Below, piece after piece: positions 1 to 61,410 of a stretch of 61,410 nt of DNA; the stretch's first letter is position 1; the number at the start of each line of letters is the position of its first letter. Under the pieces are notes generated by a model that was not told where the DNA came from, did no database searches, and saw nothing but the letters and a program-made list of their open reading frames with translations. A program made the position numbers and the translations under genes. This stretch comes from an uncultured Roseburia sp. (GTDB lineage Bacteria > Bacillota > Clostridia > Lachnospirales > Lachnospiraceae): assembly GCA_947383215.1 (NCBI GenBank), contig CANDCP010000002.1, positions 71,568 through 132,977 of the forward strand, in the 5' to 3' direction.

Positions 1-91
1 AATTGAGGGAAGGCGGGGAAATATGTATAACGGAACCCGTCAGGACCGTGCGTCGGATAAAGTGCGCCGGAGAAATAGCGGAGGTTTTGAA

Positions 92-1207
92 GTGGAAATA
101 AAATATCAGAGGACAATGCGGCAAAGCTTTATGGTTGTTTTGGCCGGGGCAGATATGCCGGAGTATCATTTTCATATGTGCCGCGGGAATCATATAAAAC
201 ATTTTCTGGAATTTGACGTGGTTAAAGCGGACGGAAAAACGGAAAACTGGTATGATATTACCGGAAAACAGGCATTGGGAGATTACCTGAAGGAAAATAA
301 GCCGGATTGGCGTTTTTTAAATTTGTTTATCGCGGCATTAAAAGACTGTGCGGACTGCATAGATCTTTATCTTTTGGATGAGGCGTATGTCATGCTGGAG
401 CCGGAAATGATTTATATGGGGGCGGATGGGGAAGAGGTTTTTTTCTGCTACGGTATTTTTGCAAGAGAATCGTTGGCGGAACAGTTCAGGCATTTTATGG
501 AGTTTCTGTTGACAAAGCTGGATCACGGTGAGAGGAGCGCTGTGGAGCTTGGATATCTTGTCTACCAGAAAACATTGGAGCCTAATTATACGGTAGAGGA
601 TATTTGGGGGCTTCTTGAACAGAGACACACAGAAACATTCTGGGAGGAGGAAAGCGCGCCCCGCGAGCCGGAGAATACGGTTATACAGGAGAGACAAAAA
701 GGCGATAATAAGTCGGAGGATAAAGCGAGAACCATGTTTTGGGAAAAGGCAGCGGCGTTTTTGCAGACAAAAAAGGCAGAGCTTATTCAGAAATGGAGCG
801 TTATCGGGCGCTTGAAAAGGAGAGAGGGACGCGAGAAATACCGGATGGTGTTTACGCCCGAGGATATTCAGCGGGAAGTGTCGGGAAATACGGCGCTTTT
901 GAGCGAGCGTGAGGCGGGGGTTCTCAGATTCCTCGGAGAGGAGCCGGGGAGGGATATTTTTTTAGACCGCGGGAGCGTCACCGTTGGGAGCGGTAAAGAG
1001 GTGGATATTCCAATACAGGTAAATTCGGTAAGCCGGCTGCACGCGCGCATTACCGTGGAAGGAAGCCGCTGTTATCTGGAGGATCTTAATTCACGGAACG
1101 GCACGAAGGTCAACGGAAAGCTGTTGAATTATAAAGAGAGAGTGGAAGTTTCTGAGGGGGATACGATAGAGCTTGCGGGGGAACAATATTGTTTTGAGCT
1201 TATCTAA
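92..1207 (+). CDS. FHA-domain protein with N-terminal DUF6382-like domain
   Basis: About 371 aa. The C-terminal ~90 residues form a forkhead-associated fold, which binds phosphothreonine peptides: a VTVGSGKEVD strand, the SRLHA motif and NSRNGTKVNG near the end. The usual GR of the first FHA motif is replaced by GSGK. The N-terminal ~200 residues resemble the DUF6382 domain found ahead of FHA in Lachnospiraceae; a charged linker (about 200-280) joins the two. I chose GTG at 92 because GGAGG (80-84) lies 7 nt upstream; the open frame extends back to 23 without a comparable site. The rhomboid gene follows 90 bp downstream. From memory, this pair often follows Tad/Flp-type pilus genes, but those are outside the window. 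The ligand is unknown. Confidence 0.8.
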   Translation: MEIKYQRTMRQSFMVVLAGADMPEYHFHMCRGNHIKHFLEFDVVKADGKTENWYDITGKQALGDYLKENKPDWRFLNLFIAALKDCADCIDLYLLDEAYVMLEPEMIYMGADGEEVFFCYGIFARESLAEQFRHFMEFLLTKLDHGERSAVELGYLVYQKTLEPNYTVEDIWGLLEQRHTETFWEEESAPREPENTVIQERQKGDNKSEDKARTMFWEKAAAFLQTKKAELIQKWSVIGRLKRREGREKYRMVFTPEDIQREVSGNTALLSEREAGVLRFLGEEPGRDIFLDRGSVTVGSGKEVDIPIQVNSVSRLHARITVEGSRCYLEDLNSRNGTKVNGKLLNYKERVEVSEGDTIELAGEQYCFELI

Positions 1208-1297
1208 GGGGCCTTTGACGCGCGGGTTTTAAAAGATAAATTGCTTTACAGGGCGGGGATTTGAGAGTATCATGATAGAAAAAGCGAGGGAAGTGTC

Positions 1298-2344
1298 ATG
1301 ATATCTGAAATCGATCGTCTCCTGAGGCAGGGAGGATATCAGTATAAAAAGGTTTTGCCGAAAGAAGCGGGTGTATATTACCGATATACGGACGGTGTGG
1401 CGCAGGTAGTACTGGGGATTCACGCGCATGAGAATTTTTATCTGGAAGGCGAACAGTATGAACAGTTGACGGGGAGGTTGCGGGAGCTGTTTTTGCATCC
1501 GCAGGAAAACGAGCTTGTGTATTCGCATCAGCAACCAGTTTCCGATGTGCAGATTTTGACGCTTATTGTGACGGGCAGGGAGGAATTGTATCGGGAGCTT
1601 TGCGCCGGATATCAGGGGATTTGGATTTTCGATTTAAATGAGGGAAGACTGATCATTTATGAGAATCAGCCCGGAGATTTTTACGGTTTGTACGATAGGA
1701 TAACGCAGGCCGGGGTGAATTTTGGTCAAAAGGCGGAGCGGCCTGCATGGGACCGGAGGAATATCCCGTACGTCAGTATCGGAATGGTAGCCGTCAATGT
1801 CTTGATATTTCTTATCTGTTCGGTTTTAGGCGATCCTTCGGACGCGTTTTTTATTTTGGAGCATGGGGGGATGTATCCGGAATTCATTCTTGCGGACGGA
1901 GAGTGGTACCGTGTGTTTACGAGTATGTTTCTGCACTTTGGAATCGAGCATTTGATAAACAATATGGTTATGCTGTTCTTTGTCGGAAGATATCTTGAGA
2001 AGGCAATGGGACACGTCAGGTATTTATGTTTGTACTTGCTTTCGGGAACAGGCGCAGGCATATTTTCTCTGTTTATGATGATGGCAGATAACGAAGAGGC
2101 GGTCAGCGCGGGGGCTTCGGGGGCGGTATTCGGGATCGTCGGCGGGCTGCTTTGGGTGGCGATTCGAAATAAAGGCAGGTTTGCGGATCTGACCGCCAGA
2201 GGGCTTTTGCTTATGGCGGCATTGTCGCTCTATTACGGTTTTTCAAGCGCAGGCGTCGACAATTGGGGACATGTGGGCGGCTTCGTAGGCGGAATTATTC
2301 TGGGTATTTTATTATACAGAAAGAAATCGTGCGGAAAAGATTGA
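1298..2344 (+). CDS. Rhomboid-family intramembrane serine protease
   Basis: 348 aa. The first ~145 residues form a soluble domain without a recognised family. From about residue 155 a six-helix rhomboid core begins. The catalytic Ser lies in GASGAVFG (Ser274) and the His in the last core helix, in WGHVGGFVGG (His325); together they form the Ser-His dyad. The expected Asn/His-containing HFGIEHLINN segment is present near residues 210-220. The enzyme should cleave transmembrane helices of membrane proteins; the substrate cannot be inferred. It sits just after the FHA gene on the same strand. GAGGGA precedes the ATG. Confidence 0.9.
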   Translation: MISEIDRLLRQGGYQYKKVLPKEAGVYYRYTDGVAQVVLGIHAHENFYLEGEQYEQLTGRLRELFLHPQENELVYSHQQPVSDVQILTLIVTGREELYRELCAGYQGIWIFDLNEGRLIIYENQPGDFYGLYDRITQAGVNFGQKAERPAWDRRNIPYVSIGMVAVNVLIFLICSVLGDPSDAFFILEHGGMYPEFILADGEWYRVFTSMFLHFGIEHLINNMVMLFFVGRYLEKAMGHVRYLCLYLLSGTGAGIFSLFMMMADNEEAVSAGASGAVFGIVGGLLWVAIRNKGRFADLTARGLLLMAALSLYYGFSSAGVDNWGHVGGFVGGIILGILLYRKKSCGKD

Positions 2345-2369
2345 TTTTCGTCAAAATTATTTATATACT
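2341..2369 (+). promoter_or_regulatory. Candidate sigma-A promoter for the flavodoxin/SCP2 gene
   Basis: TTGATT (2341-2346), 17 nt spacer, TATACT (2364-2369), overlapping the stop codon of the rhomboid gene and 31 bp before the next ATG. The spacing and -10 are good; the -35 is a 4/6 match. Confidence 0.55.
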
Positions 2370-2399
2370 GATAGGACAAGGAAGAACTGGAGGCAGAAA

Positions 2400-3392
2400 A
2401 TGAACGTAAATATATATTATGGCGGAAGAGGCCTTTTGGATGATCCGACGCTCTACGTGATTAATAAGATGGAGGAGGTATTGCTGGAGCTGCGCGTGAA
2501 CGTGAAGCGGTATAATATTTATGAGGATAAGAGCAGTATATCGACTTTGCCGCATACGCTGAAGGATGCGGACGGCATTATACTCGCCACGACGGTAGAG
2601 TGGCTGGGGATCGGCGGATATATGCAGCAGTTCCTCGACGCCTGCTGGTTTTACGGCGATAAGGAGCGGATAAAGACCATTTATATGCAGCCGATTGTTA
2701 TGTCTACCACGTACGGCGAGCGAGAGGGCGAGCTGACGCTGGCAAATGCCTGGGAGATTCTTGGCGGATTACCGTGCAGCGGGTTGTGCGGCTATGTGGA
2801 CGATCTGGTGAGCTTTGAGATGAATCATGAGTACTCCGTTATTATAGAGAAGAAGGCGGAAAATCTTTACCGCACGATATCCCAGAAGCAGAAGAGTTTA
2901 CCGACCAGCAATCAGGCCGTCACAAGATCGGTTCTAAGGACGCAGCAGTTAGAGCTCACGCCGCAGGAGAGCGAGCAGCTTTCCAAATATGTCGCGGACG
3001 ATACTTATGTAAAAAAACAAAAGGAAGATATCGAAGAATTGTCTTCGATGTTTAAGGGGATGCTAAATCAGCAGCAGACGGATGAGACGACGGCTTATAT
3101 TGCGGATTTGGAGTCTCATTTTGTGGCGCAGACAGACTTTAAAGCCAATTACCTGTTTATTATAGAAGAAAAAAAGAAGCCTCTTTGTGTGGAAGTCGAT
3201 AATGAGGATTTGAGCTGCCACTATGGGCAGCAGGATAATGTCGATATCTACGCCAAGCTGACTACCGAGGTGTTTGATAATATTGTTGCGGGCAGGATGA
3301 CCTTCCAGAGAGCCTTTATGACCGGGGAGATGACTGCAAAGGGCAACTTTAAAACGCTAAGGATGCTCGATCAGATATTTGTTTTTGGATAG
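2400..3392 (+). CDS. Flavodoxin-like fold protein fused to an SCP2 sterol-carrier domain
   Basis: 330 aa. Residues 1-~160 look like an NAD(P)H:flavin oxidoreductase/flavodoxin fold: a beta strand at MNVNIYYGG, then ADGIILATTVEW and a later MSTTYGEREGE. The C-terminal ~110 residues match the SCP2 layout, with strands around YLFIIEEKKKPLCVEVDN and a last segment reading MTFQRAFMTGEMTAKGNF. SCP2 domains bind hydrophobic ligands, so a redox enzyme with a lipid-binding partner is plausible. The substrate is unknown. The neighbours (rhomboid and a kinase on the opposite strand) do not narrow it. It has its own likely promoter at 2341. Confidence 0.75.
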   Translation: MNVNIYYGGRGLLDDPTLYVINKMEEVLLELRVNVKRYNIYEDKSSISTLPHTLKDADGIILATTVEWLGIGGYMQQFLDACWFYGDKERIKTIYMQPIVMSTTYGEREGELTLANAWEILGGLPCSGLCGYVDDLVSFEMNHEYSVIIEKKAENLYRTISQKQKSLPTSNQAVTRSVLRTQQLELTPQESEQLSKYVADDTYVKKQKEDIEELSSMFKGMLNQQQTDETTAYIADLESHFVAQTDFKANYLFIIEEKKKPLCVEVDNEDLSCHYGQQDNVDIYAKLTTEVFDNIVAGRMTFQRAFMTGEMTAKGNFKTLRMLDQIFVFG

Positions 3393-3398
3393 ATTAAA

Positions 3399-4040
3399 CT
3401 ACACCGGCAGAAGGATTGAGAAGGTGCATCCGCTTCCGGGGCACGATACGAAATCCAGGCTTCCGTTGTGGTTTTCTATGATTTGCTTTGTGATTGCGAG
3501 TCCGAGTCCGGTTCCGTTTGCTTTGGAAGTAAAAAAGGGCGTAAATAAATGCTTTTCATATTCGGGGTCGATTCCGCCGCCGGAATCGATGATATCGATA
3601 TGTATCTTGTCGTTGCGGCAGTATGCGTTGATTTCAACGCACCCGCTGCATTCCATGGCTTCATAGGCGTTTTTAACCAGATTCATGATGGCCTGATTCA
3701 AGCGCAGAGAATCGGCCATAACGGGAGGCAGATCCGGTTCAATATCATGTTTGCACTGAAATTCACAGTTAAAATAAAGGCTGTGTATAGATAGGATAAG
3801 AGAGTTTAAAAGGGTGTTCAGGTTAACCGGGCGCATCGGAAAGTCCGAGGTGAGTTTTGCCTGAGAGAGTTCCTGGACCATCTGTTTTAGATAGTTGAGA
3901 GCTTCTATGGAATCCTTCCAGTATTCATAGTCGCCAAGTTCAGGGTGCTGACTTTCCAGAAGCTGGATAGAACTGTTGACAATTGCGATAGAATTTTTGA
4001 TTTCGTGAAACGCTTTGGCATAATCTTCGTTTGTTAACAT
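3399..4040 (-). CDS. Small soluble sensor histidine kinase
   Basis: 213 aa. A bare kinase core: the phosphoacceptor motif FHEIKNS with His at residue 12, a dimerisation helix pair, N-box LVKNAYEAM, G1 box DSGGGID, F box LFTPFFTSK and G2 box GTGLGLAITKQI. There is no membrane segment and no PAS, HAMP or other input domain, and no adjacent response regulator, so it is an orphan. It must sense through a partner or act in a phosphorelay. AGGAG precedes the ATG. The gene converges on the SCP2 gene, with only 6 bp between the two stop codons, and diverges from the HIT gene. Confidence 0.85.
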   Translation of the reverse strand: MLTNEDYAKAFHEIKNSIAIVNSSIQLLESQHPELGDYEYWKDSIEALNYLKQMVQELSQAKLTSDFPMRPVNLNTLLNSLILSIHSLYFNCEFQCKHDIEPDLPPVMADSLRLNQAIMNLVKNAYEAMECSGCVEINAYCRNDKIHIDIIDSGGGIDPEYEKHLFTPFFTSKANGTGLGLAITKQIIENHNGSLDFVSCPGSGCTFSILLPV

Positions 4041-4098
4041 AAATGACTTTTCTCCTGTCGATAAGTAAAATGTTTTATAAATTCGGATATGTCAGATC

Positions 4099-4127
4099 TT
4101 GAAAGATAACATAGGGAAGTTTAGCAT
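4099..4127 (+). promoter_or_regulatory. Candidate promoter for the HIT gene
   Basis: TTGAAA (4099-4104), 17 nt, TAGCAT (4122-4127), about 70 bp before the HIT start and within the gap shared with the divergent kinase gene. An AT-rich palindrome, TTGATTTT-T-AAAATCAA, lies at about 4129-4145. Confidence 0.4.
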
Positions 4128-4195
4128 GTTTGATTTTTAAAATCAATCATAACTGTATTACAAATATCGACAAAAAAATAGAAAGGAAGAGAGAG

Positions 4196-4615
4196 ATGAG
4201 AGAGAGTAATTGTATATTTTGCCGCATTATTGAGGGAGAGATTCCGTCGAATACAGTCTATGAGGACGATTTGTTCCGCGTGATATTAGATGTGAACCCG
4301 GCCTCAAAGGGACATGCTTTGATTTTGCCGAAAGAGCACTACGCCAATCTCTATGAGATTGACGACGAGGTCGCGGGTGCGGCGATGAAGCTGGCGAAGA
4401 AGCTGGCGAAGCATATGACTGAGAAATTAAACTGCGATGGGTTTAATATTTTGCAGAACAACGGAGAGATCGCCGGACAGACCGTGTTTCATTTCCATAT
4501 TCATTTGATACCGCGCTATAAAGAGGGAAAAAATGCAGATATTTTAAAATGGACGCATGAGACTTTTACGCCGGAGGAGATGCGGGAAATCTGCGATACG
4601 CTCCGGTTAAAATAG
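4196..4615 (+). CDS. HIT family nucleotide hydrolase/transferase
   Basis: 139 aa, the usual size of Hint-branch HIT proteins. The family motif is HFHIHLIP, with His99, His101 and His103; the middle and last histidines form the active site on the alpha-phosphate of purine nucleotide conjugates. CIFCRI at residues 5-10 gives the N-terminal zinc-type cysteine pair. I start at 4196 because GGAAG is 7 nt upstream and homologues begin close to the Cys pair. The open frame to 4130 adds an unrelated AT-rich stretch. Probably a housekeeping purine nucleoside phosphoramidase; the cellular substrate is unknown. Confidence 0.92.
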   Translation: MRESNCIFCRIIEGEIPSNTVYEDDLFRVILDVNPASKGHALILPKEHYANLYEIDDEVAGAAMKLAKKLAKHMTEKLNCDGFNILQNNGEIAGQTVFHFHIHLIPRYKEGKNADILKWTHETFTPEEMREICDTLRLK

Positions 4616-4633
4616 AACAGGCATGTTGAGAGT

Positions 4634-4679
4634 ATTCGGGCGTTAAGACAGATATGTTTTAGCGCCCGAATCTTTTCGG
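4634..4679 (+). terminator. Hairpin terminator after the HIT gene
   Basis: ATTCGGGCG (4634-4642) pairs with CGCCCGAAT (4663-4671), with four further mostly paired bases inside, followed by CTTTTC. It separates the HIT gene from the flagellar block. Confidence 0.6.
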
Positions 4680-4688
4680 GTAAAAAAC

Positions 4689-4715
4689 TAAGGTTTTTGG
4701 GAAAACTACCGATAA
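4689..4715 (+). promoter_or_regulatory. Sigma-D (flagellar) promoter for flgM operon
   Basis: TAAG (4689-4692), 15 nt, ACCGATAA (4708-4715). This fits the Bacillus/Clostridium sigma-D pattern TAAA-N15-GCCGATAT, with one -35 change and two changes in the -10. It lies 56 bp before flgM. Confidence 0.75.
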
Positions 4716-4770
4716 ATAGATTAGAACGTCAATCAGACGTGGTTTTTCAGGGAAGAAAGGAGATGCCGTT

Positions 4771-5052
4771 ATGCGTATAGAAGCTTATAATCAGGTGGCA
4801 GCATTGTATAAAACAGGAAAGTCCGCGAAAGCATCAGGCATAAAGGGAGCCTCGGCAGGAAGGGATGAAGTGCAGATATCCTCTTTTGGGCGTGATTTTC
4901 AGATCGCAAAACAGGCAGTCGCAGAAGCTTCGGACATCAGGGAAGATAAAGTTTCTGAGCTTAAAGCAAGTGTTCAGTCAGGGAACTACAAGGTAGATTC
5001 CGGAGATTTTGCAAGCAAGTTGTTGGTTAAGTATCGTGCAGCACATAATTGA
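4771..5052 (+). CDS. flgM: FlgM, anti-sigma-D factor
   Basis: 93 aa, typical of FlgM. The N-terminus (MRIEAYNQVAALY) and the C-terminal sigma-binding half (ISSFGRDFQIAKQAVAE ... VDSGDFASKLL) show the family layout: a mobile N-terminus, then amphipathic helices that wrap the sigma factor. FlgM holds sigma-D inactive in the cytoplasm until the hook is complete. Here it is first in the late flagellar block, behind a sigma-D promoter, so it is part of a negative loop. GAAAGGAG precedes the ATG; flgN follows 16 bp later. Confidence 0.9.
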   Translation: MRIEAYNQVAALYKTGKSAKASGIKGASAGRDEVQISSFGRDFQIAKQAVAEASDIREDKVSELKASVQSGNYKVDSGDFASKLLVKYRAAHN

Positions 5053-5068
5053 GAAGTGAGGATAAGCC

Positions 5069-5581
5069 GTGGCTAGTTTAATGGACGATCTGTTGGATGT
5101 TTTGGAGAGCGAAGAAAAAGAATACTGCAGTTTGATCGAGCTGTCGAAGCTGAAAAGACAGGTCATTATAGAGGCAGATATTGAGAATCTGGAAAAAATT
5201 ACCGATCAGGAGCAGTTGATTGCGGATATGCTGCATAATCTTGAATTAAGACGAAGCAGCGTTCTCTCGGATATGGCGGTGGTGCTGGGAAAAGAAGCGG
5301 AAGAGCTGACCATAGAGAAAATGATAGGGATTTTAGATAAACAGCCAAAAGAGCAAAAAAGGCTCATGAAGTGCCGCGAAAAATTACATGCAACTCTGGA
5401 TGAAATGAAAAAATGTAATCATCAGAATCAAGTGCTGCTTCAGCAGGCGCTTGAGATGGTAGAGTTCGACCTGACCTTGTTTAGGAGTCTGCGACAGGCG
5501 CCGGAGACAGCAAATTATAATAAAAATGCCTGCAATACGGGGGCTTTGCTTGGCAGCGCCGGTTTTGATGCAAAACAATAA
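5069..5581 (+). CDS. flgN: FlgN family flagellar export chaperone
   Basis: 170 aa, GTG start. An all-helical, charged protein rich in Leu, Glu and Lys heptads (DDLLDVLESEEKEYCSLIEL), as in FlgN, which keeps the junction proteins FlgK and FlgL soluble and delivers them to the export gate. Its position directly ahead of two flgK copies and flgL supports this role. The C-terminal 25 residues are low in complexity and Asn/Ala/Gly-rich, probably a flexible tail. Confidence 0.85.
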   Translation: MASLMDDLLDVLESEEKEYCSLIELSKLKRQVIIEADIENLEKITDQEQLIADMLHNLELRRSSVLSDMAVVLGKEAEELTIEKMIGILDKQPKEQKRLMKCREKLHATLDEMKKCNHQNQVLLQQALEMVEFDLTLFRSLRQAPETANYNKNACNTGALLGSAGFDAKQ

Positions 5582-5607
5582 ACACAGGGAAATGGGAGGA
5601 ACATGTC

Positions 5608-7332
5608 ATGGCAAACGGAATGGGAAGCTTATATATAGGAGCATCAGGTGTAAGACACAGCCAGACCGCGATTAACACAACAGCAAATAATATCGCCAAC
5701 ATCAACACCACGGGATATGTACGTCAGCAGGTGTTGTTTGGCGATATGAGTTATATCAATTTCGATAAAAACGCTGCAATCAGCTATCAGCAGGCCGGAC
5801 TTGGCGTGACGATAGCCGATGTAGTACATGTAAGAGATGTATTCTTAGATCAGTCGTATCGCACTGAGTCAGGACGTCAATCATTTTACGGAACATGCTA
5901 CGCTACGACGAACGAGGTGTTTACGTATTTACAGGAGCTGGAAGGGCAGGCGTTTCAGGATAATCTGGTAGATTTTTGGGAAGCGCTTGAGGAATTTTCG
6001 AAAGATCCGTCTCTATCCGTAAATCAGAATCTCGTGATGCAGAAGGCGAGCTTGTTTTTGACCCGTTCACAGTCCGTATATTCCAGTTTAAAAACATATC
6101 AAAACAATATGAACACCCAAATTTCCGATACGATGAATCGCATAAACGAACTGGGGCATATGATATATGAGTATAACCGGCATATTACCAAGATAGAGGC
6201 CGGCGGTGTGGAGACGGCGATGAGCCTGCGCGACGAGAGGGATAACGCGCTGGATGAGCTGTCAAAGCTTGCTGCGATTACATATAAGGAGCTGCCGGGC
6301 GGAGATGTCAAGGTTAGTTTGGAGGGCGTACCGTTTGTGGATGAAGTTCACGTATATGAGATGGCGCAGAAAATAGATAAGCAGACCGGGTTTATTACGC
6401 CTTATTGGCCGCATATGTCTGATACGAAGCGGGAACAGTATTCAGAGGTGTTTAACTTTGGGGTGGATATCTCGTCGGAGTACAATACGGATCTCGGCAA
6501 ACTGAAGGCGCTTGTGATGCAGCGCGGCGATAAAAAGGCAAATTATACGGATATTGAGGGAATGTCGAAGGAACAGTATAACGACACTACGGGGATGTCC
6601 GTGATGATGACCGTAGAGGCCCAGCTCGATCAGCTGATTCATGGAATGGTTACAATGTTAAATGATATTATTTGTCCGAACGTAGAACTGCAGACTGCGG
6701 TTACGGGCCGGGACGCGGAAGGCAAAACAGTGGAGCTTGGCGTGGGGACAAAAGTGCTGGATACGGAAAACTGCTCCGTCGGCAACGATGGCAAAATACC
6801 GCCGCAGGAATTGTTTACCAGAACCGGCTGCGAACGCTATACGGTTGTTTACGGAGACGATAATAAGACGTATTATGTATATAACGAGGAGGATTTGACC
6901 GATACCGCAAAAATGTACACGATAGGAAGTTTGAGCGTGAACAAGGCGATTGTGGATTCTCCGTCTTTAATTGCGTTTAAAAAGCAGAACGGAGAGATAG
7001 ACAGGGAGCTGGGGCAGGCAGTGTCTGACGCGTGGAAAAAGACCGAGCTGACTTTGAGCCCGAACAGTACCGGAACATGTACGTTTGATGAGTATTATGC
7101 GCAGATGGTAGGCGAACTTGGAACGGCCGGATCGATTTATGAGACGATATCCAATACGCTTGAGGGTACGGCAAAAGCGATTGACAACCAGCGTACGCAG
7201 GTGACGGGCGTTTCCTCGGAGGAAGAATTGTCGAACATGATAAAATATCAGAATGCTTATAATGCCTCAAGCCGTTACATCAACGTAATAAGCGAGATGA
7301 TAGAGACTTTGATTTACAGGCTTGGAGCATAG
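5608..7332 (+). CDS. flgK: Flagellar hook-associated protein 1 (FlgK), first copy
   Basis: 574 aa. The D0/D1 ends are diagnostic: N-terminal INTTANNIANINTTGYVRQQ and a C-terminal coiled region with GVSSEEELSNMIKYQNAYNA. FlgK is the first junction protein between hook and filament. It is exported without a signal peptide. The middle ~300 residues are variable. A second, longer FlgK-like gene begins 11 bp after the stop, so this organism carries a tandem pair. RBS GGGAGG. Which copy is the main junction protein cannot be told from sequence. Confidence 0.9.
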   Translation: MANGMGSLYIGASGVRHSQTAINTTANNIANINTTGYVRQQVLFGDMSYINFDKNAAISYQQAGLGVTIADVVHVRDVFLDQSYRTESGRQSFYGTCYATTNEVFTYLQELEGQAFQDNLVDFWEALEEFSKDPSLSVNQNLVMQKASLFLTRSQSVYSSLKTYQNNMNTQISDTMNRINELGHMIYEYNRHITKIEAGGVETAMSLRDERDNALDELSKLAAITYKELPGGDVKVSLEGVPFVDEVHVYEMAQKIDKQTGFITPYWPHMSDTKREQYSEVFNFGVDISSEYNTDLGKLKALVMQRGDKKANYTDIEGMSKEQYNDTTGMSVMMTVEAQLDQLIHGMVTMLNDIICPNVELQTAVTGRDAEGKTVELGVGTKVLDTENCSVGNDGKIPPQELFTRTGCERYTVVYGDDNKTYYVYNEEDLTDTAKMYTIGSLSVNKAIVDSPSLIAFKKQNGEIDRELGQAVSDAWKKTELTLSPNSTGTCTFDEYYAQMVGELGTAGSIYETISNTLEGTAKAIDNQRTQVTGVSSEEELSNMIKYQNAYNASSRYINVISEMIETLIYRLGA

Positions 7333-7343
7333 GAGGTGTAAAT

Positions 7344-9263
7344 ATGCCATCAACATTTTTTGGATTGAATATCGCGTATACGGCGGTGGTATCGGCGCAG
7401 GCCGGGACGAATACGACGGCGAATAATATAGCGAATGTGAGGACTGCCGGTTACAGCAGGCAGGTGGCCAATACGCAGGCGGCGGATGCGATACGGGTGA
7501 ATACGAAATACGGAACAATGGGAGCGGGCGTTGTCACGACGAGCGTCACAAGACTTCGCGACGCTTACTATGATACGAAATATTGGAGAAATCAGTCTGA
7601 CGTCGGCCTTTATGAAAAGCGCCTTTATTATCTGGAACAGATAGAAAATGTTTACGACGACGATGAGGGGAACACAGGGTTTGTCACAATATTCGGGAAA
7701 ATGTTCAATGCGCTCGATACGTTAAAGGGGAATGCCGGAGACTCTAATGTCAGAAATCAGTTTATCAGCAGCGCGCAGAATCTGACGAATTATTTTAACG
7801 GCGTGTCGACACAGCTGAAGAATATGCAGAGCGATATTAATAATGAGATTAAATCTACGGTTGACAGTCTGAATGCGATCGCGCAGAAGATAGCGCTTTT
7901 AAATAAACAGATCAATTCTATCGAGATACAGGGCGGGCACGCCAACGAGCTCCGCGACGAGAGAGATCTTCTGGTGGACGACTTGTCCGAGATTGTTCCG
8001 GTCGAGGTGGAAGAGCATCTGGTTGCGAACAGCAATTATCCTGAGAGCTATACGGGAGCGACAAATTATAAAATTAAAGTAAACGGACAGCTGCTTGTGG
8101 ATACGTTCGATTATCATACGATTGCCTATACGGCGAGAGAAAATAAGATAAATCAGACGGATGTGGACGGACTTTTTGACCTTACATGGGCGGATACGGG
8201 AGTTACCTTTAATCCGACGACGTTAGCGATGTCGGGGAGCTTAAAGGCGCTTATGGAGATGCGCGACGGGAACAATAAGAGCGCGTTCCGCGGAGATGTA
8301 GCGACCGGCGATGCGGCGTACGGGACGGAGGTTGTCGACGGCAGAAATGTGACGACGATTACGATCGAGAATCCGTCGGTGACGGATGTCAGAGATCTTC
8401 ATATCGCGCAGGAGGGAACGCTTACCATCCGCAACAATAAGTACGACTATTCTGATTTCAAGATAACGAAAACGCCGGCGGTAGATGAGAATAACCAGCC
8501 GATACTGGATGAAGATAATAATCCTACTTACACTTACAGCTATACATTTACTCTGGAGCGGGAATTAAGTCCGCTCGAAAAGGGAAAGCTTGCGGGAAGA
8601 GAGGCCATGATTGGAATGAGCATCGATGCGATGGGTGTTCCGTATTATATGGCTCAGATGAGCGAATTTATCAGGTCGTTTGCCGAGTCCTTTAACCGGC
8701 TCCAGCAGGGAACGGAGGATAATCCGGGCGTGGATTTGAACGGCAACGAGATGGGCGTGTTCTTTGTCGCGGACAATAAGGTTGACGGATCGGAATTTGA
8801 TTTTAAGGATACCGATATTTCTGCCTATGCCAACACGTATTATCAGCTCACTGCAGAGACGTTTGCAGTCGCGGACGCGAGCGTGAAGGATCCGACAAGA
8901 ATATCCACGATGTCAAAGAACAATTATACGGCTGGAAAAGACGTAGATGCGTATGATATTGCGGACGCCATATTGAAGCTTCAGACGGATACGACAATAT
9001 ACAGGGGATGTTCGGCGAGCGATTTCTTACAGTGCCTTTTGTCGGACGTCACAGTGGATACGAATGAGGCTGAGCTTTTTGCGGAGAATTTTCAGAATAT
9101 TCGAGCGGTGATTGACAAACAGCGTCAGTCCGTAAGCGGAGTGGATGAGGATGAAGAGGCGCTGGAGATGGAGAAATTCCGTTATTCATACAATCTGGCC
9201 TCGAAAATGATGTCTGTTATGGCGCAGATGTATGATAAGCTGATTAATGAGACGGGCGTATAA
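7344..9263 (+). CDS. flgK: Flagellar hook-associated protein FlgK, second copy
   Basis: 639 aa. The same ends as its neighbour but clearly diverged: NTTANNIANVRTAGYSRQV near the N-terminus, and VSGVDEDEEALEMEKFRYSY near the C-terminus. It is 65 residues longer, the extra length lying in the central domain. Preceded by GGAGGTG and followed 12 bp later by flgL, so it is surely cotranscribed with both. The order FlgK-FlgK-FlgL suggests a three-protein junction, or two alternative first-junction proteins. The separation from copy one looks old, because little identity remains outside the ends. Confidence 0.9.
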   Translation: MPSTFFGLNIAYTAVVSAQAGTNTTANNIANVRTAGYSRQVANTQAADAIRVNTKYGTMGAGVVTTSVTRLRDAYYDTKYWRNQSDVGLYEKRLYYLEQIENVYDDDEGNTGFVTIFGKMFNALDTLKGNAGDSNVRNQFISSAQNLTNYFNGVSTQLKNMQSDINNEIKSTVDSLNAIAQKIALLNKQINSIEIQGGHANELRDERDLLVDDLSEIVPVEVEEHLVANSNYPESYTGATNYKIKVNGQLLVDTFDYHTIAYTARENKINQTDVDGLFDLTWADTGVTFNPTTLAMSGSLKALMEMRDGNNKSAFRGDVATGDAAYGTEVVDGRNVTTITIENPSVTDVRDLHIAQEGTLTIRNNKYDYSDFKITKTPAVDENNQPILDEDNNPTYTYSYTFTLERELSPLEKGKLAGREAMIGMSIDAMGVPYYMAQMSEFIRSFAESFNRLQQGTEDNPGVDLNGNEMGVFFVADNKVDGSEFDFKDTDISAYANTYYQLTAETFAVADASVKDPTRISTMSKNNYTAGKDVDAYDIADAILKLQTDTTIYRGCSASDFLQCLLSDVTVDTNEAELFAENFQNIRAVIDKQRQSVSGVDEDEEALEMEKFRYSYNLASKMMSVMAQMYDKLINETGV

Positions 9264-9275
9264 GGAGGAACGGCA

Positions 9276-10895
9276 ATGCGTATCACAAATAATATGATTA
9301 TGAAGAATACAAAGGTAAATATCAACAGCAATAAGGTGGGCGTGGACACGTTGAATACCCAGATGACGACGCAGAAGAAAATTGACAGGCCGTCGGACGA
9401 CCCGGTTATTGCGATCCGTGCATTGAGACTGCGCAGCAGCCTGAGTCAGATTAATCAGTATTATGAGAGAAATATTCCCGATGCGGAATCATGGCTGGAG
9501 GTAACGGAGACGGCGCTTACGAATATGCGGAAGGTATTGACGGATATTCATACACAGTGCGTCAACGGCGCGAACGACACGCTTACGGCCGAGGATCGGA
9601 ATATCATTTTAAATCAGCTTCAGTCTCTGGCCGAGCAGGTGTATTCGGAGGGAAATGCGGATTATGCCGGGAGAACCGTATTTACGGGCTATAAGACAAA
9701 TACAACGCTGACATTTCCGTCAAGAGAGGCGGATACGAAATACGAGATTAACGAGTATCTTCCGGCGGATGCCGTGCAGGAACACAAGTATTCTTATGGG
9801 GGGCTGAGCACGCCTACCTACACGGAGCTGACGGATGCGATCACAAATAATGAGACGCCGGACGATCCGGGAATGGCGACGGTAAAGCGTGTGCGTCTGG
9901 CATACGATAATCTGTCGGAGTTAAACAGCGGAGCGTTCTCCTATTCCAAAGAAGCCGCCGACGGAAGCAATGTGATGACAACCGTGTATTTTAAGGGCGA
10001 TAATGCCGGAAACAGGGTGACAGTGACAACCTCTCCGGACGGGACGACTACGACGACCGGTACCGTGAATTCCGGCTTTACATACCGCGAGATGACGACC
10101 GAGCAGCTGGAGACAATGAAATATGCGGTGGGAGAGGACGACATTATCTATAACAAAGATACGGGCGAGCTGCTGTTGGGCGACAATGTGGCAAAGGAGA
10201 TTAACTCGAACAGCGCGCGCATCGATGTAAATTATAATAAGACAGGTTTTTCAAAGGGCGATTTAAAGCCGGAAAATTATTTTGACTGCAAAAATATCAC
10301 AGATGAAGATAATCCGATTGAATATAAGAATTACGATGAAGACCATGTATTTATGCCGCAGGAAATTAATTATACGGTCGCGATCAACCAGACGCTCACG
10401 GTTAATACCGTGGCAAATAACGTGTTTAGTTCTACGATCGGCAGAGACGTAGAGGAACTGGTGACGGCTGTGAAAGCGGCGATCACAGCGAACGATACGG
10501 TGTCGGATATAAAAAATATGATGAAGCAGGAACAGTATTCTTCCGACGAGATGCAGGCAAAGTTAAAAGAGTATCTGGCCGCGGCGGAGCGGCAGGCGGA
10601 TTATGCCGACGATTATATGCAGAAATTATACAGTAAGGGCATTACTTCATTCTCAAATTATATGGAGAAGGTAAACAATGCGATTACCGAAGTGGGAAAC
10701 AGGGGCGACCGGCTGGCGGTGATCAAGAGCCGTATGTCGAATCAGCAGCTTACGGTGAAGGATTTGAAATCAACAAATGAGGATAAGGAGTTATCTGATA
10801 TTGTGATCGATTATACCGCCGCGTATACGGCGTACCAGGCTTCGCTGCAGGCAGCCGCGAAACTGCAAAAGCAGACGCTGCTGGATTATTTATAG
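9276..10895 (+). CDS. flgL: Flagellar hook-associated protein 3 (FlgL)
   Basis: 539 aa, longer than the ~300 aa of classical FlgL; many clostridial versions carry a large central insert. Flagellin-like N-terminus (MRITNNMIMKNTKVNINSN, then KKIDRPSDDPVIAIRALRLR) and C-terminus (IDYTAAYTAYQASLQAAAKL). The insert at roughly residues 150-400 is rich in Thr, Asn and Asp. FlgL is the second junction protein and the seat for the filament. Strong RBS AAGGAGG; fliW follows 9 bp downstream. Confidence 0.9.
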   Translation: MRITNNMIMKNTKVNINSNKVGVDTLNTQMTTQKKIDRPSDDPVIAIRALRLRSSLSQINQYYERNIPDAESWLEVTETALTNMRKVLTDIHTQCVNGANDTLTAEDRNIILNQLQSLAEQVYSEGNADYAGRTVFTGYKTNTTLTFPSREADTKYEINEYLPADAVQEHKYSYGGLSTPTYTELTDAITNNETPDDPGMATVKRVRLAYDNLSELNSGAFSYSKEAADGSNVMTTVYFKGDNAGNRVTVTTSPDGTTTTTGTVNSGFTYREMTTEQLETMKYAVGEDDIIYNKDTGELLLGDNVAKEINSNSARIDVNYNKTGFSKGDLKPENYFDCKNITDEDNPIEYKNYDEDHVFMPQEINYTVAINQTLTVNTVANNVFSSTIGRDVEELVTAVKAAITANDTVSDIKNMMKQEQYSSDEMQAKLKEYLAAAERQADYADDYMQKLYSKGITSFSNYMEKVNNAITEVGNRGDRLAVIKSRMSNQQLTVKDLKSTNEDKELSDIVIDYTAAYTAYQASLQAAAKLQKQTLLDYL

Positions 10896-10904
10896 GAGGA
10901 TGCG

Positions 10905-11366
10905 ATGAGGGCAAAAACCAGATTTTTCGGGGAAATAGAGATAAGTGACGATAAGATCATAAATTTTGAGCAGGGAATTATCGGATTTCCGGATTCTCAT
11001 AATTATACGCTACTTTATGACAGCGAGAAAGGCGACGACAGCGTGATTTCCTGGCTGCAGTCTTTGGATGAACCAAAGCTTGCGTTTCCTGTTATAGATC
11101 CGCTTAAAGTTTGTCCGGATTATGACCCGAGAATTGACGAGGAGCTGCTGCAGCCGCTGGGCGAGCTGACGGAGGACAATTTGCTGGTGCTTGTGACAAT
11201 CACGGTGCCGTCGAATGTGGAAGAGATGACGATTAATCTGAAGGCGCCGATTATCATCAATGCGGATTTAAAGAAGGCAAGCCAGTTGATTATAGAGGAC
11301 GATTTGCCGGTGCGGTTTAAAATATACGATATTTTAAAAGAGGCAAAAGAGAAGGCGGGTGAATAG
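10905..11366 (+). CDS. fliW: FliW, flagellin-sensing CsrA antagonist
   Basis: 153 aa, the standard FliW length. Typical features are the opening RFFGEIEISDDKIINFEQGI, then IGFPDSHNYTLLY, and a LLVLVTITVPS strand. In Bacillus, FliW is held by unexported flagellin; when flagellin leaves the cell, FliW is freed to bind CsrA and lift repression of the flagellin mRNA. The csrA gene starts 2 bp after its stop, and the target leader lies 4 kb downstream in this window. Confidence 0.95.
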   Translation: MRAKTRFFGEIEISDDKIINFEQGIIGFPDSHNYTLLYDSEKGDDSVISWLQSLDEPKLAFPVIDPLKVCPDYDPRIDEELLQPLGELTEDNLLVLVTITVPSNVEEMTINLKAPIIINADLKKASQLIIEDDLPVRFKIYDILKEAKEKAGE

Positions 11367-11368
11367 AT

Positions 11369-11584
11369 ATGCTGGCATTGACAAGAAAAAAGGGAGAATC
11401 CCTGGTAATCAATAATAATATAGAAATCACTATTTTGGAGATTCGCGGGGATCAGATAAAGCTCGGCATATCCGCACCAAAGGAGGTACCGGTGTACCGT
11501 AAGGAAGTCTTTATACAGATACAAAAGGAAAATGAATCTTCGCTCTCGGCGGAGGGGCTTCAGGCGTTGAAAAAATTGCTTTAA
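11369..11584 (+). CDS. csrA: CsrA, translational repressor
   Basis: 71 aa. The family signature is complete: MLALTRKKGESLVINNNIEI, then IRGDQIKLGISAPKEVPVYR. CsrA is a dimeric RNA-binding protein that recognises GGA in hairpin loops and covers Shine-Dalgarno sequences. Immediately behind fliW, as in Bacillus, with translational coupling likely. The flagellin leader (15476-15508) carries two fitting sites. Confidence 0.96.
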   Translation: MLALTRKKGESLVINNNIEITILEIRGDQIKLGISAPKEVPVYRKEVFIQIQKENESSLSAEGLQALKKLL

Positions 11585-11587
11585 ATC

Positions 11588-11614
11588 TAAAGTATCTGTT
11601 AAAAAAACCGATAT
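11588..11614 (+). promoter_or_regulatory. Sigma-D promoter for flaG-fliD-fliS
   Basis: TAAA (11588-11591), 15 nt, ACCGATAT (11607-11614), four bases after the csrA stop and 47 bp before flaG. Nearly perfect match to the sigma-D consensus. Confidence 0.82.
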
Positions 11615-11661
11615 AAAGAGTAGAAGGCGAATAAATTTGAGCATCACACGGAGGTGGTAAT

Positions 11662-12069
11662 GTGGTTATTGAATCAGTAACGGGAGCAGCAAAGGCATAT
11701 CAGGGAAGTGTGCCGGCAGCCGAGCCGAAAAGTGAGCCTGAAATAGACGTGGTGACGGTGGAAATGCCGGAACAGCAGGCGCGCATGAAGTCGGGACACG
11801 AGAATGAAAATGCTGCTTCAATGGAACAAAGAGAACAGGAAGCGGCGAAACAAAACGGACAGATCCGTAAGGCGGTTGAAGACATTAACAAGAACAATCC
11901 GCAGACGGAAGCGATTTTCGGTATTCATGACGGGACAAATCGCGTGACAATTAAGATTGTAGATAAGCAGTCAAAAAAGGTTATCAAAGAATATCCGCCG
12001 GAAAAGACGCTCGATATGATCGAGAAGGTCTGGGAGATGGCCGGAATCATGGTAGATGAGAAGCGATAG
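11662..12069 (+). CDS. flaG: FlaG family flagellar protein
   Basis: 135 aa, GTG start with GGAGGTGG upstream. The C-terminal half is the FlaG domain: IFGIHDGTNRVTIKIVDKQS, then KVIKEYPPEKTLDMIEKVWE, ending in GIMVDEKR. The N-terminal half is acidic, Gln-rich and probably disordered. FlaG proteins influence filament length; the mechanism is not settled. It heads the unit flaG-fliD-fliS and is 11 bp from fliD. Confidence 0.9.
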   Translation: MVIESVTGAAKAYQGSVPAAEPKSEPEIDVVTVEMPEQQARMKSGHENENAASMEQREQEAAKQNGQIRKAVEDINKNNPQTEAIFGIHDGTNRVTIKIVDKQSKKVIKEYPPEKTLDMIEKVWEMAGIMVDEKR

Positions 12070-12080
12070 GAGGTAAAAAT

Positions 12081-14405
12081 ATGCCGATTAGAATAACAGG
12101 TATGAATTCCGGGCTGGATACGGAGGCGATTGTAACACAGCTTGTATCTGCATACAGCGTGAAAAAAGACAAATATGTGAAGGCGCAGACAAAGCTTTCC
12201 TGGAAGCAGGACGCGTGGAAGGCCCTGAATACGAAGATTCATTCGTTTTACAAGAGTCTGGATAACATGCGTTTTTCTACAAACTATAATTTGAAGAGCG
12301 TAAATCTGTCGGACGACAGCAAGGTGAGGGTTTCGGCTTCTGCGGGCGCGATGAACGGGACGCAGACGATGGAAGTGGACAAAATAGCGAAGTCGGGCTA
12401 TCTGACCGGCGGAAAAATAAAAAAGGGCGCCACAGCCAATTCTACGCTTGCGGATTTGGGATTTAGCGGCGACGGAGTGATCGCGGTGAAGGTCGGCTCG
12501 TCGACGAAGAACATTAAAGTGAATTCAAGTACGAAAATAAGCGATTTTGTGAGCAGCTTAAACGGAGCCGGGGTTACGGCCAGCTTTGATTCGAAAAACG
12601 GACGTATTTTCGTGGCTTCCAAAAAGACGGGAATTGAAAATGATTTCTCGCTTACCGCGGGTAATGCCGGAGGCATGGAAGCGTTAAGCGCACTCGGACT
12701 GAACGCGAAGGGTTCCAGCGCGGATATGGCCGCATACGAAGAGTTCGCCGCATACGCGAAGGGAATTGACGCCGGCGGCAATGTGGTGGATTATTTCCAG
12801 AAAAATGCGGACGGAACCCTGAAAAAGGATACGAACGGCAATTATTTGACCGTTGCCGGAGTGACGTATGACCAGACTGAGACAGAGAATAATATTGCGA
12901 ATATCAAAAGCGACGCATGGACAAAAGCAGAAGAAAATGAAAAGCTGAAGAAGCAGCTTGCATATGCGGGCGCGTACGCGGGAGTGGAAGATATTAAGGC
13001 GAAGTTCGGCGCGAGCTCGGAAGCGGCGAATTGGGATACGTTTACAAAGCTTTTGGGTCTTGCAGACGCATCGTCCGTATATGTAGGAGCGGACGGAACG
13101 ACGTACGAGGCGGACAAAATCAAGACAAATGAGGACGGCAGCTATACATATACTGCAGAAGACGGAACGGAAACAAATTTTGAAAAAAGCGAGCTTACTC
13201 ACGGCGCGGTTCGGCTTGCAGAACTTGAAGTTGCGGCAGGCATTGCGGTGAAGCAGACAAACGAAGACGGTTCCACGAATTATATCGTCGATGCGGGAAA
13301 AGTTAATCAGTTAAAGAAGGATCTTCATACGGTAGAAGTATATGAGGCCGATCCGGCGAATGCCGCAGAGGTAACGCAGATTCAGACCGCTTACGGCGAC
13401 GGCTCTCTGGACGGTCTTAAGAGCGGCTGGAGCGACACGATAAAAGAAAACCAGGCGTTTATTGATAAGCACGCATTGCTGCTGAGTGATACGGAATCAG
13501 CAGAATACCTGGCGGGAAGGGTAGACGCCGCAAGAGAGGCGCTTTTGAATCCGTCTTACAGCGAGGGCGCGAGTAAAGTAAACGCGCAGGATGCGGTGAT
13601 TATATTAAACGGGGCGGAGTACACCTCAAGCTCCAATGAGATTGAAGTAAACGGATTGACGATCACGGCAATCGGCGAGACAAACGGCGAAGTTTCTCTT
13701 TCGGTTGACAATGATGTGTCCGGCCTGTATGATAAGGTTAAAAAATTCCTGAGCAGTTACAATGAACTGATCAATGAAATGACGTCGCTGTTCAACGCTG
13801 AATCGGCGAAGGGCTATGAGCCGCTGACAGACGAAGAAAAAGAGGCGATGAATGAGAAAGACATCGAGAAGTGGGAGGACAAAATAAAAGGTTCCCTGCT
13901 TCGCCGCGACGATACGTTGAGCGGTGTCCTGAATGCGATGACAGCCGCTATGTCAAAGCAGTTCAACATTAACGGAAAGAATTACAGCCTGGCTTCATTC
14001 GGTATTTCCACGCTTGGATATCTGAACGCGGAAAAGAATGAGCATTATGCGTTCCACATTGACGGCGACCAGGAAGATACGGCGACTGCCGCTAAGGCGG
14101 ATAAATTGATGGAAGCGTTGAAGAAAGATCCGGATTCGGTCGTGCAGTTTATGCAGCAGTTGACGGACGGTTTGTATAAGGCGATTGATAAAAAGATGAA
14201 ATCCACGTCAATGAAGAGTATTTACAATGTGTATAACGACAAGGAGATGGCATCTGAATACAGCGATTATACAAATACGATCATTAAGTGGGAAGATAAG
14301 CTGGCTGCCATGGAGGACTCTTATTATAAGAAGTTTGCCGCTATGGAGACGGCGCTTGCAAAACTGCAAAGCCAGCAGTCCGCGCTTGGAAATCTGTTCG
14401 CTTAA
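12081..14405 (+). CDS. fliD: Filament cap protein FliD (HAP2)
   Basis: 774 aa, far longer than the ~470 aa of enteric FliD. N-terminus MPIRITGMNSGLDTEAIVTQ is the classic FliD start, followed by the coiled region and a flagellin-IN-like segment (ASAGAMNGTQTMEVDKIAKS). The C-terminus has SGLYDKVKKFLSSYNELINE and a terminal coil through KLQSQQSALGNLFA. The extra length is an Ala/Asp/Thr-rich insert at about residues 210-500, which would lie on the outer face of the cap. The cap folds flagellin at the growing tip. fliS follows. Confidence 0.93.
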   Translation: MPIRITGMNSGLDTEAIVTQLVSAYSVKKDKYVKAQTKLSWKQDAWKALNTKIHSFYKSLDNMRFSTNYNLKSVNLSDDSKVRVSASAGAMNGTQTMEVDKIAKSGYLTGGKIKKGATANSTLADLGFSGDGVIAVKVGSSTKNIKVNSSTKISDFVSSLNGAGVTASFDSKNGRIFVASKKTGIENDFSLTAGNAGGMEALSALGLNAKGSSADMAAYEEFAAYAKGIDAGGNVVDYFQKNADGTLKKDTNGNYLTVAGVTYDQTETENNIANIKSDAWTKAEENEKLKKQLAYAGAYAGVEDIKAKFGASSEAANWDTFTKLLGLADASSVYVGADGTTYEADKIKTNEDGSYTYTAEDGTETNFEKSELTHGAVRLAELEVAAGIAVKQTNEDGSTNYIVDAGKVNQLKKDLHTVEVYEADPANAAEVTQIQTAYGDGSLDGLKSGWSDTIKENQAFIDKHALLLSDTESAEYLAGRVDAAREALLNPSYSEGASKVNAQDAVIILNGAEYTSSSNEIEVNGLTITAIGETNGEVSLSVDNDVSGLYDKVKKFLSSYNELINEMTSLFNAESAKGYEPLTDEEKEAMNEKDIEKWEDKIKGSLLRRDDTLSGVLNAMTAAMSKQFNINGKNYSLASFGISTLGYLNAEKNEHYAFHIDGDQEDTATAAKADKLMEALKKDPDSVVQFMQQLTDGLYKAIDKKMKSTSMKSIYNVYNDKEMASEYSDYTNTIIKWEDKLAAMEDSYYKKFAAMETALAKLQSQQSALGNLFA

Positions 14406-14447
14406 TGATGGATAAAAAGAATCTGATGAATAACAGGGAGGTGTATC

Positions 14448-14849
14448 ATGATTCATAACAATGGCTATGCAGCTTATGCAAATAATAAGATTATGACAGC
14501 ATCGCCGGCGGAGCTTACACTGATGTTGTATGAGGGTGCGATCAAGTTCTGTAATATTGCGATTATGGCAATTGAGGAGAACAGCATCGAAAAGGCGAAC
14601 AATAATATTCAGAAAGTGGAGAATATTATCACGGAGTTTCAGGCGACTTTAAACCATAAATATCCCATTGCCCGTGAGTTTGATAATGTATACAATTATC
14701 TTCAGAGAAGACTGACGGAAGCAAATATGAAAAAAGACAAAGATATTTTGGAAGAGGTGCTGGGACATCTGCGCATTTTGCGGGACACATGGAAAGAAGT
14801 TATGCAGAAGGCGCCGCATTCGCAGGAGCAGAATGTTTCCATTTCATAA
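14448..14849 (+). CDS. fliS: Flagellin export chaperone FliS
   Basis: 133 aa, standard FliS length. The N-terminus YAAYANNKIMTASPAELTLM contains the family core (ASPxELxLMLYEGA). FliS binds the C-terminal helix of flagellin and stops it polymerising in the cytoplasm; in Bacillus the FliS-flagellin complex also binds FliW. GGGAGG precedes the ATG. The next gene begins 21 bp downstream. Confidence 0.94.
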   Translation: MIHNNGYAAYANNKIMTASPAELTLMLYEGAIKFCNIAIMAIEENSIEKANNNIQKVENIITEFQATLNHKYPIAREFDNVYNYLQRRLTEANMKKDKDILEEVLGHLRILRDTWKEVMQKAPHSQEQNVSIS

Positions 14850-14870
14850 GAGATGGGGAAAGGATATCAG

Positions 14871-15347
14871 GTGGAAGCAGAATATATAAGTATCATGATA
14901 CAAAGCCTGGAAAAGAAACTGCGGGTTTTAGAGCAAATTCGAAGATTGAATGATCTGCAAAAGCGTCAACTGAAAGACCCAAATCTGGATCCGGATGATT
15001 TTGAGGAGAATATTAACAGTAAGGGGGAGCTGATTGAACAGCTGAATCTTTTAGACAGCGGTTTTGAGCGCGTGTATGAGAGAGTCCGCGAAGAGCTGAA
15101 TAATGACCGCAGCAAATATGCGCCGCAGATTGCCAGGATGCAGGAGCTGATTCGGAAGATTATGGCGTGCGGCAATGAGATTGGCGCGCAGGAAGAGCGG
15201 AATAAGCAGCAAGCGCAGGCGAAGTTTGACGACGTCCGCAAACAGGTAAAGAATGTCAGGGACAGCCAGAAGGCGGTCCGGCAGTATTACAGCAGTATGA
15301 TGAAGAACACGGAAAACAGTCCGCAGTTCATTGATAATAAAAAGTAA
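14871..15347 (+). CDS. FliT/FlgN-like flagellar chaperone
   Basis: About 158 aa, nearly all helix, heavily charged (long Glu/Lys/Arg/Gln heptads, no membrane segment). The position after fliS fits fliT in Firmicutes, and the helical pattern resembles FlgN/FliT chaperones; identity at motif level is weak, so I leave the symbol blank. I prefer GTG at 14871, which has GGGGAAAGGA 6 nt upstream, over ATG at 14853, whose upstream region (TTTCATAAG) has no usable site. An AT-only hairpin (15339-15361) follows the stop. Confidence 0.7.
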   Translation: MEAEYISIMIQSLEKKLRVLEQIRRLNDLQKRQLKDPNLDPDDFEENINSKGELIEQLNLLDSGFERVYERVREELNNDRSKYAPQIARMQELIRKIMACGNEIGAQEERNKQQAQAKFDDVRKQVKNVRDSQKAVRQYYSSMMKNTENSPQFIDNKK

Positions 15348-15365
15348 TTTTTTTACTTTTTACTA

Positions 15366-15392
15366 TAAAGTATCGAGGCGAAAGTCCGATAT
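15366..15392 (+). promoter_or_regulatory. Sigma-D promoter for flagellin
   Basis: TAAA (15366-15369), 15 nt, TCCGATAT (15385-15392). Nearly perfect sigma-D match, 124 bp before the flagellin start, which leaves a leader of roughly 115 nt. Confidence 0.85.
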
Positions 15393-15475
15393 ATATAACA
15401 AGTAAACAAAGTGTTACTTGGTGAACCGCCCTCAAAACGTACGGTTGAGAGTGGTCACACTAACAAAACAAAATC

Positions 15476-15508
15476 TGCAGCATGGACGCTGCAAAATATT
15501 CAAGGAGG
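15476..15508 (+). promoter_or_regulatory. CsrA-binding leader of flagellin mRNA
   Basis: A 6-bp hairpin, TGCAGC (15476-15481) with GCTGCA (15488-15493), presents the loop ATGGAC, the preferred CsrA target (GGA in a loop). The second GGA is the Shine-Dalgarno AAGGAGG (15502-15508), 8 nt before the ATG at 15517. This copies the two-site arrangement known for the Bacillus hag leader. An upstream imperfect hairpin lies at about 15425-15460 (ACCGCCCTCAA against TTGAGAGTGGT). Confidence 0.7.
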
Positions 15509-15516
15509 AATATATT

Positions 15517-16479
15517 ATGGTAGTACAGCACAATTTACAGGCAATGAACTCTAACAGACAGTTAGGTATCGTAACAGGTTCACAGGGAAAATCAACAGAG
15601 AAGTTATCTTCCGGTTACAGAATCAACCGTGCAGCAGATGATGCAGCAGGACTTTCCATTTCCGAGAAGATGAGAAGCCAGATCAGAGGCTTAAAGAAAG
15701 CTTCTTCTAACGCACAGGATGGTATTTCCTTAATTCAGACAGCTGAAGGTGCATTGAACGAGACTCATTCTATCTTACAGCGTATGAACGAGCTGGCTAC
15801 ACAGGCAGCTAACGACACAAATACAACGGCTGATAGAAACGCTATCCAGTCTGAGATGAACCAGTTGGCATCTGAGATCAACAGAATCCAGTCTACAACA
15901 CAGTTCAATACGCAGAACCTGTTAGATGGAAACTTCACAGGAAAGAACCTTCAGGTTGGTTCCTTAAGCGGACAGACAATTCAGATTTCTATTACATCTA
16001 TGTCTGCAGGCGCTTTGTTCGGAGCTGGAAGTGCAACATCTGTTGCTACATTGAACACAACTTTGAAAGTTGGTTCTACAACAATTAAAAACAGCGGTTC
16101 TGTTAGCGCAGCAAACGGAACGACAGTTATCAAGAGCGTTAGCTCAACTGTTACCACAACGACACCTATCTACAATGCGATCAACGTATCCACATTCAGC
16201 GCTGCTGGTGCTGCAATGTCATATGTTCAGGCAGCTATCGAGAAAGTATCTGCTATGAGATCTACTCTCGGTTCTGTACAGAACAGATTAGAGCATACAA
16301 TTGCCAACCTGGATACGACAGCAGAGAATACACAGGCTGCTGAGTCCCAGATTCGTGATACAGATATGGCTGAAGAAATGGTTGACTACACGAAGAATCA
16401 GATCCTTGCACAGGCTGGACAGTCTATGCTTGCACAGGCAAATCAGTCAACACAGGGTGTATTGTCCTTACTTGGTTAA
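15517..16479 (+). CDS. hag: Flagellin
   Basis: 320 aa. N-terminus MVVQHNLQAMNSNRQLGIVT then KLSSGYRINRAADDAAGLSI; C-terminus ends ANQSTQGVLSLLG. Only about 100 residues separate the conserved D0/D1 ends, so the surface domain is small; it is packed with Ser and Thr (GSVSAANGTTVIKSVSSTVT), suitable for O-glycosylation. LQRMNEL at residues 87-93 keeps the core of the TLR5-recognised helix. Codon choice differs from the neighbouring genes (fewer GCG/ACG, more GCA/ACA), typical of very high expression. The start at 15517 is fixed by AAGGAGG; the open frame to 15418 is untranslated leader. Confidence 0.96.
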   Translation: MVVQHNLQAMNSNRQLGIVTGSQGKSTEKLSSGYRINRAADDAAGLSISEKMRSQIRGLKKASSNAQDGISLIQTAEGALNETHSILQRMNELATQAANDTNTTADRNAIQSEMNQLASEINRIQSTTQFNTQNLLDGNFTGKNLQVGSLSGQTIQISITSMSAGALFGAGSATSVATLNTTLKVGSTTIKNSGSVSAANGTTVIKSVSSTVTTTTPIYNAINVSTFSAAGAAMSYVQAAIEKVSAMRSTLGSVQNRLEHTIANLDTTAENTQAAESQIRDTDMAEEMVDYTKNQILAQAGQSMLAQANQSTQGVLSLLG

Positions 16480-16519
16480 TCATTATTCAAAAAGTAAAAC
16501 TTTATACATGTCAACAGAG

Positions 16520-16545
16520 AGAGCCGACGTACGCGGCTCTTTTTG
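16520..16545 (+). terminator. Rho-independent terminator after flagellin
   Basis: AGAGCCG (16520-16526), 7-nt loop, CGGCTCT (16534-16540), then TTTTG. Confidence 0.85.
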
Positions 16546-16591
16546 TTGAATATAAATTTATTAGTATGACGGCGGTTGCCGGAGAGGGATT

Positions 16592-17731
16592 ATGGCAGGG
16601 AAGATATTATTTTGGCAGTGGAATTCTTTTATGGGAAGAGGGATTGAACGGGCGATGAAAAAACTGGAAATCCCCTTTCATACATTTTTTTATCAGCTTA
16701 AGAATTGGGAGAGCGATCCCGTTTTTCAACAGAGGTTAAGGGACGAGCTTTGTTCGCAGGCGTATCGCGCGGTATTTTCCGTGAATTATACGCCCTTAAT
16801 CACGCAGGTGTGCGAGGAGCTGGGAATGCTTTATATTTGCTGGGTGTATGATTCGCCGATTCATATTCGTGCGGTAGAGCCGTTGAAGAAAGAGTGCAAC
16901 CGGCTTTATTTTTTCGACAGAGGCCAGGCGCAGGAGTACAGGCAGCGGGGGATCGACGCGCGGTATATGCCGCTTGCGGCGGATCCGCTTGTTTTTTCGG
17001 AAAGTATAAACAATCATAACGCCGTCTATCAGTCTCAGGCTGCAATGGTCGGACAGCTTTATCAAACGGAGTATTCTCATTACATGACGCCGCTTGACGG
17101 TTGGACGCGGGGGTATCTTGAGGGGATTCTTGCATCACAGATGAAACTGTACGGGGCGTACCTTTTGCCGGATATGATTACGGAGGAGCTGCTTGAGAGT
17201 ATGAACGCGTCATATGCCCGGGCGTCGGGGGGACGGGTCCGTATTGAGAAACGCGAGTTGGAATATATGCTTGCCTGCGAGGTCACGGGCAGAGAAAGAC
17301 GGGCGATCCTTGGGGAACTGGCGAAATATTTTGAAGTAAAGCTGTATGCGCCGAATCAGACGGAGGAGATTTCCGGTGTAACACAGATGGGGTATGTGGA
17401 TTATTATACCGGGATGCCCAAGGTTTTTTCGAATACGAAGGTGAACTTAAATATATCGCTGAAAACGATCCGGACGGGAATACCGCTTCGCGTTCTGGAC
17501 GTCTTAGCCTGCGGGGGGTTTCTTGTCACAAATTATCAGAGCGAATTGGCGGAATATTTTCAGGCGGGGGAGGAACTTGTTATTTATCAGGATGTAGAGG
17601 AGGTACCTGAGATTGTCCGGTATTTTCTGGAGCACGAGGAGGAGAGAAGGCGGATAGCAGCTGCCGGGCGCCTCAGGATAGAGCGGGATTTTCGGTTTGA
17701 GGACCGGATAAATGAAATGCTTTATAAATAG
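16592..17731 (+). CDS. CgeB-like glycosyltransferase (DUF3880 + GT1-like C-terminus)
   Basis: 379 aa. Two Rossmann-like halves. The N-half has the hallmark FSVNYTPLI ... CWVYDSPIH, then RLYFFDRGQ (DUF3880-like). The C-half has the family block MPKVFSNTKVNLNISLK, GIPLRVLDVLACGGFLVTNY and a C-terminal EHEEERRRIAAAGRLRI helix. These are shared by the other CgeB-type genes in this window. Enzymes of this group are predicted nucleotide-sugar transferases. Being the first gene behind flagellin, it is a natural candidate for flagellin glycosylation; donor and acceptor are unknown. Soluble, no membrane segment. Confidence 0.8.
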   Translation: MAGKILFWQWNSFMGRGIERAMKKLEIPFHTFFYQLKNWESDPVFQQRLRDELCSQAYRAVFSVNYTPLITQVCEELGMLYICWVYDSPIHIRAVEPLKKECNRLYFFDRGQAQEYRQRGIDARYMPLAADPLVFSESINNHNAVYQSQAAMVGQLYQTEYSHYMTPLDGWTRGYLEGILASQMKLYGAYLLPDMITEELLESMNASYARASGGRVRIEKRELEYMLACEVTGRERRAILGELAKYFEVKLYAPNQTEEISGVTQMGYVDYYTGMPKVFSNTKVNLNISLKTIRTGIPLRVLDVLACGGFLVTNYQSELAEYFQAGEELVIYQDVEEVPEIVRYFLEHEEERRRIAAAGRLRIERDFRFEDRINEMLYK

Positions 17732-17755
17732 AAAGTTAAGATTTTGTGAACTATC

Positions 17756-17784
17756 TTGTAAAAATGGAAAGCGTGCGGTATAGT
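17756..17784 (+). promoter_or_regulatory. Sigma-A promoter for the LtaS-like gene
   Basis: TTGTAA (17756-17761), 17 nt, TATAGT (17779-17784), 75 bp before the ATG at 17859. Confidence 0.6.
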
Positions 17785-17858
17785 AAATTCTGTACATTCC
17801 GCATAGAATGATATGCGAAAGGCGAAATCAAAATATAAGATAGGGATGAAAGAGCAAT

Positions 17859-19805
17859 ATGAAAGTAAAGTTTGAACTTCAGCGAAAGGCGTGTATTTTG
17901 ACGGGGTCTGCTTTCGCCGTTATGCTGTCTCTTTGTATTACTTCTAAAGTAAATATTGTATTTGCGTTTGTCGGCAGCGCGGTATTTTTTTTGATTCAGA
18001 GCGTCGAGGTTTCGGTTCCGGAGAAGGTGAAGAAATTTAATGCGCTTTGGGCCGCTTTGCTTTTGCTGTTTGGCGCGTGGGTTACAACGTGTATGGTACA
18101 GTATCTTTTACTGGAGCAGGCGAATCGTGGGCGGCTTAGCGCGAACCGCTTCAGGCTGAATATTTTGTGCGCCTTTGTTTTAATGCTGGTTATCCTGATT
18201 ATTACGGCCCGCGCAAAAATTTCCTGTATTGCGGGAAATATTCTGCTTCTTATTTTGGGAGGAATCAACTATTTTGTCTATCAGTTTAGAGGAAATGAGT
18301 TTTCCTTCGGAGATGTCAAAGCGGCGTCGACCGGGCTGAGCGTGGCGGCGCAGTATGAGTTTAAGCTGGATGAAAGGGCTGTTTATGTCATTATAATGGC
18401 CATATGCTATGTGGCCTTGATGCTTAAGGTAAATATAGAGCTGCAGCATAAGTGGATGGCGAGGCTTGCCGGGCTGGCGGCGGCGATTGTCTGTTGCAGT
18501 TATGTTGCGGTAAAGACGGAGAGAACGGTGACCGAGTCATGGGAGCAGAAGGGGACTTACCGGAACGGCTATATTCTGAATTTTATCTTGAGCGTCCGGG
18601 ATTCTTTTGTGAAGAAGCCCGAGGGATATTCCGCGGAGCAGATAAGCGGCCTGGAGGAGCAGTTCGGCGAGACGAAGCAGGAGGGTTCGAAGGATGATCC
18701 TACAATTATTGTGATAATGAATGAATCCTTCGCCGATCTTTCGAAAATCGGACCGTTGAAGACGAATGAGCCGGTAACTCCGTTTTTGGATTCTCTGCGT
18801 GAGAATACGGTGAGGGGCTATGCGCTCGCTTCCGTATACGGAGCTAAGACGCCGAATTCAGAGTGGGAGTTTTTGACCGGAAATTCCATGGCGTTTTTGC
18901 CGAGCGGGTCGGTGGCGTATCAGCAGTATCTGTCGGGCGATACATATTCTCTGGTCTCTACGCTTAAGGAGAGAGGATATAAATGCCTTGCAATGCACCC
19001 TTATTTTGAGACGGGCTGGAGCCGGAATAAAGTCTATCCGATGATGGGGTTTGAGGAGATGCATTTTATCAGCGATTTTAATAAAAATAAAACGCTGCGC
19101 GCTTATATTACCGATGAGGAGCTTTATGATAAGATAATACAGCAGTTTGAGGACAAAGAAGAGGCGCAAAAGCTGTTTATTATGAGTGTGACGATGCAGA
19201 ATCATGGCGGCTACACGGATTTCTATCCGGATCTGATGCATACGATACAGATGACAAACGGCTATTATAGCGATGTGAACCAATATCTGACAATTGTCAA
19301 TGAGAGCGATAAGGCGTTGGAGAAATTGATTTCTTACTTTGAGGGCGTGGATGAAAAAGTAGAGATTGTCTTTTTTGGCGACCATCAGCCGGGTCTGAAC
19401 TCAGAGTTTTATCGGCAGCTGAACGGAAAAGGACTTTCCGGATTGTCGTTAAAGCAGCTGGAAGATTTGTTTACGGTTCCGTTTTTCATCTGGACGAATT
19501 ATGAGAGCGAGGAGAGAGAAGTAGAGCTGACGAGCCTCAATTTTCTCTCGACGATGGCGTTGGAAAAAGCCGATATTGAGCTTCCGGCCTATAACAGATT
19601 TTTAAAAGAGCTGATGGAGTCCGTTCCCGCGATGAATTCCAGGGCATACTATTCAAAGCAGTATGGGGTATTCCGACATTACGAGGATTCTGCCGCGTCG
19701 CCCGAGGAGAGTATATTGCGGCAGTATGAGATGCTTCAGTATAATAATATTTTTGATCAGGATAAAAGCCGCGTCTTTTTCCCGTTTTATTCGGGCGGGC
19801 AGTAA
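17859..19805 (+). CDS. LTA synthase family membrane sulfatase-fold phosphotransferase
   Basis: 648 aa. About seven hydrophobic helices fill residues 10-220, then an extracellular sulfatase/alkaline-phosphatase fold. Metal and catalytic features: TIIVIMNESFADLSK (metal Glu), the nucleophile Thr331 in YGAKTPNSEWEF, and FFGDHQPG with His509. LtaS-like enzymes transfer glycerophosphate from phosphatidylglycerol to teichoic acids or surface glycans. More N-terminal helices than the five of classical LtaS. Sits between a GT gene and the AraC regulator with its own promoter, so its substrate could be a teichoic-type polymer or a surface/flagellar glycan; the sequence does not decide. Confidence 0.82.
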   Translation: MKVKFELQRKACILTGSAFAVMLSLCITSKVNIVFAFVGSAVFFLIQSVEVSVPEKVKKFNALWAALLLLFGAWVTTCMVQYLLLEQANRGRLSANRFRLNILCAFVLMLVILIITARAKISCIAGNILLLILGGINYFVYQFRGNEFSFGDVKAASTGLSVAAQYEFKLDERAVYVIIMAICYVALMLKVNIELQHKWMARLAGLAAAIVCCSYVAVKTERTVTESWEQKGTYRNGYILNFILSVRDSFVKKPEGYSAEQISGLEEQFGETKQEGSKDDPTIIVIMNESFADLSKIGPLKTNEPVTPFLDSLRENTVRGYALASVYGAKTPNSEWEFLTGNSMAFLPSGSVAYQQYLSGDTYSLVSTLKERGYKCLAMHPYFETGWSRNKVYPMMGFEEMHFISDFNKNKTLRAYITDEELYDKIIQQFEDKEEAQKLFIMSVTMQNHGGYTDFYPDLMHTIQMTNGYYSDVNQYLTIVNESDKALEKLISYFEGVDEKVEIVFFGDHQPGLNSEFYRQLNGKGLSGLSLKQLEDLFTVPFFIWTNYESEEREVELTSLNFLSTMALEKADIELPAYNRFLKELMESVPAMNSRAYYSKQYGVFRHYEDSAASPEESILRQYEMLQYNNIFDQDKSRVFFPFYSGGQ

Positions 19806-19833
19806 GCCCGGAAGAGGGGAAGGCGTTTGACGG

Positions 19834-19858
19834 ACCGGGGGTGTGGTACATCCCCGGT
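19834..19858. terminator. Hairpin between convergent LtaS-like and AraC genes
   Basis: ACCGGGG (19834-19840) pairs with CCCCGGT (19852-19858). No T-run follows on either strand, so termination is possible but weakly supported. Confidence 0.4.
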
Positions 19859-20688
19859 TATTGGCGTGTGGGAGATACGCCGAAATTTTTTTTGTATGCC
19901 CGTGAAAAAGTAGAATAGTTTTTAAATCCGCATTCAAAGCAGGCCTGTGTGACAGACATTCCGTTGTGAATTAACCCTTTCGCGTGAAGAAGGCGTTTGG
20001 CGGTGAGATAAGAACCGATGGTATATCCGGTTTCTGCCTTAAAAGAGTGCATCAGATAATATTTGCTGGTGTAGAAGCGATCGGAGAGGAAGTCAATGGT
20101 GATATCGTCCGTCAGGTGTTCGTTTAAATAGGCCAGCACGGATAGGATTTTGTCGTTTGCGTCGGCTGTGGCCGGAAAGTCCAGCGTATTGTGGACGGCT
20201 GCCCGGTTGAGATGTATCATAAATTCCAGAAACAGGATATTCTGATACAGCCTGCCGGCGTAATCCGTATCCGAAAAAGAGGCTTCCAGTTCCCGACAGA
20301 CCTGATACAGTTTACTTTTTTTCAGAGAGGGTATGCGCATAACGTTTGATTTTTCAAGCCTTGACTTCATAAAACAAAAACCGAGATCATAGTCGGTCTG
20401 TTTATAGGAGTCGAGAAAATCCGGCGATATGTAGACGATGATTCGCTCATAAGTGCGTCGGCTGTGGACGATCGGCCGATGGACGTCGCCCCTGTTAACG
20501 AGGATCAGGTCGTAGGGCGATAGTTCATAGCTCTTGCCTTCAACGCAGTAGGTGACGTCCCCGCGGATAAAAATAACAATTTTGTTGAAATCGTGGTAGT
20601 GGTAGGAAAATTCCCGTTGTTTTTCGTCTGCCAGATGAAAAATACGGAAATTTTGATTTAAATATCCCTGCTTTTCGTATTCTGCCAT
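19858..20688 (-). CDS. AraC family transcriptional regulator
   Basis: 276 aa. N-terminal cupin-type sensor (EFSYHYHDFNKIVIFIRGDV; LSPYDLILVNRGDVHRP), then two C-terminal helix-turn-helix units at about residues 175-276 ending CGFKNYSTFSRAYKKNFGVS. The pattern is that of small-molecule-responsive activators. AAAGGA precedes the ATG. It is divergent from the PLP enzyme gene, with a 217-bp gap containing inverted repeats and the target promoter, so control of that operon is the simplest guess. The effector is unknown. Confidence 0.88.
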   Translation of the reverse strand: MAEYEKQGYLNQNFRIFHLADEKQREFSYHYHDFNKIVIFIRGDVTYCVEGKSYELSPYDLILVNRGDVHRPIVHSRRTYERIIVYISPDFLDSYKQTDYDLGFCFMKSRLEKSNVMRIPSLKKSKLYQVCRELEASFSDTDYAGRLYQNILFLEFMIHLNRAAVHNTLDFPATADANDKILSVLAYLNEHLTDDITIDFLSDRFYTSKYYLMHSFKAETGYTIGSYLTAKRLLHAKGLIHNGMSVTQACFECGFKNYSTFSRAYKKNFGVSPTRQ

Positions 20689-20799
20689 AAAATGTCCTTT
20701 CCGGTGCTGCGTGACCTGTGAAAAGTATATAGCATTTTTTGCAATCAGAAAAGCATTATTTTGCTATTATTATGAAATAATGTCTTATATAATGAATAC

Positions 20800-20818
20800 A
20801 GCAAATTACAAAATTGCT
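20800..20818. promoter_or_regulatory. Inverted repeat, candidate AraC-type operator
   Basis: AGCAA-N9-TTGCT (20800-20818) overlaps the -35 at 20814. The same GCAA/TTGC elements recur at about 20739 and 20761, and CATTATTT/AAATAATG forms another inverted pair at about 20752-20782. Assignment to the divergent regulator is inferred from position. Confidence 0.4.
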
Positions 20819-20842
20819 ATTTGGGAGCACATATTATATAAT
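20814..20842 (+). promoter_or_regulatory. Sigma-A promoter for the PLP enzyme-dapF-murE-nrdD unit
   Basis: TTGCTA (20814-20819), 17 nt, TATAAT (20837-20842); 63 bp before the start codon at 20906. Confidence 0.65.
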
Positions 20843-20905
20843 AAAAACAGAGTATATTTTAGACGGAGCGGAAGAGGTCGAAAGAGGCGGAAAGGCGGTA
20901 ATACA

Positions 20906-22093
20906 ATGAAAAATTTTAGCAATTATACGGATTACAGTACAAAGGAAGAGCTGCATTTTGAATCAAAGGCGGTGCACGGCGCGCTTGGAACGGAGCCGTT
21001 GACAGGGGCGGTCAGCATGCCGATATTTCAGGCGGCGACCTTTCGTCACCCAGAGCTTGGGCATTCTACGGGATATGCGTACAGCCGCCTGGAGAATCCG
21101 ACCAGGCAGGAGCTGGAGCGGACCATGGCAATTTTGGAGGGCGGAATCAAAGGATTTGCATTTTCAAGCGGACAGGCGGCAAATATGTCGGTTTTTTCGC
21201 TTCTTGATCCGGGGGATCATATAATTTTGTCCGACGATATTTACGGGGGAACCTTCCGTATTGTAGGAGATGTGTTCGGAAAATACGGAATTACGCATAC
21301 GTATGTAGATATGTCTGATTTACAGGCGGTGAGGGCCGCAATTACGCCAAAGACAAAGATGTTCTTTGTCGAGACGCCGACAAACCCGTTGATGAAGGTG
21401 GCGGATATTTCTGAGATTTCAAAGATTGCAAAAGAAGCGGGGGCATTGACGGTTGTGGACAATACGTTTTTGACGCCATATTTTCAGCAGCCGTTAAAGC
21501 TTGGCGCGGATATTGTGACGCACAGCTCCACAAAATATTTAGGCGGGCACAATGACACGATTTCCGGTATTGTCGTCGTAAAGGACAACCAGGAAATTGC
21601 GGATAAAATTCATGTTCACATTAAATCCCACGGCAGCCAGCTTGCGCCGCTGGACAGTTGGCTTGTGCTGCGGGGGATTAAGACGCTTGCCGTGCGTATG
21701 GACCGTCACAATGAGAATGCGGGGAAGGTTGCTGCGTGGTTGAGGGAGCAGCCGAAGGTGAAAAAGGTATATTATGTGGGATTTGAGGACCACAAGGATT
21801 ATGCGGTGACGAAGAAGCAGACGACGGGGTTTGGCGGAATGATTTCGTTTACCGTAGATTGTTTTGAGACGGTGCAGAGAATTTTGAAAAATGTTGATAT
21901 GATTATGTTTGCGGAGAGTCTTGGCGGAACGGAGACCTTGATCACATATCCGACGACGCAGACGCATGAGGATACGCCGAAGGATGTGAAAGAGGCGTTG
22001 GGAATTACGGACAGTTTTCTGCGCATGTCAGTCGGAATTGAGAATGCAGAAGATATTATAGCGGATCTTGACCGTGCAATGAATGAGGTATAG
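20906..22093 (+). CDS. Trans-sulfuration family PLP enzyme (cystathionine gamma-synthase / methionine gamma-lyase type)
   Basis: 395 aa. Cys/Met metabolism PLP family: YSRLENPTRQELE, FSSGQAANMSVFSLL, VETPTNPLMKVADI, DNTFLTPYFQQP, and the PLP lysine K210 in THSSTKYLGGH. Near the C-terminus SLGGTETLITYPTTQTH is the family signature. Members make cystathionine, break methionine or cystathionine, or sulfhydrylate homoserine; sequence inspection cannot separate these. The start at 20906 gives the usual length; the open frame to 20711 covers the promoter. Followed 2 bp later by dapF, hence cotranscribed. Confidence 0.88.
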   Translation: MKNFSNYTDYSTKEELHFESKAVHGALGTEPLTGAVSMPIFQAATFRHPELGHSTGYAYSRLENPTRQELERTMAILEGGIKGFAFSSGQAANMSVFSLLDPGDHIILSDDIYGGTFRIVGDVFGKYGITHTYVDMSDLQAVRAAITPKTKMFFVETPTNPLMKVADISEISKIAKEAGALTVVDNTFLTPYFQQPLKLGADIVTHSSTKYLGGHNDTISGIVVVKDNQEIADKIHVHIKSHGSQLAPLDSWLVLRGIKTLAVRMDRHNENAGKVAAWLREQPKVKKVYYVGFEDHKDYAVTKKQTTGFGGMISFTVDCFETVQRILKNVDMIMFAESLGGTETLITYPTTQTHEDTPKDVKEALGITDSFLRMSVGIENAEDIIADLDRAMNEV

Positions 22094-22095
22094 AG

Positions 22096-22998
22096 ATGAA
22101 GTTTACAAAGATGCAGGCGTTTGGAAACGATTATGTATATATCGACGCGATTCATCAGGAACTTCGGAATTTGCCGGAGCTTGCGAGGTTTGTGAGCGAC
22201 CGGCATTTTGCCGTTGGCTCTGACGGGATGGTGTTAATTTGTCCTTCTGATAAGGGGGATTTTCGTATGCGTATGTTCAACCCCGACGGGAGCGAGGGAG
22301 AAATGTGCGGGAACGCCCTGCGCAGCGTCGGAAAGTATGTCTACGACCACGCTCTGACAAATAAGACGGATCTTGTGATAGAGACGCTTGGGGGAATGCA
22401 GAGATTGAATTTGACGGTGGAGAAGAGAGAACCGACCTGCGCGGAGAAAAATTTTGCCGGCGGGCATGGTTTTGTCGCCAATATCCGCGCGGATATCGGG
22501 GAACCGCGCCTTGATCCGAAGGTAATTCCGGTGGCGACGAAGCTGGCCGAATTTGTTGAGCAGCCGGTAAAGGTGTTGGACAAGACCTTTTATATCACGG
22601 CGGTTTCCTGGGGGAATCCGCACTGTGTTATGTATGTGGAGAGTGTGGCGGAGCTTGACGTGGAGCGGTACGGCAGGGAGATCGAACATATGACGGAGCT
22701 TTTTGTAAATAAAACGAATGTTACGTTTGCGGAGCTTGTGAGCCGTGATTATATTAAAATCCGGGAGTGGGAGCGCGGAACCGGGGAGACGATCGGGTGC
22801 GGGACAGGCTGCTGCACTGCCGTGACCGCGGGGGTTTTGACCGGCCGGTGCGACAGAACGGTAACCGTAGAGCAGATTGGAGGACCGCTTTTCATTGAGT
22901 GGGATAAGGAGACGAACCACATGTTTATGACCGGGCCGAGCCATACGGTTTTTGAGGGAGAGATCGATGCTTCCGGCATAATTGACCGCCGGGATTGA
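22096..22998 (+). CDS. dapF: Diaminopimelate epimerase
   Basis: 300 aa. Converts LL- to meso-diaminopimelate for peptidoglycan and lysine. Both catalytic cysteines are present: Cys71 in GEMCGNALRS and Cys235 in TIGCGTGCC. N-terminus MKFTKMQAFGNDYVYID. Slightly longer than the ~275 aa of many DapF proteins. The next gene is murE, whose product consumes meso-DAP, so this is a functional pair. Starts 2 bp after the PLP enzyme stop, with GAGGT as RBS. Confidence 0.95.
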   Translation: MKFTKMQAFGNDYVYIDAIHQELRNLPELARFVSDRHFAVGSDGMVLICPSDKGDFRMRMFNPDGSEGEMCGNALRSVGKYVYDHALTNKTDLVIETLGGMQRLNLTVEKREPTCAEKNFAGGHGFVANIRADIGEPRLDPKVIPVATKLAEFVEQPVKVLDKTFYITAVSWGNPHCVMYVESVAELDVERYGREIEHMTELFVNKTNVTFAELVSRDYIKIREWERGTGETIGCGTGCCTAVTAGVLTGRCDRTVTVEQIGGPLFIEWDKETNHMFMTGPSHTVFEGEIDASGIIDRRD

Positions 22999-23054
22999 TT
23001 TGGCGGATTATGCGCGCGGTTTTGTAGATCAGATTTTTGACAGGAGAAAAGAAA

Positions 23055-24527
23055 ATGAGATTATCACAGATTTGCAGGGAAGTCGAATATAAATGTCTTC
23101 AGGGGACGATGGAGGCGGAGGTTTCGGATATCGTCTATGATTCCAGAAAGCTGGAGAAAGGCACGATGTTTGTCTGTATGGTAGGTACGGTAACCGACGG
23201 GCATAAATATATCGCAGACGCGGTGGAGAAGGGCGCGTCTGTGATTGTGGCGGAGCGGGAGGAGGAAACCGGGGGAATACCGGAGGAAATAACGGTATTG
23301 CTTGTGGAGTCTGCGAGACATGCTCTGGCATTGATGTCCGCGGCTTTTTTTGGATATCCGCACAGAGAGCTTGTCACCGTCGGGCTGACCGGAACGAAGG
23401 GGAAGACGACAACGACATATATGATAAAAAGCGTTTTGGAGGAGGCCGGAAAAAAGGTCGGGCTTATCGGGACGATCGGAGCGCTTATAGGAGAGAAGCA
23501 GATTCCGGCAAAAAATACGACGCCGGAGTCGTATGAGCTCCACAAAATGTTTCGCGCAATGGTCGACGCCGGCTGCGAGTATGCGGTGATGGAGGTTTCT
23601 TCGCAGGGGCTGAAAATGGACCGTGTTGCGGGGATTGTATTTGATTACGGAATTTTTACAAACCTTTCCCCGGACCATATCGGACCGACGGAGCATGCGA
23701 CGTTTGAAGAGTACATGGAGTGTAAGAGTATGCTGTTTCGCCAGTGTAAAACGGGAATTGCAAATATTGACGACGAGCATGCGCAAAGGGTGCTCCACGG
23801 CCATACCTGTGAATTGAAAACATTGTCGTGTAAGGAGGACGCGGATCTTACGGCCGGCGCAATCGGTTTTCTGGATGAAGAGAGGAAGCTCGGCATGCAT
23901 TTTACAACGGCGGGCTGTATGAATGTGTATGCCAGAGTCTATATTCCGGGGCGTTTTTCCGTGTATAATTCTCTGGTGACAATGCTGACCTGCCATCTTG
24001 CGGGAATCTCGGATGAGGATATTTTAAGAGGGCTTACGAAGGTGCAGGTGAAGGGCCGGGTGGAAATGGTTCCGGTGTCAAAAGATTTTACGGTGATTAT
24101 CGACTATGCCCATAATGAGGTCAGCACCAGAAGTGTGTTGACAACGCTTTTGGAGTACAAGCCGAAGCGATTGATCTGCGTGTATGGCGGCGGCGGCAAT
24201 CGCTCCAAGCTCAGACGGTACGATATGGGGGAGGTGACGGGAGAGCTTGCGGATTTATGCGTGCTCACCTGCGACAATCCGAGGGATGAGGAGATTCGCG
24301 ATATCAATAATGATATCAAAATCGGACTGGCGAAAAGCAACGGGACGTACATTGAGATAGACGACCGCAAAGAGGCTATTCGGTATTGCATTGAAAACGG
24401 GAGAGAGGGAGATATGATTGTGCTTTTGGGGAAAGGCCATGAGGATTACCAGGAAATTAAAGGCGTGAAATATCATTTTGACGAGAGAGAGGCAATCGCG
24501 CAGGTGAAAAAGGAACTGGGATTATAA
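23055..24527 (+). CDS. murE: UDP-MurNAc-tripeptide synthetase, meso-DAP adding
   Basis: 490 aa. Mur ligase with ATP loop GTKGKTTTT (from residue 113), central motifs (EVSSQGLKMDRV; FTNLSPDHIG) and a C-terminal domain with GKGHEDYQ. DNPR at residues 407-410 is the motif associated with meso-diaminopimelate rather than lysine, in agreement with dapF next door. It adds the third residue to UDP-MurNAc-L-Ala-D-Glu in the cytoplasm. The start at 23055 has AGGAG 8 nt upstream. It lies apart from the usual dcw cluster, so it may be an additional copy. Confidence 0.93.
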   Translation: MRLSQICREVEYKCLQGTMEAEVSDIVYDSRKLEKGTMFVCMVGTVTDGHKYIADAVEKGASVIVAEREEETGGIPEEITVLLVESARHALALMSAAFFGYPHRELVTVGLTGTKGKTTTTYMIKSVLEEAGKKVGLIGTIGALIGEKQIPAKNTTPESYELHKMFRAMVDAGCEYAVMEVSSQGLKMDRVAGIVFDYGIFTNLSPDHIGPTEHATFEEYMECKSMLFRQCKTGIANIDDEHAQRVLHGHTCELKTLSCKEDADLTAGAIGFLDEERKLGMHFTTAGCMNVYARVYIPGRFSVYNSLVTMLTCHLAGISDEDILRGLTKVQVKGRVEMVPVSKDFTVIIDYAHNEVSTRSVLTTLLEYKPKRLICVYGGGGNRSKLRRYDMGEVTGELADLCVLTCDNPRDEEIRDINNDIKIGLAKSNGTYIEIDDRKEAIRYCIENGREGDMIVLLGKGHEDYQEIKGVKYHFDEREAIAQVKKELGL

Positions 24528-24551
24528 CGGAAATAAAAGGCAGGGATTGGA

Positions 24552-26717
24552 ATGAATATTATTAAGAGAAGCGGAACGGAAGCAGTATTTGATAAAGAGA
24601 AGATTCTTGCTGCGGTGATAAAGGCAAATGAGAGCGTTGTTGAGAGCGAAAGAATGAGCGACGGACAGATTCGACTGATTGGGGAGACGGTAGAAGCTTT
24701 ATGCGCAGGGATGAACCGGGCGCTGACGGTTGAGGAAATTCAGGATTTGGTGGAAAATCAGATTATGAATCAGCGCGCTTATACGGTCGCGCGAAATTAT
24801 ATTACATACCGCTATAAGCGGGCGCTGGTGCGAAAAAGCAATTCCACGGACGACCAGATTCTGACGCTTTTAGCGTGTAAAAATGAGGAAGTGAAGCAGG
24901 AAAATTCAAACAAAAATCCTACCGTGAGCAGCGTTCAGCGCGATTATATGGCGGGGGAGGTCAGCAAAGATATTACGAGGCGGTTTCTGCTGCCGCAGGA
25001 GATTGTCGAGGCGCATGACGCGGGAATCATTCATTTTCATGATGCGGACTATTTTGCGCAGCATATGCATAACTGTTGTCTGGTGAATCTAAAGGATATG
25101 CTTTTCAACGGGACGGTCGTCAGCGAGACGATGATCGATTCGCCGAAAAGCTTTGCGACGGCATGTAATATTGCGACGCAGAGTATTGCGCAGATTGCCA
25201 GTTCCCAGTACGGCGGGCAGAGTATTTCGCTGTCGCATCTCGCGCCGTTCGTGGAGGTGAGCCGCAGGAAATTCCGGCGTCAGGTAGAGCAGGAGTATAG
25301 AGCGGCTGGGATTATGCTGGATCAGGAAAAGATCAATACGGTTGCGGAGCTGCGTGTGAGGGAGGAGATCAGCCGCGGCGTTCAGATGATACAGTATCAG
25401 GTTATCACGCTGATGACGACAAACGGTCAGGCGCCGTTTGTGACCGTGTTTATGTATTTGAATGAAGTGCCGGAGGGGCAGACGAGAGAGGATCTTGCGA
25501 CAATTATCGAGGAAGTGCTGCGCCAGAGGATTCTCGGCGTGAAAAATGAAAAGGGCGTTTATATTACGCCTGCGTTTCCGAAATTGATTTACGTGCTGGA
25601 AGAGGACAATGTAAGAGAGGGCGGCAGGTACTGGTATCTGACGAAGCTTGCGGCGGAATGCACCGCGAAACGGCTGGTACCGGACTATATTTCCGAAAAG
25701 GTTATGAAGCAGGCTAAGGACGGGAATTGTTATCCGTGTATGGGCTGCAGGTCCTTCTTAAGCGTGTATAAGGACGAGCAGGGAAACCCGAAATATTACG
25801 GCAGGTTTAACCAGGGCGTCGTTACGTTAAACCTGGTGGATATTGCGTGCAGCAGCGGCGGGGATATGGAGCTTTTCTGGAAGATATTTGACGAGAGGCT
25901 TGCGCTTTGTTATCGTGCGCTGATGTGCCGTCATGAGAGGCTCAAGGGAACGCCCTCGGACGTGGCGCCGATTTTGTGGCAATACGGGGCGCTTGCGCGG
26001 TTAAAAAAGGGAGAGACGATTGATAAGCTTTTGTATGGAGGATATTCCACGATTTCTTTGGGGTACGCGGGTTTGTACGAGTGTACACAGTATATGACCG
26101 GGGAGTCCCATACGGATTCGGATCGGGGGACGCCGTTTGCGATTTCGGTGATGCAGCGCTTAAATGATGCGTGCGAGCGGTGGAAAAAAGAGACAGACAT
26201 TGGGTTTTCCGTGTACGGCACGCCGTTAGAGTCGACGACCTATAAGTTTGCAAAGTGTCTGCAGAAGCGCTTTGGGGTGATTCCGGGAGTGACGGATAAG
26301 AGTTATATCACAAACAGCTACCATGTCCATGTGACGGAGGAGATTGACGCGTTCGAGAAACTAAAATTTGAAGCGCAGTTTCAGGCGCTTTCACCGGGCG
26401 GCGCGATCAGCTATGTGGAAGTGCCGGACATGAAAGACAATCTGGATGCGGTTCTTGCCGTTATGCAGTATATTTATGATAATATTATGTATGCGGAGCT
26501 GAACACAAAGAGCGATTACTGCCAGGAATGCGGGTATAACGGAGAAATCAAAATTGTGACGGATGACGAGGGGAAGCTTGTGTGGGAATGTCCTAACTGC
26601 GGCAACAGAGACCAAAAAAAGATGAATGTCGCGAGGAGAACCTGCGGTTATATCGGCACGCAATATTGGAATCAGGGAAGAACACAGGAAATAAAGGACC
26701 GCGTGCTGCATTTGTAG
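24552..26717 (+). CDS. nrdD: Anaerobic ribonucleoside-triphosphate reductase
   Basis: 721 aa. N-terminal ATP-cone (IIKRSGTEAVFDKEKILAAV), then the glycyl-radical barrel. Zinc site CQECGYNG ... ECPNCGNRD near the C-terminus, followed by RRTCGYIGTQYW, whose Gly699 is the radical carrier. Reduces NTPs to dNTPs without oxygen; it marks an anaerobe. The activase gene nrdG, which commonly follows, is absent here: the next gene is a GT on the other strand. It may lie elsewhere. 24 bp behind murE, likely the last gene of that unit. Confidence 0.96.
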   Translation: MNIIKRSGTEAVFDKEKILAAVIKANESVVESERMSDGQIRLIGETVEALCAGMNRALTVEEIQDLVENQIMNQRAYTVARNYITYRYKRALVRKSNSTDDQILTLLACKNEEVKQENSNKNPTVSSVQRDYMAGEVSKDITRRFLLPQEIVEAHDAGIIHFHDADYFAQHMHNCCLVNLKDMLFNGTVVSETMIDSPKSFATACNIATQSIAQIASSQYGGQSISLSHLAPFVEVSRRKFRRQVEQEYRAAGIMLDQEKINTVAELRVREEISRGVQMIQYQVITLMTTNGQAPFVTVFMYLNEVPEGQTREDLATIIEEVLRQRILGVKNEKGVYITPAFPKLIYVLEEDNVREGGRYWYLTKLAAECTAKRLVPDYISEKVMKQAKDGNCYPCMGCRSFLSVYKDEQGNPKYYGRFNQGVVTLNLVDIACSSGGDMELFWKIFDERLALCYRALMCRHERLKGTPSDVAPILWQYGALARLKKGETIDKLLYGGYSTISLGYAGLYECTQYMTGESHTDSDRGTPFAISVMQRLNDACERWKKETDIGFSVYGTPLESTTYKFAKCLQKRFGVIPGVTDKSYITNSYHVHVTEEIDAFEKLKFEAQFQALSPGGAISYVEVPDMKDNLDAVLAVMQYIYDNIMYAELNTKSDYCQECGYNGEIKIVTDDEGKLVWECPNCGNRDQKKMNVARRTCGYIGTQYWNQGRTQEIKDRVLHL

Positions 26718-26753
26718 CGTCGGAGGCAGCCGCGATCCCTTTGGTATGACAGA

Positions 26754-27932
26754 TCAGTTGTCTGCGGGAAATACAAGCTCAAGTATCTCCCGCAGGCAAT
26801 TTTCATATGTAAATTGCCGCGAGACTTTGCGAAAGCCGTTTTCGGCGATTTCACCGCGTTCCTTTTCGTGGGAGAGATAATATTCAATTTTGTCTAACAG
26901 ATCCGTTTTGTCCTCGTAATAGACAAAGTCCTCATTCGGGGAGAAATGCATTACAAGGTCGTTCTGGTAATTTGTAAGCAGGAATCCCCCGCAGCTTAAA
27001 ATGTCCATGCAGCGCAGCGGAATGCCGTTTGTGATACTGCGCAGCGTGATGTTTAAATTGATTTTGCTGTGCCTGAAAATATGTGGCATTTCTTTATAAT
27101 AATCTGCGGTTCCCATGTTGGCGGCTTTCGGGACGGGCGCGTTTTTATCCAGAGTAAACAGCTTTAGAGGGAACCTTTCGGCTACCGCGCACAACAAGTC
27201 TGTGCGCTCCGTCTGCGTGATTTTGCGGTCGATAAAATAGTTTGCAAATACATATTCTAAGGACTGTACGCCGTAGCGGTCGACTTTGTAGTCCGTCACC
27301 CTCTGCATTTCCGCGATAATATCTTTGGAGAGGACTTCTTCAATAAAATTGTATCCCGAGACTTTGCGCTGCGCGTCCATAATTCCCTCAAGATAGCCGG
27401 CCGTATATTCGTTGACGCCTTTCAACCGGTCGAAGAAGTTGTGATCCTCGTGGTAGAGAGAGCCGATGAAGGAAACGTCGCACCGGTATCGGTCCATGTT
27501 TGCGGGCGTTGTCTTTAAGGTGCGCGCAATGCGCTTCGGGTTGATGGGAAGCGGCATATAGTATACGGTCTGGATCCCTTCTTTTTGCAGCCTTGTATAT
27601 AGCTCGCTGTCAAAAATAAAGACATAGTTATTCGGGTTGATGATGGTATAGGAGTAGACGGCGACCTGCGGGCTGTCATAAATAACGGAGATATAGGGGA
27701 TGCCGCGGCGCTTGCAGCCTTCCGATACAAGCGGATAATAATTGAATGAAAAACAAAAGGAAAAATCGTCCGCCGCCGCTTTATCAAACGCGCTGTCAAA
27801 AGAGGCGTCTTTTCGCTCTGTGTAATTTTCGTGAAAGAATGGCACGGTCTGGAATCCGAAATCCGAAAAAGTTTCCAGAATATCTTCTTTTCCAAAGCAG
27901 GGCCAGTCTAAATACAGTATTTTTTTTGCCAT
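26754..27932 (-). CDS. CgeB-like glycosyltransferase
   Basis: 392 aa. Same two-half plan as the gene at 16592: FCFSFNYYPLVSEGC, SVIYDSPQVAVYS, NNYVFIFDSEL, a central SFIGSLYHEDH and YTAGYLEGIMDAQR, and the C-terminal block MPHIFRHSKINLNITLRS, GIPLRCMDILSCGGFLLTNY, YYLSHEKERGEIAENGF. AAAGGAGA precedes the ATG. Probably in one transcript with the GT at 27966-29144, 33 bp upstream. Converges on nrdD, with 36 bp between the stops and no obvious terminator. Confidence 0.82.
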   Translation of the reverse strand: MAKKILYLDWPCFGKEDILETFSDFGFQTVPFFHENYTERKDASFDSAFDKAAADDFSFCFSFNYYPLVSEGCKRRGIPYISVIYDSPQVAVYSYTIINPNNYVFIFDSELYTRLQKEGIQTVYYMPLPINPKRIARTLKTTPANMDRYRCDVSFIGSLYHEDHNFFDRLKGVNEYTAGYLEGIMDAQRKVSGYNFIEEVLSKDIIAEMQRVTDYKVDRYGVQSLEYVFANYFIDRKITQTERTDLLCAVAERFPLKLFTLDKNAPVPKAANMGTADYYKEMPHIFRHSKINLNITLRSITNGIPLRCMDILSCGGFLLTNYQNDLVMHFSPNEDFVYYEDKTDLLDKIEYYLSHEKERGEIAENGFRKVSRQFTYENCLREILELVFPADN

Positions 27933-27965
27933 TTTGCGTCTCCTTTTGTGATGAATCCGATATGG

Positions 27966-29144
27966 TTAACGTGCAAAGGCGAGCTCCATTAACTCGCACA
28001 GACGGATGATGTAGGTGTGGCAGTTTACGACTTTTTCGTAGGCATTGTTTGCGATTTCTTTTCGCCTGCTCTCGTGCTCCAGGTAATAACGGCATTTTTC
28101 CGTCAATTCTTCCTCGCTGGAGTAGGTTTCGATTTCTTCTCCGATCGTGAAGTATTCCGGAAGCTCAGACTGGTAATTGGTAAGGCAAAAGCCGCCGCAG
28201 CCTAAAATATCCCAGATTCGAAGCGGAAGCGCGCTTCGAATGGATTTTGCAGTAAAATTCAAATTGATGCGGCTTTCATGGAAAATAAGAGGCATCTCGC
28301 CCATCGTCGTCGCCAGCCCCTTTGCGCGGATACCGGGAAGCTTTGAGGTATCGCTTCCGGTATATAAATCGACAGAAAACTCTGTACAGAGCCGCTTTAA
28401 GAGCCGTTCGCGCTCTAAGACGGTTACTTGCGTCCCGAGGAAGAACTGAGAGACGATAACCCGGTCGGTAAGCGAAGAAGCGTAAGGCAGGCTCGGAAAA
28501 TGCTTCGCATGTTTCTTAAAAATTTGGATGTCCTCATCCTTAAGAATGTCGTCGATAAAATAATATCCGTAGACTAACAGCTGCGCTTCGATCAGTCCGT
28601 CGAAGTATCCCAGGAGGCGTCCCGGCAGATTTTCCAGGTCCTGATACGGACATTTTTCGGTATAAAGCGAGCCGACAAAGGAAAGGTCGGAGGCATATTT
28701 TTTTCTCTGCGACACAGGCGCGTTTTTGATCGCGTTCTGTTTTTGGTTGACATTTACGGCCAGAGGCAGGTAAAAAACACAGTCGGGGTTCATTGGAGAA
28801 ATTTCATGATACAGACTGCGGTCAAACAAAAAGATTCGGTTCCATGGATTTGATACGGCGGGGGAATAAAGTTCCAGCACCGGGGAATCTACGATCCAGC
28901 TGATGTATCGCAGCTTCATAATATTGCACACTTCCGCGATAAACGGAAAGAAATTGATCGTGAACACCGCGTCGTGCGGAGTGTCCATAAGTATCCGACT
29001 GACAAGGGCGACGCCCTCTGCCGGCGGAAAGTTTTTTGTATATACTTCCGTGGTAACTTCTGTTATCTCAAATCCGTATTCGTGGAAAGCGTCTATGATA
29101 TCGGGTTCACAGATGCTCCCGTAACGGTAAAATAATATTTTCAA
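27966..29144 (-). CDS. CgeB-like glycosyltransferase
   Basis: 392 aa, TTG start with AGGAGG 9 nt upstream. Shares the family blocks: FTINFFPFIAEVC, SWIVDSPVLELYS, FVGSLYTEKCPY, GYFDGLIEAQLL, MPLIFHESRINLNFTAKS, LPLRIWDILGCGGFCLTNY and YYLEHESRRKEIANNAY. First gene of the minus-strand pair; the likely promoter is at 29238-29266. It differs enough from its neighbour (for example ILGCGGFC against ILSCGGFL) to suggest a separate donor or acceptor specificity. Confidence 0.82.
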   Translation of the reverse strand: MKILFYRYGSICEPDIIDAFHEYGFEITEVTTEVYTKNFPPAEGVALVSRILMDTPHDAVFTINFFPFIAEVCNIMKLRYISWIVDSPVLELYSPAVSNPWNRIFLFDRSLYHEISPMNPDCVFYLPLAVNVNQKQNAIKNAPVSQRKKYASDLSFVGSLYTEKCPYQDLENLPGRLLGYFDGLIEAQLLVYGYYFIDDILKDEDIQIFKKHAKHFPSLPYASSLTDRVIVSQFFLGTQVTVLERERLLKRLCTEFSVDLYTGSDTSKLPGIRAKGLATTMGEMPLIFHESRINLNFTAKSIRSALPLRIWDILGCGGFCLTNYQSELPEYFTIGEEIETYSSEEELTEKCRYYLEHESRRKEIANNAYEKVVNCHTYIIRLCELMELAFAR

Positions 29145-29237
29145 TCTGGTTTGCCTCCTGAACGGTACGTACTCATTTGCGCACGGATAGAGTTATGGTT
29201 TCAAAAGGGACTTTTGACACCGGAATCCTATAAGTGT

Positions 29238-29266
29238 ATTATAATAATTGTTGAAAATAAAGTAAA
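29238..29266 (-). promoter_or_regulatory. Sigma-A promoter for the minus-strand GT pair
   Basis: On the minus strand TTTACT (29266-29261), 17 nt, TATAAT (29243-29238). It stands back to back with the sigma-D promoter that reads the other way. Confidence 0.6.
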
Positions 29267-29271
29267 CCCAA

Positions 29272-29299
29272 TAAAGGAAATTGGCGTATTCGCCGATAT
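29272..29299 (+). promoter_or_regulatory. Consensus sigma-D promoter in front of a glycosyltransferase operon
   Basis: TAAA (29272-29275), 16 nt, GCCGATAT (29292-29299), 37 bp before the ATG at 29337. Both elements match the sigma-D consensus at every base; the spacer is one longer than at the flagellin promoter. Confidence 0.8.
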
Positions 29300-29336
29300 A
29301 ATAAAAAAGAGCGGGCAAAAGAGCCAGGGAGGGCGT

Positions 29337-31814
29337 ATGGCAAAAATAAGTATCATCATTCCATGCTACAATGCAGAGGGAACCATAGAAAAGTGTGCAT
29401 CGTCACTGTTTGCGCAGACAATCGGTATGGAGGGACTGGAACTGATTTTTGTAAACGACGCCTCTGTGGACGCGACGGCGGAGAAGCTTCTCGCGATTGA
29501 GAAGCGCTATCCGGGTCAGGTTATGGTCGTGAATCTTGAGGAGAACAAAAAACAGGGCGCTGCCAGAAATATCGGAATATCTTATGCCACGGGGAAATAC
29601 GTGGGATTTCTTGATGCGGACGATTATGTGGAGCCGGATATGTATGAGAGCCTTTATCAGGCCGCGGAGGCGTTTGGCTGCGATATGGCCGGGGGCGGTT
29701 ATTTTAACGAAACGGTTTTAGAGGACGGGAGCGCGGCGCTTCAGCCGGTGGAGGATACGCTGATCAAAGAGAGGGCCGTGTTCGTAAATAACGGCGAGGA
29801 AAGAAAAAATCTGATTTTGCTTGGGACAAACACGCATTTTGGCGCGAGGATTTACAGGCTTGACCGGATTAGGGAAAAGCGGCTGTACTTTCCGGAGGGC
29901 ACTTTTTATGAGGACAATTATTGGCAGTCGCTTGTAAATTTCGAAATTGGCAGCTACTATATTTTTGGAAAGCCGTTTTATCACTATGTTAACCGCGGCG
30001 GATCAAGCTCAAACCATGTGACGGAGGAGAATCTGCTGCAGAGTATGCAGATACAGATTCTTCTGATGAGGGAGTATGAGGCGCGCGGGCTGCTTGGGCG
30101 TTTTCGGACAGAAATTCTGGCAAAGTTTTTAAAGAGTTACTGCGTGATGAATTTGCTCGGCGCATATCTCGAGTGGGGCGAGATCCCGGAGGGCGTCTAT
30201 GGCAGGATGTATGCCGAATTAAAACGGTTCGGCTTCAATCAGTACGATAATCCGTATCTGTGGGTATGCGACTGCGGTCTGATGCGGGAGTTGTTTGCGG
30301 TAAAGCGCTCCGGCTGGGAGAGAAGGCTTTGTATGCGGCAATACAAGGAGTTGCTTGGGGAAGGAAAAATCGGACAATGGAGCGACGTATTTGCGGACGG
30401 TTCGGAAGCCGAAATGTGTCGGCAGCTTTGGCTGGAATATAAGGATCAATGTTTTGAAGTGGGACTGAACGCGGGGAAATTACAGCGGGAGGGGACGTTT
30501 AACCGCCGCGTGGAGGAGCTTTTGCGGCAGGCCGACGAGATCGGTTTTGTGGAGGATGGAACGGTATTTTTGGAGCAGATGATCGGACGAAAAGGCGAAT
30601 TTACGGCGCGTTACAGAAAGCGCTGTCCGATTCTTGTGTATCGGGGGGACGACACCTGCTACCGCGTACTCGATTCTTTTGCGGATGCGTTTATTGCGGC
30701 GCTTAGGAGAGCGGGAAAGGATGTAGAGGTATATCATATCGGGGAAAAGGGCGCGGAGGGTCTTTTGGAGCTGATCGGGCGTACTTATCAGGCGGTCGTG
30801 GGATTTCAGACGTATCTGTTTTCGGTGCATTTGCAGGACGGGAGAAATGTGCATGACTGTATAGACGGGCCGAAGTTTCACTTTATATTCGATCATCCGC
30901 TCTGGATGAAGGAGCATTTAGAGCAGGGCCCGAAGGAATATTATATTTTCACGCACGGGAAAGATTATCAGAATTTTGTGACGCGGTATTTTGGGGACCG
31001 GGTAAAGGCGTGCTATCTTCTGCCGCCGGCAGGGAACGATGACGGGGGCGGGGCGGATTTGTGGGAGAGAGCGAGAAACCTTGACGTGACGTTTGTCGGA
31101 ACGTGGTACGATTACAGGGAGCGTCTTGCGTTTATCCGGAATACGAAGACAAAGGAGCGTTATCTGGCAAATCGTTTTCTGCTGATTATGAAGAAAAATC
31201 CAAAGCTTCGCGCGGAGGAGGCGTTTATGCAGGCCTTGTCGGATTATGGGATTTCGCTGGGCGACGAGGATTTTAAGAACGTACTGTTCGATCTGAAGCA
31301 GGTCTGTTTTGCGATTATGACTTATTATCGGGAAAAAGTGATGCAAACGCTTCTCGAGGAGGGTCTTACGATCCACGTTTACGGGGAGAGCTGGAAAAAA
31401 AGTCCGCTGACGCGGTTTGACGGTTTGATCTGCCATCCGCAGGTGACGGTGGAGGAGAGCATAGAAGTCTGGAAGGATTCTAAGGTTTCGTTAAACGTTA
31501 TGTCATGGCATAAGGGAGGATTTACCGAGCGCATTGCAAATATGCTTTTGTGCGGGACGGTGGCGGTGTCGGATGTGAGCGATTATCTGACAGAGAATTT
31601 TGTCGACGGGAAAGAGATGTTGCTGTTCGATTTAAAGGAAGTAAACGTGTTGGCGGACAGGATAAAGGGAATCCTTGCGGATGAGAAGCTGCGGCGGCAG
31701 ATTGCGAGGGCGGGCTGTGAAAAAGGCCGGCGTTTGCATACGTGGGAGCGGCGCACGGATGAGTTCCTTGCGATATTGGGAGATCTTCAGGAGGAAAAAA
31801 CAGATGAATGTTAA
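29337..31814 (+). CDS. Bifunctional glycosyltransferase: GT2 domain + CgeB/GT1-like domain
   Basis: 825 aa. Residues 1-~250 are a GT2 (GT-A) domain: ISIIIPCYNAEGTIEKC, FVNDASVDATAEKL, GAARNIGISYATG and the metal motif DADD. A linker region (about 250-430) follows. The C-terminal ~360 residues form a CgeB-like GT-B unit (HFIFDHPLWMK; VTFVGTWYDYRERL; CGTVAVSDVSDYL; RRLHTWERRTDEFL) closest in this window to the gene at 39037. ATG at 29337 has AGGGAGG just upstream; the frame back to 29151 holds the promoter. Two transferases in one chain suggest sequential sugar additions. Confidence 0.83.
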   Translation: MAKISIIIPCYNAEGTIEKCASSLFAQTIGMEGLELIFVNDASVDATAEKLLAIEKRYPGQVMVVNLEENKKQGAARNIGISYATGKYVGFLDADDYVEPDMYESLYQAAEAFGCDMAGGGYFNETVLEDGSAALQPVEDTLIKERAVFVNNGEERKNLILLGTNTHFGARIYRLDRIREKRLYFPEGTFYEDNYWQSLVNFEIGSYYIFGKPFYHYVNRGGSSSNHVTEENLLQSMQIQILLMREYEARGLLGRFRTEILAKFLKSYCVMNLLGAYLEWGEIPEGVYGRMYAELKRFGFNQYDNPYLWVCDCGLMRELFAVKRSGWERRLCMRQYKELLGEGKIGQWSDVFADGSEAEMCRQLWLEYKDQCFEVGLNAGKLQREGTFNRRVEELLRQADEIGFVEDGTVFLEQMIGRKGEFTARYRKRCPILVYRGDDTCYRVLDSFADAFIAALRRAGKDVEVYHIGEKGAEGLLELIGRTYQAVVGFQTYLFSVHLQDGRNVHDCIDGPKFHFIFDHPLWMKEHLEQGPKEYYIFTHGKDYQNFVTRYFGDRVKACYLLPPAGNDDGGGADLWERARNLDVTFVGTWYDYRERLAFIRNTKTKERYLANRFLLIMKKNPKLRAEEAFMQALSDYGISLGDEDFKNVLFDLKQVCFAIMTYYREKVMQTLLEEGLTIHVYGESWKKSPLTRFDGLICHPQVTVEESIEVWKDSKVSLNVMSWHKGGFTERIANMLLCGTVAVSDVSDYLTENFVDGKEMLLFDLKEVNVLADRIKGILADEKLRRQIARAGCEKGRRLHTWERRTDEFLAILGDLQEEKTDEC

Positions 31815-33918
31815 AATATATACGATGACCCATAAGTTATTTCAAAAGCCGGAGGATCCGGTATACGTTCCGATGCACGTCGGAAAAGCGATTTCCGATG
31901 ATCTCGGTTATATGGGGGACGATACGGGAGAACATATTTCTGATTTAAACCCGCTTTACGGAGAGCTGACCGGGTTATACTGGATATGGAAGAATGAGAC
32001 GGAGGCCGACGTAATTGGGATTTGTCATTACAGGAGGTATTTTCTTACAGAGGACGGGAGCCGTTTTATGGCGCAGGCGGATTATGAGGCCGCGCTGGCG
32101 GACTGCGATGTCCTGACGTCCGATTTTCTCTCAAGTGGCGGGAGCAACCGGGAGAATTTTGCAAGGGCGCACAATATTGCGGATATAAACGCGGTGGGGG
32201 AGGCGTTAAAGAAGCTGTATCCGAAGGATTATTCGGCGTTTGAGCAGGTGATGGCGGATGATAAGTGCTGCTACGGAAATTTGATGGTGACGACGAAAGA
32301 AAAATTTGACGAATACTGCGACTGGTTGTTTCACATTTTTGCGGAGGCGTCGGATAAGATCGACGTTTCTGATTATGATCTGTATCATAAGCGCGTTTAC
32401 GGTTTCCTCTCCGAGGTCATGCTTTACGTCTGGATTGCGGCCAGAGGATACCGCCGCAGGGAATGTCGAATCGGGATTACTTCGGAAAAGGCGGAGACGA
32501 TTGAGTTTAAACAGGCGATGACCAGCCTGATTGCCGCGGGGGAAATCGGACAGGCGAAGGAATTGTTTTACGGTTATCTGAAGCTCCGCCCCGATATCAG
32601 GGAGAATGCGTCGGATATTCGCGGGGAGATTCCGATGATTGAGATGCTTCTCTATATTATGCATGAGGAGGCAAAACGGGGCGAGGACGGCATGTTGAGT
32701 TTTTCAAGGGAGCTGCCGCTTTTGCTGGAGCATTACAAAAATACGAGGACGCTTGTGCAGCGGCATAAGGACGGGGTGCGGGAAAACGGAGCCGCTTATT
32801 TTGCGGAATTTCCGATATCGGATACGGCGCTTTCTATTATTGAGGCGGATATCCTCGGAGAGCTTTCGCTCTATGATTATTTGAATGAAGGCAGACCGCC
32901 GAAAAAGGTGTCGGTTATTGTGCCGGTCTATAACGGGGAACATCAGTTTCAGGGATGCCTGGGAAATCTGGCTCATCAGACGTTGGAGGATATTGAGATT
33001 ATTTTTATTGATGATTGTTCTACGGACAACAGCCTTGCAATTTTAAGGGAGTGCCAGAGGCAGTATCCCGACCGCGTGAGAGTGATTGCGTCCCCGGATA
33101 ACAGGAGGGCCGGCGGGGCGCGCAATCTTGGCCTTGACGCGGCAAGGGGAGAGTATATCGGCTTCGTGGATTGCGACGACGTACCGGATACGAAGATGTA
33201 TGAGCTTCTGTATGCAAAGGCAAAGGAAGGCGATTACGACATGGTGGACGGCGGGTTTATCTATGAGGGGAAGGATACGATCGTCTTGTATACAGGGGAT
33301 GAGGATACCGGGGTGCTCAATGCAAAGAAGCGCAGCCGTCTGATTATGCGCGGCGGTTATCTGTGGAGCAAGCTTGTGCGCCGTGAATTGATTGAGAAAT
33401 ATCATTTGCGGTTTCGCGAGCGCGTGCCGATGCTTGAGGATTCTGATTTCCTGGATTTCTTGTTTTCGACTGCATTTAATATCGGAAATTTAAAGGAAAT
33501 CATTTACAATTATAAAAATACGGACGATTCGTTGTCGAAGAAGAGAGACAGAGAGTCGTACTGTGGAAGTTTGTATGAAGCGATGAAGGGTACATGGGAG
33601 AAGGAGCATGTCCTGCCTAATTTTAAAAAGTTGCGTTACGCCCTGGATTACGGGATGCTTCAGTTTTATTCGTTTGCGGTGAACGCCTGTCTGGAGAGCC
33701 ATATTGCAAAAGAAGATTTCCCGGCGCTTGAGATGCTTGAAAAGTTGAGAAAGTTAAGAAGGAAAACGGTGTCGCCGGGGTATAATAATGAGAAGCTGAA
33801 GAAAACGCTGCCAACGCTGGATGTAGCGATTATGCAGATGAATGATGACGATCCGAAGAAGCTGCTGGAAGTTGCGGCGGAGTTAAAGTGGGAGTTTTCA
33901 AGCAGACTTCCGTCATAG
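31804..33918 (+). CDS. DUF4422 glycosyltransferase fused to a GT2 domain
   Basis: 704 aa. Residues 1-~240 fit DUF4422 (KIYTMTHKLF; LNPLYGELTGLYWIWKNE; VIGICHYRRYF), a family found in polysaccharide loci. From about residue 370 a GT2 domain follows: VSVIVPVYNGEHQFQGC, FIDDCSTDNSLAIL, GGARNLGLDAARG, and DCDD as metal motif. The ATG at 31804 lies inside the end of the previous gene (11-bp overlap), so translation is coupled. Like its neighbour it joins two transferase modules. Acceptor unknown; flagellin glycan is the contextual guess. Confidence 0.8.
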   Translation: MNVKIYTMTHKLFQKPEDPVYVPMHVGKAISDDLGYMGDDTGEHISDLNPLYGELTGLYWIWKNETEADVIGICHYRRYFLTEDGSRFMAQADYEAALADCDVLTSDFLSSGGSNRENFARAHNIADINAVGEALKKLYPKDYSAFEQVMADDKCCYGNLMVTTKEKFDEYCDWLFHIFAEASDKIDVSDYDLYHKRVYGFLSEVMLYVWIAARGYRRRECRIGITSEKAETIEFKQAMTSLIAAGEIGQAKELFYGYLKLRPDIRENASDIRGEIPMIEMLLYIMHEEAKRGEDGMLSFSRELPLLLEHYKNTRTLVQRHKDGVRENGAAYFAEFPISDTALSIIEADILGELSLYDYLNEGRPPKKVSVIVPVYNGEHQFQGCLGNLAHQTLEDIEIIFIDDCSTDNSLAILRECQRQYPDRVRVIASPDNRRAGGARNLGLDAARGEYIGFVDCDDVPDTKMYELLYAKAKEGDYDMVDGGFIYEGKDTIVLYTGDEDTGVLNAKKRSRLIMRGGYLWSKLVRRELIEKYHLRFRERVPMLEDSDFLDFLFSTAFNIGNLKEIIYNYKNTDDSLSKKRDRESYCGSLYEAMKGTWEKEHVLPNFKKLRYALDYGMLQFYSFAVNACLESHIAKEDFPALEMLEKLRKLRRKTVSPGYNNEKLKKTLPTLDVAIMQMNDDDPKKLLEVAAELKWEFSSRLPS

Positions 33919-33972
33919 TAGACGATAGGGGAGGGATTGAAAGAGCTGTATGTGACCGAGAAGGAAGACTGG

Positions 33973-34578
33973 ATGAATATGAAAAAACATTTTAATTATT
34001 TTGATTTCGAAAAGAAGGATGTGGAGCTTTTGCGCAGGGAGATGACGCGCCAGGCTTTTATCAAGACCGCTGCCTCTATGACGGCGGGCGTTGTAATTAT
34101 TATGATCGGGCTGTACCATGATATTAACATTATGGACAGCCCTGTAAAAATATCCAATCCGTCATATATGATCTTTCTTGTCTCTCTGGCTTTTGTGGTG
34201 TTTTGTTTCGGCCTGCATTTTTGCATGGCAATTCGTTCCGTGAGGTTGACGAAGAAGGATATTTTGCAGGTGATTGCGCAGATCGCGCCGGACGGCTATC
34301 ATATTATAAAAACCAGGAGCGGCGGTCTGCTTGTTCAGACATTGCCGGTTTCCGATGATGATAAGCGGCAGTCATTACACATTTTAAAGAGAATGGAGTT
34401 GAATTATCCGCATCTGTCGTCAGAGTTTATGGAATCCTTAAAGGGGATGATAAAGGCGCGCGATCATGAATTATCCGTAGAGGGGGTTCTCAGGACGGAG
34501 ATTATATATGAACAGCTTATGCTGGGAAACGAGAAGATTGTTGATTCTATCGAACAAAACTACCGTAATCCGAAATAA
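33973..34578 (+). CDS. Unknown two-helix membrane protein
   Basis: About 201 aa; no family recognised. Two hydrophobic segments at about residues 29-48 and 66-87 are separated by a short polar loop. The remaining ~110 residues form a cytoplasmic domain with strands (GYHIIKTRSGGLLVQTLPVS) followed by helices. ATG at 33973 has AAGGAAG 5 nt upstream; a TTG at 33937 has its GGGGAGG too close to be used. It follows the two bifunctional GT genes on the same strand, so it may anchor or regulate them, or belong functionally with the ATPase cassette that starts 107 bp later. Confidence 0.6.
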   Translation: MNMKKHFNYFDFEKKDVELLRREMTRQAFIKTAASMTAGVVIIMIGLYHDINIMDSPVKISNPSYMIFLVSLAFVVFCFGLHFCMAIRSVRLTKKDILQVIAQIAPDGYHIIKTRSGGLLVQTLPVSDDDKRQSLHILKRMELNYPHLSSEFMESLKGMIKARDHELSVEGVLRTEIIYEQLMLGNEKIVDSIEQNYRNPK

Positions 34579-34602
34579 TGCCGGATACGAAATACATTTC
34601 TG

Positions 34603-34631
34603 TTGCTGTGCATTCTATTTGATGATACAAT
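34603..34631 (+). promoter_or_regulatory. Sigma-A promoter for the ATPase/STAS/membrane cassette
   Basis: TTGCTG (34603-34608), 17 nt, TACAAT (34626-34631), 54 bp before the GTG start at 34685. It makes the cassette an independent transcription unit. Confidence 0.6.
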
Positions 34632-34684
34632 AAAGGGGTACACAGCAGAGGAAATTATTTGCAATAATTTGGGAGGGATGGGGA

Positions 34685-35872
34685 GTGTTTGATTGCAGCA
34701 GCCTGTACAGCGCGAACAGCGGCGGTAAAAAGCGTACCTATGTTGAGCTTGGGAAAAGGGGCGTAGCGGGGATTCGGCTGTCGGGGGAAAAGATAAACGG
34801 CAGTACGATTGCATATCTGTCAAGGCAGCTATATTTTATTACGCACAACTATAAAAAGGCGTGCCGGGGTATTGTGATTTACTGTGAAAAGTTTGTGCCG
34901 GCTGACAAGTTGACCTATATTTTGTTTGAAGCGATTTTATATAATCTGGTGCATACATATGGATATGAGGTGCGTTTGGGCTGGGGGGATATGAGCACCG
35001 CGATTAATACGGAGGGATTGTCGGATTCCACGATTCCTAAATTATCCTTTTATCTGCAAAACCAGGAGCTGTATCAGCGGAAGTTTCATTTTGAGCAGAA
35101 TGAGAGGCATTTCAGAAGAGTTTTTACTTCGGATCAATTGAAAGGGGACGGGGTTTCCAAGCTTCTTGGAGATCTGAAGATTTTTTTCCTCACCTCGAAT
35201 ATTACAAAGAAAAATACGGATCAGCTGGCGTTGGTTATTTCGGAGCTGGCGGATAATGTCGGGGATCACACGGACGCGGATTGCCTGCTCGACGTTGATA
35301 TCTCAAAGGATTTCTATACGCGGGACGACGACGAGACGGGTAAATACATAGCTGTGAATACGGTTGTCCTGAACTTTTCTCCAAAGTGCTTGGGACACGA
35401 TATAAAAGAGAAGGTACGAAACCATTATTACAAAGAATCCGCGCGCTACGACGCCATACAGGAGGCGTATGAAAATCATAAGCAGCATTTTGACAAGAAC
35501 TATGACGAGCAGGATTTTTTTAATGTCGTTTCCTTTCAGGATTTGATTACGGGCAGAAAGGGAGATACGCAGACCGGAGGGACGGGATTGACGCAGTTGA
35601 TTAAATCTCTGGGAAAAAATGCGGCGGAGCACAGCTGTTATGTGTTAAGCGGCAATCGCGGAATTGCTTTTTATCCGGAATTACTGGAATATAATGCCGA
35701 TAATTGGATAGGATTTAATCAGCAGAAAAATTTTATAGATCATATACCGGACGAGAAAGTTATATTTCGATCGCCCACGCAGCTGTGCGGGACAGGATAT
35801 AATTTTACTTTGGTATACAGGAGGGAAAAGGATGAATTGTATGGCGAAACAGCAAATTCAGTTACAGTTTGA
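34685..35872 (+). CDS. GHKL-type ATPase-like protein with N-terminal STAS-like region
   Basis: 395 aa, GTG start with GGAGG 8 nt upstream. Residues 185-380 look like a Bergerat (HATPase) fold: N-box ISELADNVGDHTDAD (Glu187, Asp190, Asn191) and a glycine-rich lid GGTGLTQLIKSLGKN (from residue 298). The G1 box is abnormal: where DxGxG is expected the strand reads VVLNFSPKCLGHDI. The first ~110 residues (GIVIYCEKFVPADKLTYILF) resemble an alpha/beta STAS-like unit. No His-phosphoacceptor helix pair is seen, so it is more like RsbW/SpoIIAB-type switch kinases or signalling ATPases. Overlaps the next gene by 41 bp. Confidence 0.7.
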   Translation: MFDCSSLYSANSGGKKRTYVELGKRGVAGIRLSGEKINGSTIAYLSRQLYFITHNYKKACRGIVIYCEKFVPADKLTYILFEAILYNLVHTYGYEVRLGWGDMSTAINTEGLSDSTIPKLSFYLQNQELYQRKFHFEQNERHFRRVFTSDQLKGDGVSKLLGDLKIFFLTSNITKKNTDQLALVISELADNVGDHTDADCLLDVDISKDFYTRDDDETGKYIAVNTVVLNFSPKCLGHDIKEKVRNHYYKESARYDAIQEAYENHKQHFDKNYDEQDFFNVVSFQDLITGRKGDTQTGGTGLTQLIKSLGKNAAEHSCYVLSGNRGIAFYPELLEYNADNWIGFNQQKNFIDHIPDEKVIFRSPTQLCGTGYNFTLVYRREKDELYGETANSVTV

Positions 35873-36140
35873 AAAAATAATTACGAATCTTGCGGGGAAT
35901 CGCTTTGGGAGAGACACGTATATAGCGCAGGTGAAAGGTAAAATAGATATAGAGGAAAAAAATATTATAGAGATTCCGGAGATTATCGAAGACGTTGCAA
36001 GTTCATTTGTGCAGGGAATTTACAGGGAATTAAGCGAGCAGTATGGAAAAGAGCGCGCCCTGGAGATTATGGAGCTGCATTCCGTCAGGCCGGAAGTGAT
36101 GGAAAAGATTGAGTACGCAATTCGGGTATACGGAATATGA
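35832..36140 (+). CDS. Small STAS-like (DUF4325-type) protein
   Basis: 102 aa. ATG at 35832 has GGAGGG 6 nt upstream and sits inside the ATPase gene, so expression is coupled. The sequence follows the STAS-like DUF4325 plan: early FGRDTYIAQVKGKI, then EIPEIIEDVASSFVQGIYRE, with Ser57-Ser58 at the place where anti-sigma-factor antagonists carry their phosphorylated Ser, and a final helix with HSVRPEVMEKIEYAI. DUF4325 proteins commonly sit next to HATPase proteins. The likely role is as binding partner or substrate of the ATPase; not shown experimentally as far as I know. Confidence 0.65.
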   Translation: MNCMAKQQIQLQFEKIITNLAGNRFGRDTYIAQVKGKIDIEEKNIIEIPEIIEDVASSFVQGIYRELSEQYGKERALEIMELHSVRPEVMEKIEYAIRVYGI

Positions 36141-36643
36141 CGGTCGTTATTACAGAGGCGGTTCATTCGGGGACTTTGCTGTCGGCATGGGATATCTCGG
36201 ATCGGATCGCCTTGTTTGCATTTGTCCTTTCCGTTATCTCTGTGCTGATTTCTTTCTGGGCGCTGATTCTTCAGAAAAAGTTAAATACGATTAATCTTCA
36301 GGCTGTTTTCTTTGAGAAAATATTTCAGGATTATTTTATTGAAAAAATACCTTCCGCGGCGAAGAAGCTTTCGTTTGATAATAATGGAAAGCTAAAGAGT
36401 TCTTATCGCGAAATAAACAGAACGCTTATGGAAATGATGGAACAATGTATGTATTTTTATTTTGCGAAGAGAGAGTTTTATGACGAATTAAAACAAAGGT
36501 GCCAGCAATTAGAAGATAAATTGATCGAGACATCCAATGAGTTTATCGAAAACAGGTCAAAGCAGAGTGAGTTTATTCATTCTGTCGAGGAGGATATTTC
36601 CGATATCGTAAAATGCATCAATGATAATTACAGCAATAAATGA
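36137..36643 (+). CDS. One-helix membrane protein with C-terminal coiled coil
   Basis: 168 aa; no family recognised. A membrane segment at about residues 24-46 (RIALFAFVLSVISVLISFWA) is followed by a ~70-residue helical region and a coiled coil at about 115-160 (KQRCQQLEDKLIETSNEFI). Starts by ATGA overlap with the STAS-like gene, so all three genes are translationally coupled. The layout (membrane anchor plus cytoplasmic coil) suits a membrane output or scaffold of the cassette. It ends 11 bp before the convergent GT gene. Confidence 0.65.
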   Translation: MTVVITEAVHSGTLLSAWDISDRIALFAFVLSVISVLISFWALILQKKLNTINLQAVFFEKIFQDYFIEKIPSAAKKLSFDNNGKLKSSYREINRTLMEMMEQCMYFYFAKREFYDELKQRCQQLEDKLIETSNEFIENRSKQSEFIHSVEEDISDIVKCINDNYSNK

Positions 36644-36653
36644 TGACGGAAAA

Positions 36654-37832
36654 TCAAATCTTATCATTAGTCGTGATGCTGGATATTAATTTTTCGATTT
36701 GTTTTGTATAAGTTAAATTTTGACATATTTTTACATATCCGTTTCTGGCGATTTCCTCGCGTTCTCTTTCATGCTTCAGGTAATAGTCGGCCTTTCTTAA
36801 CATATCCTCAAAATCTTCGTAATAAATATAGTCTGTTCCCGCTTCGAAATTTTCGGCGAGCTCCGGCTGAAAATTGCTGAGCAGAAAGCCGCCGCAGGAG
36901 AGGATGTCTATGGCGCGCAGCGGAATTCCGGAGGCGATGGAGCGGAGTGTGATATTTAAATTAATTTTAGATTGAAAAAACACATATGGCATTGCGTCGT
37001 TGTAGGAGATATATCCGCGGTAATCTGCTTTTGGACAGAGCGAGCGCTCTGAGCCGGAGTACAGGGCGACGGGAAAGAACTCGGTCAAAAGATTTATGGC
37101 GGTAATTCTCTCGTCGGAAGTGATTTTTGTCTGCAGCATATCGGCGAAGATCAGCCGGTCCATATCGGGCATGTTTTGATCGCGCTCTAATTTGATATAG
37201 TCGGAAAGCGCGGAGGTTAGTTTTTTATCCATCATCGAGGTGATAAGGTCGATTCCCCAGAGCTGTTTTTGCATGCACATGATACCGTCCAGATAGCCGA
37301 TCAATTCTTCCGGTAAAAAATGGATTTTGTCATACATATTATTTTCATAAAGGCTTCCTATAAATGAAATTTCGTTTAAATATTTCTCTGGTTTTTGGGG
37401 CGATTCGGGCGAGAGGTTGAGCTGACGCCCGATGCGTGTCGTATGTGCGGCCAGCGGCAGATGGAAGACATTTTTTGCACCGGCGGCCAGCGTCTGCGAG
37501 ACCATATTTTGATCGAACAGAAAAATGTAATTGCACGAATTGGATACGGATTTGGAGAAAAGCGTAAAGTGCGGGCAGTCGTAAACCCAGCACGCGTATT
37601 TTATGGAATGTTTTTCCGCGGTATCCGAAACGACCGGAAAATAATTAAATGTAAATATAAAATCATACCCCTTCTTTTCCAATTCAGAAGAAAGCGCTTG
37701 GGAGAACCGGTCGTCTGCGAGATAGTTGGCGAGGGGAAATTTGAAAATGGTCACATGGTGTCCGAGTTCTGAAAATGTGTCCGTAATGTCTTTTGCAGAA
37801 TTTTCACCCCAGTAATAGTATAAAATCTTCAT
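36654..37832 (-). CDS. CgeB-like glycosyltransferase
   Basis: 392 aa from ATG at 37832 (MKILYYYWGENSAKD), matching the starts of the paralogues; GAGGTG lies just upstream. A TTG at 37850 would add six residues. Family blocks: FTFNYFPVVSDTA, CWVYDCPHFTLFS, YIFLFDQNM, SFIGSLYENNMYD, MPYVFFQSKINLNITLRS, GIPLRAIDILSCGGFLLSNF, YYLKHEREREEIARNGY. Note DCP instead of DSP in the N-half. Monocistronic on the minus strand and divergent from the GT2-TPR gene. Confidence 0.82.
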   Translation of the reverse strand: MKILYYYWGENSAKDITDTFSELGHHVTIFKFPLANYLADDRFSQALSSELEKKGYDFIFTFNYFPVVSDTAEKHSIKYACWVYDCPHFTLFSKSVSNSCNYIFLFDQNMVSQTLAAGAKNVFHLPLAAHTTRIGRQLNLSPESPQKPEKYLNEISFIGSLYENNMYDKIHFLPEELIGYLDGIMCMQKQLWGIDLITSMMDKKLTSALSDYIKLERDQNMPDMDRLIFADMLQTKITSDERITAINLLTEFFPVALYSGSERSLCPKADYRGYISYNDAMPYVFFQSKINLNITLRSIASGIPLRAIDILSCGGFLLSNFQPELAENFEAGTDYIYYEDFEDMLRKADYYLKHEREREEIARNGYVKICQNLTYTKQIEKLISSITTNDKI

Positions 37833-37858
37833 AAGCACCTCATGTTTCAAACCGCCTA

Positions 37859-37887
37859 TTGTTTCTTTTTCAATAAACCGATATAAT
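37859..37887 (+). promoter_or_regulatory. Sigma-A promoter for the GT2-TPR operon
   Basis: TTGTTT (37859-37864), 17 nt, TATAAT (37882-37887), 48 bp before the ATG at 37936. The -10 is perfect. The spacer includes ACCGATAT, a sigma-D-like -10, but without a matching -35. Confidence 0.6.
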
Positions 37888-37935
37888 ATATGTTGTCTGT
37901 ATTATAACAGAAAATAGCTGCTGAGGGGAAATTTT

Positions 37936-39021
37936 ATGCTGTCGATTTGTATTATTACGAAAAATGAAGGCGAGAAGCTAAACCGTTGCCTGCGCGCGCT
38001 TGGGAATTTTGAGACGGAAGTTGTCGTTGTAGACACCGGCTCTTCTGATAATACGTTTGAGATATTGAGAGATTGGGAAAGAAATAGTAAAAAGAAATTT
38101 AAATTAAAGAAGGATACCTTTATGTGGCGCGATGATTTTGCGGCCGCCAAAAATTATGCCGTCTCTCTGGCACAGAGCGATATCGTTTTTGTGCTGGACA
38201 GCGACGAGGTGGTTGAGAATATGGATTTGGCTGCGCTGGAAAAGCTTTTTTTGAACGGCTTTGAAAAGATCGGACGCGTTGTAAGGCGCAATCAGATAGA
38301 GCAAAACGGGCAGATAAATTATCAGCGGGAGTATATCGCGAGGGTTTTTGACAGGACGCGGTACCAGTATTCCGGGAGGATTCATGAACAGTTAATTCCG
38401 GTAAGAGGCGGCGGGGAATTAACGCCGGATCTCTACGTGTCTCTTCCGATTTCAATCTGGCACGACGGATATATGGGAACACCGGAACAGAGGAAAGAAA
38501 AGGCAAAACGAAATATTGCGCTTTTAAAGCGAGAGCTTGCGGAGGAGGGGGAAGACCCGTATGTGCTCTATCAGCTTGGAAAGAGTTATTATATGCAGGG
38601 GGCTTATCGGGAGGCGGCCGAATATTTTTCGAGAGGGCTGACATTTGATTTAAATCCTTCGCTGGAGTATGTGATCGATATGGTCGAGACTTACGGGTAT
38701 GCGCTGTTGAACGCGGGGAGGGCGGGTGAGGCGCTTATGTTTGAAAATATCTATGACGTGTTTGGCAATACGGCTGATTTTAGACTGTTGATGGGCCTTA
38801 TTTATATGAATAATGAAATGTTTGAAGAAGCTGTGGCGGAATTTCAGAGAGCCGCGCAATGCGAGAATGCGAGAATGCAGGGCGCAAATTCGTTTTTGGC
38901 ATTCTATAACGCCGGAGTTATCAGGGAATGTCTTGGAGACAAGGCGCAGGCAATACGGTTTTATAAAAAGTGCGGCGATTATGCTTTGGCCAGGGAACGC
39001 CTTGCTTCGCTGGAAGAGTAA
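37936..39021 (+). CDS. GT2 glycosyltransferase with C-terminal TPR repeats
   Basis: 361 aa. GT2 start SICIITKNEGEKLNRCLRAL, VVVDTGSSDNTFEIL and metal motif DSDE; SISIWHDGYMGTPEQR-like WHDGY segment at about residue 178. From about residue 200, TPR units: YVLYQLGKSYYMQGAYREAA and FEEAVAEFQRAAQCE. This GT2+TPR plan is shared by SunS-type peptide S-glycosyltransferases and many surface-protein transferases, where the repeats hold the protein acceptor. Good candidate for a first, protein-contacting step. Leads a four-gene plus-strand run (37936-42369). Confidence 0.8.
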   Translation: MLSICIITKNEGEKLNRCLRALGNFETEVVVVDTGSSDNTFEILRDWERNSKKKFKLKKDTFMWRDDFAAAKNYAVSLAQSDIVFVLDSDEVVENMDLAALEKLFLNGFEKIGRVVRRNQIEQNGQINYQREYIARVFDRTRYQYSGRIHEQLIPVRGGGELTPDLYVSLPISIWHDGYMGTPEQRKEKAKRNIALLKRELAEEGEDPYVLYQLGKSYYMQGAYREAAEYFSRGLTFDLNPSLEYVIDMVETYGYALLNAGRAGEALMFENIYDVFGNTADFRLLMGLIYMNNEMFEEAVAEFQRAAQCENARMQGANSFLAFYNAGVIRECLGDKAQAIRFYKKCGDYALARERLASLEE

Positions 39022-39036
39022 GGGAGGGCGCGGACA

Positions 39037-40212
39037 GTGATAGATACAATCATATATTTTACGGGCGTCTATGACACGCTGGATTTATTTACGTTGAAGT
39101 TAAAGGAAGCGTTTGAACAGATGGGGTATCGTTCGTTTGTCTATGACGCGACCATGGAACGGGAGAGCAAGGAGGCGCTGCTCGCGCTGCTTGAGGAGAA
39201 GCGCGGAGGCGCTGCCGGGGTTACGTTCAATAATCTTGGATATAATCTGACGATGCCGTTTACGGACGAGAATTTGTGGGAGTATTATGAGGCGCCTTAT
39301 ATTAATATTCTGATGGATCATCCGTTTCACTATGAAAAAGCCATGCGCCGGGCGCCCGGGACGTCTGTTGTGCTTTGCGTAGACCGCAATCATGTGAAAT
39401 ATATCCGGCGCTTTCATAAGAATATTGCACGGACGGATTTTTTGCCGCATGCGGGGGTGGAATTGCAGTGCCGCCATAAACCGCTTGTCGACAGGGGGAT
39501 TGACGTATTGTATGCGGGAGCGCTGCCGATTTATACGGTGGCGAAGATGATACCGGATTTATCGGCGATACCGGAGGTGGACGGGCACAAAATGGCGCGG
39601 GAAGTGTTGCACGAGCTGGTGAATCACCCGGAAACGACTACGGAGCGCGCGCTGGAAGAGTATCTGCGCGCGCAGCGGAATGATATCTCGGAGAGGCGGT
39701 TGCAGGAAATTATTGTGGAGATGCGTTTTTTGGATTCCTATGCGACGTCGTTTTTCAGAGAACAGGCAGTCCGCATTCTGGCAGATTCCGGTATTCGGGT
39801 GACGGCTTACGGGACAGGCTGGGATCAGTGTGAGTGGAGCGGCAGCCCGTATCTTGATTACAGGGGGAAGGTGCTTGCGCCGCAGATCCTTCCGCTTATG
39901 AACAATTCTAAAATTGTATTGAATACTATGACGTGGTTTAAGGCGGGAAGCCACGATCGGGTGTTTAACGGAATGCTTGCGGGGGCGGCTGTTGTGACGG
40001 ATGATTCTTCATATATGCGCCAGGAGTTTTCCGACGGAAAAGAGCTTGTGATGTTTTCGTTGGATGATATCAAAAATTTGCCCGAGCGGGTATTTGAGCT
40101 GTTTGGGCATATGACAAAGACACAGGAGATGGCAGACTTGGGCTATGCGGGGGCGAAGCGGCGGCATACATGGGAAAACCGCGCGGAATACATAAGAGAA
40201 TGCTTTTTATAA
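39037..40212 (+). CDS. CgeB/GT1-like glycosyltransferase
   Basis: 391 aa, GTG start with GGAGG 9 nt upstream. A GT-B-type protein: PYINILMDHPFHYEKAM in the N-half, VDVLYAGALP-like strand IDVLYAGALPIYTVAK in the middle, then RVTAYGTGWDQCEW, MNNSKIVLNTMTWFKAGSHD, GMLAGAAVVTDDSSYM and RRHTWENRAEYI. It matches the C-terminal half of the bifunctional enzyme at 29337 more than the other CgeB-like genes (shared xHTWExR tail), so two subfamilies coexist here. Confidence 0.78.
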   Translation: MIDTIIYFTGVYDTLDLFTLKLKEAFEQMGYRSFVYDATMERESKEALLALLEEKRGGAAGVTFNNLGYNLTMPFTDENLWEYYEAPYINILMDHPFHYEKAMRRAPGTSVVLCVDRNHVKYIRRFHKNIARTDFLPHAGVELQCRHKPLVDRGIDVLYAGALPIYTVAKMIPDLSAIPEVDGHKMAREVLHELVNHPETTTERALEEYLRAQRNDISERRLQEIIVEMRFLDSYATSFFREQAVRILADSGIRVTAYGTGWDQCEWSGSPYLDYRGKVLAPQILPLMNNSKIVLNTMTWFKAGSHDRVFNGMLAGAAVVTDDSSYMRQEFSDGKELVMFSLDDIKNLPERVFELFGHMTKTQEMADLGYAGAKRRHTWENRAEYIRECFL

Positions 40213-40243
40213 TCAGAATTATATATTTGAGAGGCTGTTTGCT

Positions 40244-41434
40244 ATGCATATATTAATGTATCGCTGGAGGGCGTACAATTATCGGGATATTGAGCGTACC
40301 TTCCAATTACTTGGACATACGGTGGAGAATATTCAGCAGAAGCTGGGAAGTTATGATATTGATGAAGAATTTCAGGCTCGCATTGAGAATCTGTTGGATA
40401 CAAAAAGATTTGATATGGTTTTTACCGTGAATTATTTTGCGGTAATCTCCAATGCCTGCGAGAACAGGGAAATAAAATATGTCAGTTGGACCTGCGATAA
40501 TCCGTTGATTAGCATGTATCATAAATCTATATTTAATAAATGCAACTATATTTTTACGTTTGATCAGTCGAATTATCTGGAGTTTCGGGGAATGGGCGTC
40601 GAGCGGATCTGGTATCTTCCGCTTGCGGTCGACACGGAGAGGCTGGATTATTTGCTGGAAAATGCAGATGATTTGTATAAATATCAAAACGAAATTTCAT
40701 TTGTCGGCAGTCTCTATGAGAGAAATAGTTACGATAAGCTTTCCTATGCGTTGCCGGATTATCTGAAAGGTTATTTTGAGGCGACGATGCAGGCGCAGAT
40801 GAGTATTAGCGGCGGAAATATTATAGAAGAAATGCTCACTCCTGATATTTTGGAGCAGCTGGAGGAATATTTTCATTTGGAGAAGACGAAAGATTCCTTT
40901 TCGGATATCGGGCTGATTTTTTCCACAACGGTATTGGGATTTAAAATTGCCGCAGTTGAGCGGCGCCGGGCGCTGATTGCCTTATCTGTAAAATATCCGG
41001 TGGCTGTATATTCGAACAGCGATGTGAGCGACCTGATTCGGGTGCAGTATCGCGGCGGAGTCGATTATTGGAGTGAAATGCCGAAGGTGTTTCATGAATC
41101 AAAAATAAATTTGAATTTAACAATACCAAATATTAAAACAGGGTTGCCGCTTCGCATGTGGGATATCATGGGGTCGGGCGGATTTCTGATGACAAATTAT
41201 CAGGCTGAACTGCCCAGGTATTTCAAAGAGGGCGAGGATTATGTCTGTTTTGAGGGGGAGAGAGATCTGGTTGAAAAGGCCGGATATTATCTTGAGCATG
41301 AAGAGGAGCGGAAGCAGATTGCCCGAAACGGATACCGGAAAGTAAAGGGTGTGCATTCGTATCGGGAGCGCTTGAAAACAATGCTTGCGATTTTGGAGGA
41401 AGAGGAGGGGTTGTCTTGCGTACAGGAGAAATGA
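40244..41434 (+). CDS. CgeB-like glycosyltransferase
   Basis: 396 aa. Family blocks as in the other DUF3880-type copies: FTVNYFAVISNACE, SWTCDNPLISMYH (DNP in place of DSP), YIFTFDQSN, SFVGSLYERNSYD, GYFEATMQAQMS, MPKVFHESKINLNLTIPN, LPLRMWDIMGSGGFLMTNY (GSGG instead of GCGG) and YYLEHEEERKQIARNGY. The Cys-to-Ser change in the nucleotide-sugar loop region sets it apart. Its stop overlaps the GT8 start (ATGA). Confidence 0.82.
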   Translation: MHILMYRWRAYNYRDIERTFQLLGHTVENIQQKLGSYDIDEEFQARIENLLDTKRFDMVFTVNYFAVISNACENREIKYVSWTCDNPLISMYHKSIFNKCNYIFTFDQSNYLEFRGMGVERIWYLPLAVDTERLDYLLENADDLYKYQNEISFVGSLYERNSYDKLSYALPDYLKGYFEATMQAQMSISGGNIIEEMLTPDILEQLEEYFHLEKTKDSFSDIGLIFSTTVLGFKIAAVERRRALIALSVKYPVAVYSNSDVSDLIRVQYRGGVDYWSEMPKVFHESKINLNLTIPNIKTGLPLRMWDIMGSGGFLMTNYQAELPRYFKEGEDYVCFEGERDLVEKAGYYLEHEEERKQIARNGYRKVKGVHSYRERLKTMLAILEEEEGLSCVQEK

Positions 41435-42369
41435 ATATTGCCATATCCGTCAACAGCAGCTATGTGAGATACGCGTATGTAATGCTGACGTCGCTTTTTA
41501 TGAACCATCAGGGGAGTCGTCTGCATATTTTTGCGCTTCAGACGGATTTGACGCGGGAGGATAAAGAATATCTGAAAGGGTTGGCGGAGCGCTGGGGGCA
41601 GGAAATAGAGTTCTGTGTGCCGGGAATGGAACAATATATGGATATGCTTCCGACGACGGCGAACTGGCCGAAGGAAATCTATTACAGGTTACTTGTGGGG
41701 GAGGCGCTTCCGGCGCAGTTGAGACGTCTTTTGTATCTTGACGTGGATATAATCGTAAACGGTCCGTTGCAGGAGCTTTATTTTATGGATTTGAAGGATA
41801 TGGAGATTGCGGCGGCGGACGATACGATGATACAGGGGAATTTCAGCGAGGCTCAGAAAAATTTGCTGGGGGAAGAAGTCCGATACTTTAATTCGGGCGT
41901 GATTTTGTACGACATGGATAAAGTCCGCGAAAAGTATACGTTTGATACATATTTTCAGACTGCTCGGCGGGCGGATTTTATGTTGACAAACCCGGATCAG
42001 GATCTTTTGAATTATGTGCATGCCGGCAGGGTACTGTATTTGGATAATGAAAAATACAATGCGTTTTCACAGACTATTCGATATGAAGGAGAATTGTCGG
42101 ATGTTTTAGAACAGCTGCCGCCTTTGATTCATTTCGCGGGGCGCAAGCCGTGGGATTATAATGGCGTGCGTTATGACTTGGAAAAGCTTTGGTGGATATA
42201 CGCCAGAGAAACGCCGTTTTATATCGAATTGATGGAGGAGGTTTTTTGGAACAGTTTTGCAGACGACAGTTATTATACGATTATGGCATTGCTAAAGGAA
42301 AATAAGGAATTAAAAGAGGCGCTTGAAAAGTCCATGCAGCTATGCCGGAAATTGTGCGAAAATCATTAA
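41431..42369 (+). CDS. GT8 family glycosyltransferase
   Basis: 312 aa. GT8 (GT-A, retaining) hallmarks: MNIAISVNSSYVRYAYVML at the start, YLDVDIIVNGPLQEL with the DxD metal site Asp104-Val-Asp106, YFNSGVILYDM, DQDLLNYV and LPPLIHFAGRKPW. Such enzymes use UDP-glucose or UDP-galactose type donors. ATG at 41431 gives the ATGA overlap with the preceding gene; a TTG at 41416 with better RBS spacing would add five residues. Last gene before the strong terminator. Confidence 0.88.
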   Translation: MNIAISVNSSYVRYAYVMLTSLFMNHQGSRLHIFALQTDLTREDKEYLKGLAERWGQEIEFCVPGMEQYMDMLPTTANWPKEIYYRLLVGEALPAQLRRLLYLDVDIIVNGPLQELYFMDLKDMEIAAADDTMIQGNFSEAQKNLLGEEVRYFNSGVILYDMDKVREKYTFDTYFQTARRADFMLTNPDQDLLNYVHAGRVLYLDNEKYNAFSQTIRYEGELSDVLEQLPPLIHFAGRKPWDYNGVRYDLEKLWWIYARETPFYIELMEEVFWNSFADDSYYTIMALLKENKELKEALEKSMQLCRKLCENH

Positions 42370-42409
42370 ACGGGAGTCCGAAGGATGTCGTCTTTCGGAT
42401 TCCCGTTTT
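42368..42409. terminator. Bidirectional terminator between GT8 and FliD-like gene
   Basis: AAACGGGA-TCCGAA on the left arm pairs with TTCGGA-TCCCGTTT on the right (42368-42409). A-run and T-run on opposite sides let it serve both converging genes. Confidence 0.85.
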
Positions 42410-42429
42410 GATTCCTGCAAAAGGGTTGG

Positions 42430-43734
42430 TTAGCAGTAAGTGTCTAACATCATCCCGGAATAAATAGAAGTGATATAAGGCGTCACAAAATTACGTCCCG
42501 GATTCTTATAAGCCACCAGAATTTTATCTACATAATTCATCGGGTTGATGGAAGCGCGTTCTGCCTTTGCATTGAGGGCATCTTTAAATTGATTTAAAAT
42601 GGAAAAACTCTCGCTGGAGTTTTCCGCGCCCACTGCGTTTGCGAGAAGCGTTCTGTCGATAGAGATCGTTCCGGACGTATCTACAAGAAGTCCGATATTT
42701 TCGAACTCAGTCTGGAAATCTTTTGCGACGCTTCCGATGTCGGAAATTAACTTTACGCTGTCTTTTTGGGTGCGGGAGTAGTTCTGCGCGGTTCCGAGCA
42801 TCTGGTTATAAGAGTCGATAAGCGATTGAATGTTATCGGCGACAGCGTCTACGCTTGTCTTATAGCCTATGGATACCGGACTGCCCTCTTTGCTGGTATT
42901 TTTTAAATTGAGTTCAAAGGTATTGTCGATCGTAAACCTATTCGAATAGGCGCTTCGTTCGCTGCCGTTTAAAATAAAATGTGCGTTATGTGCGTCGGAG
43001 ACGGTGCGTCCGATTCCAAGCGCGTCCATAGCCGCTTTGGAGAGATTGGCGCCGTCCGGCATAATCTGAAAAATATAGTCCTCACCTTCGCGCATTCCGG
43101 TCTGTTTGGATTCGATTTTTAAGGCGCTTCTGTCTCGCTCGTCGGAGACCAGGCTGGCGTCAAGCCCAATATTCGCGGTATTAATAAGTCTGGAAATTTT
43201 ATCAAGAAGCTTACGGTTATTGTCGTTTTGATTTACTGAAAATTGAAATTCATAAGAAGCAACTGTTGTGCTTAAGTCAAAGGAATAGCTTCCTGGTAAG
43301 ATGTCAAGCGTATCATCCCGCAGAAAATTGCCGAGATTCGTCTGTGGAGCGGCAAGCTGTTTTACTTCAACCGTATATTTTGAAGCGCTGTCTTTTTCTC
43401 TGCCGTTGCCTACATAGACGGCGTCCACAATATCAGGATCTGTGGAGACGGCTACCTTTTTGCGAAATGCACTTTCGATTCCAGTGTCATCCGTGGATAA
43501 GGATGCAATAATATTTTTGAGATTACGCGCGTTTTCCTTGATGTCAATAACAAATTTTTCTACATCCCCGGATTCTTTGATCTTATAGAGCGGGGAGTCT
43601 TTGTTGATTTTGACAATATTGTTATATGTGGTACGCAGCTCGCTGCGCTTATGCGCGTCGTATCTGGATACCGACGAATTGCCGTAAGTCGTCAAAAAAT
43701 AATTGTACGCATTGTCCATGACTGCAGTTACCAT
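42430..43734 (-). CDS. FliD/hook-associated-like flagellar protein, short form
   Basis: 434 aa from ATG at 43734, with AAAGGAGGGGG just upstream. A longer open frame to 43770 would include the RBS itself. Resembles FliD in the middle and C-terminal thirds: a YTVEVKQLAAPQTNLGNF segment, FDLSTTVASYEFQFSVN, DNIQSLIDSYNQMLGTAQNY and SIDRTLLANAVG. It lacks the N-terminal GLDTE region and the C-terminal coil (ends TSIYSGMMLDTYC), so it is unlikely to form an ordinary cap. Convergent with the GT8 gene. Confidence 0.6.
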   Translation of the reverse strand: MVTAVMDNAYNYFLTTYGNSSVSRYDAHKRSELRTTYNNIVKINKDSPLYKIKESGDVEKFVIDIKENARNLKNIIASLSTDDTGIESAFRKKVAVSTDPDIVDAVYVGNGREKDSASKYTVEVKQLAAPQTNLGNFLRDDTLDILPGSYSFDLSTTVASYEFQFSVNQNDNNRKLLDKISRLINTANIGLDASLVSDERDRSALKIESKQTGMREGEDYIFQIMPDGANLSKAAMDALGIGRTVSDAHNAHFILNGSERSAYSNRFTIDNTFELNLKNTSKEGSPVSIGYKTSVDAVADNIQSLIDSYNQMLGTAQNYSRTQKDSVKLISDIGSVAKDFQTEFENIGLLVDTSGTISIDRTLLANAVGAENSSESFSILNQFKDALNAKAERASINPMNYVDKILVAYKNPGRNFVTPYITSIYSGMMLDTYC

Positions 43735-43902
43735 ATTTCCCCCTCCTTTCTTCCTTGAAAGTGTTTGCACACTGGGGTAACATAAATCCGTTTATATATA
43801 CATTATAATATGAAAAAACAAATTTGTCATCGGCAATTCGATATTTTTTGCAATTTAACATTGCTTTACATTTATATCGGCGTGTCTGTGGAAAAAAATA
43901 AC

Positions 43903-43931
43903 TTGCAGAACGAAAAAAAATGTGTTATATT
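43903..43931 (+). promoter_or_regulatory. Sigma-A promoter for rpmG-secE-nusG-rplKA
   Basis: TTGCAG (43903-43908), 17 nt, TATATT (43926-43931), 78 bp before the rpmG start. Confidence 0.6.
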
Positions 43932-44008
43932 GAACTGGCTTGGAAGTAGGTCTTTTTTTTATGCCTAAAAACGGCGTAAAATACAATGAATTAATGGAGG
44001 TGGAAGTT

Positions 44009-44158
44009 GTGCGCACAAAGATTACATTAGCATGCACGGAATGCAAGCAGCGTAATTATAACATGACAAAGGACAAAAAAGCTCATCCGGACAGAATGGA
44101 GACAAAGAAATATTGCAGATTCTGTAAAACACATACCTTACACAAAGAAACGAAATAA
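44009..44158 (+). CDS. rpmG: 50S ribosomal protein L33
   Basis: 49 aa from GTG at 44009, with GGAGGTGG upstream. Zinc-binding form: CTEC and CRFC pairs ([28 protein letters not shown]). The open frame to 43940 adds residues not seen in L33. Standard neighbour of secE and nusG in Firmicutes. Confidence 0.95.
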
Positions 44159-44200
44159 GTTTGTGCTGGTAACCTAGATTGAGCAAAGGAAGTGACAAGT

Positions 44201-44410
44201 ATGGGAGAAAACGAAAACAAGAGCAGCGTTCAGAAAGAAAGCTGGTTCGAAGGAGTTAAGGCCGAATTTGCAAAAATTGTATGGCCGACGAAAGAAACTC
44301 TTGCCCGTCAGACGACAGCGGTCGTTGTAGTGTCAGTTATTGTAGGTCTGATTATCGCGTTGTTGGATACTTTGATTCAGTATGGCGTGAATTTCCTTGT
44401 GAATTTATAG
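44201..44410 (+). CDS. secE: Preprotein translocase subunit SecE
   Basis: 69 aa, the short single-helix form. Amphipathic stretch GVKAEFAKIVWPTKETLARQ followed by one membrane helix (VVVVSVIVGLIIALLDTLIQ). Clamps SecY in the membrane. ATG at 44201 has AAAGGAAG 8 nt upstream. Confidence 0.93.
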   Translation: MGENENKSSVQKESWFEGVKAEFAKIVWPTKETLARQTTAVVVVSVIVGLIIALLDTLIQYGVNFLVNL

Positions 44411-44465
44411 GGAGTATTCATGATTCACGCGGCAAAACCCAGAAAAATGGAGGCGTAGGTGATTT

Positions 44466-44984
44466 ATGGCAGAGGCACACTGGTATGTAGTTCATACCTA
44501 TTCAGGATATGAGAATAAGGTGAAGGCGAATATTGATAAGACAATCGAGAACAGACATCTGGAAGACCAGATTCTGGAGGTGCGCGTTCCGCTGCAGGAT
44601 GTAGTTGAGTTAAAGAACGGGGCGAAAAAGCAGGTTCAGAAAAAGATGTTTCCGGGATATGTGCTTATCAATATGGTTATGAATGACGATACCTGGTATG
44701 TCGTCAGAAATACCAGAGGAGTAACCGGATTTGTAGGGCCGGGCTCTAAGCCGGTACCACTCACTGAAGTTGAAATCAGAACGCTGGGTATCAAATCAGA
44801 CAGCATTGTTGTCGATTTTGCTGTGGGCGATACGGTTGTCGTGATCGGCGGTGTGTGGAAGGACACGGTCGGGGTTATTCGGACAATGAACGAGGGCAAG
44901 CAGATCGTTACAATCAATGTGGATTTATTCGGCCGGGAAACACCGGTTGAGATTAGCTTTTCAGATGTTAAGAAGATGAATTAA
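44466..44984 (+). CDS. nusG: Transcription termination/antitermination protein NusG
   Basis: 172 aa. NGN domain ([43 protein letters not shown]) and C-terminal KOW domain ([20 protein letters not shown]). Binds the RNA polymerase clamp and affects pausing. Followed 14 bp later by rplK. Confidence 0.96.
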
Positions 44985-44998
44985 GGAGGCAACATCAA

Positions 44999-45424
44999 AT
45001 GGCAAAGAAAGTAGAAGGATATATTAAATTGCAGATTCCTGCCGGCAAAGCGACACCGGCTCCGCCTGTTGGTCCTGCGCTTGGACAGCACGGCGTAAAT
45101 ATCGTTGAGTTTACAAAACAGTTTAACGCGAGAACGGCGGATCAGGGCGACCTGATTATTCCTGTCGTAATTACGGTTTATGCGGACAGGAGTTTCAGTT
45201 TTATCACAAAGACGCCGCCGGCAGCGGTTTTGATCAAGAAAGCCTGCAATTTAAAGAGCGGTTCGGCCGTGCCGAATAAGACAAAGGTGGCTAAAATTTC
45301 TAAAGCAAAGGTACAGGAAATTGCAGAGCTGAAGATGCCTGATTTAAACGCGGCGTCTCTGGACGCGGCGATCAGCATGATTGCCGGCACCTGCCGCAGC
45401 ATGGGCGTAGAAGTAGAAGAATAG
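44999..45424 (+). CDS. rplK: 50S ribosomal protein L11
   Basis: 141 aa. [20 protein letters not shown] and [15 protein letters not shown] are the L11 signature; C-terminal rRNA-binding domain ends [14 protein letters not shown]. Part of the GTPase-associated centre. RBS AAGGAGG. Confidence 0.97.
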
Positions 45425-45467
45425 AACGCTTAGAGAAAACGGGCGTTTCGCAGCAAATTGAAAATAA

Positions 45468-45496
45468 GTGGGAGGGACTGCTCCCGATAAAACCAC
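45468..45496 (+). promoter_or_regulatory. Hairpin in the rplK-rplA gap, possible L1 site
   Basis: GGGAG (45470-45474) with CTCCC (45481-45485), flanked by GTGG (45468-45471) and CCAC (45493-45496), directly before the rplA Shine-Dalgarno. A place where L1 autoregulation would act; the match to a known L1 motif was not tested. Confidence 0.35.
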
Positions 45497-45511
45497 AGGA
45501 GGTTATTTAGA

Positions 45512-46204
45512 ATGAAAAGAGGAAAAAGATATCTTGAAGCTGCAAAAGCGATTGACAGAGCAGTTTTATATGATCCGGCAGAGGCAATCAGCCTGGCAAA
45601 GAAAGCGGCTGTTGCAAAATTCGACGAGACAATCGAAGTTCATATCAGAACCGGATGTGACGGACGTCATGCGGACCAGCAGATTCGTGGCGCGGTCGTA
45701 CTGCCGCACGGTACGGGTAAAGCGGTGAAAGTTCTTGTTTTTGCAAAGGGAACGAAGCTGGATGAGGCGCAGGCGGCTGGCGCGGATTTCGTTGGTGGAG
45801 AGGAATTAATCCCGAAAATCCAGAATGAGGGCTGGCTCGATTTTGACGTTGTAGTGGCTACGCCGGATATGATGGGCGTTGTCGGACGTCTCGGCCGTGT
45901 GCTCGGACCAAAGGGTCTGATGCCGAACCCGAAGGCCGGAACCGTAACGATGGACGTGACGAAGGCCGTAAATGATATCAAAGCCGGTAAGATTGAATAC
46001 AGATTGGACAAAGCAAATATTATCCATGTGCCAATTGGAAAAGCATCCTTTACAGAAGAGCAGTTAGCGGACAACTTCCAAACTCTTATCGATGCAGTTA
46101 ATAAGGCTAAGCCAAGCGCAGTGAAGGGCCAGTATTTAAGAAGCGTATCGATTGCGCCGACAATGGGACCGGGCGCAAAAGTGAATCCGGCGAAATTGGC
46201 TTAG
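45512..46204 (+). CDS. rplA: 50S ribosomal protein L1
   Basis: 230 aa. [40 protein letters not shown] and the closing [18 protein letters not shown] are typical. Forms the L1 stalk and can bind its own mRNA. Last gene before the L10 promoter. Confidence 0.97.
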
Positions 46205-46214
46205 TGAAAATTAG

Positions 46215-46243
46215 TTGACATCAATAAAATCCAATGATATAAT
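46215..46243 (+). promoter_or_regulatory. Consensus sigma-A promoter for L10 leader-rplJ-rplL
   Basis: TTGACA (46215-46220), 17 nt, TATAAT (46238-46243): exact consensus in both elements and spacing. Confidence 0.9.
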
Positions 46244-46254
46244 AGCAAAGCATA

Positions 46255-46375
46255 TTGCCGAAGACAGCAGGCGCCGAGAGGCGTAATCGCAAGAGCCTGC
46301 CGAGGGAAAGCGGATACGAAAGTATTTGTGAACGAGATCAAGTCCTCTCTGTCTTCCACAGAGAGGATTTTTTTC
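46255..46375 (+). ncRNA. Ribosomal L10 leader (autoregulatory RNA)
   Basis: The order and motifs fit the L10 leader family: a GCAGGC ... GCCTGC helix (46268-46304), a GAGAGGCGTAATCGCAAGAG internal part and the GCGGATACGAAAGTATTTGT arm, followed by a terminator. L10(L12)4 binds the leader and favours termination upstream of rplJ. Confidence 0.8.
46343..46375 (+). terminator. Attenuator of the L10 leader
   Basis: TCCTCTCTGT (46343-46352), 5-nt loop, ACAGAGAGGA (46358-46367), T7 run. A perfect 10-bp stem located before, not after, the coding genes. Confidence 0.88.
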
Positions 46376-46467
46376 TATTATCCAGCAAAGAGCCTGCCCG
46401 CTTTATTTCGTTAAGAGAACTACCTTGTCTTTGCAAGATGAAAATAAAAAAAGGAGGTGCACGATTC

Positions 46468-47013
46468 GTGGCAAAAGTAGAGTTGAAACAGCCTATCGTA
46501 CAGGAAATTTCAGATCAAATGAAAGAGGCGCAGTCAGTGGTTGTCGTAGATTACCGCGGACTTACCGTTGCAGAAGATACTCAGCTCCGTAAACAGTTGA
46601 GAGAAGCCGGTGTGACTTATAAAGTATATAAGAACACATTAGTGAACTTTGCAATTAAAGGAACGGAATTCGAAAGCCTTTCTTCTTCTTTGGAAGGACC
46701 GAACGCGTTTGCAATTTCAAAAACAGACGCAACCGCTCCGGCGAGAATTCTTGCTAAATTTGCGAAAACCGCTCCGGCGCTTGAAATTAAAGCCGGCGTT
46801 GTAGAAGGAACGTATTATGATACGGATGGAATGAAAGCGATTTCGACAATTCCGTCAAGAGAAGAGCTGCTTTCCAAATTCCTTGGAAGCATTCAGTCTC
46901 CGATTACAAACTTTGCGCGTGTTATTAATCAGATCGCGGAAAAAGGCGGCGTGACAGAGGAAGCAGCTGAGGCGACAGAAGAGCAGCCGGCAGAAGAAGC
47001 ATCGGCAGAATAA
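46468..47013 (+). CDS. rplJ: 50S ribosomal protein L10
   Basis: 181 aa from GTG at 46468, with AAGGAGGTG 8 nt upstream. VVVVDYRGLTVAEDTQLR and YKVYKNTLVNFAIKGTEF identify L10. The acidic C-terminus (EATEEQPAEEASAE) extends beyond many orthologues. The frame back to 46255 is only the leader RNA. Confidence 0.96.
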   Translation: MAKVELKQPIVQEISDQMKEAQSVVVVDYRGLTVAEDTQLRKQLREAGVTYKVYKNTLVNFAIKGTEFESLSSSLEGPNAFAISKTDATAPARILAKFAKTAPALEIKAGVVEGTYYDTDGMKAISTIPSREELLSKFLGSIQSPITNFARVINQIAEKGGVTEEAAEATEEQPAEEASAE

Positions 47014-47063
47014 AATAAAAACAGTTATTTTAAAACATAAAACCAAAACGGAGGTAAATAAAA

Positions 47064-47441
47064 ATGGCTAAATTGACAACAGCGGAAATGATTGAAGCAA
47101 TCAAAGAGTTAAGTGTATTAGAGTTAAACGAGTTAGTAAAGGCATGTGAAGAAGAGTTCGGCGTATCTGCAGCGGCAGGCGTAGTAGTTGCGGCAGCAGC
47201 GGGCGACGGCGCGGCAGCAGGCGAAGAGAAGACAGAATTTGACGTAGAGCTGACAGAAGTCGGACCGAACAAAGTAAAAGTAATCAAAGTAGTTCGCGAG
47301 GTTACAGGATTAGGCTTAAAAGAGGCAAAGGAATTAGTAGACGGAGCGCCTAAGGTTGTCAAAGAGGCAGCTGATAAGGCGACAGCCGACGACATTAAGG
47401 CAAAATTAGAAGCAGAAGGCGCAAAAGTAACTTTAAAATAG
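47064..47441 (+). CDS. rplL: 50S ribosomal protein L7/L12
   Basis: 125 aa. N-terminal dimer domain ([20 protein letters not shown]), Ala/Gly hinge, C-terminal factor-binding domain ([20 protein letters not shown]). Recruits translation factors to the stalk. Ends before a long hairpin terminator. Confidence 0.97.
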
Positions 47442-47461
47442 TCGCGATTCAGCGGATTGAG

Positions 47462-47521
47462 AATACAAAAGAGGACCGTATCGCCGTACTTGTACGAGCG
47501 ATACGGTCCTCTTTTGTATTT
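47462..47521. terminator. Very long inverted repeat terminator after rplL
   Basis: A 22-bp perfect stem, 47463-47484 with 47498-47519 (core GAGGACCGTATCGC), loop containing CGTAC/GTACG; the right arm ends CTCTTTTGT. Works on either strand. Confidence 0.8.
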
Positions 47522-47536
47522 GAGAGCGCAACGCGC

Positions 47537-47588
47537 GCCCCGTAATATTTTGTGCGGGCTTTTTTGCCCACGCAAAATATTACGGGGC
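47537..47588. repeat. 52-bp inverted repeat (MITE/REP-like hairpin)
   Basis: GCCCCGTAATATTTTG (47537-47552) pairs perfectly with 47573-47588; the inner GGGC-TTTTTT-GCCC forms a second short stem. It lies within the 686-bp noncoding gap 47442-48127 and is not needed for rplL termination, so it looks like a dispersed repeat unit. Confidence 0.6.
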
Positions 47589-47632
47589 AATCCGCGATTG
47601 AACAGGATGGGCAATCCGCGTTTGAATAGGAC
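47585..47632. repeat. Two 24-bp tandem repeats
   Basis: Units at 47585-47608 and 47609-47632 share GGGCAATCCGCG, then TTGAA and AGGA, with three mismatches. They begin inside the right arm of the adjacent inverted repeat. Confidence 0.65.
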
Positions 47633-47670
47633 AGAAAAGCCAATTTTACAAAAACTTTCCTGAAACGACA

Positions 47671-47808
47671 TGGACAAATAATTTATCTGCTGATAAAATA
47701 AGTATATCAAAGCATTTCATACATAATTCTATATGTATATTAAAATTCTATATGTATTTAAATCTGAGTAGCGCCTGACAGAAATCGTCAGTGCGCTTGT
47801 CTTTTTTT
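47671..47808 (+). ncRNA. Possible small RNA: promoter plus intrinsic terminator
   Basis: TGGACA (47671-47676), 17 nt, TAAAAT (47694-47699) could start a transcript at about 47706. It would end at a terminator, GCGC-CTGAC (47771-47779) with GTCAG-T-GCGC (47787-47796) followed by TTGTCTTTTTTT. The ~100-nt product has no open frame worth reporting and includes a direct repeat, AATTCTATATGTAT, at 47725 and 47744. Could instead be an early attenuated rpoB transcript. Confidence 0.35.
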
Positions 47809-47898
47809 GCAGGGATAAAATCGTCGCAGATTGGTCCGCATTGTTCTCGGAGCGCCCGTTTCATGGCGCGGCGACGCCAAAAATAAACGAAATTTTTC

Positions 47899-47928
47899 TT
47901 GACGAGCTTATTTGTATTGTGCTATCAT
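47899..47928 (+). promoter_or_regulatory. Sigma-A promoter for rpoB-rpoC
   Basis: TTGACG (47899-47904), 18 nt, TATCAT (47923-47928). Leaves a leader of roughly 190 nt before rpoB. Confidence 0.6.
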
Positions 47929-48127
47929 ATAGGTTGCACTATTGTGGTGAGCTGGGCTTTTTGTCATGTCAAGCATTTTTTGAAAAAATTTTGAATGCCT
48001 GATTATAAAAGTTTCAAGGGCGTTTTAGGGAGCGCGGGATGATACTACAACATATAGTTGAGAATGTCTATTCATACACCTTATATCGCTAGATATTACA
48101 AATAAAAAAACGAGAGGTGAAACGTCA

Positions 48128-51100
48128 ATGGAGAAAAACAGAATACGTCCGGTGAAAACCGGAAAAAGCATGCGTATGAGTTACTCGAGACAAAAAGAGG
48201 TATTGGAAATGCCGAATCTGATCGAGGTTCAGAAAGACTCTTATCAGTGGTTTCTGGACGAAGGTTTGAAGGAAGTATTTGCCGATATTTCGCCGATTGC
48301 CGATTACAGCGGTCATTTTAGTCTGGAATTTGTTGATTTTACGCTGTGCGAGGACGATGTAAAGTACTCTATCCAGGAATGTAAGCAGAGAGATGCTACG
48401 TATGCGGCGCCTTTGAAAGTGAGGGTAAGGCTTCATAACAAAGAGAATGATGAAATCAATGAACATGAAATCTTCATGGGCGATTTACCACTTATGACAG
48501 AGACAGGCACCTTCGTAATCAATGGAGCGGAGCGTGTAATTGTAAGCCAGCTTGTGCGTTCTCCCGGAATATATTATGGCATTGCGCACGATAAAGTCGG
48601 AAAAGAGCTGTATTCCTGTACGGTAATTCCGAACCGTGGAGCGTGGCTGGAATATGAGACGGATTCGAACGACGTATTTTATGTCCGTGTGGACAGAACA
48701 AGAAAGGTGCCGATCACGGTACTTGTCCGCGCATTGGGAGTAAGTACGAATCAGGAAATTATAGATCTGTTTGGAGAGGAGCCTAAAATCGTGGCAAGCT
48801 TCGGCAAGGATGTGGCGACGAACTACGAAGAGGGCCTTCTGGAATTATATAAAAAGATACGTCCGGGCGAGCCGTTAACGGTGGAGAGTGCGGAAAGCCT
48901 GATCACGGCGATGTTTTTCGATCCGAGACGTTACGATCTGGCAAAAGTCGGGCGTTATAAGTTTAACAAAAAGCTTGCGTTTAAGAACCGCCTGAGAGGA
49001 AAGGTGCTGGCGGAGGATGTCGTCGATTCTGTTACGGGCGAAGTTTTTGAAAAAGGAACGGAGCTGACAAGAGAGATGGCGGAGCAGATTCAGAATGCGG
49101 CCGTTCCGTATGTATGGATTCAGACAGAGGAGAGAAACGTAAAAATACTGTCTAATCTGATGGTGGATATCACAAACTTTATCGATATAGAGCCGAGGGA
49201 AGTCGGCGTGACAGAACTTGTATATTATCCGGTATTGAAACAGATTCTGGAAGAAAATGAGAGCGAGGAAGATCTCAGGGAGGCGATAAGGAAAAATCTT
49301 GCCGAGCTGATTCCAAAGCATATTACAAAAGACGATATTTTTGCGTCTATCAATTATAATATGCATCTTGAGTGGGGCGTAGGAAATGACGATGACATCG
49401 ATCATTTGGGGAACAGGCGTATCCGCGCCGTAGGAGAGCTTTTGCAGAATCAGTATCGTATCGGTTTGTCGCGTATGGAGCGCGTTGTCCGCGAGCGGAT
49501 GACGACCCAGGATCAGGAGGGCGTATCTCCGCAGAGTCTGATTAATATCAAGCCGGTGACGGCGGCGGTAAAAGAATTTTTTGGTTCTTCCCAGCTGTCG
49601 CAGTTTATGGATCAGAACAATCCGCTGGGCGAGCTGACCCATAAGAGACGTTTATCCGCGCTGGGACCAGGCGGTCTTTCCAGAGACCGTGCGGGATTTG
49701 AGGTGCGGGATGTGCATTATTCCCATTATGGAAGAATGTGTCCGATTGAGACGCCCGAGGGACCGAATATCGGATTAATCAATTCACTGGCGTGCTATGC
49801 GAGGATTAACGAGTATGGTTTTGTGGAAGCGCCATACAGAAAGATCGATAAGACGGACGCGCAGAATCCGCGCGTCACAGATGAAGTCGTTTATATGACG
49901 GCGGATGAGGAAGACAATTTTCATGTTGCGCAGGCAAACGAGGCGCTGGACGCGGAAGGACATTTCGTAAGAAATTCCGTTTCGGGTCGTTACAGGGAAG
50001 AGACGCAGGAATACGAGAAAACCATGTTTGATTATATGGACGTATCTCCGAAGATGGTATTTTCCGTTGCGACCGCATTGATTCCGTTTCTTCAGAACGA
50101 CGACGCGAACCGTGCCCTGATGGGGTCGAACATGCAGCGCCAGGCGGTGCCGCTTCTGACGACGGAGGCGCCGGTTGTCGGAACAGGTATGGAGCCGAAG
50201 GCCGCCGTAGACTCGGGCGTGTGCGTTGTGGCAAAGAAATCGGGAATAGTAGAATCTTCCGAGTCCGCTCAGATTGTAATGAAAAATGACGACGGAACGA
50301 GAGACGTATATAAACTGACAAAGTTTTCGAGAAGCAACCAGAGCAACTGCTACAATCAGAGACCGATTGTATTTAAGGGAGACCGCGTGGAGGCGGGAGA
50401 AGTTATCGCGGACGGACCGTCTACCTCGCAGGGAGAGCTTGCGCTCGGAAAAAATCCTCTGATCGGCTTTATGACATGGGAGGGTTATAACTACGAGGAC
50501 GCCGTGTTATTGAGCGAGAGGCTGGTACAGGATGATGTGTATACGTCCGTTCATATTGAGGAATACGAGGCGGAGGCCAGGGATACCAAATTGGGACCGG
50601 AAGAAATTACAAGAGATGTGCCGGGCGTCGGGGACGATGCGCTAAAGGATTTGGATGAGCGCGGAATTATCCGTATCGGCGCGGAGGTGCGCGCCGGAGA
50701 TATTCTTGTGGGAAAGGTAACGCCTAAGGGCGAGACGGAGCTGACCGCGGAGGAGAGGTTGCTGCGCGCGATCTTTGGCGAAAAAGCGAGAGAGGTGCGC
50801 GATACTTCGCTGAAGGTGCCTCACGGAGAATATGGTATCGTGGTAGAGGCGAAGGTGTTCACAAGAGAAAACGGCGATGAGCTTTCGCCGGGCGTAAATC
50901 AGGCCGTGCGTATTTACATCGCACAGAAAAGAAAAATTTCTGTCGGTGATAAGATGGCGGGCCGTCACGGAAACAAGGGTGTAGTTTCGCGCGTGCTGCC
51001 GGTAGAAGATATGCCGTTTTTGCCGAACGGACGTCCGCTCGATATTGTTCTGAATCCTTTGGGCGTGCCGTCGCGTATGAATATCGGCCAGGTTTTGGAG

Positions 51101-51994
51101 ATACACTTAAGCCTTGCGGCAAAAGCGCTTGGATTTAATATTGAGACGCCGGTGTTTGACGGGGCGAAAGAAATTGATATTCAGGATACGTTAGAGCTGT
51201 CCAATGACTATGTAAATCTCTCATGGGAAGATTTTGAGGCCAAATATAAAGGAATTTTGCGGCAGGATGTGATTGATTTCTTATATGAGAACAGGGATCA
51301 CAGGGAGCTTTGGAAGGGCGTGCCGATTTCCAGAGACGGAAAGGTGCAGCTGCGCGACGGAAGGACGGGCGAATTTTTCGATTCGCCGGTAACAATCGGG
51401 CATATGCATTATCTAAAGCTGCACCATCTGGTAGACGATAAGATTCACGCGCGTTCTACCGGACCATACTCGCTGGTAACGCAGCAGCCGTTGGGCGGCA
51501 AGGCGCAGTTCGGAGGACAGCGTTTCGGAGAGATGGAGGTTTGGGCGCTCGAAGCGTACGGCGCTTCGTATACTTTGCAGGAGATCCTTACAGTCAAATC
51601 CGATGACGTCGTCGGGCGTGTAAAGACATACGAGGCGATTATCAAGGGGGATAATATTCCGGAGCCGGGTATTCCGGAATCCTTCAAGGTGCTTTTAAAA
51701 GAGCTTCAGTCGCTCGGGCTCGATGTGAGAGTTCTCGATGAGGACCGCAATGAAGTAGAGCTTATGGAGACCAGCGAATACGGAAATACAGATTTGAACT
51801 CAATCATCTCGGGGGACAAGGATTTTGCGTTTGACAATGACGAGTCCTTCGGAAAGATGGGATTTACAAAACAGGAGTTTGACGTAGAAAACGAAGAGCT
51901 TGTAAATATTGAAGATGAGGAAGAGGAAGAAGTGGAGATCGAGGATGATTTTGGCATGGACGATTTCGCCGATGAAGTTCTTGATGAAGAATAA
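48128..51994 (+). CDS. rpoB: RNA polymerase beta subunit
   Basis: 1288 aa. The rifampicin-binding region reads [20 protein letters not shown] then [10 protein letters not shown], with the drug-sensitive residues intact. [13 protein letters not shown] and the C-terminal clamp segment ([20 protein letters not shown]) are present. An acidic tail ([20 protein letters not shown]) extends past the usual end, as in other Clostridia. Catalytic subunit of transcription; rpoC follows 19 bp downstream. Confidence 0.98.
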
Positions 51995-52013
51995 GAAGGA
52001 GGGAGTATCATAA

Positions 52014-55000
52014 ATGCCAGAGACATTGAATAAAGAAAGCTACCAGCCAATTTCATTTGACGCAATACAGATTGGTCTGGCATCTCCGGAGAAAATCAGG
52101 GAGTGGTCCAGAGGCGAGGTGAAAAAGCCGGAGACCATCAATTACAGAACATTAAAGCCGGAAAAAGACGGTCTGTTTTGTGAGAAGATTTTCGGGCCGA
52201 GCAAGGACTGGGAGTGTCATTGCGGTAAATATAAGAAGATTCGTTATAAAGGCGTAGTCTGTGACAGATGCGGCGTTGAGATTACAAAGGCCAGCGTCCG
52301 CAGAGAACGGATGGGGCATATTGAATTGGCTGCGCCGGTATCGCACATCTGGTATTTCAAGGGAATACCGTCGCGCATGGGTCTGATTTTGGATTTGTCG
52401 CCTAGAACACTTGAGAAGGTGCTGTATTTTGCGTCTTATATCGTATTGGATGCGGGCGCGTCCGGTCTTGGTAAAAAACAGGTGCTCTCTGAGACGGAAT
52501 ATCAGGAAGCGCGGGAGAAATACGGCAGCTCCTTCCGGGTCGGCATGGGCGCGGAGGCCATTTTGGAGCTTCTTCGGGAGATCGATCTTGAGAAAGATTC
52601 CGCGGAGCTAAAGGCAGAGCTTAGGGATGCCACAGGACAGAAGCGGGCAAGGATTATAAAAAGACTGGAAGTTGTAGAGGCGTTTCGCGAGTCGGGGAAC
52701 AAGCCGGAGTGGATGATTATGACGGTAATCCCTGTGATACCGCCGGATCTGCGTCCGATGGTACAGCTTGACGGCGGGCGCTTTGCGACTTCGGATCTGA
52801 ATGATTTATACAGAAGAATTATTAACCGCAACAATCGTCTGCGGAGGCTTTTGGAACTCGGCGCGCCGGATATTATTGTGCGCAATGAGAAACGAATGCT
52901 GCAGGAGGCGGTGGACGCGCTGATTGATAACGGAAGAAGGGGAAGACCGGTTACGGGTCCCGGAAACCGGGCGTTAAAGTCTCTTTCGGATATGCTGAAA
53001 GGAAAATCCGGGCGTTTTCGCCAAAATCTGTTGGGAAAACGTGTAGACTATTCGGGGCGTTCCGTTATCGTCGTAGGACCGGAGCTTAAGATTTACCAGT
53101 GCGGTCTGCCAAAAGAGATGGCGATCGAGCTGTTTAAGCCGTTCGTTATGAAGGAGCTTGTCGCAAACGGTACGGCGCATAACATTAAGAGCGCAAAGAA
53201 AATGGTGGAGCGTCTTCAGTCGGAGGTCTGGGATGTTTTAGAGGATGTTATTAAGGAGCATCCGGTTATGCTGAACCGCGCGCCTACATTGCACAGACTC
53301 GGAATACAGGCGTTTGAGCCGATTTTGGTGGAGGGTAAGGCCATTAAGCTTCATCCGCTGGTATGTACGGCGTACAATGCCGATTTTGACGGCGATCAGA
53401 TGGCGGCGCATCTGCCGTTGTCGCAGGAAGCGCAGGCGGAATGCCGTTTCATGCTTCTCTCGCCGAACAATCTGTTAAAGCCTTCCGACGGAGGGCCGGT
53501 TGCCGTGCCTTCGCAGGATATGGTTCTCGGTATTTATTATCTGACCCAGGAGAGGCCGGGGGTAAAAGGAGAGGGCAAGATATTTAAAAGCGTTAACGAA
53601 GCGATTTTGGCGTATGAGAATGATGTGATTACGCTGCATTCCAGAATTAAGGTGCGCATCAGTAAGACGCTGCCGGACGGAACAACGAAAGCCGGTTTTG
53701 TAGAATCTACGCTGGGACGTTTTATTTTCAATGAAATTATTCCGCAGGATCTCGGCTTCGTGGATCGGAGCACAGAGGAGAATGAACTGCTTGTCGAGGT
53801 TGATTTCCATGTCGGCAAGAAGCAGTTAAAGAAGATCCTTGAAAAGGTAATTAATATTCACGGTGCGACGAAGACGGCCGAGGTGTTGGACGATATCAAA
53901 GCGATGGGGTATAAGTATTCGACCAGGGCCGCTATGACGGTATCGATTTCCGATATGACCGTGCCGCCGCAGAAGCCGCAGATGATTCAGAAAGCGCAGG
54001 ATACGGTAGATAAGATCGGGCGTCAGTATAAACGCGGTCTTATTACGGAGGAAGAGCGTTATAAGGAAGTTGTCGAGACGTGGAAAGAGACGGATGACGA
54101 GTTGACGGAAGCGCTTTTGTCGGGACTTGATAAATATAATAATATTTTCATGATGGCCGATTCCGGAGCCCGCGGTTCCGATAAGCAGATTAAGCAGCTT
54201 GCAGGAATGCGTGGACTTATGGCGGATACGACGGGTAGGACGATTGAGCTGCCGATCAAGTCGAATTTCCGTGAGGGTCTGGATGTACTGGAGTATTTTA
54301 TGTCCGCTCACGGAGCGAGAAAAGGTTTGTCCGATACGGCGCTTCGTACGGCCGATTCCGGTTATCTGACGAGACGTCTGGTGGACGTATCGCAGGAGCT
54401 GATTGTCCGTGAGTCGGATTGCTGCGCGGGAACCGGAAGAGAAATTCCGGGAATGTACGTCAAGGCGTTTATGGACGGTAAAGAAGAGATTGAAGGCTTA
54501 CAGGATCGCATTACGGGAAGATTTTCCTGCGAGACAATCTGCGATAAAGACGGAAACGTGCTGGTGAAAGCCAATCATATGATTACGCCAAAGCGCGCGT
54601 CGGCGATTATGGCGAAGGGTGTCGACGATAAAGGCGAGCCGATTGAGCGCGTGAAGATCCGTACAATTTTAACCTGCCGTTCCCACGTGGGAGTCTGTGC
54701 AAAATGCTACGGTTCGAACATGGCGACCGGCCAGGCCGTGCAGGTCGGAGAGACAATCGGTATTATTGCGGCGCAGTCGATCGGCGAGCCGGGTACGCAG
54801 CTTACGATGCGAACGTTCCACACCGGAGGCGTTGCGGGTGATGATATCACGCAGGGTCTTCCTCGTGTTGAGGAGCTCTTTGAGGCGAGAAAGCCGAAGG
54901 GACTTGCGATTATTACCGAGTTTGGCGGTGTCGCAACAATAAAGGATACGAAGAAGAAGCGTGAAATTATTGTGACCAATAATGAGACGGGGGAGACGAA

Positions 55001-55688
55001 GACATATCTGATCCCTTATGGTTCGCGCATCAAAATTCTTGACGGCGCCGTGCTGGAAGCCGGGGATGAGCTCACGGAAGGTAGTATAAACCCGCATGAT
55101 ATATTGAAGATTAAAGGCGTGCGTTCCGTGCAGGATTATCTGATTCAGGAGGTACAGCGCGTATACCGTCTGCAGGGTGTGGAGATTAATGATAAGCATA
55201 TTGAGGTTATTGTCCGTCAGATGCTGAAGAAGATCCGCATCGAAAATAACGGAGATTCCGATTTCCTTCCGGGAACGCTTGTGGATACGCTTGAATTTGA
55301 GGACATGAACGAGCGCCTGGAGAAGGAAGGAAAGGAGCCTGCGGAAGGAAAGCAGGTGCTGCTTGGCATCACAAAGGCTTCGCTTGCGACAAATTCGTTC
55401 CTCTCGGCGGCTTCGTTCCAGGAGACGACAAAGGTTCTGACGGAAGCCGCGATTAAAGGCAAGGTTGACCCATTGATCGGCCTGAAGGAGAACGTAATTA
55501 TCGGTAAGCTGATTCCGGCCGGAACCGGTATGAAACGTTATCGCAATATTAAGCTGGATTCGGATGTTGACGAAAATGCAGAGATTGCGTTTGACGACGA
55601 TTTTGAGTTAGATGTTGATTTCGATATAAGCGACGAGCGTCAGGAAGAGACCATTGAGGAAGAATTAGCGGAGACAATTGAAGAATAA
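52014..55688 (+). CDS. rpoC: RNA polymerase beta-prime subunit
   Basis: 1224 aa. N-terminal zinc site [20 protein letters not shown], active-site loop [12 protein letters not shown] that holds the catalytic Mg, bridge/trigger regions around [16 protein letters not shown], second zinc site with [13 protein letters not shown], and a long acidic C-terminus. Works with RpoB. A T-rich terminator hairpin follows. Confidence 0.98.
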
Positions 55689-55721
55689 TAGGTACAAACA
55701 GCAGTAAAAACGGTACAGATT

Positions 55722-55762
55722 TCCCCCCACAGTCTGTTATTCAGATTGTGGGGGATTTTATT
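55722..55762 (+). terminator. Terminator after rpoC
   Basis: TCCCCCACAGTCTG pairs with CAGATTGTGGGGGA (one G-U), then TTTTATTC (about 55722-55762). Confidence 0.85.
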
Positions 55763-55834
55763 CATTTTTTTGTGGAAATAATTTAAATTGGCGTGTAAAA
55801 TAAGATTAGTATGCAGGTTTTAAAGGAGACGCAA

Positions 55835-57904
55835 ATGAAGAAGAAGAGTATTTTTAAACAGCTGTTAGTACCGATGGTAACGATTGTGTGCGTGTTAGCG
55901 GCAGTGCTGTCGGGTGTGATTGTGATTGTTTCGGCAAATTCGTATGAGAGCGGGATCTATGAGGAAAATACAAATAAATCCCGATTAATGGCGGGGGAAA
56001 TCGCGACCTTTATGGACGGGGCGTACGGCGTTACGGAAGAGCTTGCCGTGAATCCAAGTATTTTGACAATGGATACAAAAATACAGACGCCGATACTGGA
56101 GGATTGCGTTTCCAGAAATTCTTATTTGGAATTGCTTTATATACAGGGGATGGACGGGATGCAGACTGGCCGGTCCTCCGGCGAATTGGCGGATCGTTCC
56201 ACGCGCTGGTGGTTCATTCAGATGATGGAGCAGAAAGAGGCGTTTGTTTCAAAGTCCTATTATTCTGTGAATACAGGTATGCCGTGCGCGTCCATATTTT
56301 TTCCGATGTATGACGAAGAGAGTATGGTAGGAATTTTTGCGGTAGATTTAAAATTAGATTACCTTCAGGGACTGATCGAAGAGTTTTCAAATATGGATGA
56401 GGGAGAGTTCTCGTTTGTCATCGACGGGGAAGGCGTCGTTGTGGCTCACCCGGACAGCACTCAGATTGAGGAGCTGTATAATTACAAGACGCTGACCAAA
56501 ACAGTGTCGAGCAAGGACGAGCAGGGGAATCCGCTGACGGATAATCAGGGAAATATTTTGACGCAGGAGCAGGCGTTTGAGATTTCGGAGGATTATCAGA
56601 ATATTATCACAGAGGTGATGGGAGGAAACACCGGGAGCGGTAAGCTTAGGGAAGACGGGGTTTCTTATTATGTCAGCTATACGACGATTCCTCTAAAGGG
56701 CGCGTCGGATTCGTGGTCAATTATTACGCTTCAGAAAGAAGCCTCGGCAATGTCGATGATCAGACACATTGTATTAATATCTGTTGTCGTGGCGCTACTT
56801 GCGATATCGGCCGCCGCTTTTATCATTACGCTTCTTGCCAGAAGGCTTACAAAACCGATTGTTTCGATAACGTCGCTGATTGGCGACGCTTCGGACGGTG
56901 ATTTTACCAGAAAGGCGGATGAGAGCAGCAAAAATGAGCTGGGCGTGCTTTCAAGAAGTTTCAATAAGATGATCGGAAAGCTGTCCCATATATTGACGAA
57001 AATGGCGACGATTACCAGGGAAGTTGTTTTAAGCTCCCAGCATTTGAAGGGGATTGAAGAAAATGTGGATTCTATCAGCAAGGCGGTGCGGGAAATATCG
57101 GAAGGCTCGTCGGCACAGAGCGAGGATGTCGCCCGCGTTGTGATGCGTACGGCGGAGCTGGAGGAGGATTTTCAACAATTAAAGGAAAAGAGCGGTTTGC
57201 TGCTGGATGAAGCTCAAAACACCAGCGCGTCGGGGGAAGGCGGAAGACAAAACGTAAAGGAATTGCGTCAGAGAAACGAGTTGATTACAGAAAGAATGGG
57301 CGATGCCTATAAAAAAATTATTATGCTTGAGGCGCAGTCCGGGAAAATATCGAATATAGTAAGTACCATAAATGAAATTTCTTCACAGACAGAGCTTCTT
57401 GCGCTGAACGCTTCCATAGAGGCGGCCAGGGCGGGCGAAAAGGGCAGAGGCTTTGCGGTCGTCGCGGAATCGATCGGAAAGCTTGCCGCGGATTCGACGG
57501 CGGCGACGACCGATATTGAAACTATCATTGTCGAGCTGTGCCGGGATATTGCGGAGACCGTTTCGAATATCGAGGAGATAAAGAGCGGCATACAGGATCA
57601 GACAGAGATTGTAGACAGAGTGCAGGGAGCGTTTTCGGATTTCAACGAGCTTGCGGATCAGACGAGAAGCTCTGTGGGAGAGATTGAAGAGCTTGTAGTT
57701 AAAATGCATAAATCGGAGCGGTCTATTGTACATGCGATAGACCGTATCCATGAGATTTCCGGGAATACGTCGGATCTGTCCGAAAAGGTTGCGGACGCTC
57801 TTGAAGAGCAGCTGGAGGGCATCCGCCATATGAGAGGACGCATAGACGATCTTTCCGTAGTATCTGCGGAAATGGAACAGGAGATGACAAAGTTTAAAAT
57901 TTAG
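55835..57904 (+). CDS. Methyl-accepting chemotaxis protein
   Basis: 689 aa. Membrane helix at about 14-36, an extracellular dCache-like sensor (about 38-310, including [17 protein letters not shown] and [16 protein letters not shown]), second helix ([18 protein letters not shown]), HAMP, then the cytoplasmic signalling hairpin with tip [20 protein letters not shown] and [15 protein letters not shown] (about 510-550). No C-terminal CheR-docking pentapeptide. ATG at 55835 has AAAGGAG. The likely ligands of dCache domains are small organic molecules; which one is unknown. Fits the flagellar content of the window. Confidence 0.93.
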
Positions 57905-58066
57905 CGTGCGATTATCCGATTATTAGCCTGAAACATGAATTTGTAACGTGTTTTTAACTCCTCTAAGGGCTGAAAAGTATATAATATTTGACAGGCATTT
58001 GATGAGAAATGATGGTGAGACGGGAGGAAAATGCAGAATCAATGTACAAATGAAGGAGAATCAGCC

Positions 58067-58417
58067 ATGATAGTGTGGAGACGAGTATCCGGCCTGTTAT
58101 CTATTGTACTGTATTTTTTTGTTATGTTTCGGTCAATCGGATGTATGCTTGCGGAGAATGGAAGGATTAGCGGCGGAGCCGGAATGGCCGTGGCGGTTTT
58201 GATGCTTGCCGGAGGAATCATTTCCGTAAAATCAGGGACAAGGGGGAGAAAAGGAAAGATCGCTTTGATCGCTGTGTACGGAGGCGCGGCCCTGATCGGA
58301 TTTGGGTTTGCCGTAATCGCGCCCGGGTTATGCCTGTGGGCGGTATGGTGTTTGTTCTGTTCCGGTTTGGCAGTTATGTCGCTCATAGAGGAAGAGAAGG
58401 GCGGAAAAGGGATATAA
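58067..58417 (+). CDS. Small hydrophobic membrane protein, unknown
   Basis: 116 aa from ATG at 58067 (AAGGAG 8 nt upstream; an ATG at 58031 would add 12 polar residues). Four hydrophobic segments at about residues 8-26, 35-55, 62-82 and 82-105 nearly fill it, ending in an acidic EEEKGGKGI tail. No family recognised. It stands alone between the chemotaxis receptor and rpsL, with a hairpin on its stop codon. Confidence 0.55.
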
Positions 58418-58450
58418 CAGTTTGGTTCTGGCCAAACTGTTATATTTCTG
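58413..58450. terminator. Perfect 13-bp hairpin at the end of the membrane-protein gene
   Basis: TATAACAGTTTGG (58413-58425), 6-nt loop, CCAAACTGTTATA (58432-58444), then TTTC. It includes the stop codon. Confidence 0.6.
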
Positions 58451-58474
58451 TGCGAACAAAAACAGAAAAAAATC

Positions 58475-58503
58475 TTGACAACAGCAAAAACCGCTTATAT
58501 ACT
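58475..58503 (+). promoter_or_regulatory. Sigma-A promoter for rpsL-rpsG-fusA
   Basis: TTGACA (58475-58480), 17 nt, TATACT (58498-58503), 54 bp before rpsL. Confidence 0.8.
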
Positions 58504-58557
58504 AGGATAGTGTGCATAGAAATGCACATTTATCAAATAATACAGGAGGTGAAAATA

Positions 58558-58977
58558 ATGCCAACATTCAACCAGTTAGTAAGAAAAGGACGTCAGACAT
58601 CTGTTAAGAAGTCTACTGCACCGGCGCTTCAGAAGGGATATAATTCTTTGAAGAAAAAGCCTACGAATGATTCTGCACCGCAGAAGAGAGGTGTATGTAC
58701 AGCGGTTAAGACAGCTACGCCTAAGAAACCTAACTCAGCTCTTAGAAAAATTGCCAGAGTTCGTCTTTCAAACGGAATTGAGGTGACAAGTTATATTCCG
58801 GGAGAAGGCCATAACCTGCAGGAGCATAGCGTTGTTCTGATCCGTGGCGGCCGTGTAAAAGATTTACCTGGTACGCGTTACCACATTATCAGAGGTACCC
58901 TGGATACGGCGGGCGTTGCCAACAGAAAACAGGCTCGTTCCAAATACGGCGCTAAGAGACCGAAAGCTGCAAAATAA
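58558..58977 (+). CDS. rpsL: 30S ribosomal protein S12
   Basis: 139 aa from ATG at 58558 (AGGAGGTG upstream). [20 protein letters not shown] start; the decoding-centre segments [11 protein letters not shown] and [13 protein letters not shown] carry the lysines found in streptomycin-sensitive bacteria. The frame back to 58330 covers the previous gene and promoter. Confidence 0.97.
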
Positions 58978-59050
58978 GTTTTTGGAAAACCAATAGTATC
59001 ACAAACAGAACTAAAGGTTAGTGTTGGGATTATTATCGAAGATAGAAGGT

Positions 59051-59090
59051 TCTAAGGAATCCTGCGGGCATTGCTTGGCAGCCCTTAGGA
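59051..59090 (+). promoter_or_regulatory. Nested hairpin in the long rpsL-rpsG gap
   Basis: CTAAGG (59052-59057) with CCTTAG (59083-59088), inside it CTGC (59062-59065) with GCAG (59078-59081). The 271-bp gap is much longer than usual within the str operon and is a likely site for S7-type control or mRNA processing; not verified. Confidence 0.35.
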
Positions 59091-59224
59091 CAAATACCTA
59101 GCACGAACACATTTTAGAGAGACACATGTGAGTACCGTTGAATTAATCGAAATGAAAAGTCTGACGGAACATTTTGACCGGTCAGCAGACAAAATCCGAT
59201 GGATAATTATGGTCCGTTTGGTAA

Positions 59225-59719
<495 letters not shown>

Positions 59720-59735
59720 TAAGGAGGAAAATCCG

Positions 59736-61410
59736 TTGGCTGGAAGAGAATATCCATTAGAGAGAACCAGAAATATCGGTATTATGGCTCATATTGATGC
59801 TGGTAAAACAACATTGACAGAGCGTATTCTTTATTATACCGGTATCAACTATAAAATTGGCGATACTCATGAAGGCACTGCTACGATGGACTGGATGGAG
59901 CAGGAGCAGGAAAGAGGTATCACAATTACTTCAGCCGCTACAACATGTCATTGGACAATGCAGGAGGACTGCAAGACGAAGCCGGGTGCGCTTGAGCACC
60001 GTATCAACATTATTGATACGCCAGGACACGTTGACTTTACGGTTGAGGTAGAGCGTTCGCTCCGTGTGCTTGACGGCGCTGTCGGCGTCTTTTGTGCAAA
60101 GGGCGGAGTAGAGCCTCAGTCAGAAAATGTATGGCGTCAGGCTGACACATACAACGTGCCTCGAATGGCTTTTATCAACAAGATGGACATTTTGGGCGCG
60201 AATTTCTACGGAGCCGTTGATCAGATTCGTACAAGATTAGGTAAGAACGCGATCATTCTTCAGCTGCCAATCGGCAAAGAAGACGATTTCCGTGGAATTA
60301 TCGATTTGTTTGAAATGAGAGCATATATTTACAACGACGATAAGGGAGACGATATTTCTATCACAGAGATCCCGGAGGATATGAAGGACGACGCGGAACT
60401 CTATCATACCGAGTTGGTTGAGAAAATATGCGAATTAGATGACGATTTGATGATGCAGTATTTAGAAGGCGAGGAGCCGTCCGCAGAAGATATGAAGGCC
60501 GCTCTTCGAAAGGGAACCTGCGAATGTACGGCGGTGCCGGTATGCTGCGGTTCCGCATACAGAAATAAAGGCGTTCAGAAATTGTTGGATGCAATTTTGG
60601 AGTATATGCCTGCTCCGACAGATATCCCGGCGATTAAAGGCGTCGATATGGACGGAAACGAAGTAGAGAGACATTCATCGGACGAGGAGCCGTTTTCTGC
60701 TCTGGCGTTTAAGATTATGACAGACCCGTTCGTAGGTAAGCTGGCGTTCTTCCGCGTATATTCCGGCGTTATGAATTCCGGTTCCTATGTATTGAACGCG
60801 ACAAAAGATAAGAAAGAGCGTGTCGGCCGAATTCTTCAGATGCATGCAAATAAGAGATCCGAGCTTGATAAAGTTTACTCGGGAGATATTGCGGCGGCTG
60901 TCGGATTTAAGCTTACGACAACCGGAGATACAATCTGCGACGAGCAGCATCCGGTAATCTTAGAGTCTATGGAATTCCCGGAGCCGGTTATCGAGCTTGC
61001 AATCGAGCCGAAGACAAAAGCCGGACAGGGAAAAATGGGCGAGGCTTTGGCAAAGCTTGCAGAAGAAGACCCTACGTTCCGCGCGCATACCAATCCGGAG
61101 ACAGGACAGACAATCATCGCGGGAATGGGCGAGCTGCATCTTGAAATTATCGTAGACCGGCTTCTGCGCGAATTTAAGGTGGAGGCAAATGTAGGCGCTC
61201 CTCAGGTTGCTTATAAAGAGACGTTTACAAAGAATGTCGATCAGGAATATAAATACGCAAAGCAGTCCGGTGGACGCGGACAGTACGGACATTGTAAGGT
61301 TCGATTTGAGCCGATGGACGCGAACGGAGAAGAATTATTCAAGTTTGATTCAGAGGTTGTCGGCGGTGCGATTCCGAAGGAATATATCCCGGCAGTCGGC
61401 GAAGGTATCG
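59736..61410 (+). CDS. fusA: Elongation factor G, 3' end cut by window
   Basis: At least 558 aa; no stop before the end of the window. TTG start at 59736 with AAGGAGG 6 nt upstream. G domain motifs: G1 AHIDAGKTT, switch [13 protein letters not shown]3 DTPGHVDF, G4 NKMD and G5 GSA ([10 protein letters not shown]). Domain II follows from about 290, then the start of domain IV ([20 protein letters not shown]). Drives ribosomal translocation. The missing part is domain IV/V. Confidence 0.96.

Follow-up and report, generated by a model that had tools for sequence, protein, structure and literature searches.

A window of 61,410 nucleotides from an uncultured Roseburia sp. (contig CANDCP010000002.1) contains three overlapping genes, here called A, B and C, which encode a kinase-like, a STAS-like and a membrane protein. 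The locus raises the question of whether these genes travel through bacterial genomes as one unit, and what such a unit would do for its host. On balance we lean towards the answer that they constitute a mobile three-gene partner-switch cassette, probably with an anti-phage role.

The three genes and their products

All three genes lie on the same strand (Table 1). The overlaps between neighbors, 41 bp for A/B and 4 bp for B/C, agree with the original prediction that the genes are coupled. Judging from the homologues, translation of B may begin at the in-frame ATG at 35841, in which case the overlap with A would be 32 bp. A sigma-A promoter in front of the cassette, which had also been predicted, was not confirmed; the promoter scan found 2 promoter-like sites in this region versus 6.2 in shuffled sequences. 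Gene A is present once in the source genome (77 contigs). When A, B and C of the window were searched singly, none gave a convincing match in Pfam, PADLOC, NCBIfam or PHROGs.

Table 1. Positions of the cassette genes and of the features discussed in the text, numbered from the first letter of the window.
Feature	Position	Strand	Description	Basis or conservation
Gene A	34685..35872	+	395 aa, STAS plus SpoIIAB/RsbW-type GHKL kinase-like	Model, fold comparison, homologues
Gene B	35832..36140	+	102 aa (or 99 aa from ATG 35841), DUF4325/STAS-like	
Gene C	36137..36643	+	168 aa, membrane protein with a single helix; tail probably cytosolic; presumed effector	Hydropathy, K+R bias
Candidate promoter	34603..34631	+	TTGCTG-17-TACAAT, weak	8/12 consensus letters; not listed by promoter scan
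A, STAS-like domain	34736..35059	+	Residues ~18-125	Fold comparison of model
A, anti-sigma-factor-kinase-like GHKL domain	35102..35827	+	Residues ~140-381, long stretch before G2 box	
A, N-box	35243..35269	+	E187..N191..H195	Each 20/20
A, presumed G1 box	35372..35380	+	N230-F231-S232, non-canonical	Residue 230: N 18, S 1, D 1 of 20
A, G2 box	35576..35590	+	GGTGL (298-302)	G298, G299, G301 each 20/20
B, codon of Ser58	36003..36005	+	Presumed phosphorylation site	Ser58 21/21; weakly aligned to CapS-like DxSF serine
C, membrane helix	36215..36271	+	Residues 27-45	Mean Kyte-Doolittle 2.63
Stretch without match in syntenic G968	34566..36590	.		
C 3' end, remnant in G968	36591..36638	+		85% over 48 bp

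The predicted structure of A (pLDDT 85.5, pTM 0.88) was compared with known folds. This analysis indicated that in A a STAS domain precedes an anti-sigma-factor-kinase domain of the SpoIIAB/RsbW type. The GHKL fold with an N-box, which had been read from the sequence, is therefore backed by the model, and its three N-box residues are invariant. A histidine-kinase dimerisation domain, which A had been predicted to lack, is indeed not seen; the remainder of the protein is STAS. The earlier description of A was thus right for the GHKL part, and it overlooked the STAS-like domain at the N-terminus.

The G1 box of SpoIIAB/RsbW-type kinases has the motif DxGxG. Position 230 of A, which we infer to be equivalent to the Asp of this motif, opens the consensus N-F-S, so that A has the N-box of this kinase type and lacks its G1 motif. 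Since the presumed G1 box carries N instead of D in 18 of 20 sequences, nucleotide binding or kinase activity of A could be altered. The long stretch in front of the G2 box has invariant residues of its own (H265, Y273, F278 and Q285).

Sequence comparisons of A gave weak signals. A profile of A matched the N-box of Rv1364c among the sequences of solved structures with an E value of 1.4, and the Pfam family HATPase_c_2 was weakly detected in five of 20 single A proteins (best E 0.0076). Foldseek searches of structures with A or B gave no match at E≤0.001. A profile comparison between the STAS part of A and B gave no sequence similarity.

Protein B was modeled as a single 102-aa domain (pLDDT 87.1). 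A second look with VIA-align put STAS folds at the top of the list, albeit with moderate Z scores below 8, and the STAS reading of B is based on this result because the Foldseek list for B was uninformative. A profile of B gave no useful match among the sequences of solved structures. Pfam family PF14213 (DUF4325) matched 18 of 21 B proteins at E≤1 (best 9.9e-07); the B of the window is not among the matches listed. The predicted Ser-Ser pair at positions 57 and 58 is well conserved, with Ser57 in 19 of the 21 proteins and Ser58 in every one. Together, the Pfam matches, the model, the fold comparison and these residue counts support a DUF4325/STAS-like protein. In models and fold comparisons A looks like a GHKL and B like a STAS protein, the very folds that had been expected.

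The N in the presumed G1 box and the invariant residues of the long pre-G2 stretch would also suit a protein that is no longer a kinase. A could then be a nucleotide-gated scaffold, which binds B and C and switches by binding, without phosphorylation. We consider this improbable, because the invariant Glu187, Asn191, His195 and G2 glycines of A, together with the strictly conserved Ser58 of B, are hard to explain if no phosphorylation occurs.

Protein C has a single membrane helix, as predicted; hydropathy places it at residues 27-45, and a helix is present in 20 of 20 aligned sequences. In 18 of these 20 sequences Lys and Arg are commoner in the 20 residues that follow the helix than in the 20 that precede it; from this bias the tail is probably cytosolic. 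A coiled coil, which had also been ascribed to C, was not confirmed: in each of 14 tried 28-residue stretches 4-6 of the 8 a/d positions are hydrophobic. A PIN nuclease was looked for in two C proteins with Pfam and gave no match. One locus (L004:226-1176, identical to L032:4279-5229) encodes a C of 316 aa; its extra C-terminal part is without a Pfam match, and this long form is a possible effector variant.

Co-inheritance and cassette-free sites

To collect relatives, A was searched in genomes of the family and genus, in plasmids, phage records, genome contigs and viral contigs, and B was searched in viral contigs. Viral and genome contigs yielded no match in single-protein pattern scans with the A of the window, but they did yield relatives when an alignment of five relatives was used. 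After removal of duplicates 33 distinct loci remained, in which the 2 Lachnospira and the 4 Lactococcus near-identical plasmid matches were each reduced to one representative.

Profile searches of the locus DNA found A, B and C in this order at 32 of the 33 loci, in agreement with the expectation that the three genes co-occur in other genomes. Thirty-one of these loci were found via A and one (L038) via B; five have a member that is broken, cut or short (L009, L021, L038, L041 and L062). The exception is L033, a viral contig with a B-like gene at 5983-6243 (4.7e-33 to the B profile) and neither A nor C in 12 kb. An open reading frame close to this gene (L033:7570-8874) resembles, by eye, another GHKL ATPase; it has no Pfam match. 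Among 200 genomes of the family A and B were found in the same four. In the 27 complete trios the protein distances are correlated (r = 0.74 for A-B, 0.78 for A-C and 0.68 for B-C), and none of 2,000 permutations reached values as high. The three genes are inherited together as one unit. This unit is rare, since class- and phylum-wide genome samples contained it in the source genome only (1/391 and 1/398, respectively).

Two of eight genomes of the genus carry the cassette. G968, a genome of the same genus, is collinear with the window over about 17 kb spanning the cassette site, and the main pieces share 73-86% DNA identity. This genome seems to have lost the cassette, because all that remains of it is ~48 bp from the 3' end of C. 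Between the upstream gene and this remnant the G968 site (L071 6621-7035) holds ~415 bp without a long match to the window. The second carrier, G966 (locus L074), has its cassette between rmlA and rmlC (both identified by eye), with 47, 61 and 46% identity to the A, B and C of the window, respectively. In six of the seven other genomes of the genus, including that of the window, rmlA adjoins rmlC at a distance of 30-272 bp and the site is cassette-free; in the seventh the contig ends at this site. Relative to G968, the extra stretch at the rmlA-rmlC site of G966 is ~1928 bp long; it begins 2 bp upstream of A, ends with C and contains no other gene. The cassette is gained or lost as a unit.

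These sites bear on the idea that the cassette belongs to its glycan island and regulates the surface-glycan genes around it. This idea draws on the position of the window cassette among glycosyltransferases and of the G966 cassette between two rml genes. Because the flanking genes persist without the cassette in relatives, we rank it last and consider it very unlikely; in addition, many relatives are located elsewhere, and B, as a single 102-aa domain, has no DNA-binding part.

Genomic settings of the relatives

The predicted placement of the window cassette in a glycan island held up: the nine neighbors analyzed with Pfam comprise eight glycosyltransferases and a FliD-like protein. The FliD-like protein (window 42430-43770) is encoded beside many DUF3880 glycosyltransferases, and the region is probably a flagellar-glycan island. 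A glycan setting is not family-wide. It was found at four loci, namely the window (by Pfam), L006, L074 and L019, the last two by eye.

Other settings were analyzed with PHROGs on 17 hand-picked neighbors and with PADLOC on 10 hand-picked neighbors of five loci, without a control set; some other loci have short flanks. PHROGs identified phage genes beside 13 loci (L003/L031, L010, L013, L014, L023, L024, L026-L029, L038, L040 and L041), including genes for terminase, portal, tape measure, endolysin, virion protein and a RusA-like resolvase. The share of phage settings is biased, because nine of these 13 loci come from a viral collection. At L041 (2467-7463) the cassette lies within a phage packaging operon, between the genes for terminase large subunit and portal, and its A is split into two open frames.

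PADLOC matched seven of the 10 neighbors; the other three match no PADLOC model. The matches are AbiU and an AbiL-like ATPase at L030, where an integrase also occurs, AbiD at both L005 and L006, a PtuA-like ATPase at L016 and two genes of type I restriction-modification (RM) at L007. Near the cassette of L016 (6044-8536) the gene of the PtuA-like ATPase is followed, two genes on, by that of a C13 (caspase-like) peptidase (Pfam, no PADLOC model), and the two are possibly a separate defense system. L005 is an Enterococcus faecium plasmid, on which the cassette occurs alongside a predicted optrA, an AcrIIA9-family gene, Fic and the AbiD-like gene. Other carriers are Paenibacillus sp. L3-i20 and the Lactococcus cremoris plasmid pG327.

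We then mapped the settings on a tree of 27 A proteins, in which 8 of the 24 inner branches have good support. The phage setting requires 10 changes on this tree, at least five of which are forced by well-supported branches, and the label is unclustered (461 of 500 shuffles gave a value as low). The repeated switching of the label indicates that the cassette moves between settings. The window groups with L074 and L008 (support 100/99); all three are chromosomal, and the first two are in glycan loci. Neighbor checks of this clade, made without PADLOC, found no phage or defense gene.

The settings also admit a partner switch that does not kill. Here A and B would control C, and C would alter the cell surface or block DNA entry and leave the cell unharmed, either as an envelope regulator carried by prophages or islands or in superinfection exclusion. 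A small, membrane-anchored C, the prophage settings and the four surface-polysaccharide loci named above are what one would expect in this case. The spread of the cassette in plasmids, prophages and Abi/RM neighborhoods, however, does not track surface loci, and we regard a non-killing role as rather unlikely.

Comparison with known kinase-STAS systems

The cassette does not match any defense system catalogued in PADLOC v2.0.0. When 52 cassette members were compared with its models, four families matched one member each (best E 0.0013); phrog_3364, which has no function assigned, matched 10 of the 52 (best 1.5e-05). A search of the open-access literature found no description of an A-B-C cassette.

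The closest experimentally described system found is VapKSC (Chambers et al., EMBO J 2026, PMC13373217). According to this paper, VapK is a STAS-GHKL protein, VapS a STAS antitoxin with an absolutely conserved Ser/Thr, and VapC a PIN toxin; once VapS carries a phosphomimic, it neither inhibits nor binds VapC. The operon gives about 2-log protection against one phage, other defense genes occur near 103 of 289 VapKSC loci, and sensing of ssDNA is proposed for VapK. In the related CapKS, which de-represses immune operons after DNA damage, ssDNA activates CapK. The paper names PDB entries 9Z71-9Z73 and 9Z7O, none of which is among the structure matches listed. DUF4325 is not mentioned in its main text, and the word 'membrane', used four times, refers to reagents and blots.

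Like VapKSC, the present cassette is a three-gene operon that combines STAS and GHKL parts in one gene (by the fold of the model, with the kinase activity predicted), a STAS protein with a conserved Ser and a third protein. This third protein is a membrane protein, whereas that of VapKSC is a PIN nuclease. A second difference is the non-canonical presumed G1 box of A, for which the sequence comparison was made with CapK-like proteins, not with VapK.

The likeness to CapKS is a STAS-GHKL kinase adjoining a STAS protein with a conserved serine. However, an N-terminal HTH is present in CapK, and CapS is a repressor with a wHTH; neither HTH nor wHTH is seen in A and B, as A is STAS-like from residue ~18 and B is one domain. 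Pairs resembling CapK/CapS by eye occur at L057 (another genome of the phylum), L060 (a Nostoc plasmid) and L061 (an Acinetobacter plasmid), and they keep D-x-G in the G1 box where the consensus of A is N-F-S. In profile alignments the SSF of B falls on the DxSF of the CapS-like proteins, and the N-box and G2 box of A fall on those of the CapK-like proteins, with weak statistics. The comparison of A and B with the CapKS-like profiles gave E values of 0.0042 and 0.034, both at low probability, and the CapK-like proteins of the three pairs are not retrieved by the A profile at E≤0.01. The SpoIIAB-SpoIIAA and RsbW-RsbV pairs differ in other ways: A has a STAS-like domain of its own, the cassette is without a sigma-factor gene, and its third partner is a membrane protein.

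The absence of a PIN nuclease separates the cassette from VapKSC, and the absence of HTH and wHTH separates it from CapKS; we therefore placed it in neither. By analogy it probably works like VapKSC though it is not a member of that system. The fact that the folds look GHKL and STAS and that the genes co-occur at 32 of 33 loci makes a kinase-STAS partner switch with a membrane partner the best reading, in which B would be phosphorylated by A. The prophage, plasmid, Abi and RM contexts and the 2026 work on VapKSC and CapKS point to a phage- or DNA-damage-triggered defense as its output.

By analogy with VapKSC and CapKS, unphosphorylated B would sit at rest on the cytosolic tail of C and keep C inactive. 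Phage infection or DNA damage would be the cue and would act on A, perhaps through ssDNA as for CapK and as proposed for VapK. A would then phosphorylate B at Ser58, and phosphorylated B would release C. Free C could assemble in the membrane and stop growth or block the phage. Points that speak against this reading are the non-canonical presumed G1 box, the weak similarity to CapKS-like proteins, the clade of the window, near which neighbor checks found neither phage nor defense genes, and the B-like gene of L033 that stands without A and C. It is an evenly balanced question whether this amounts to a separate class of immunity, in which phosphorylation of a STAS antitoxin, activated by phage or damage, frees a membrane-acting protein, within a mobile kinase-STAS-membrane-effector cassette that has an altered kinase nucleotide pocket and variable effector ends (either the membrane helix and a short tail or, in L004, the 316-aa form).

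If this scheme is correct, the kinase-STAS switch of VapKSC and CapKS would extend to a membrane effector on prophages, plasmids and chromosomes, mostly of Bacillota. The sporulation-type partner switch would then serve bacterial immunity as a trigger module that can be reused and whose outputs can be exchanged. The cassette is directly testable, because it is small (~2 kb), its borders are set by the cassette-free sites, and orthologues occur in easily handled bacteria.

DUF4325 also occurs at 12 more distant places in 11 of 249 genomes of the phylum, with no A or C in the surrounding 2.2-3.2 kb. At several of these places it is, by eye, fused to or adjoins a HATPase-like part. Four loci (L048, L053, L054 and L055) encode, again by eye, HTH or STAS, HATPase and DUF4325 in single chains, which resemble a switch within one protein.
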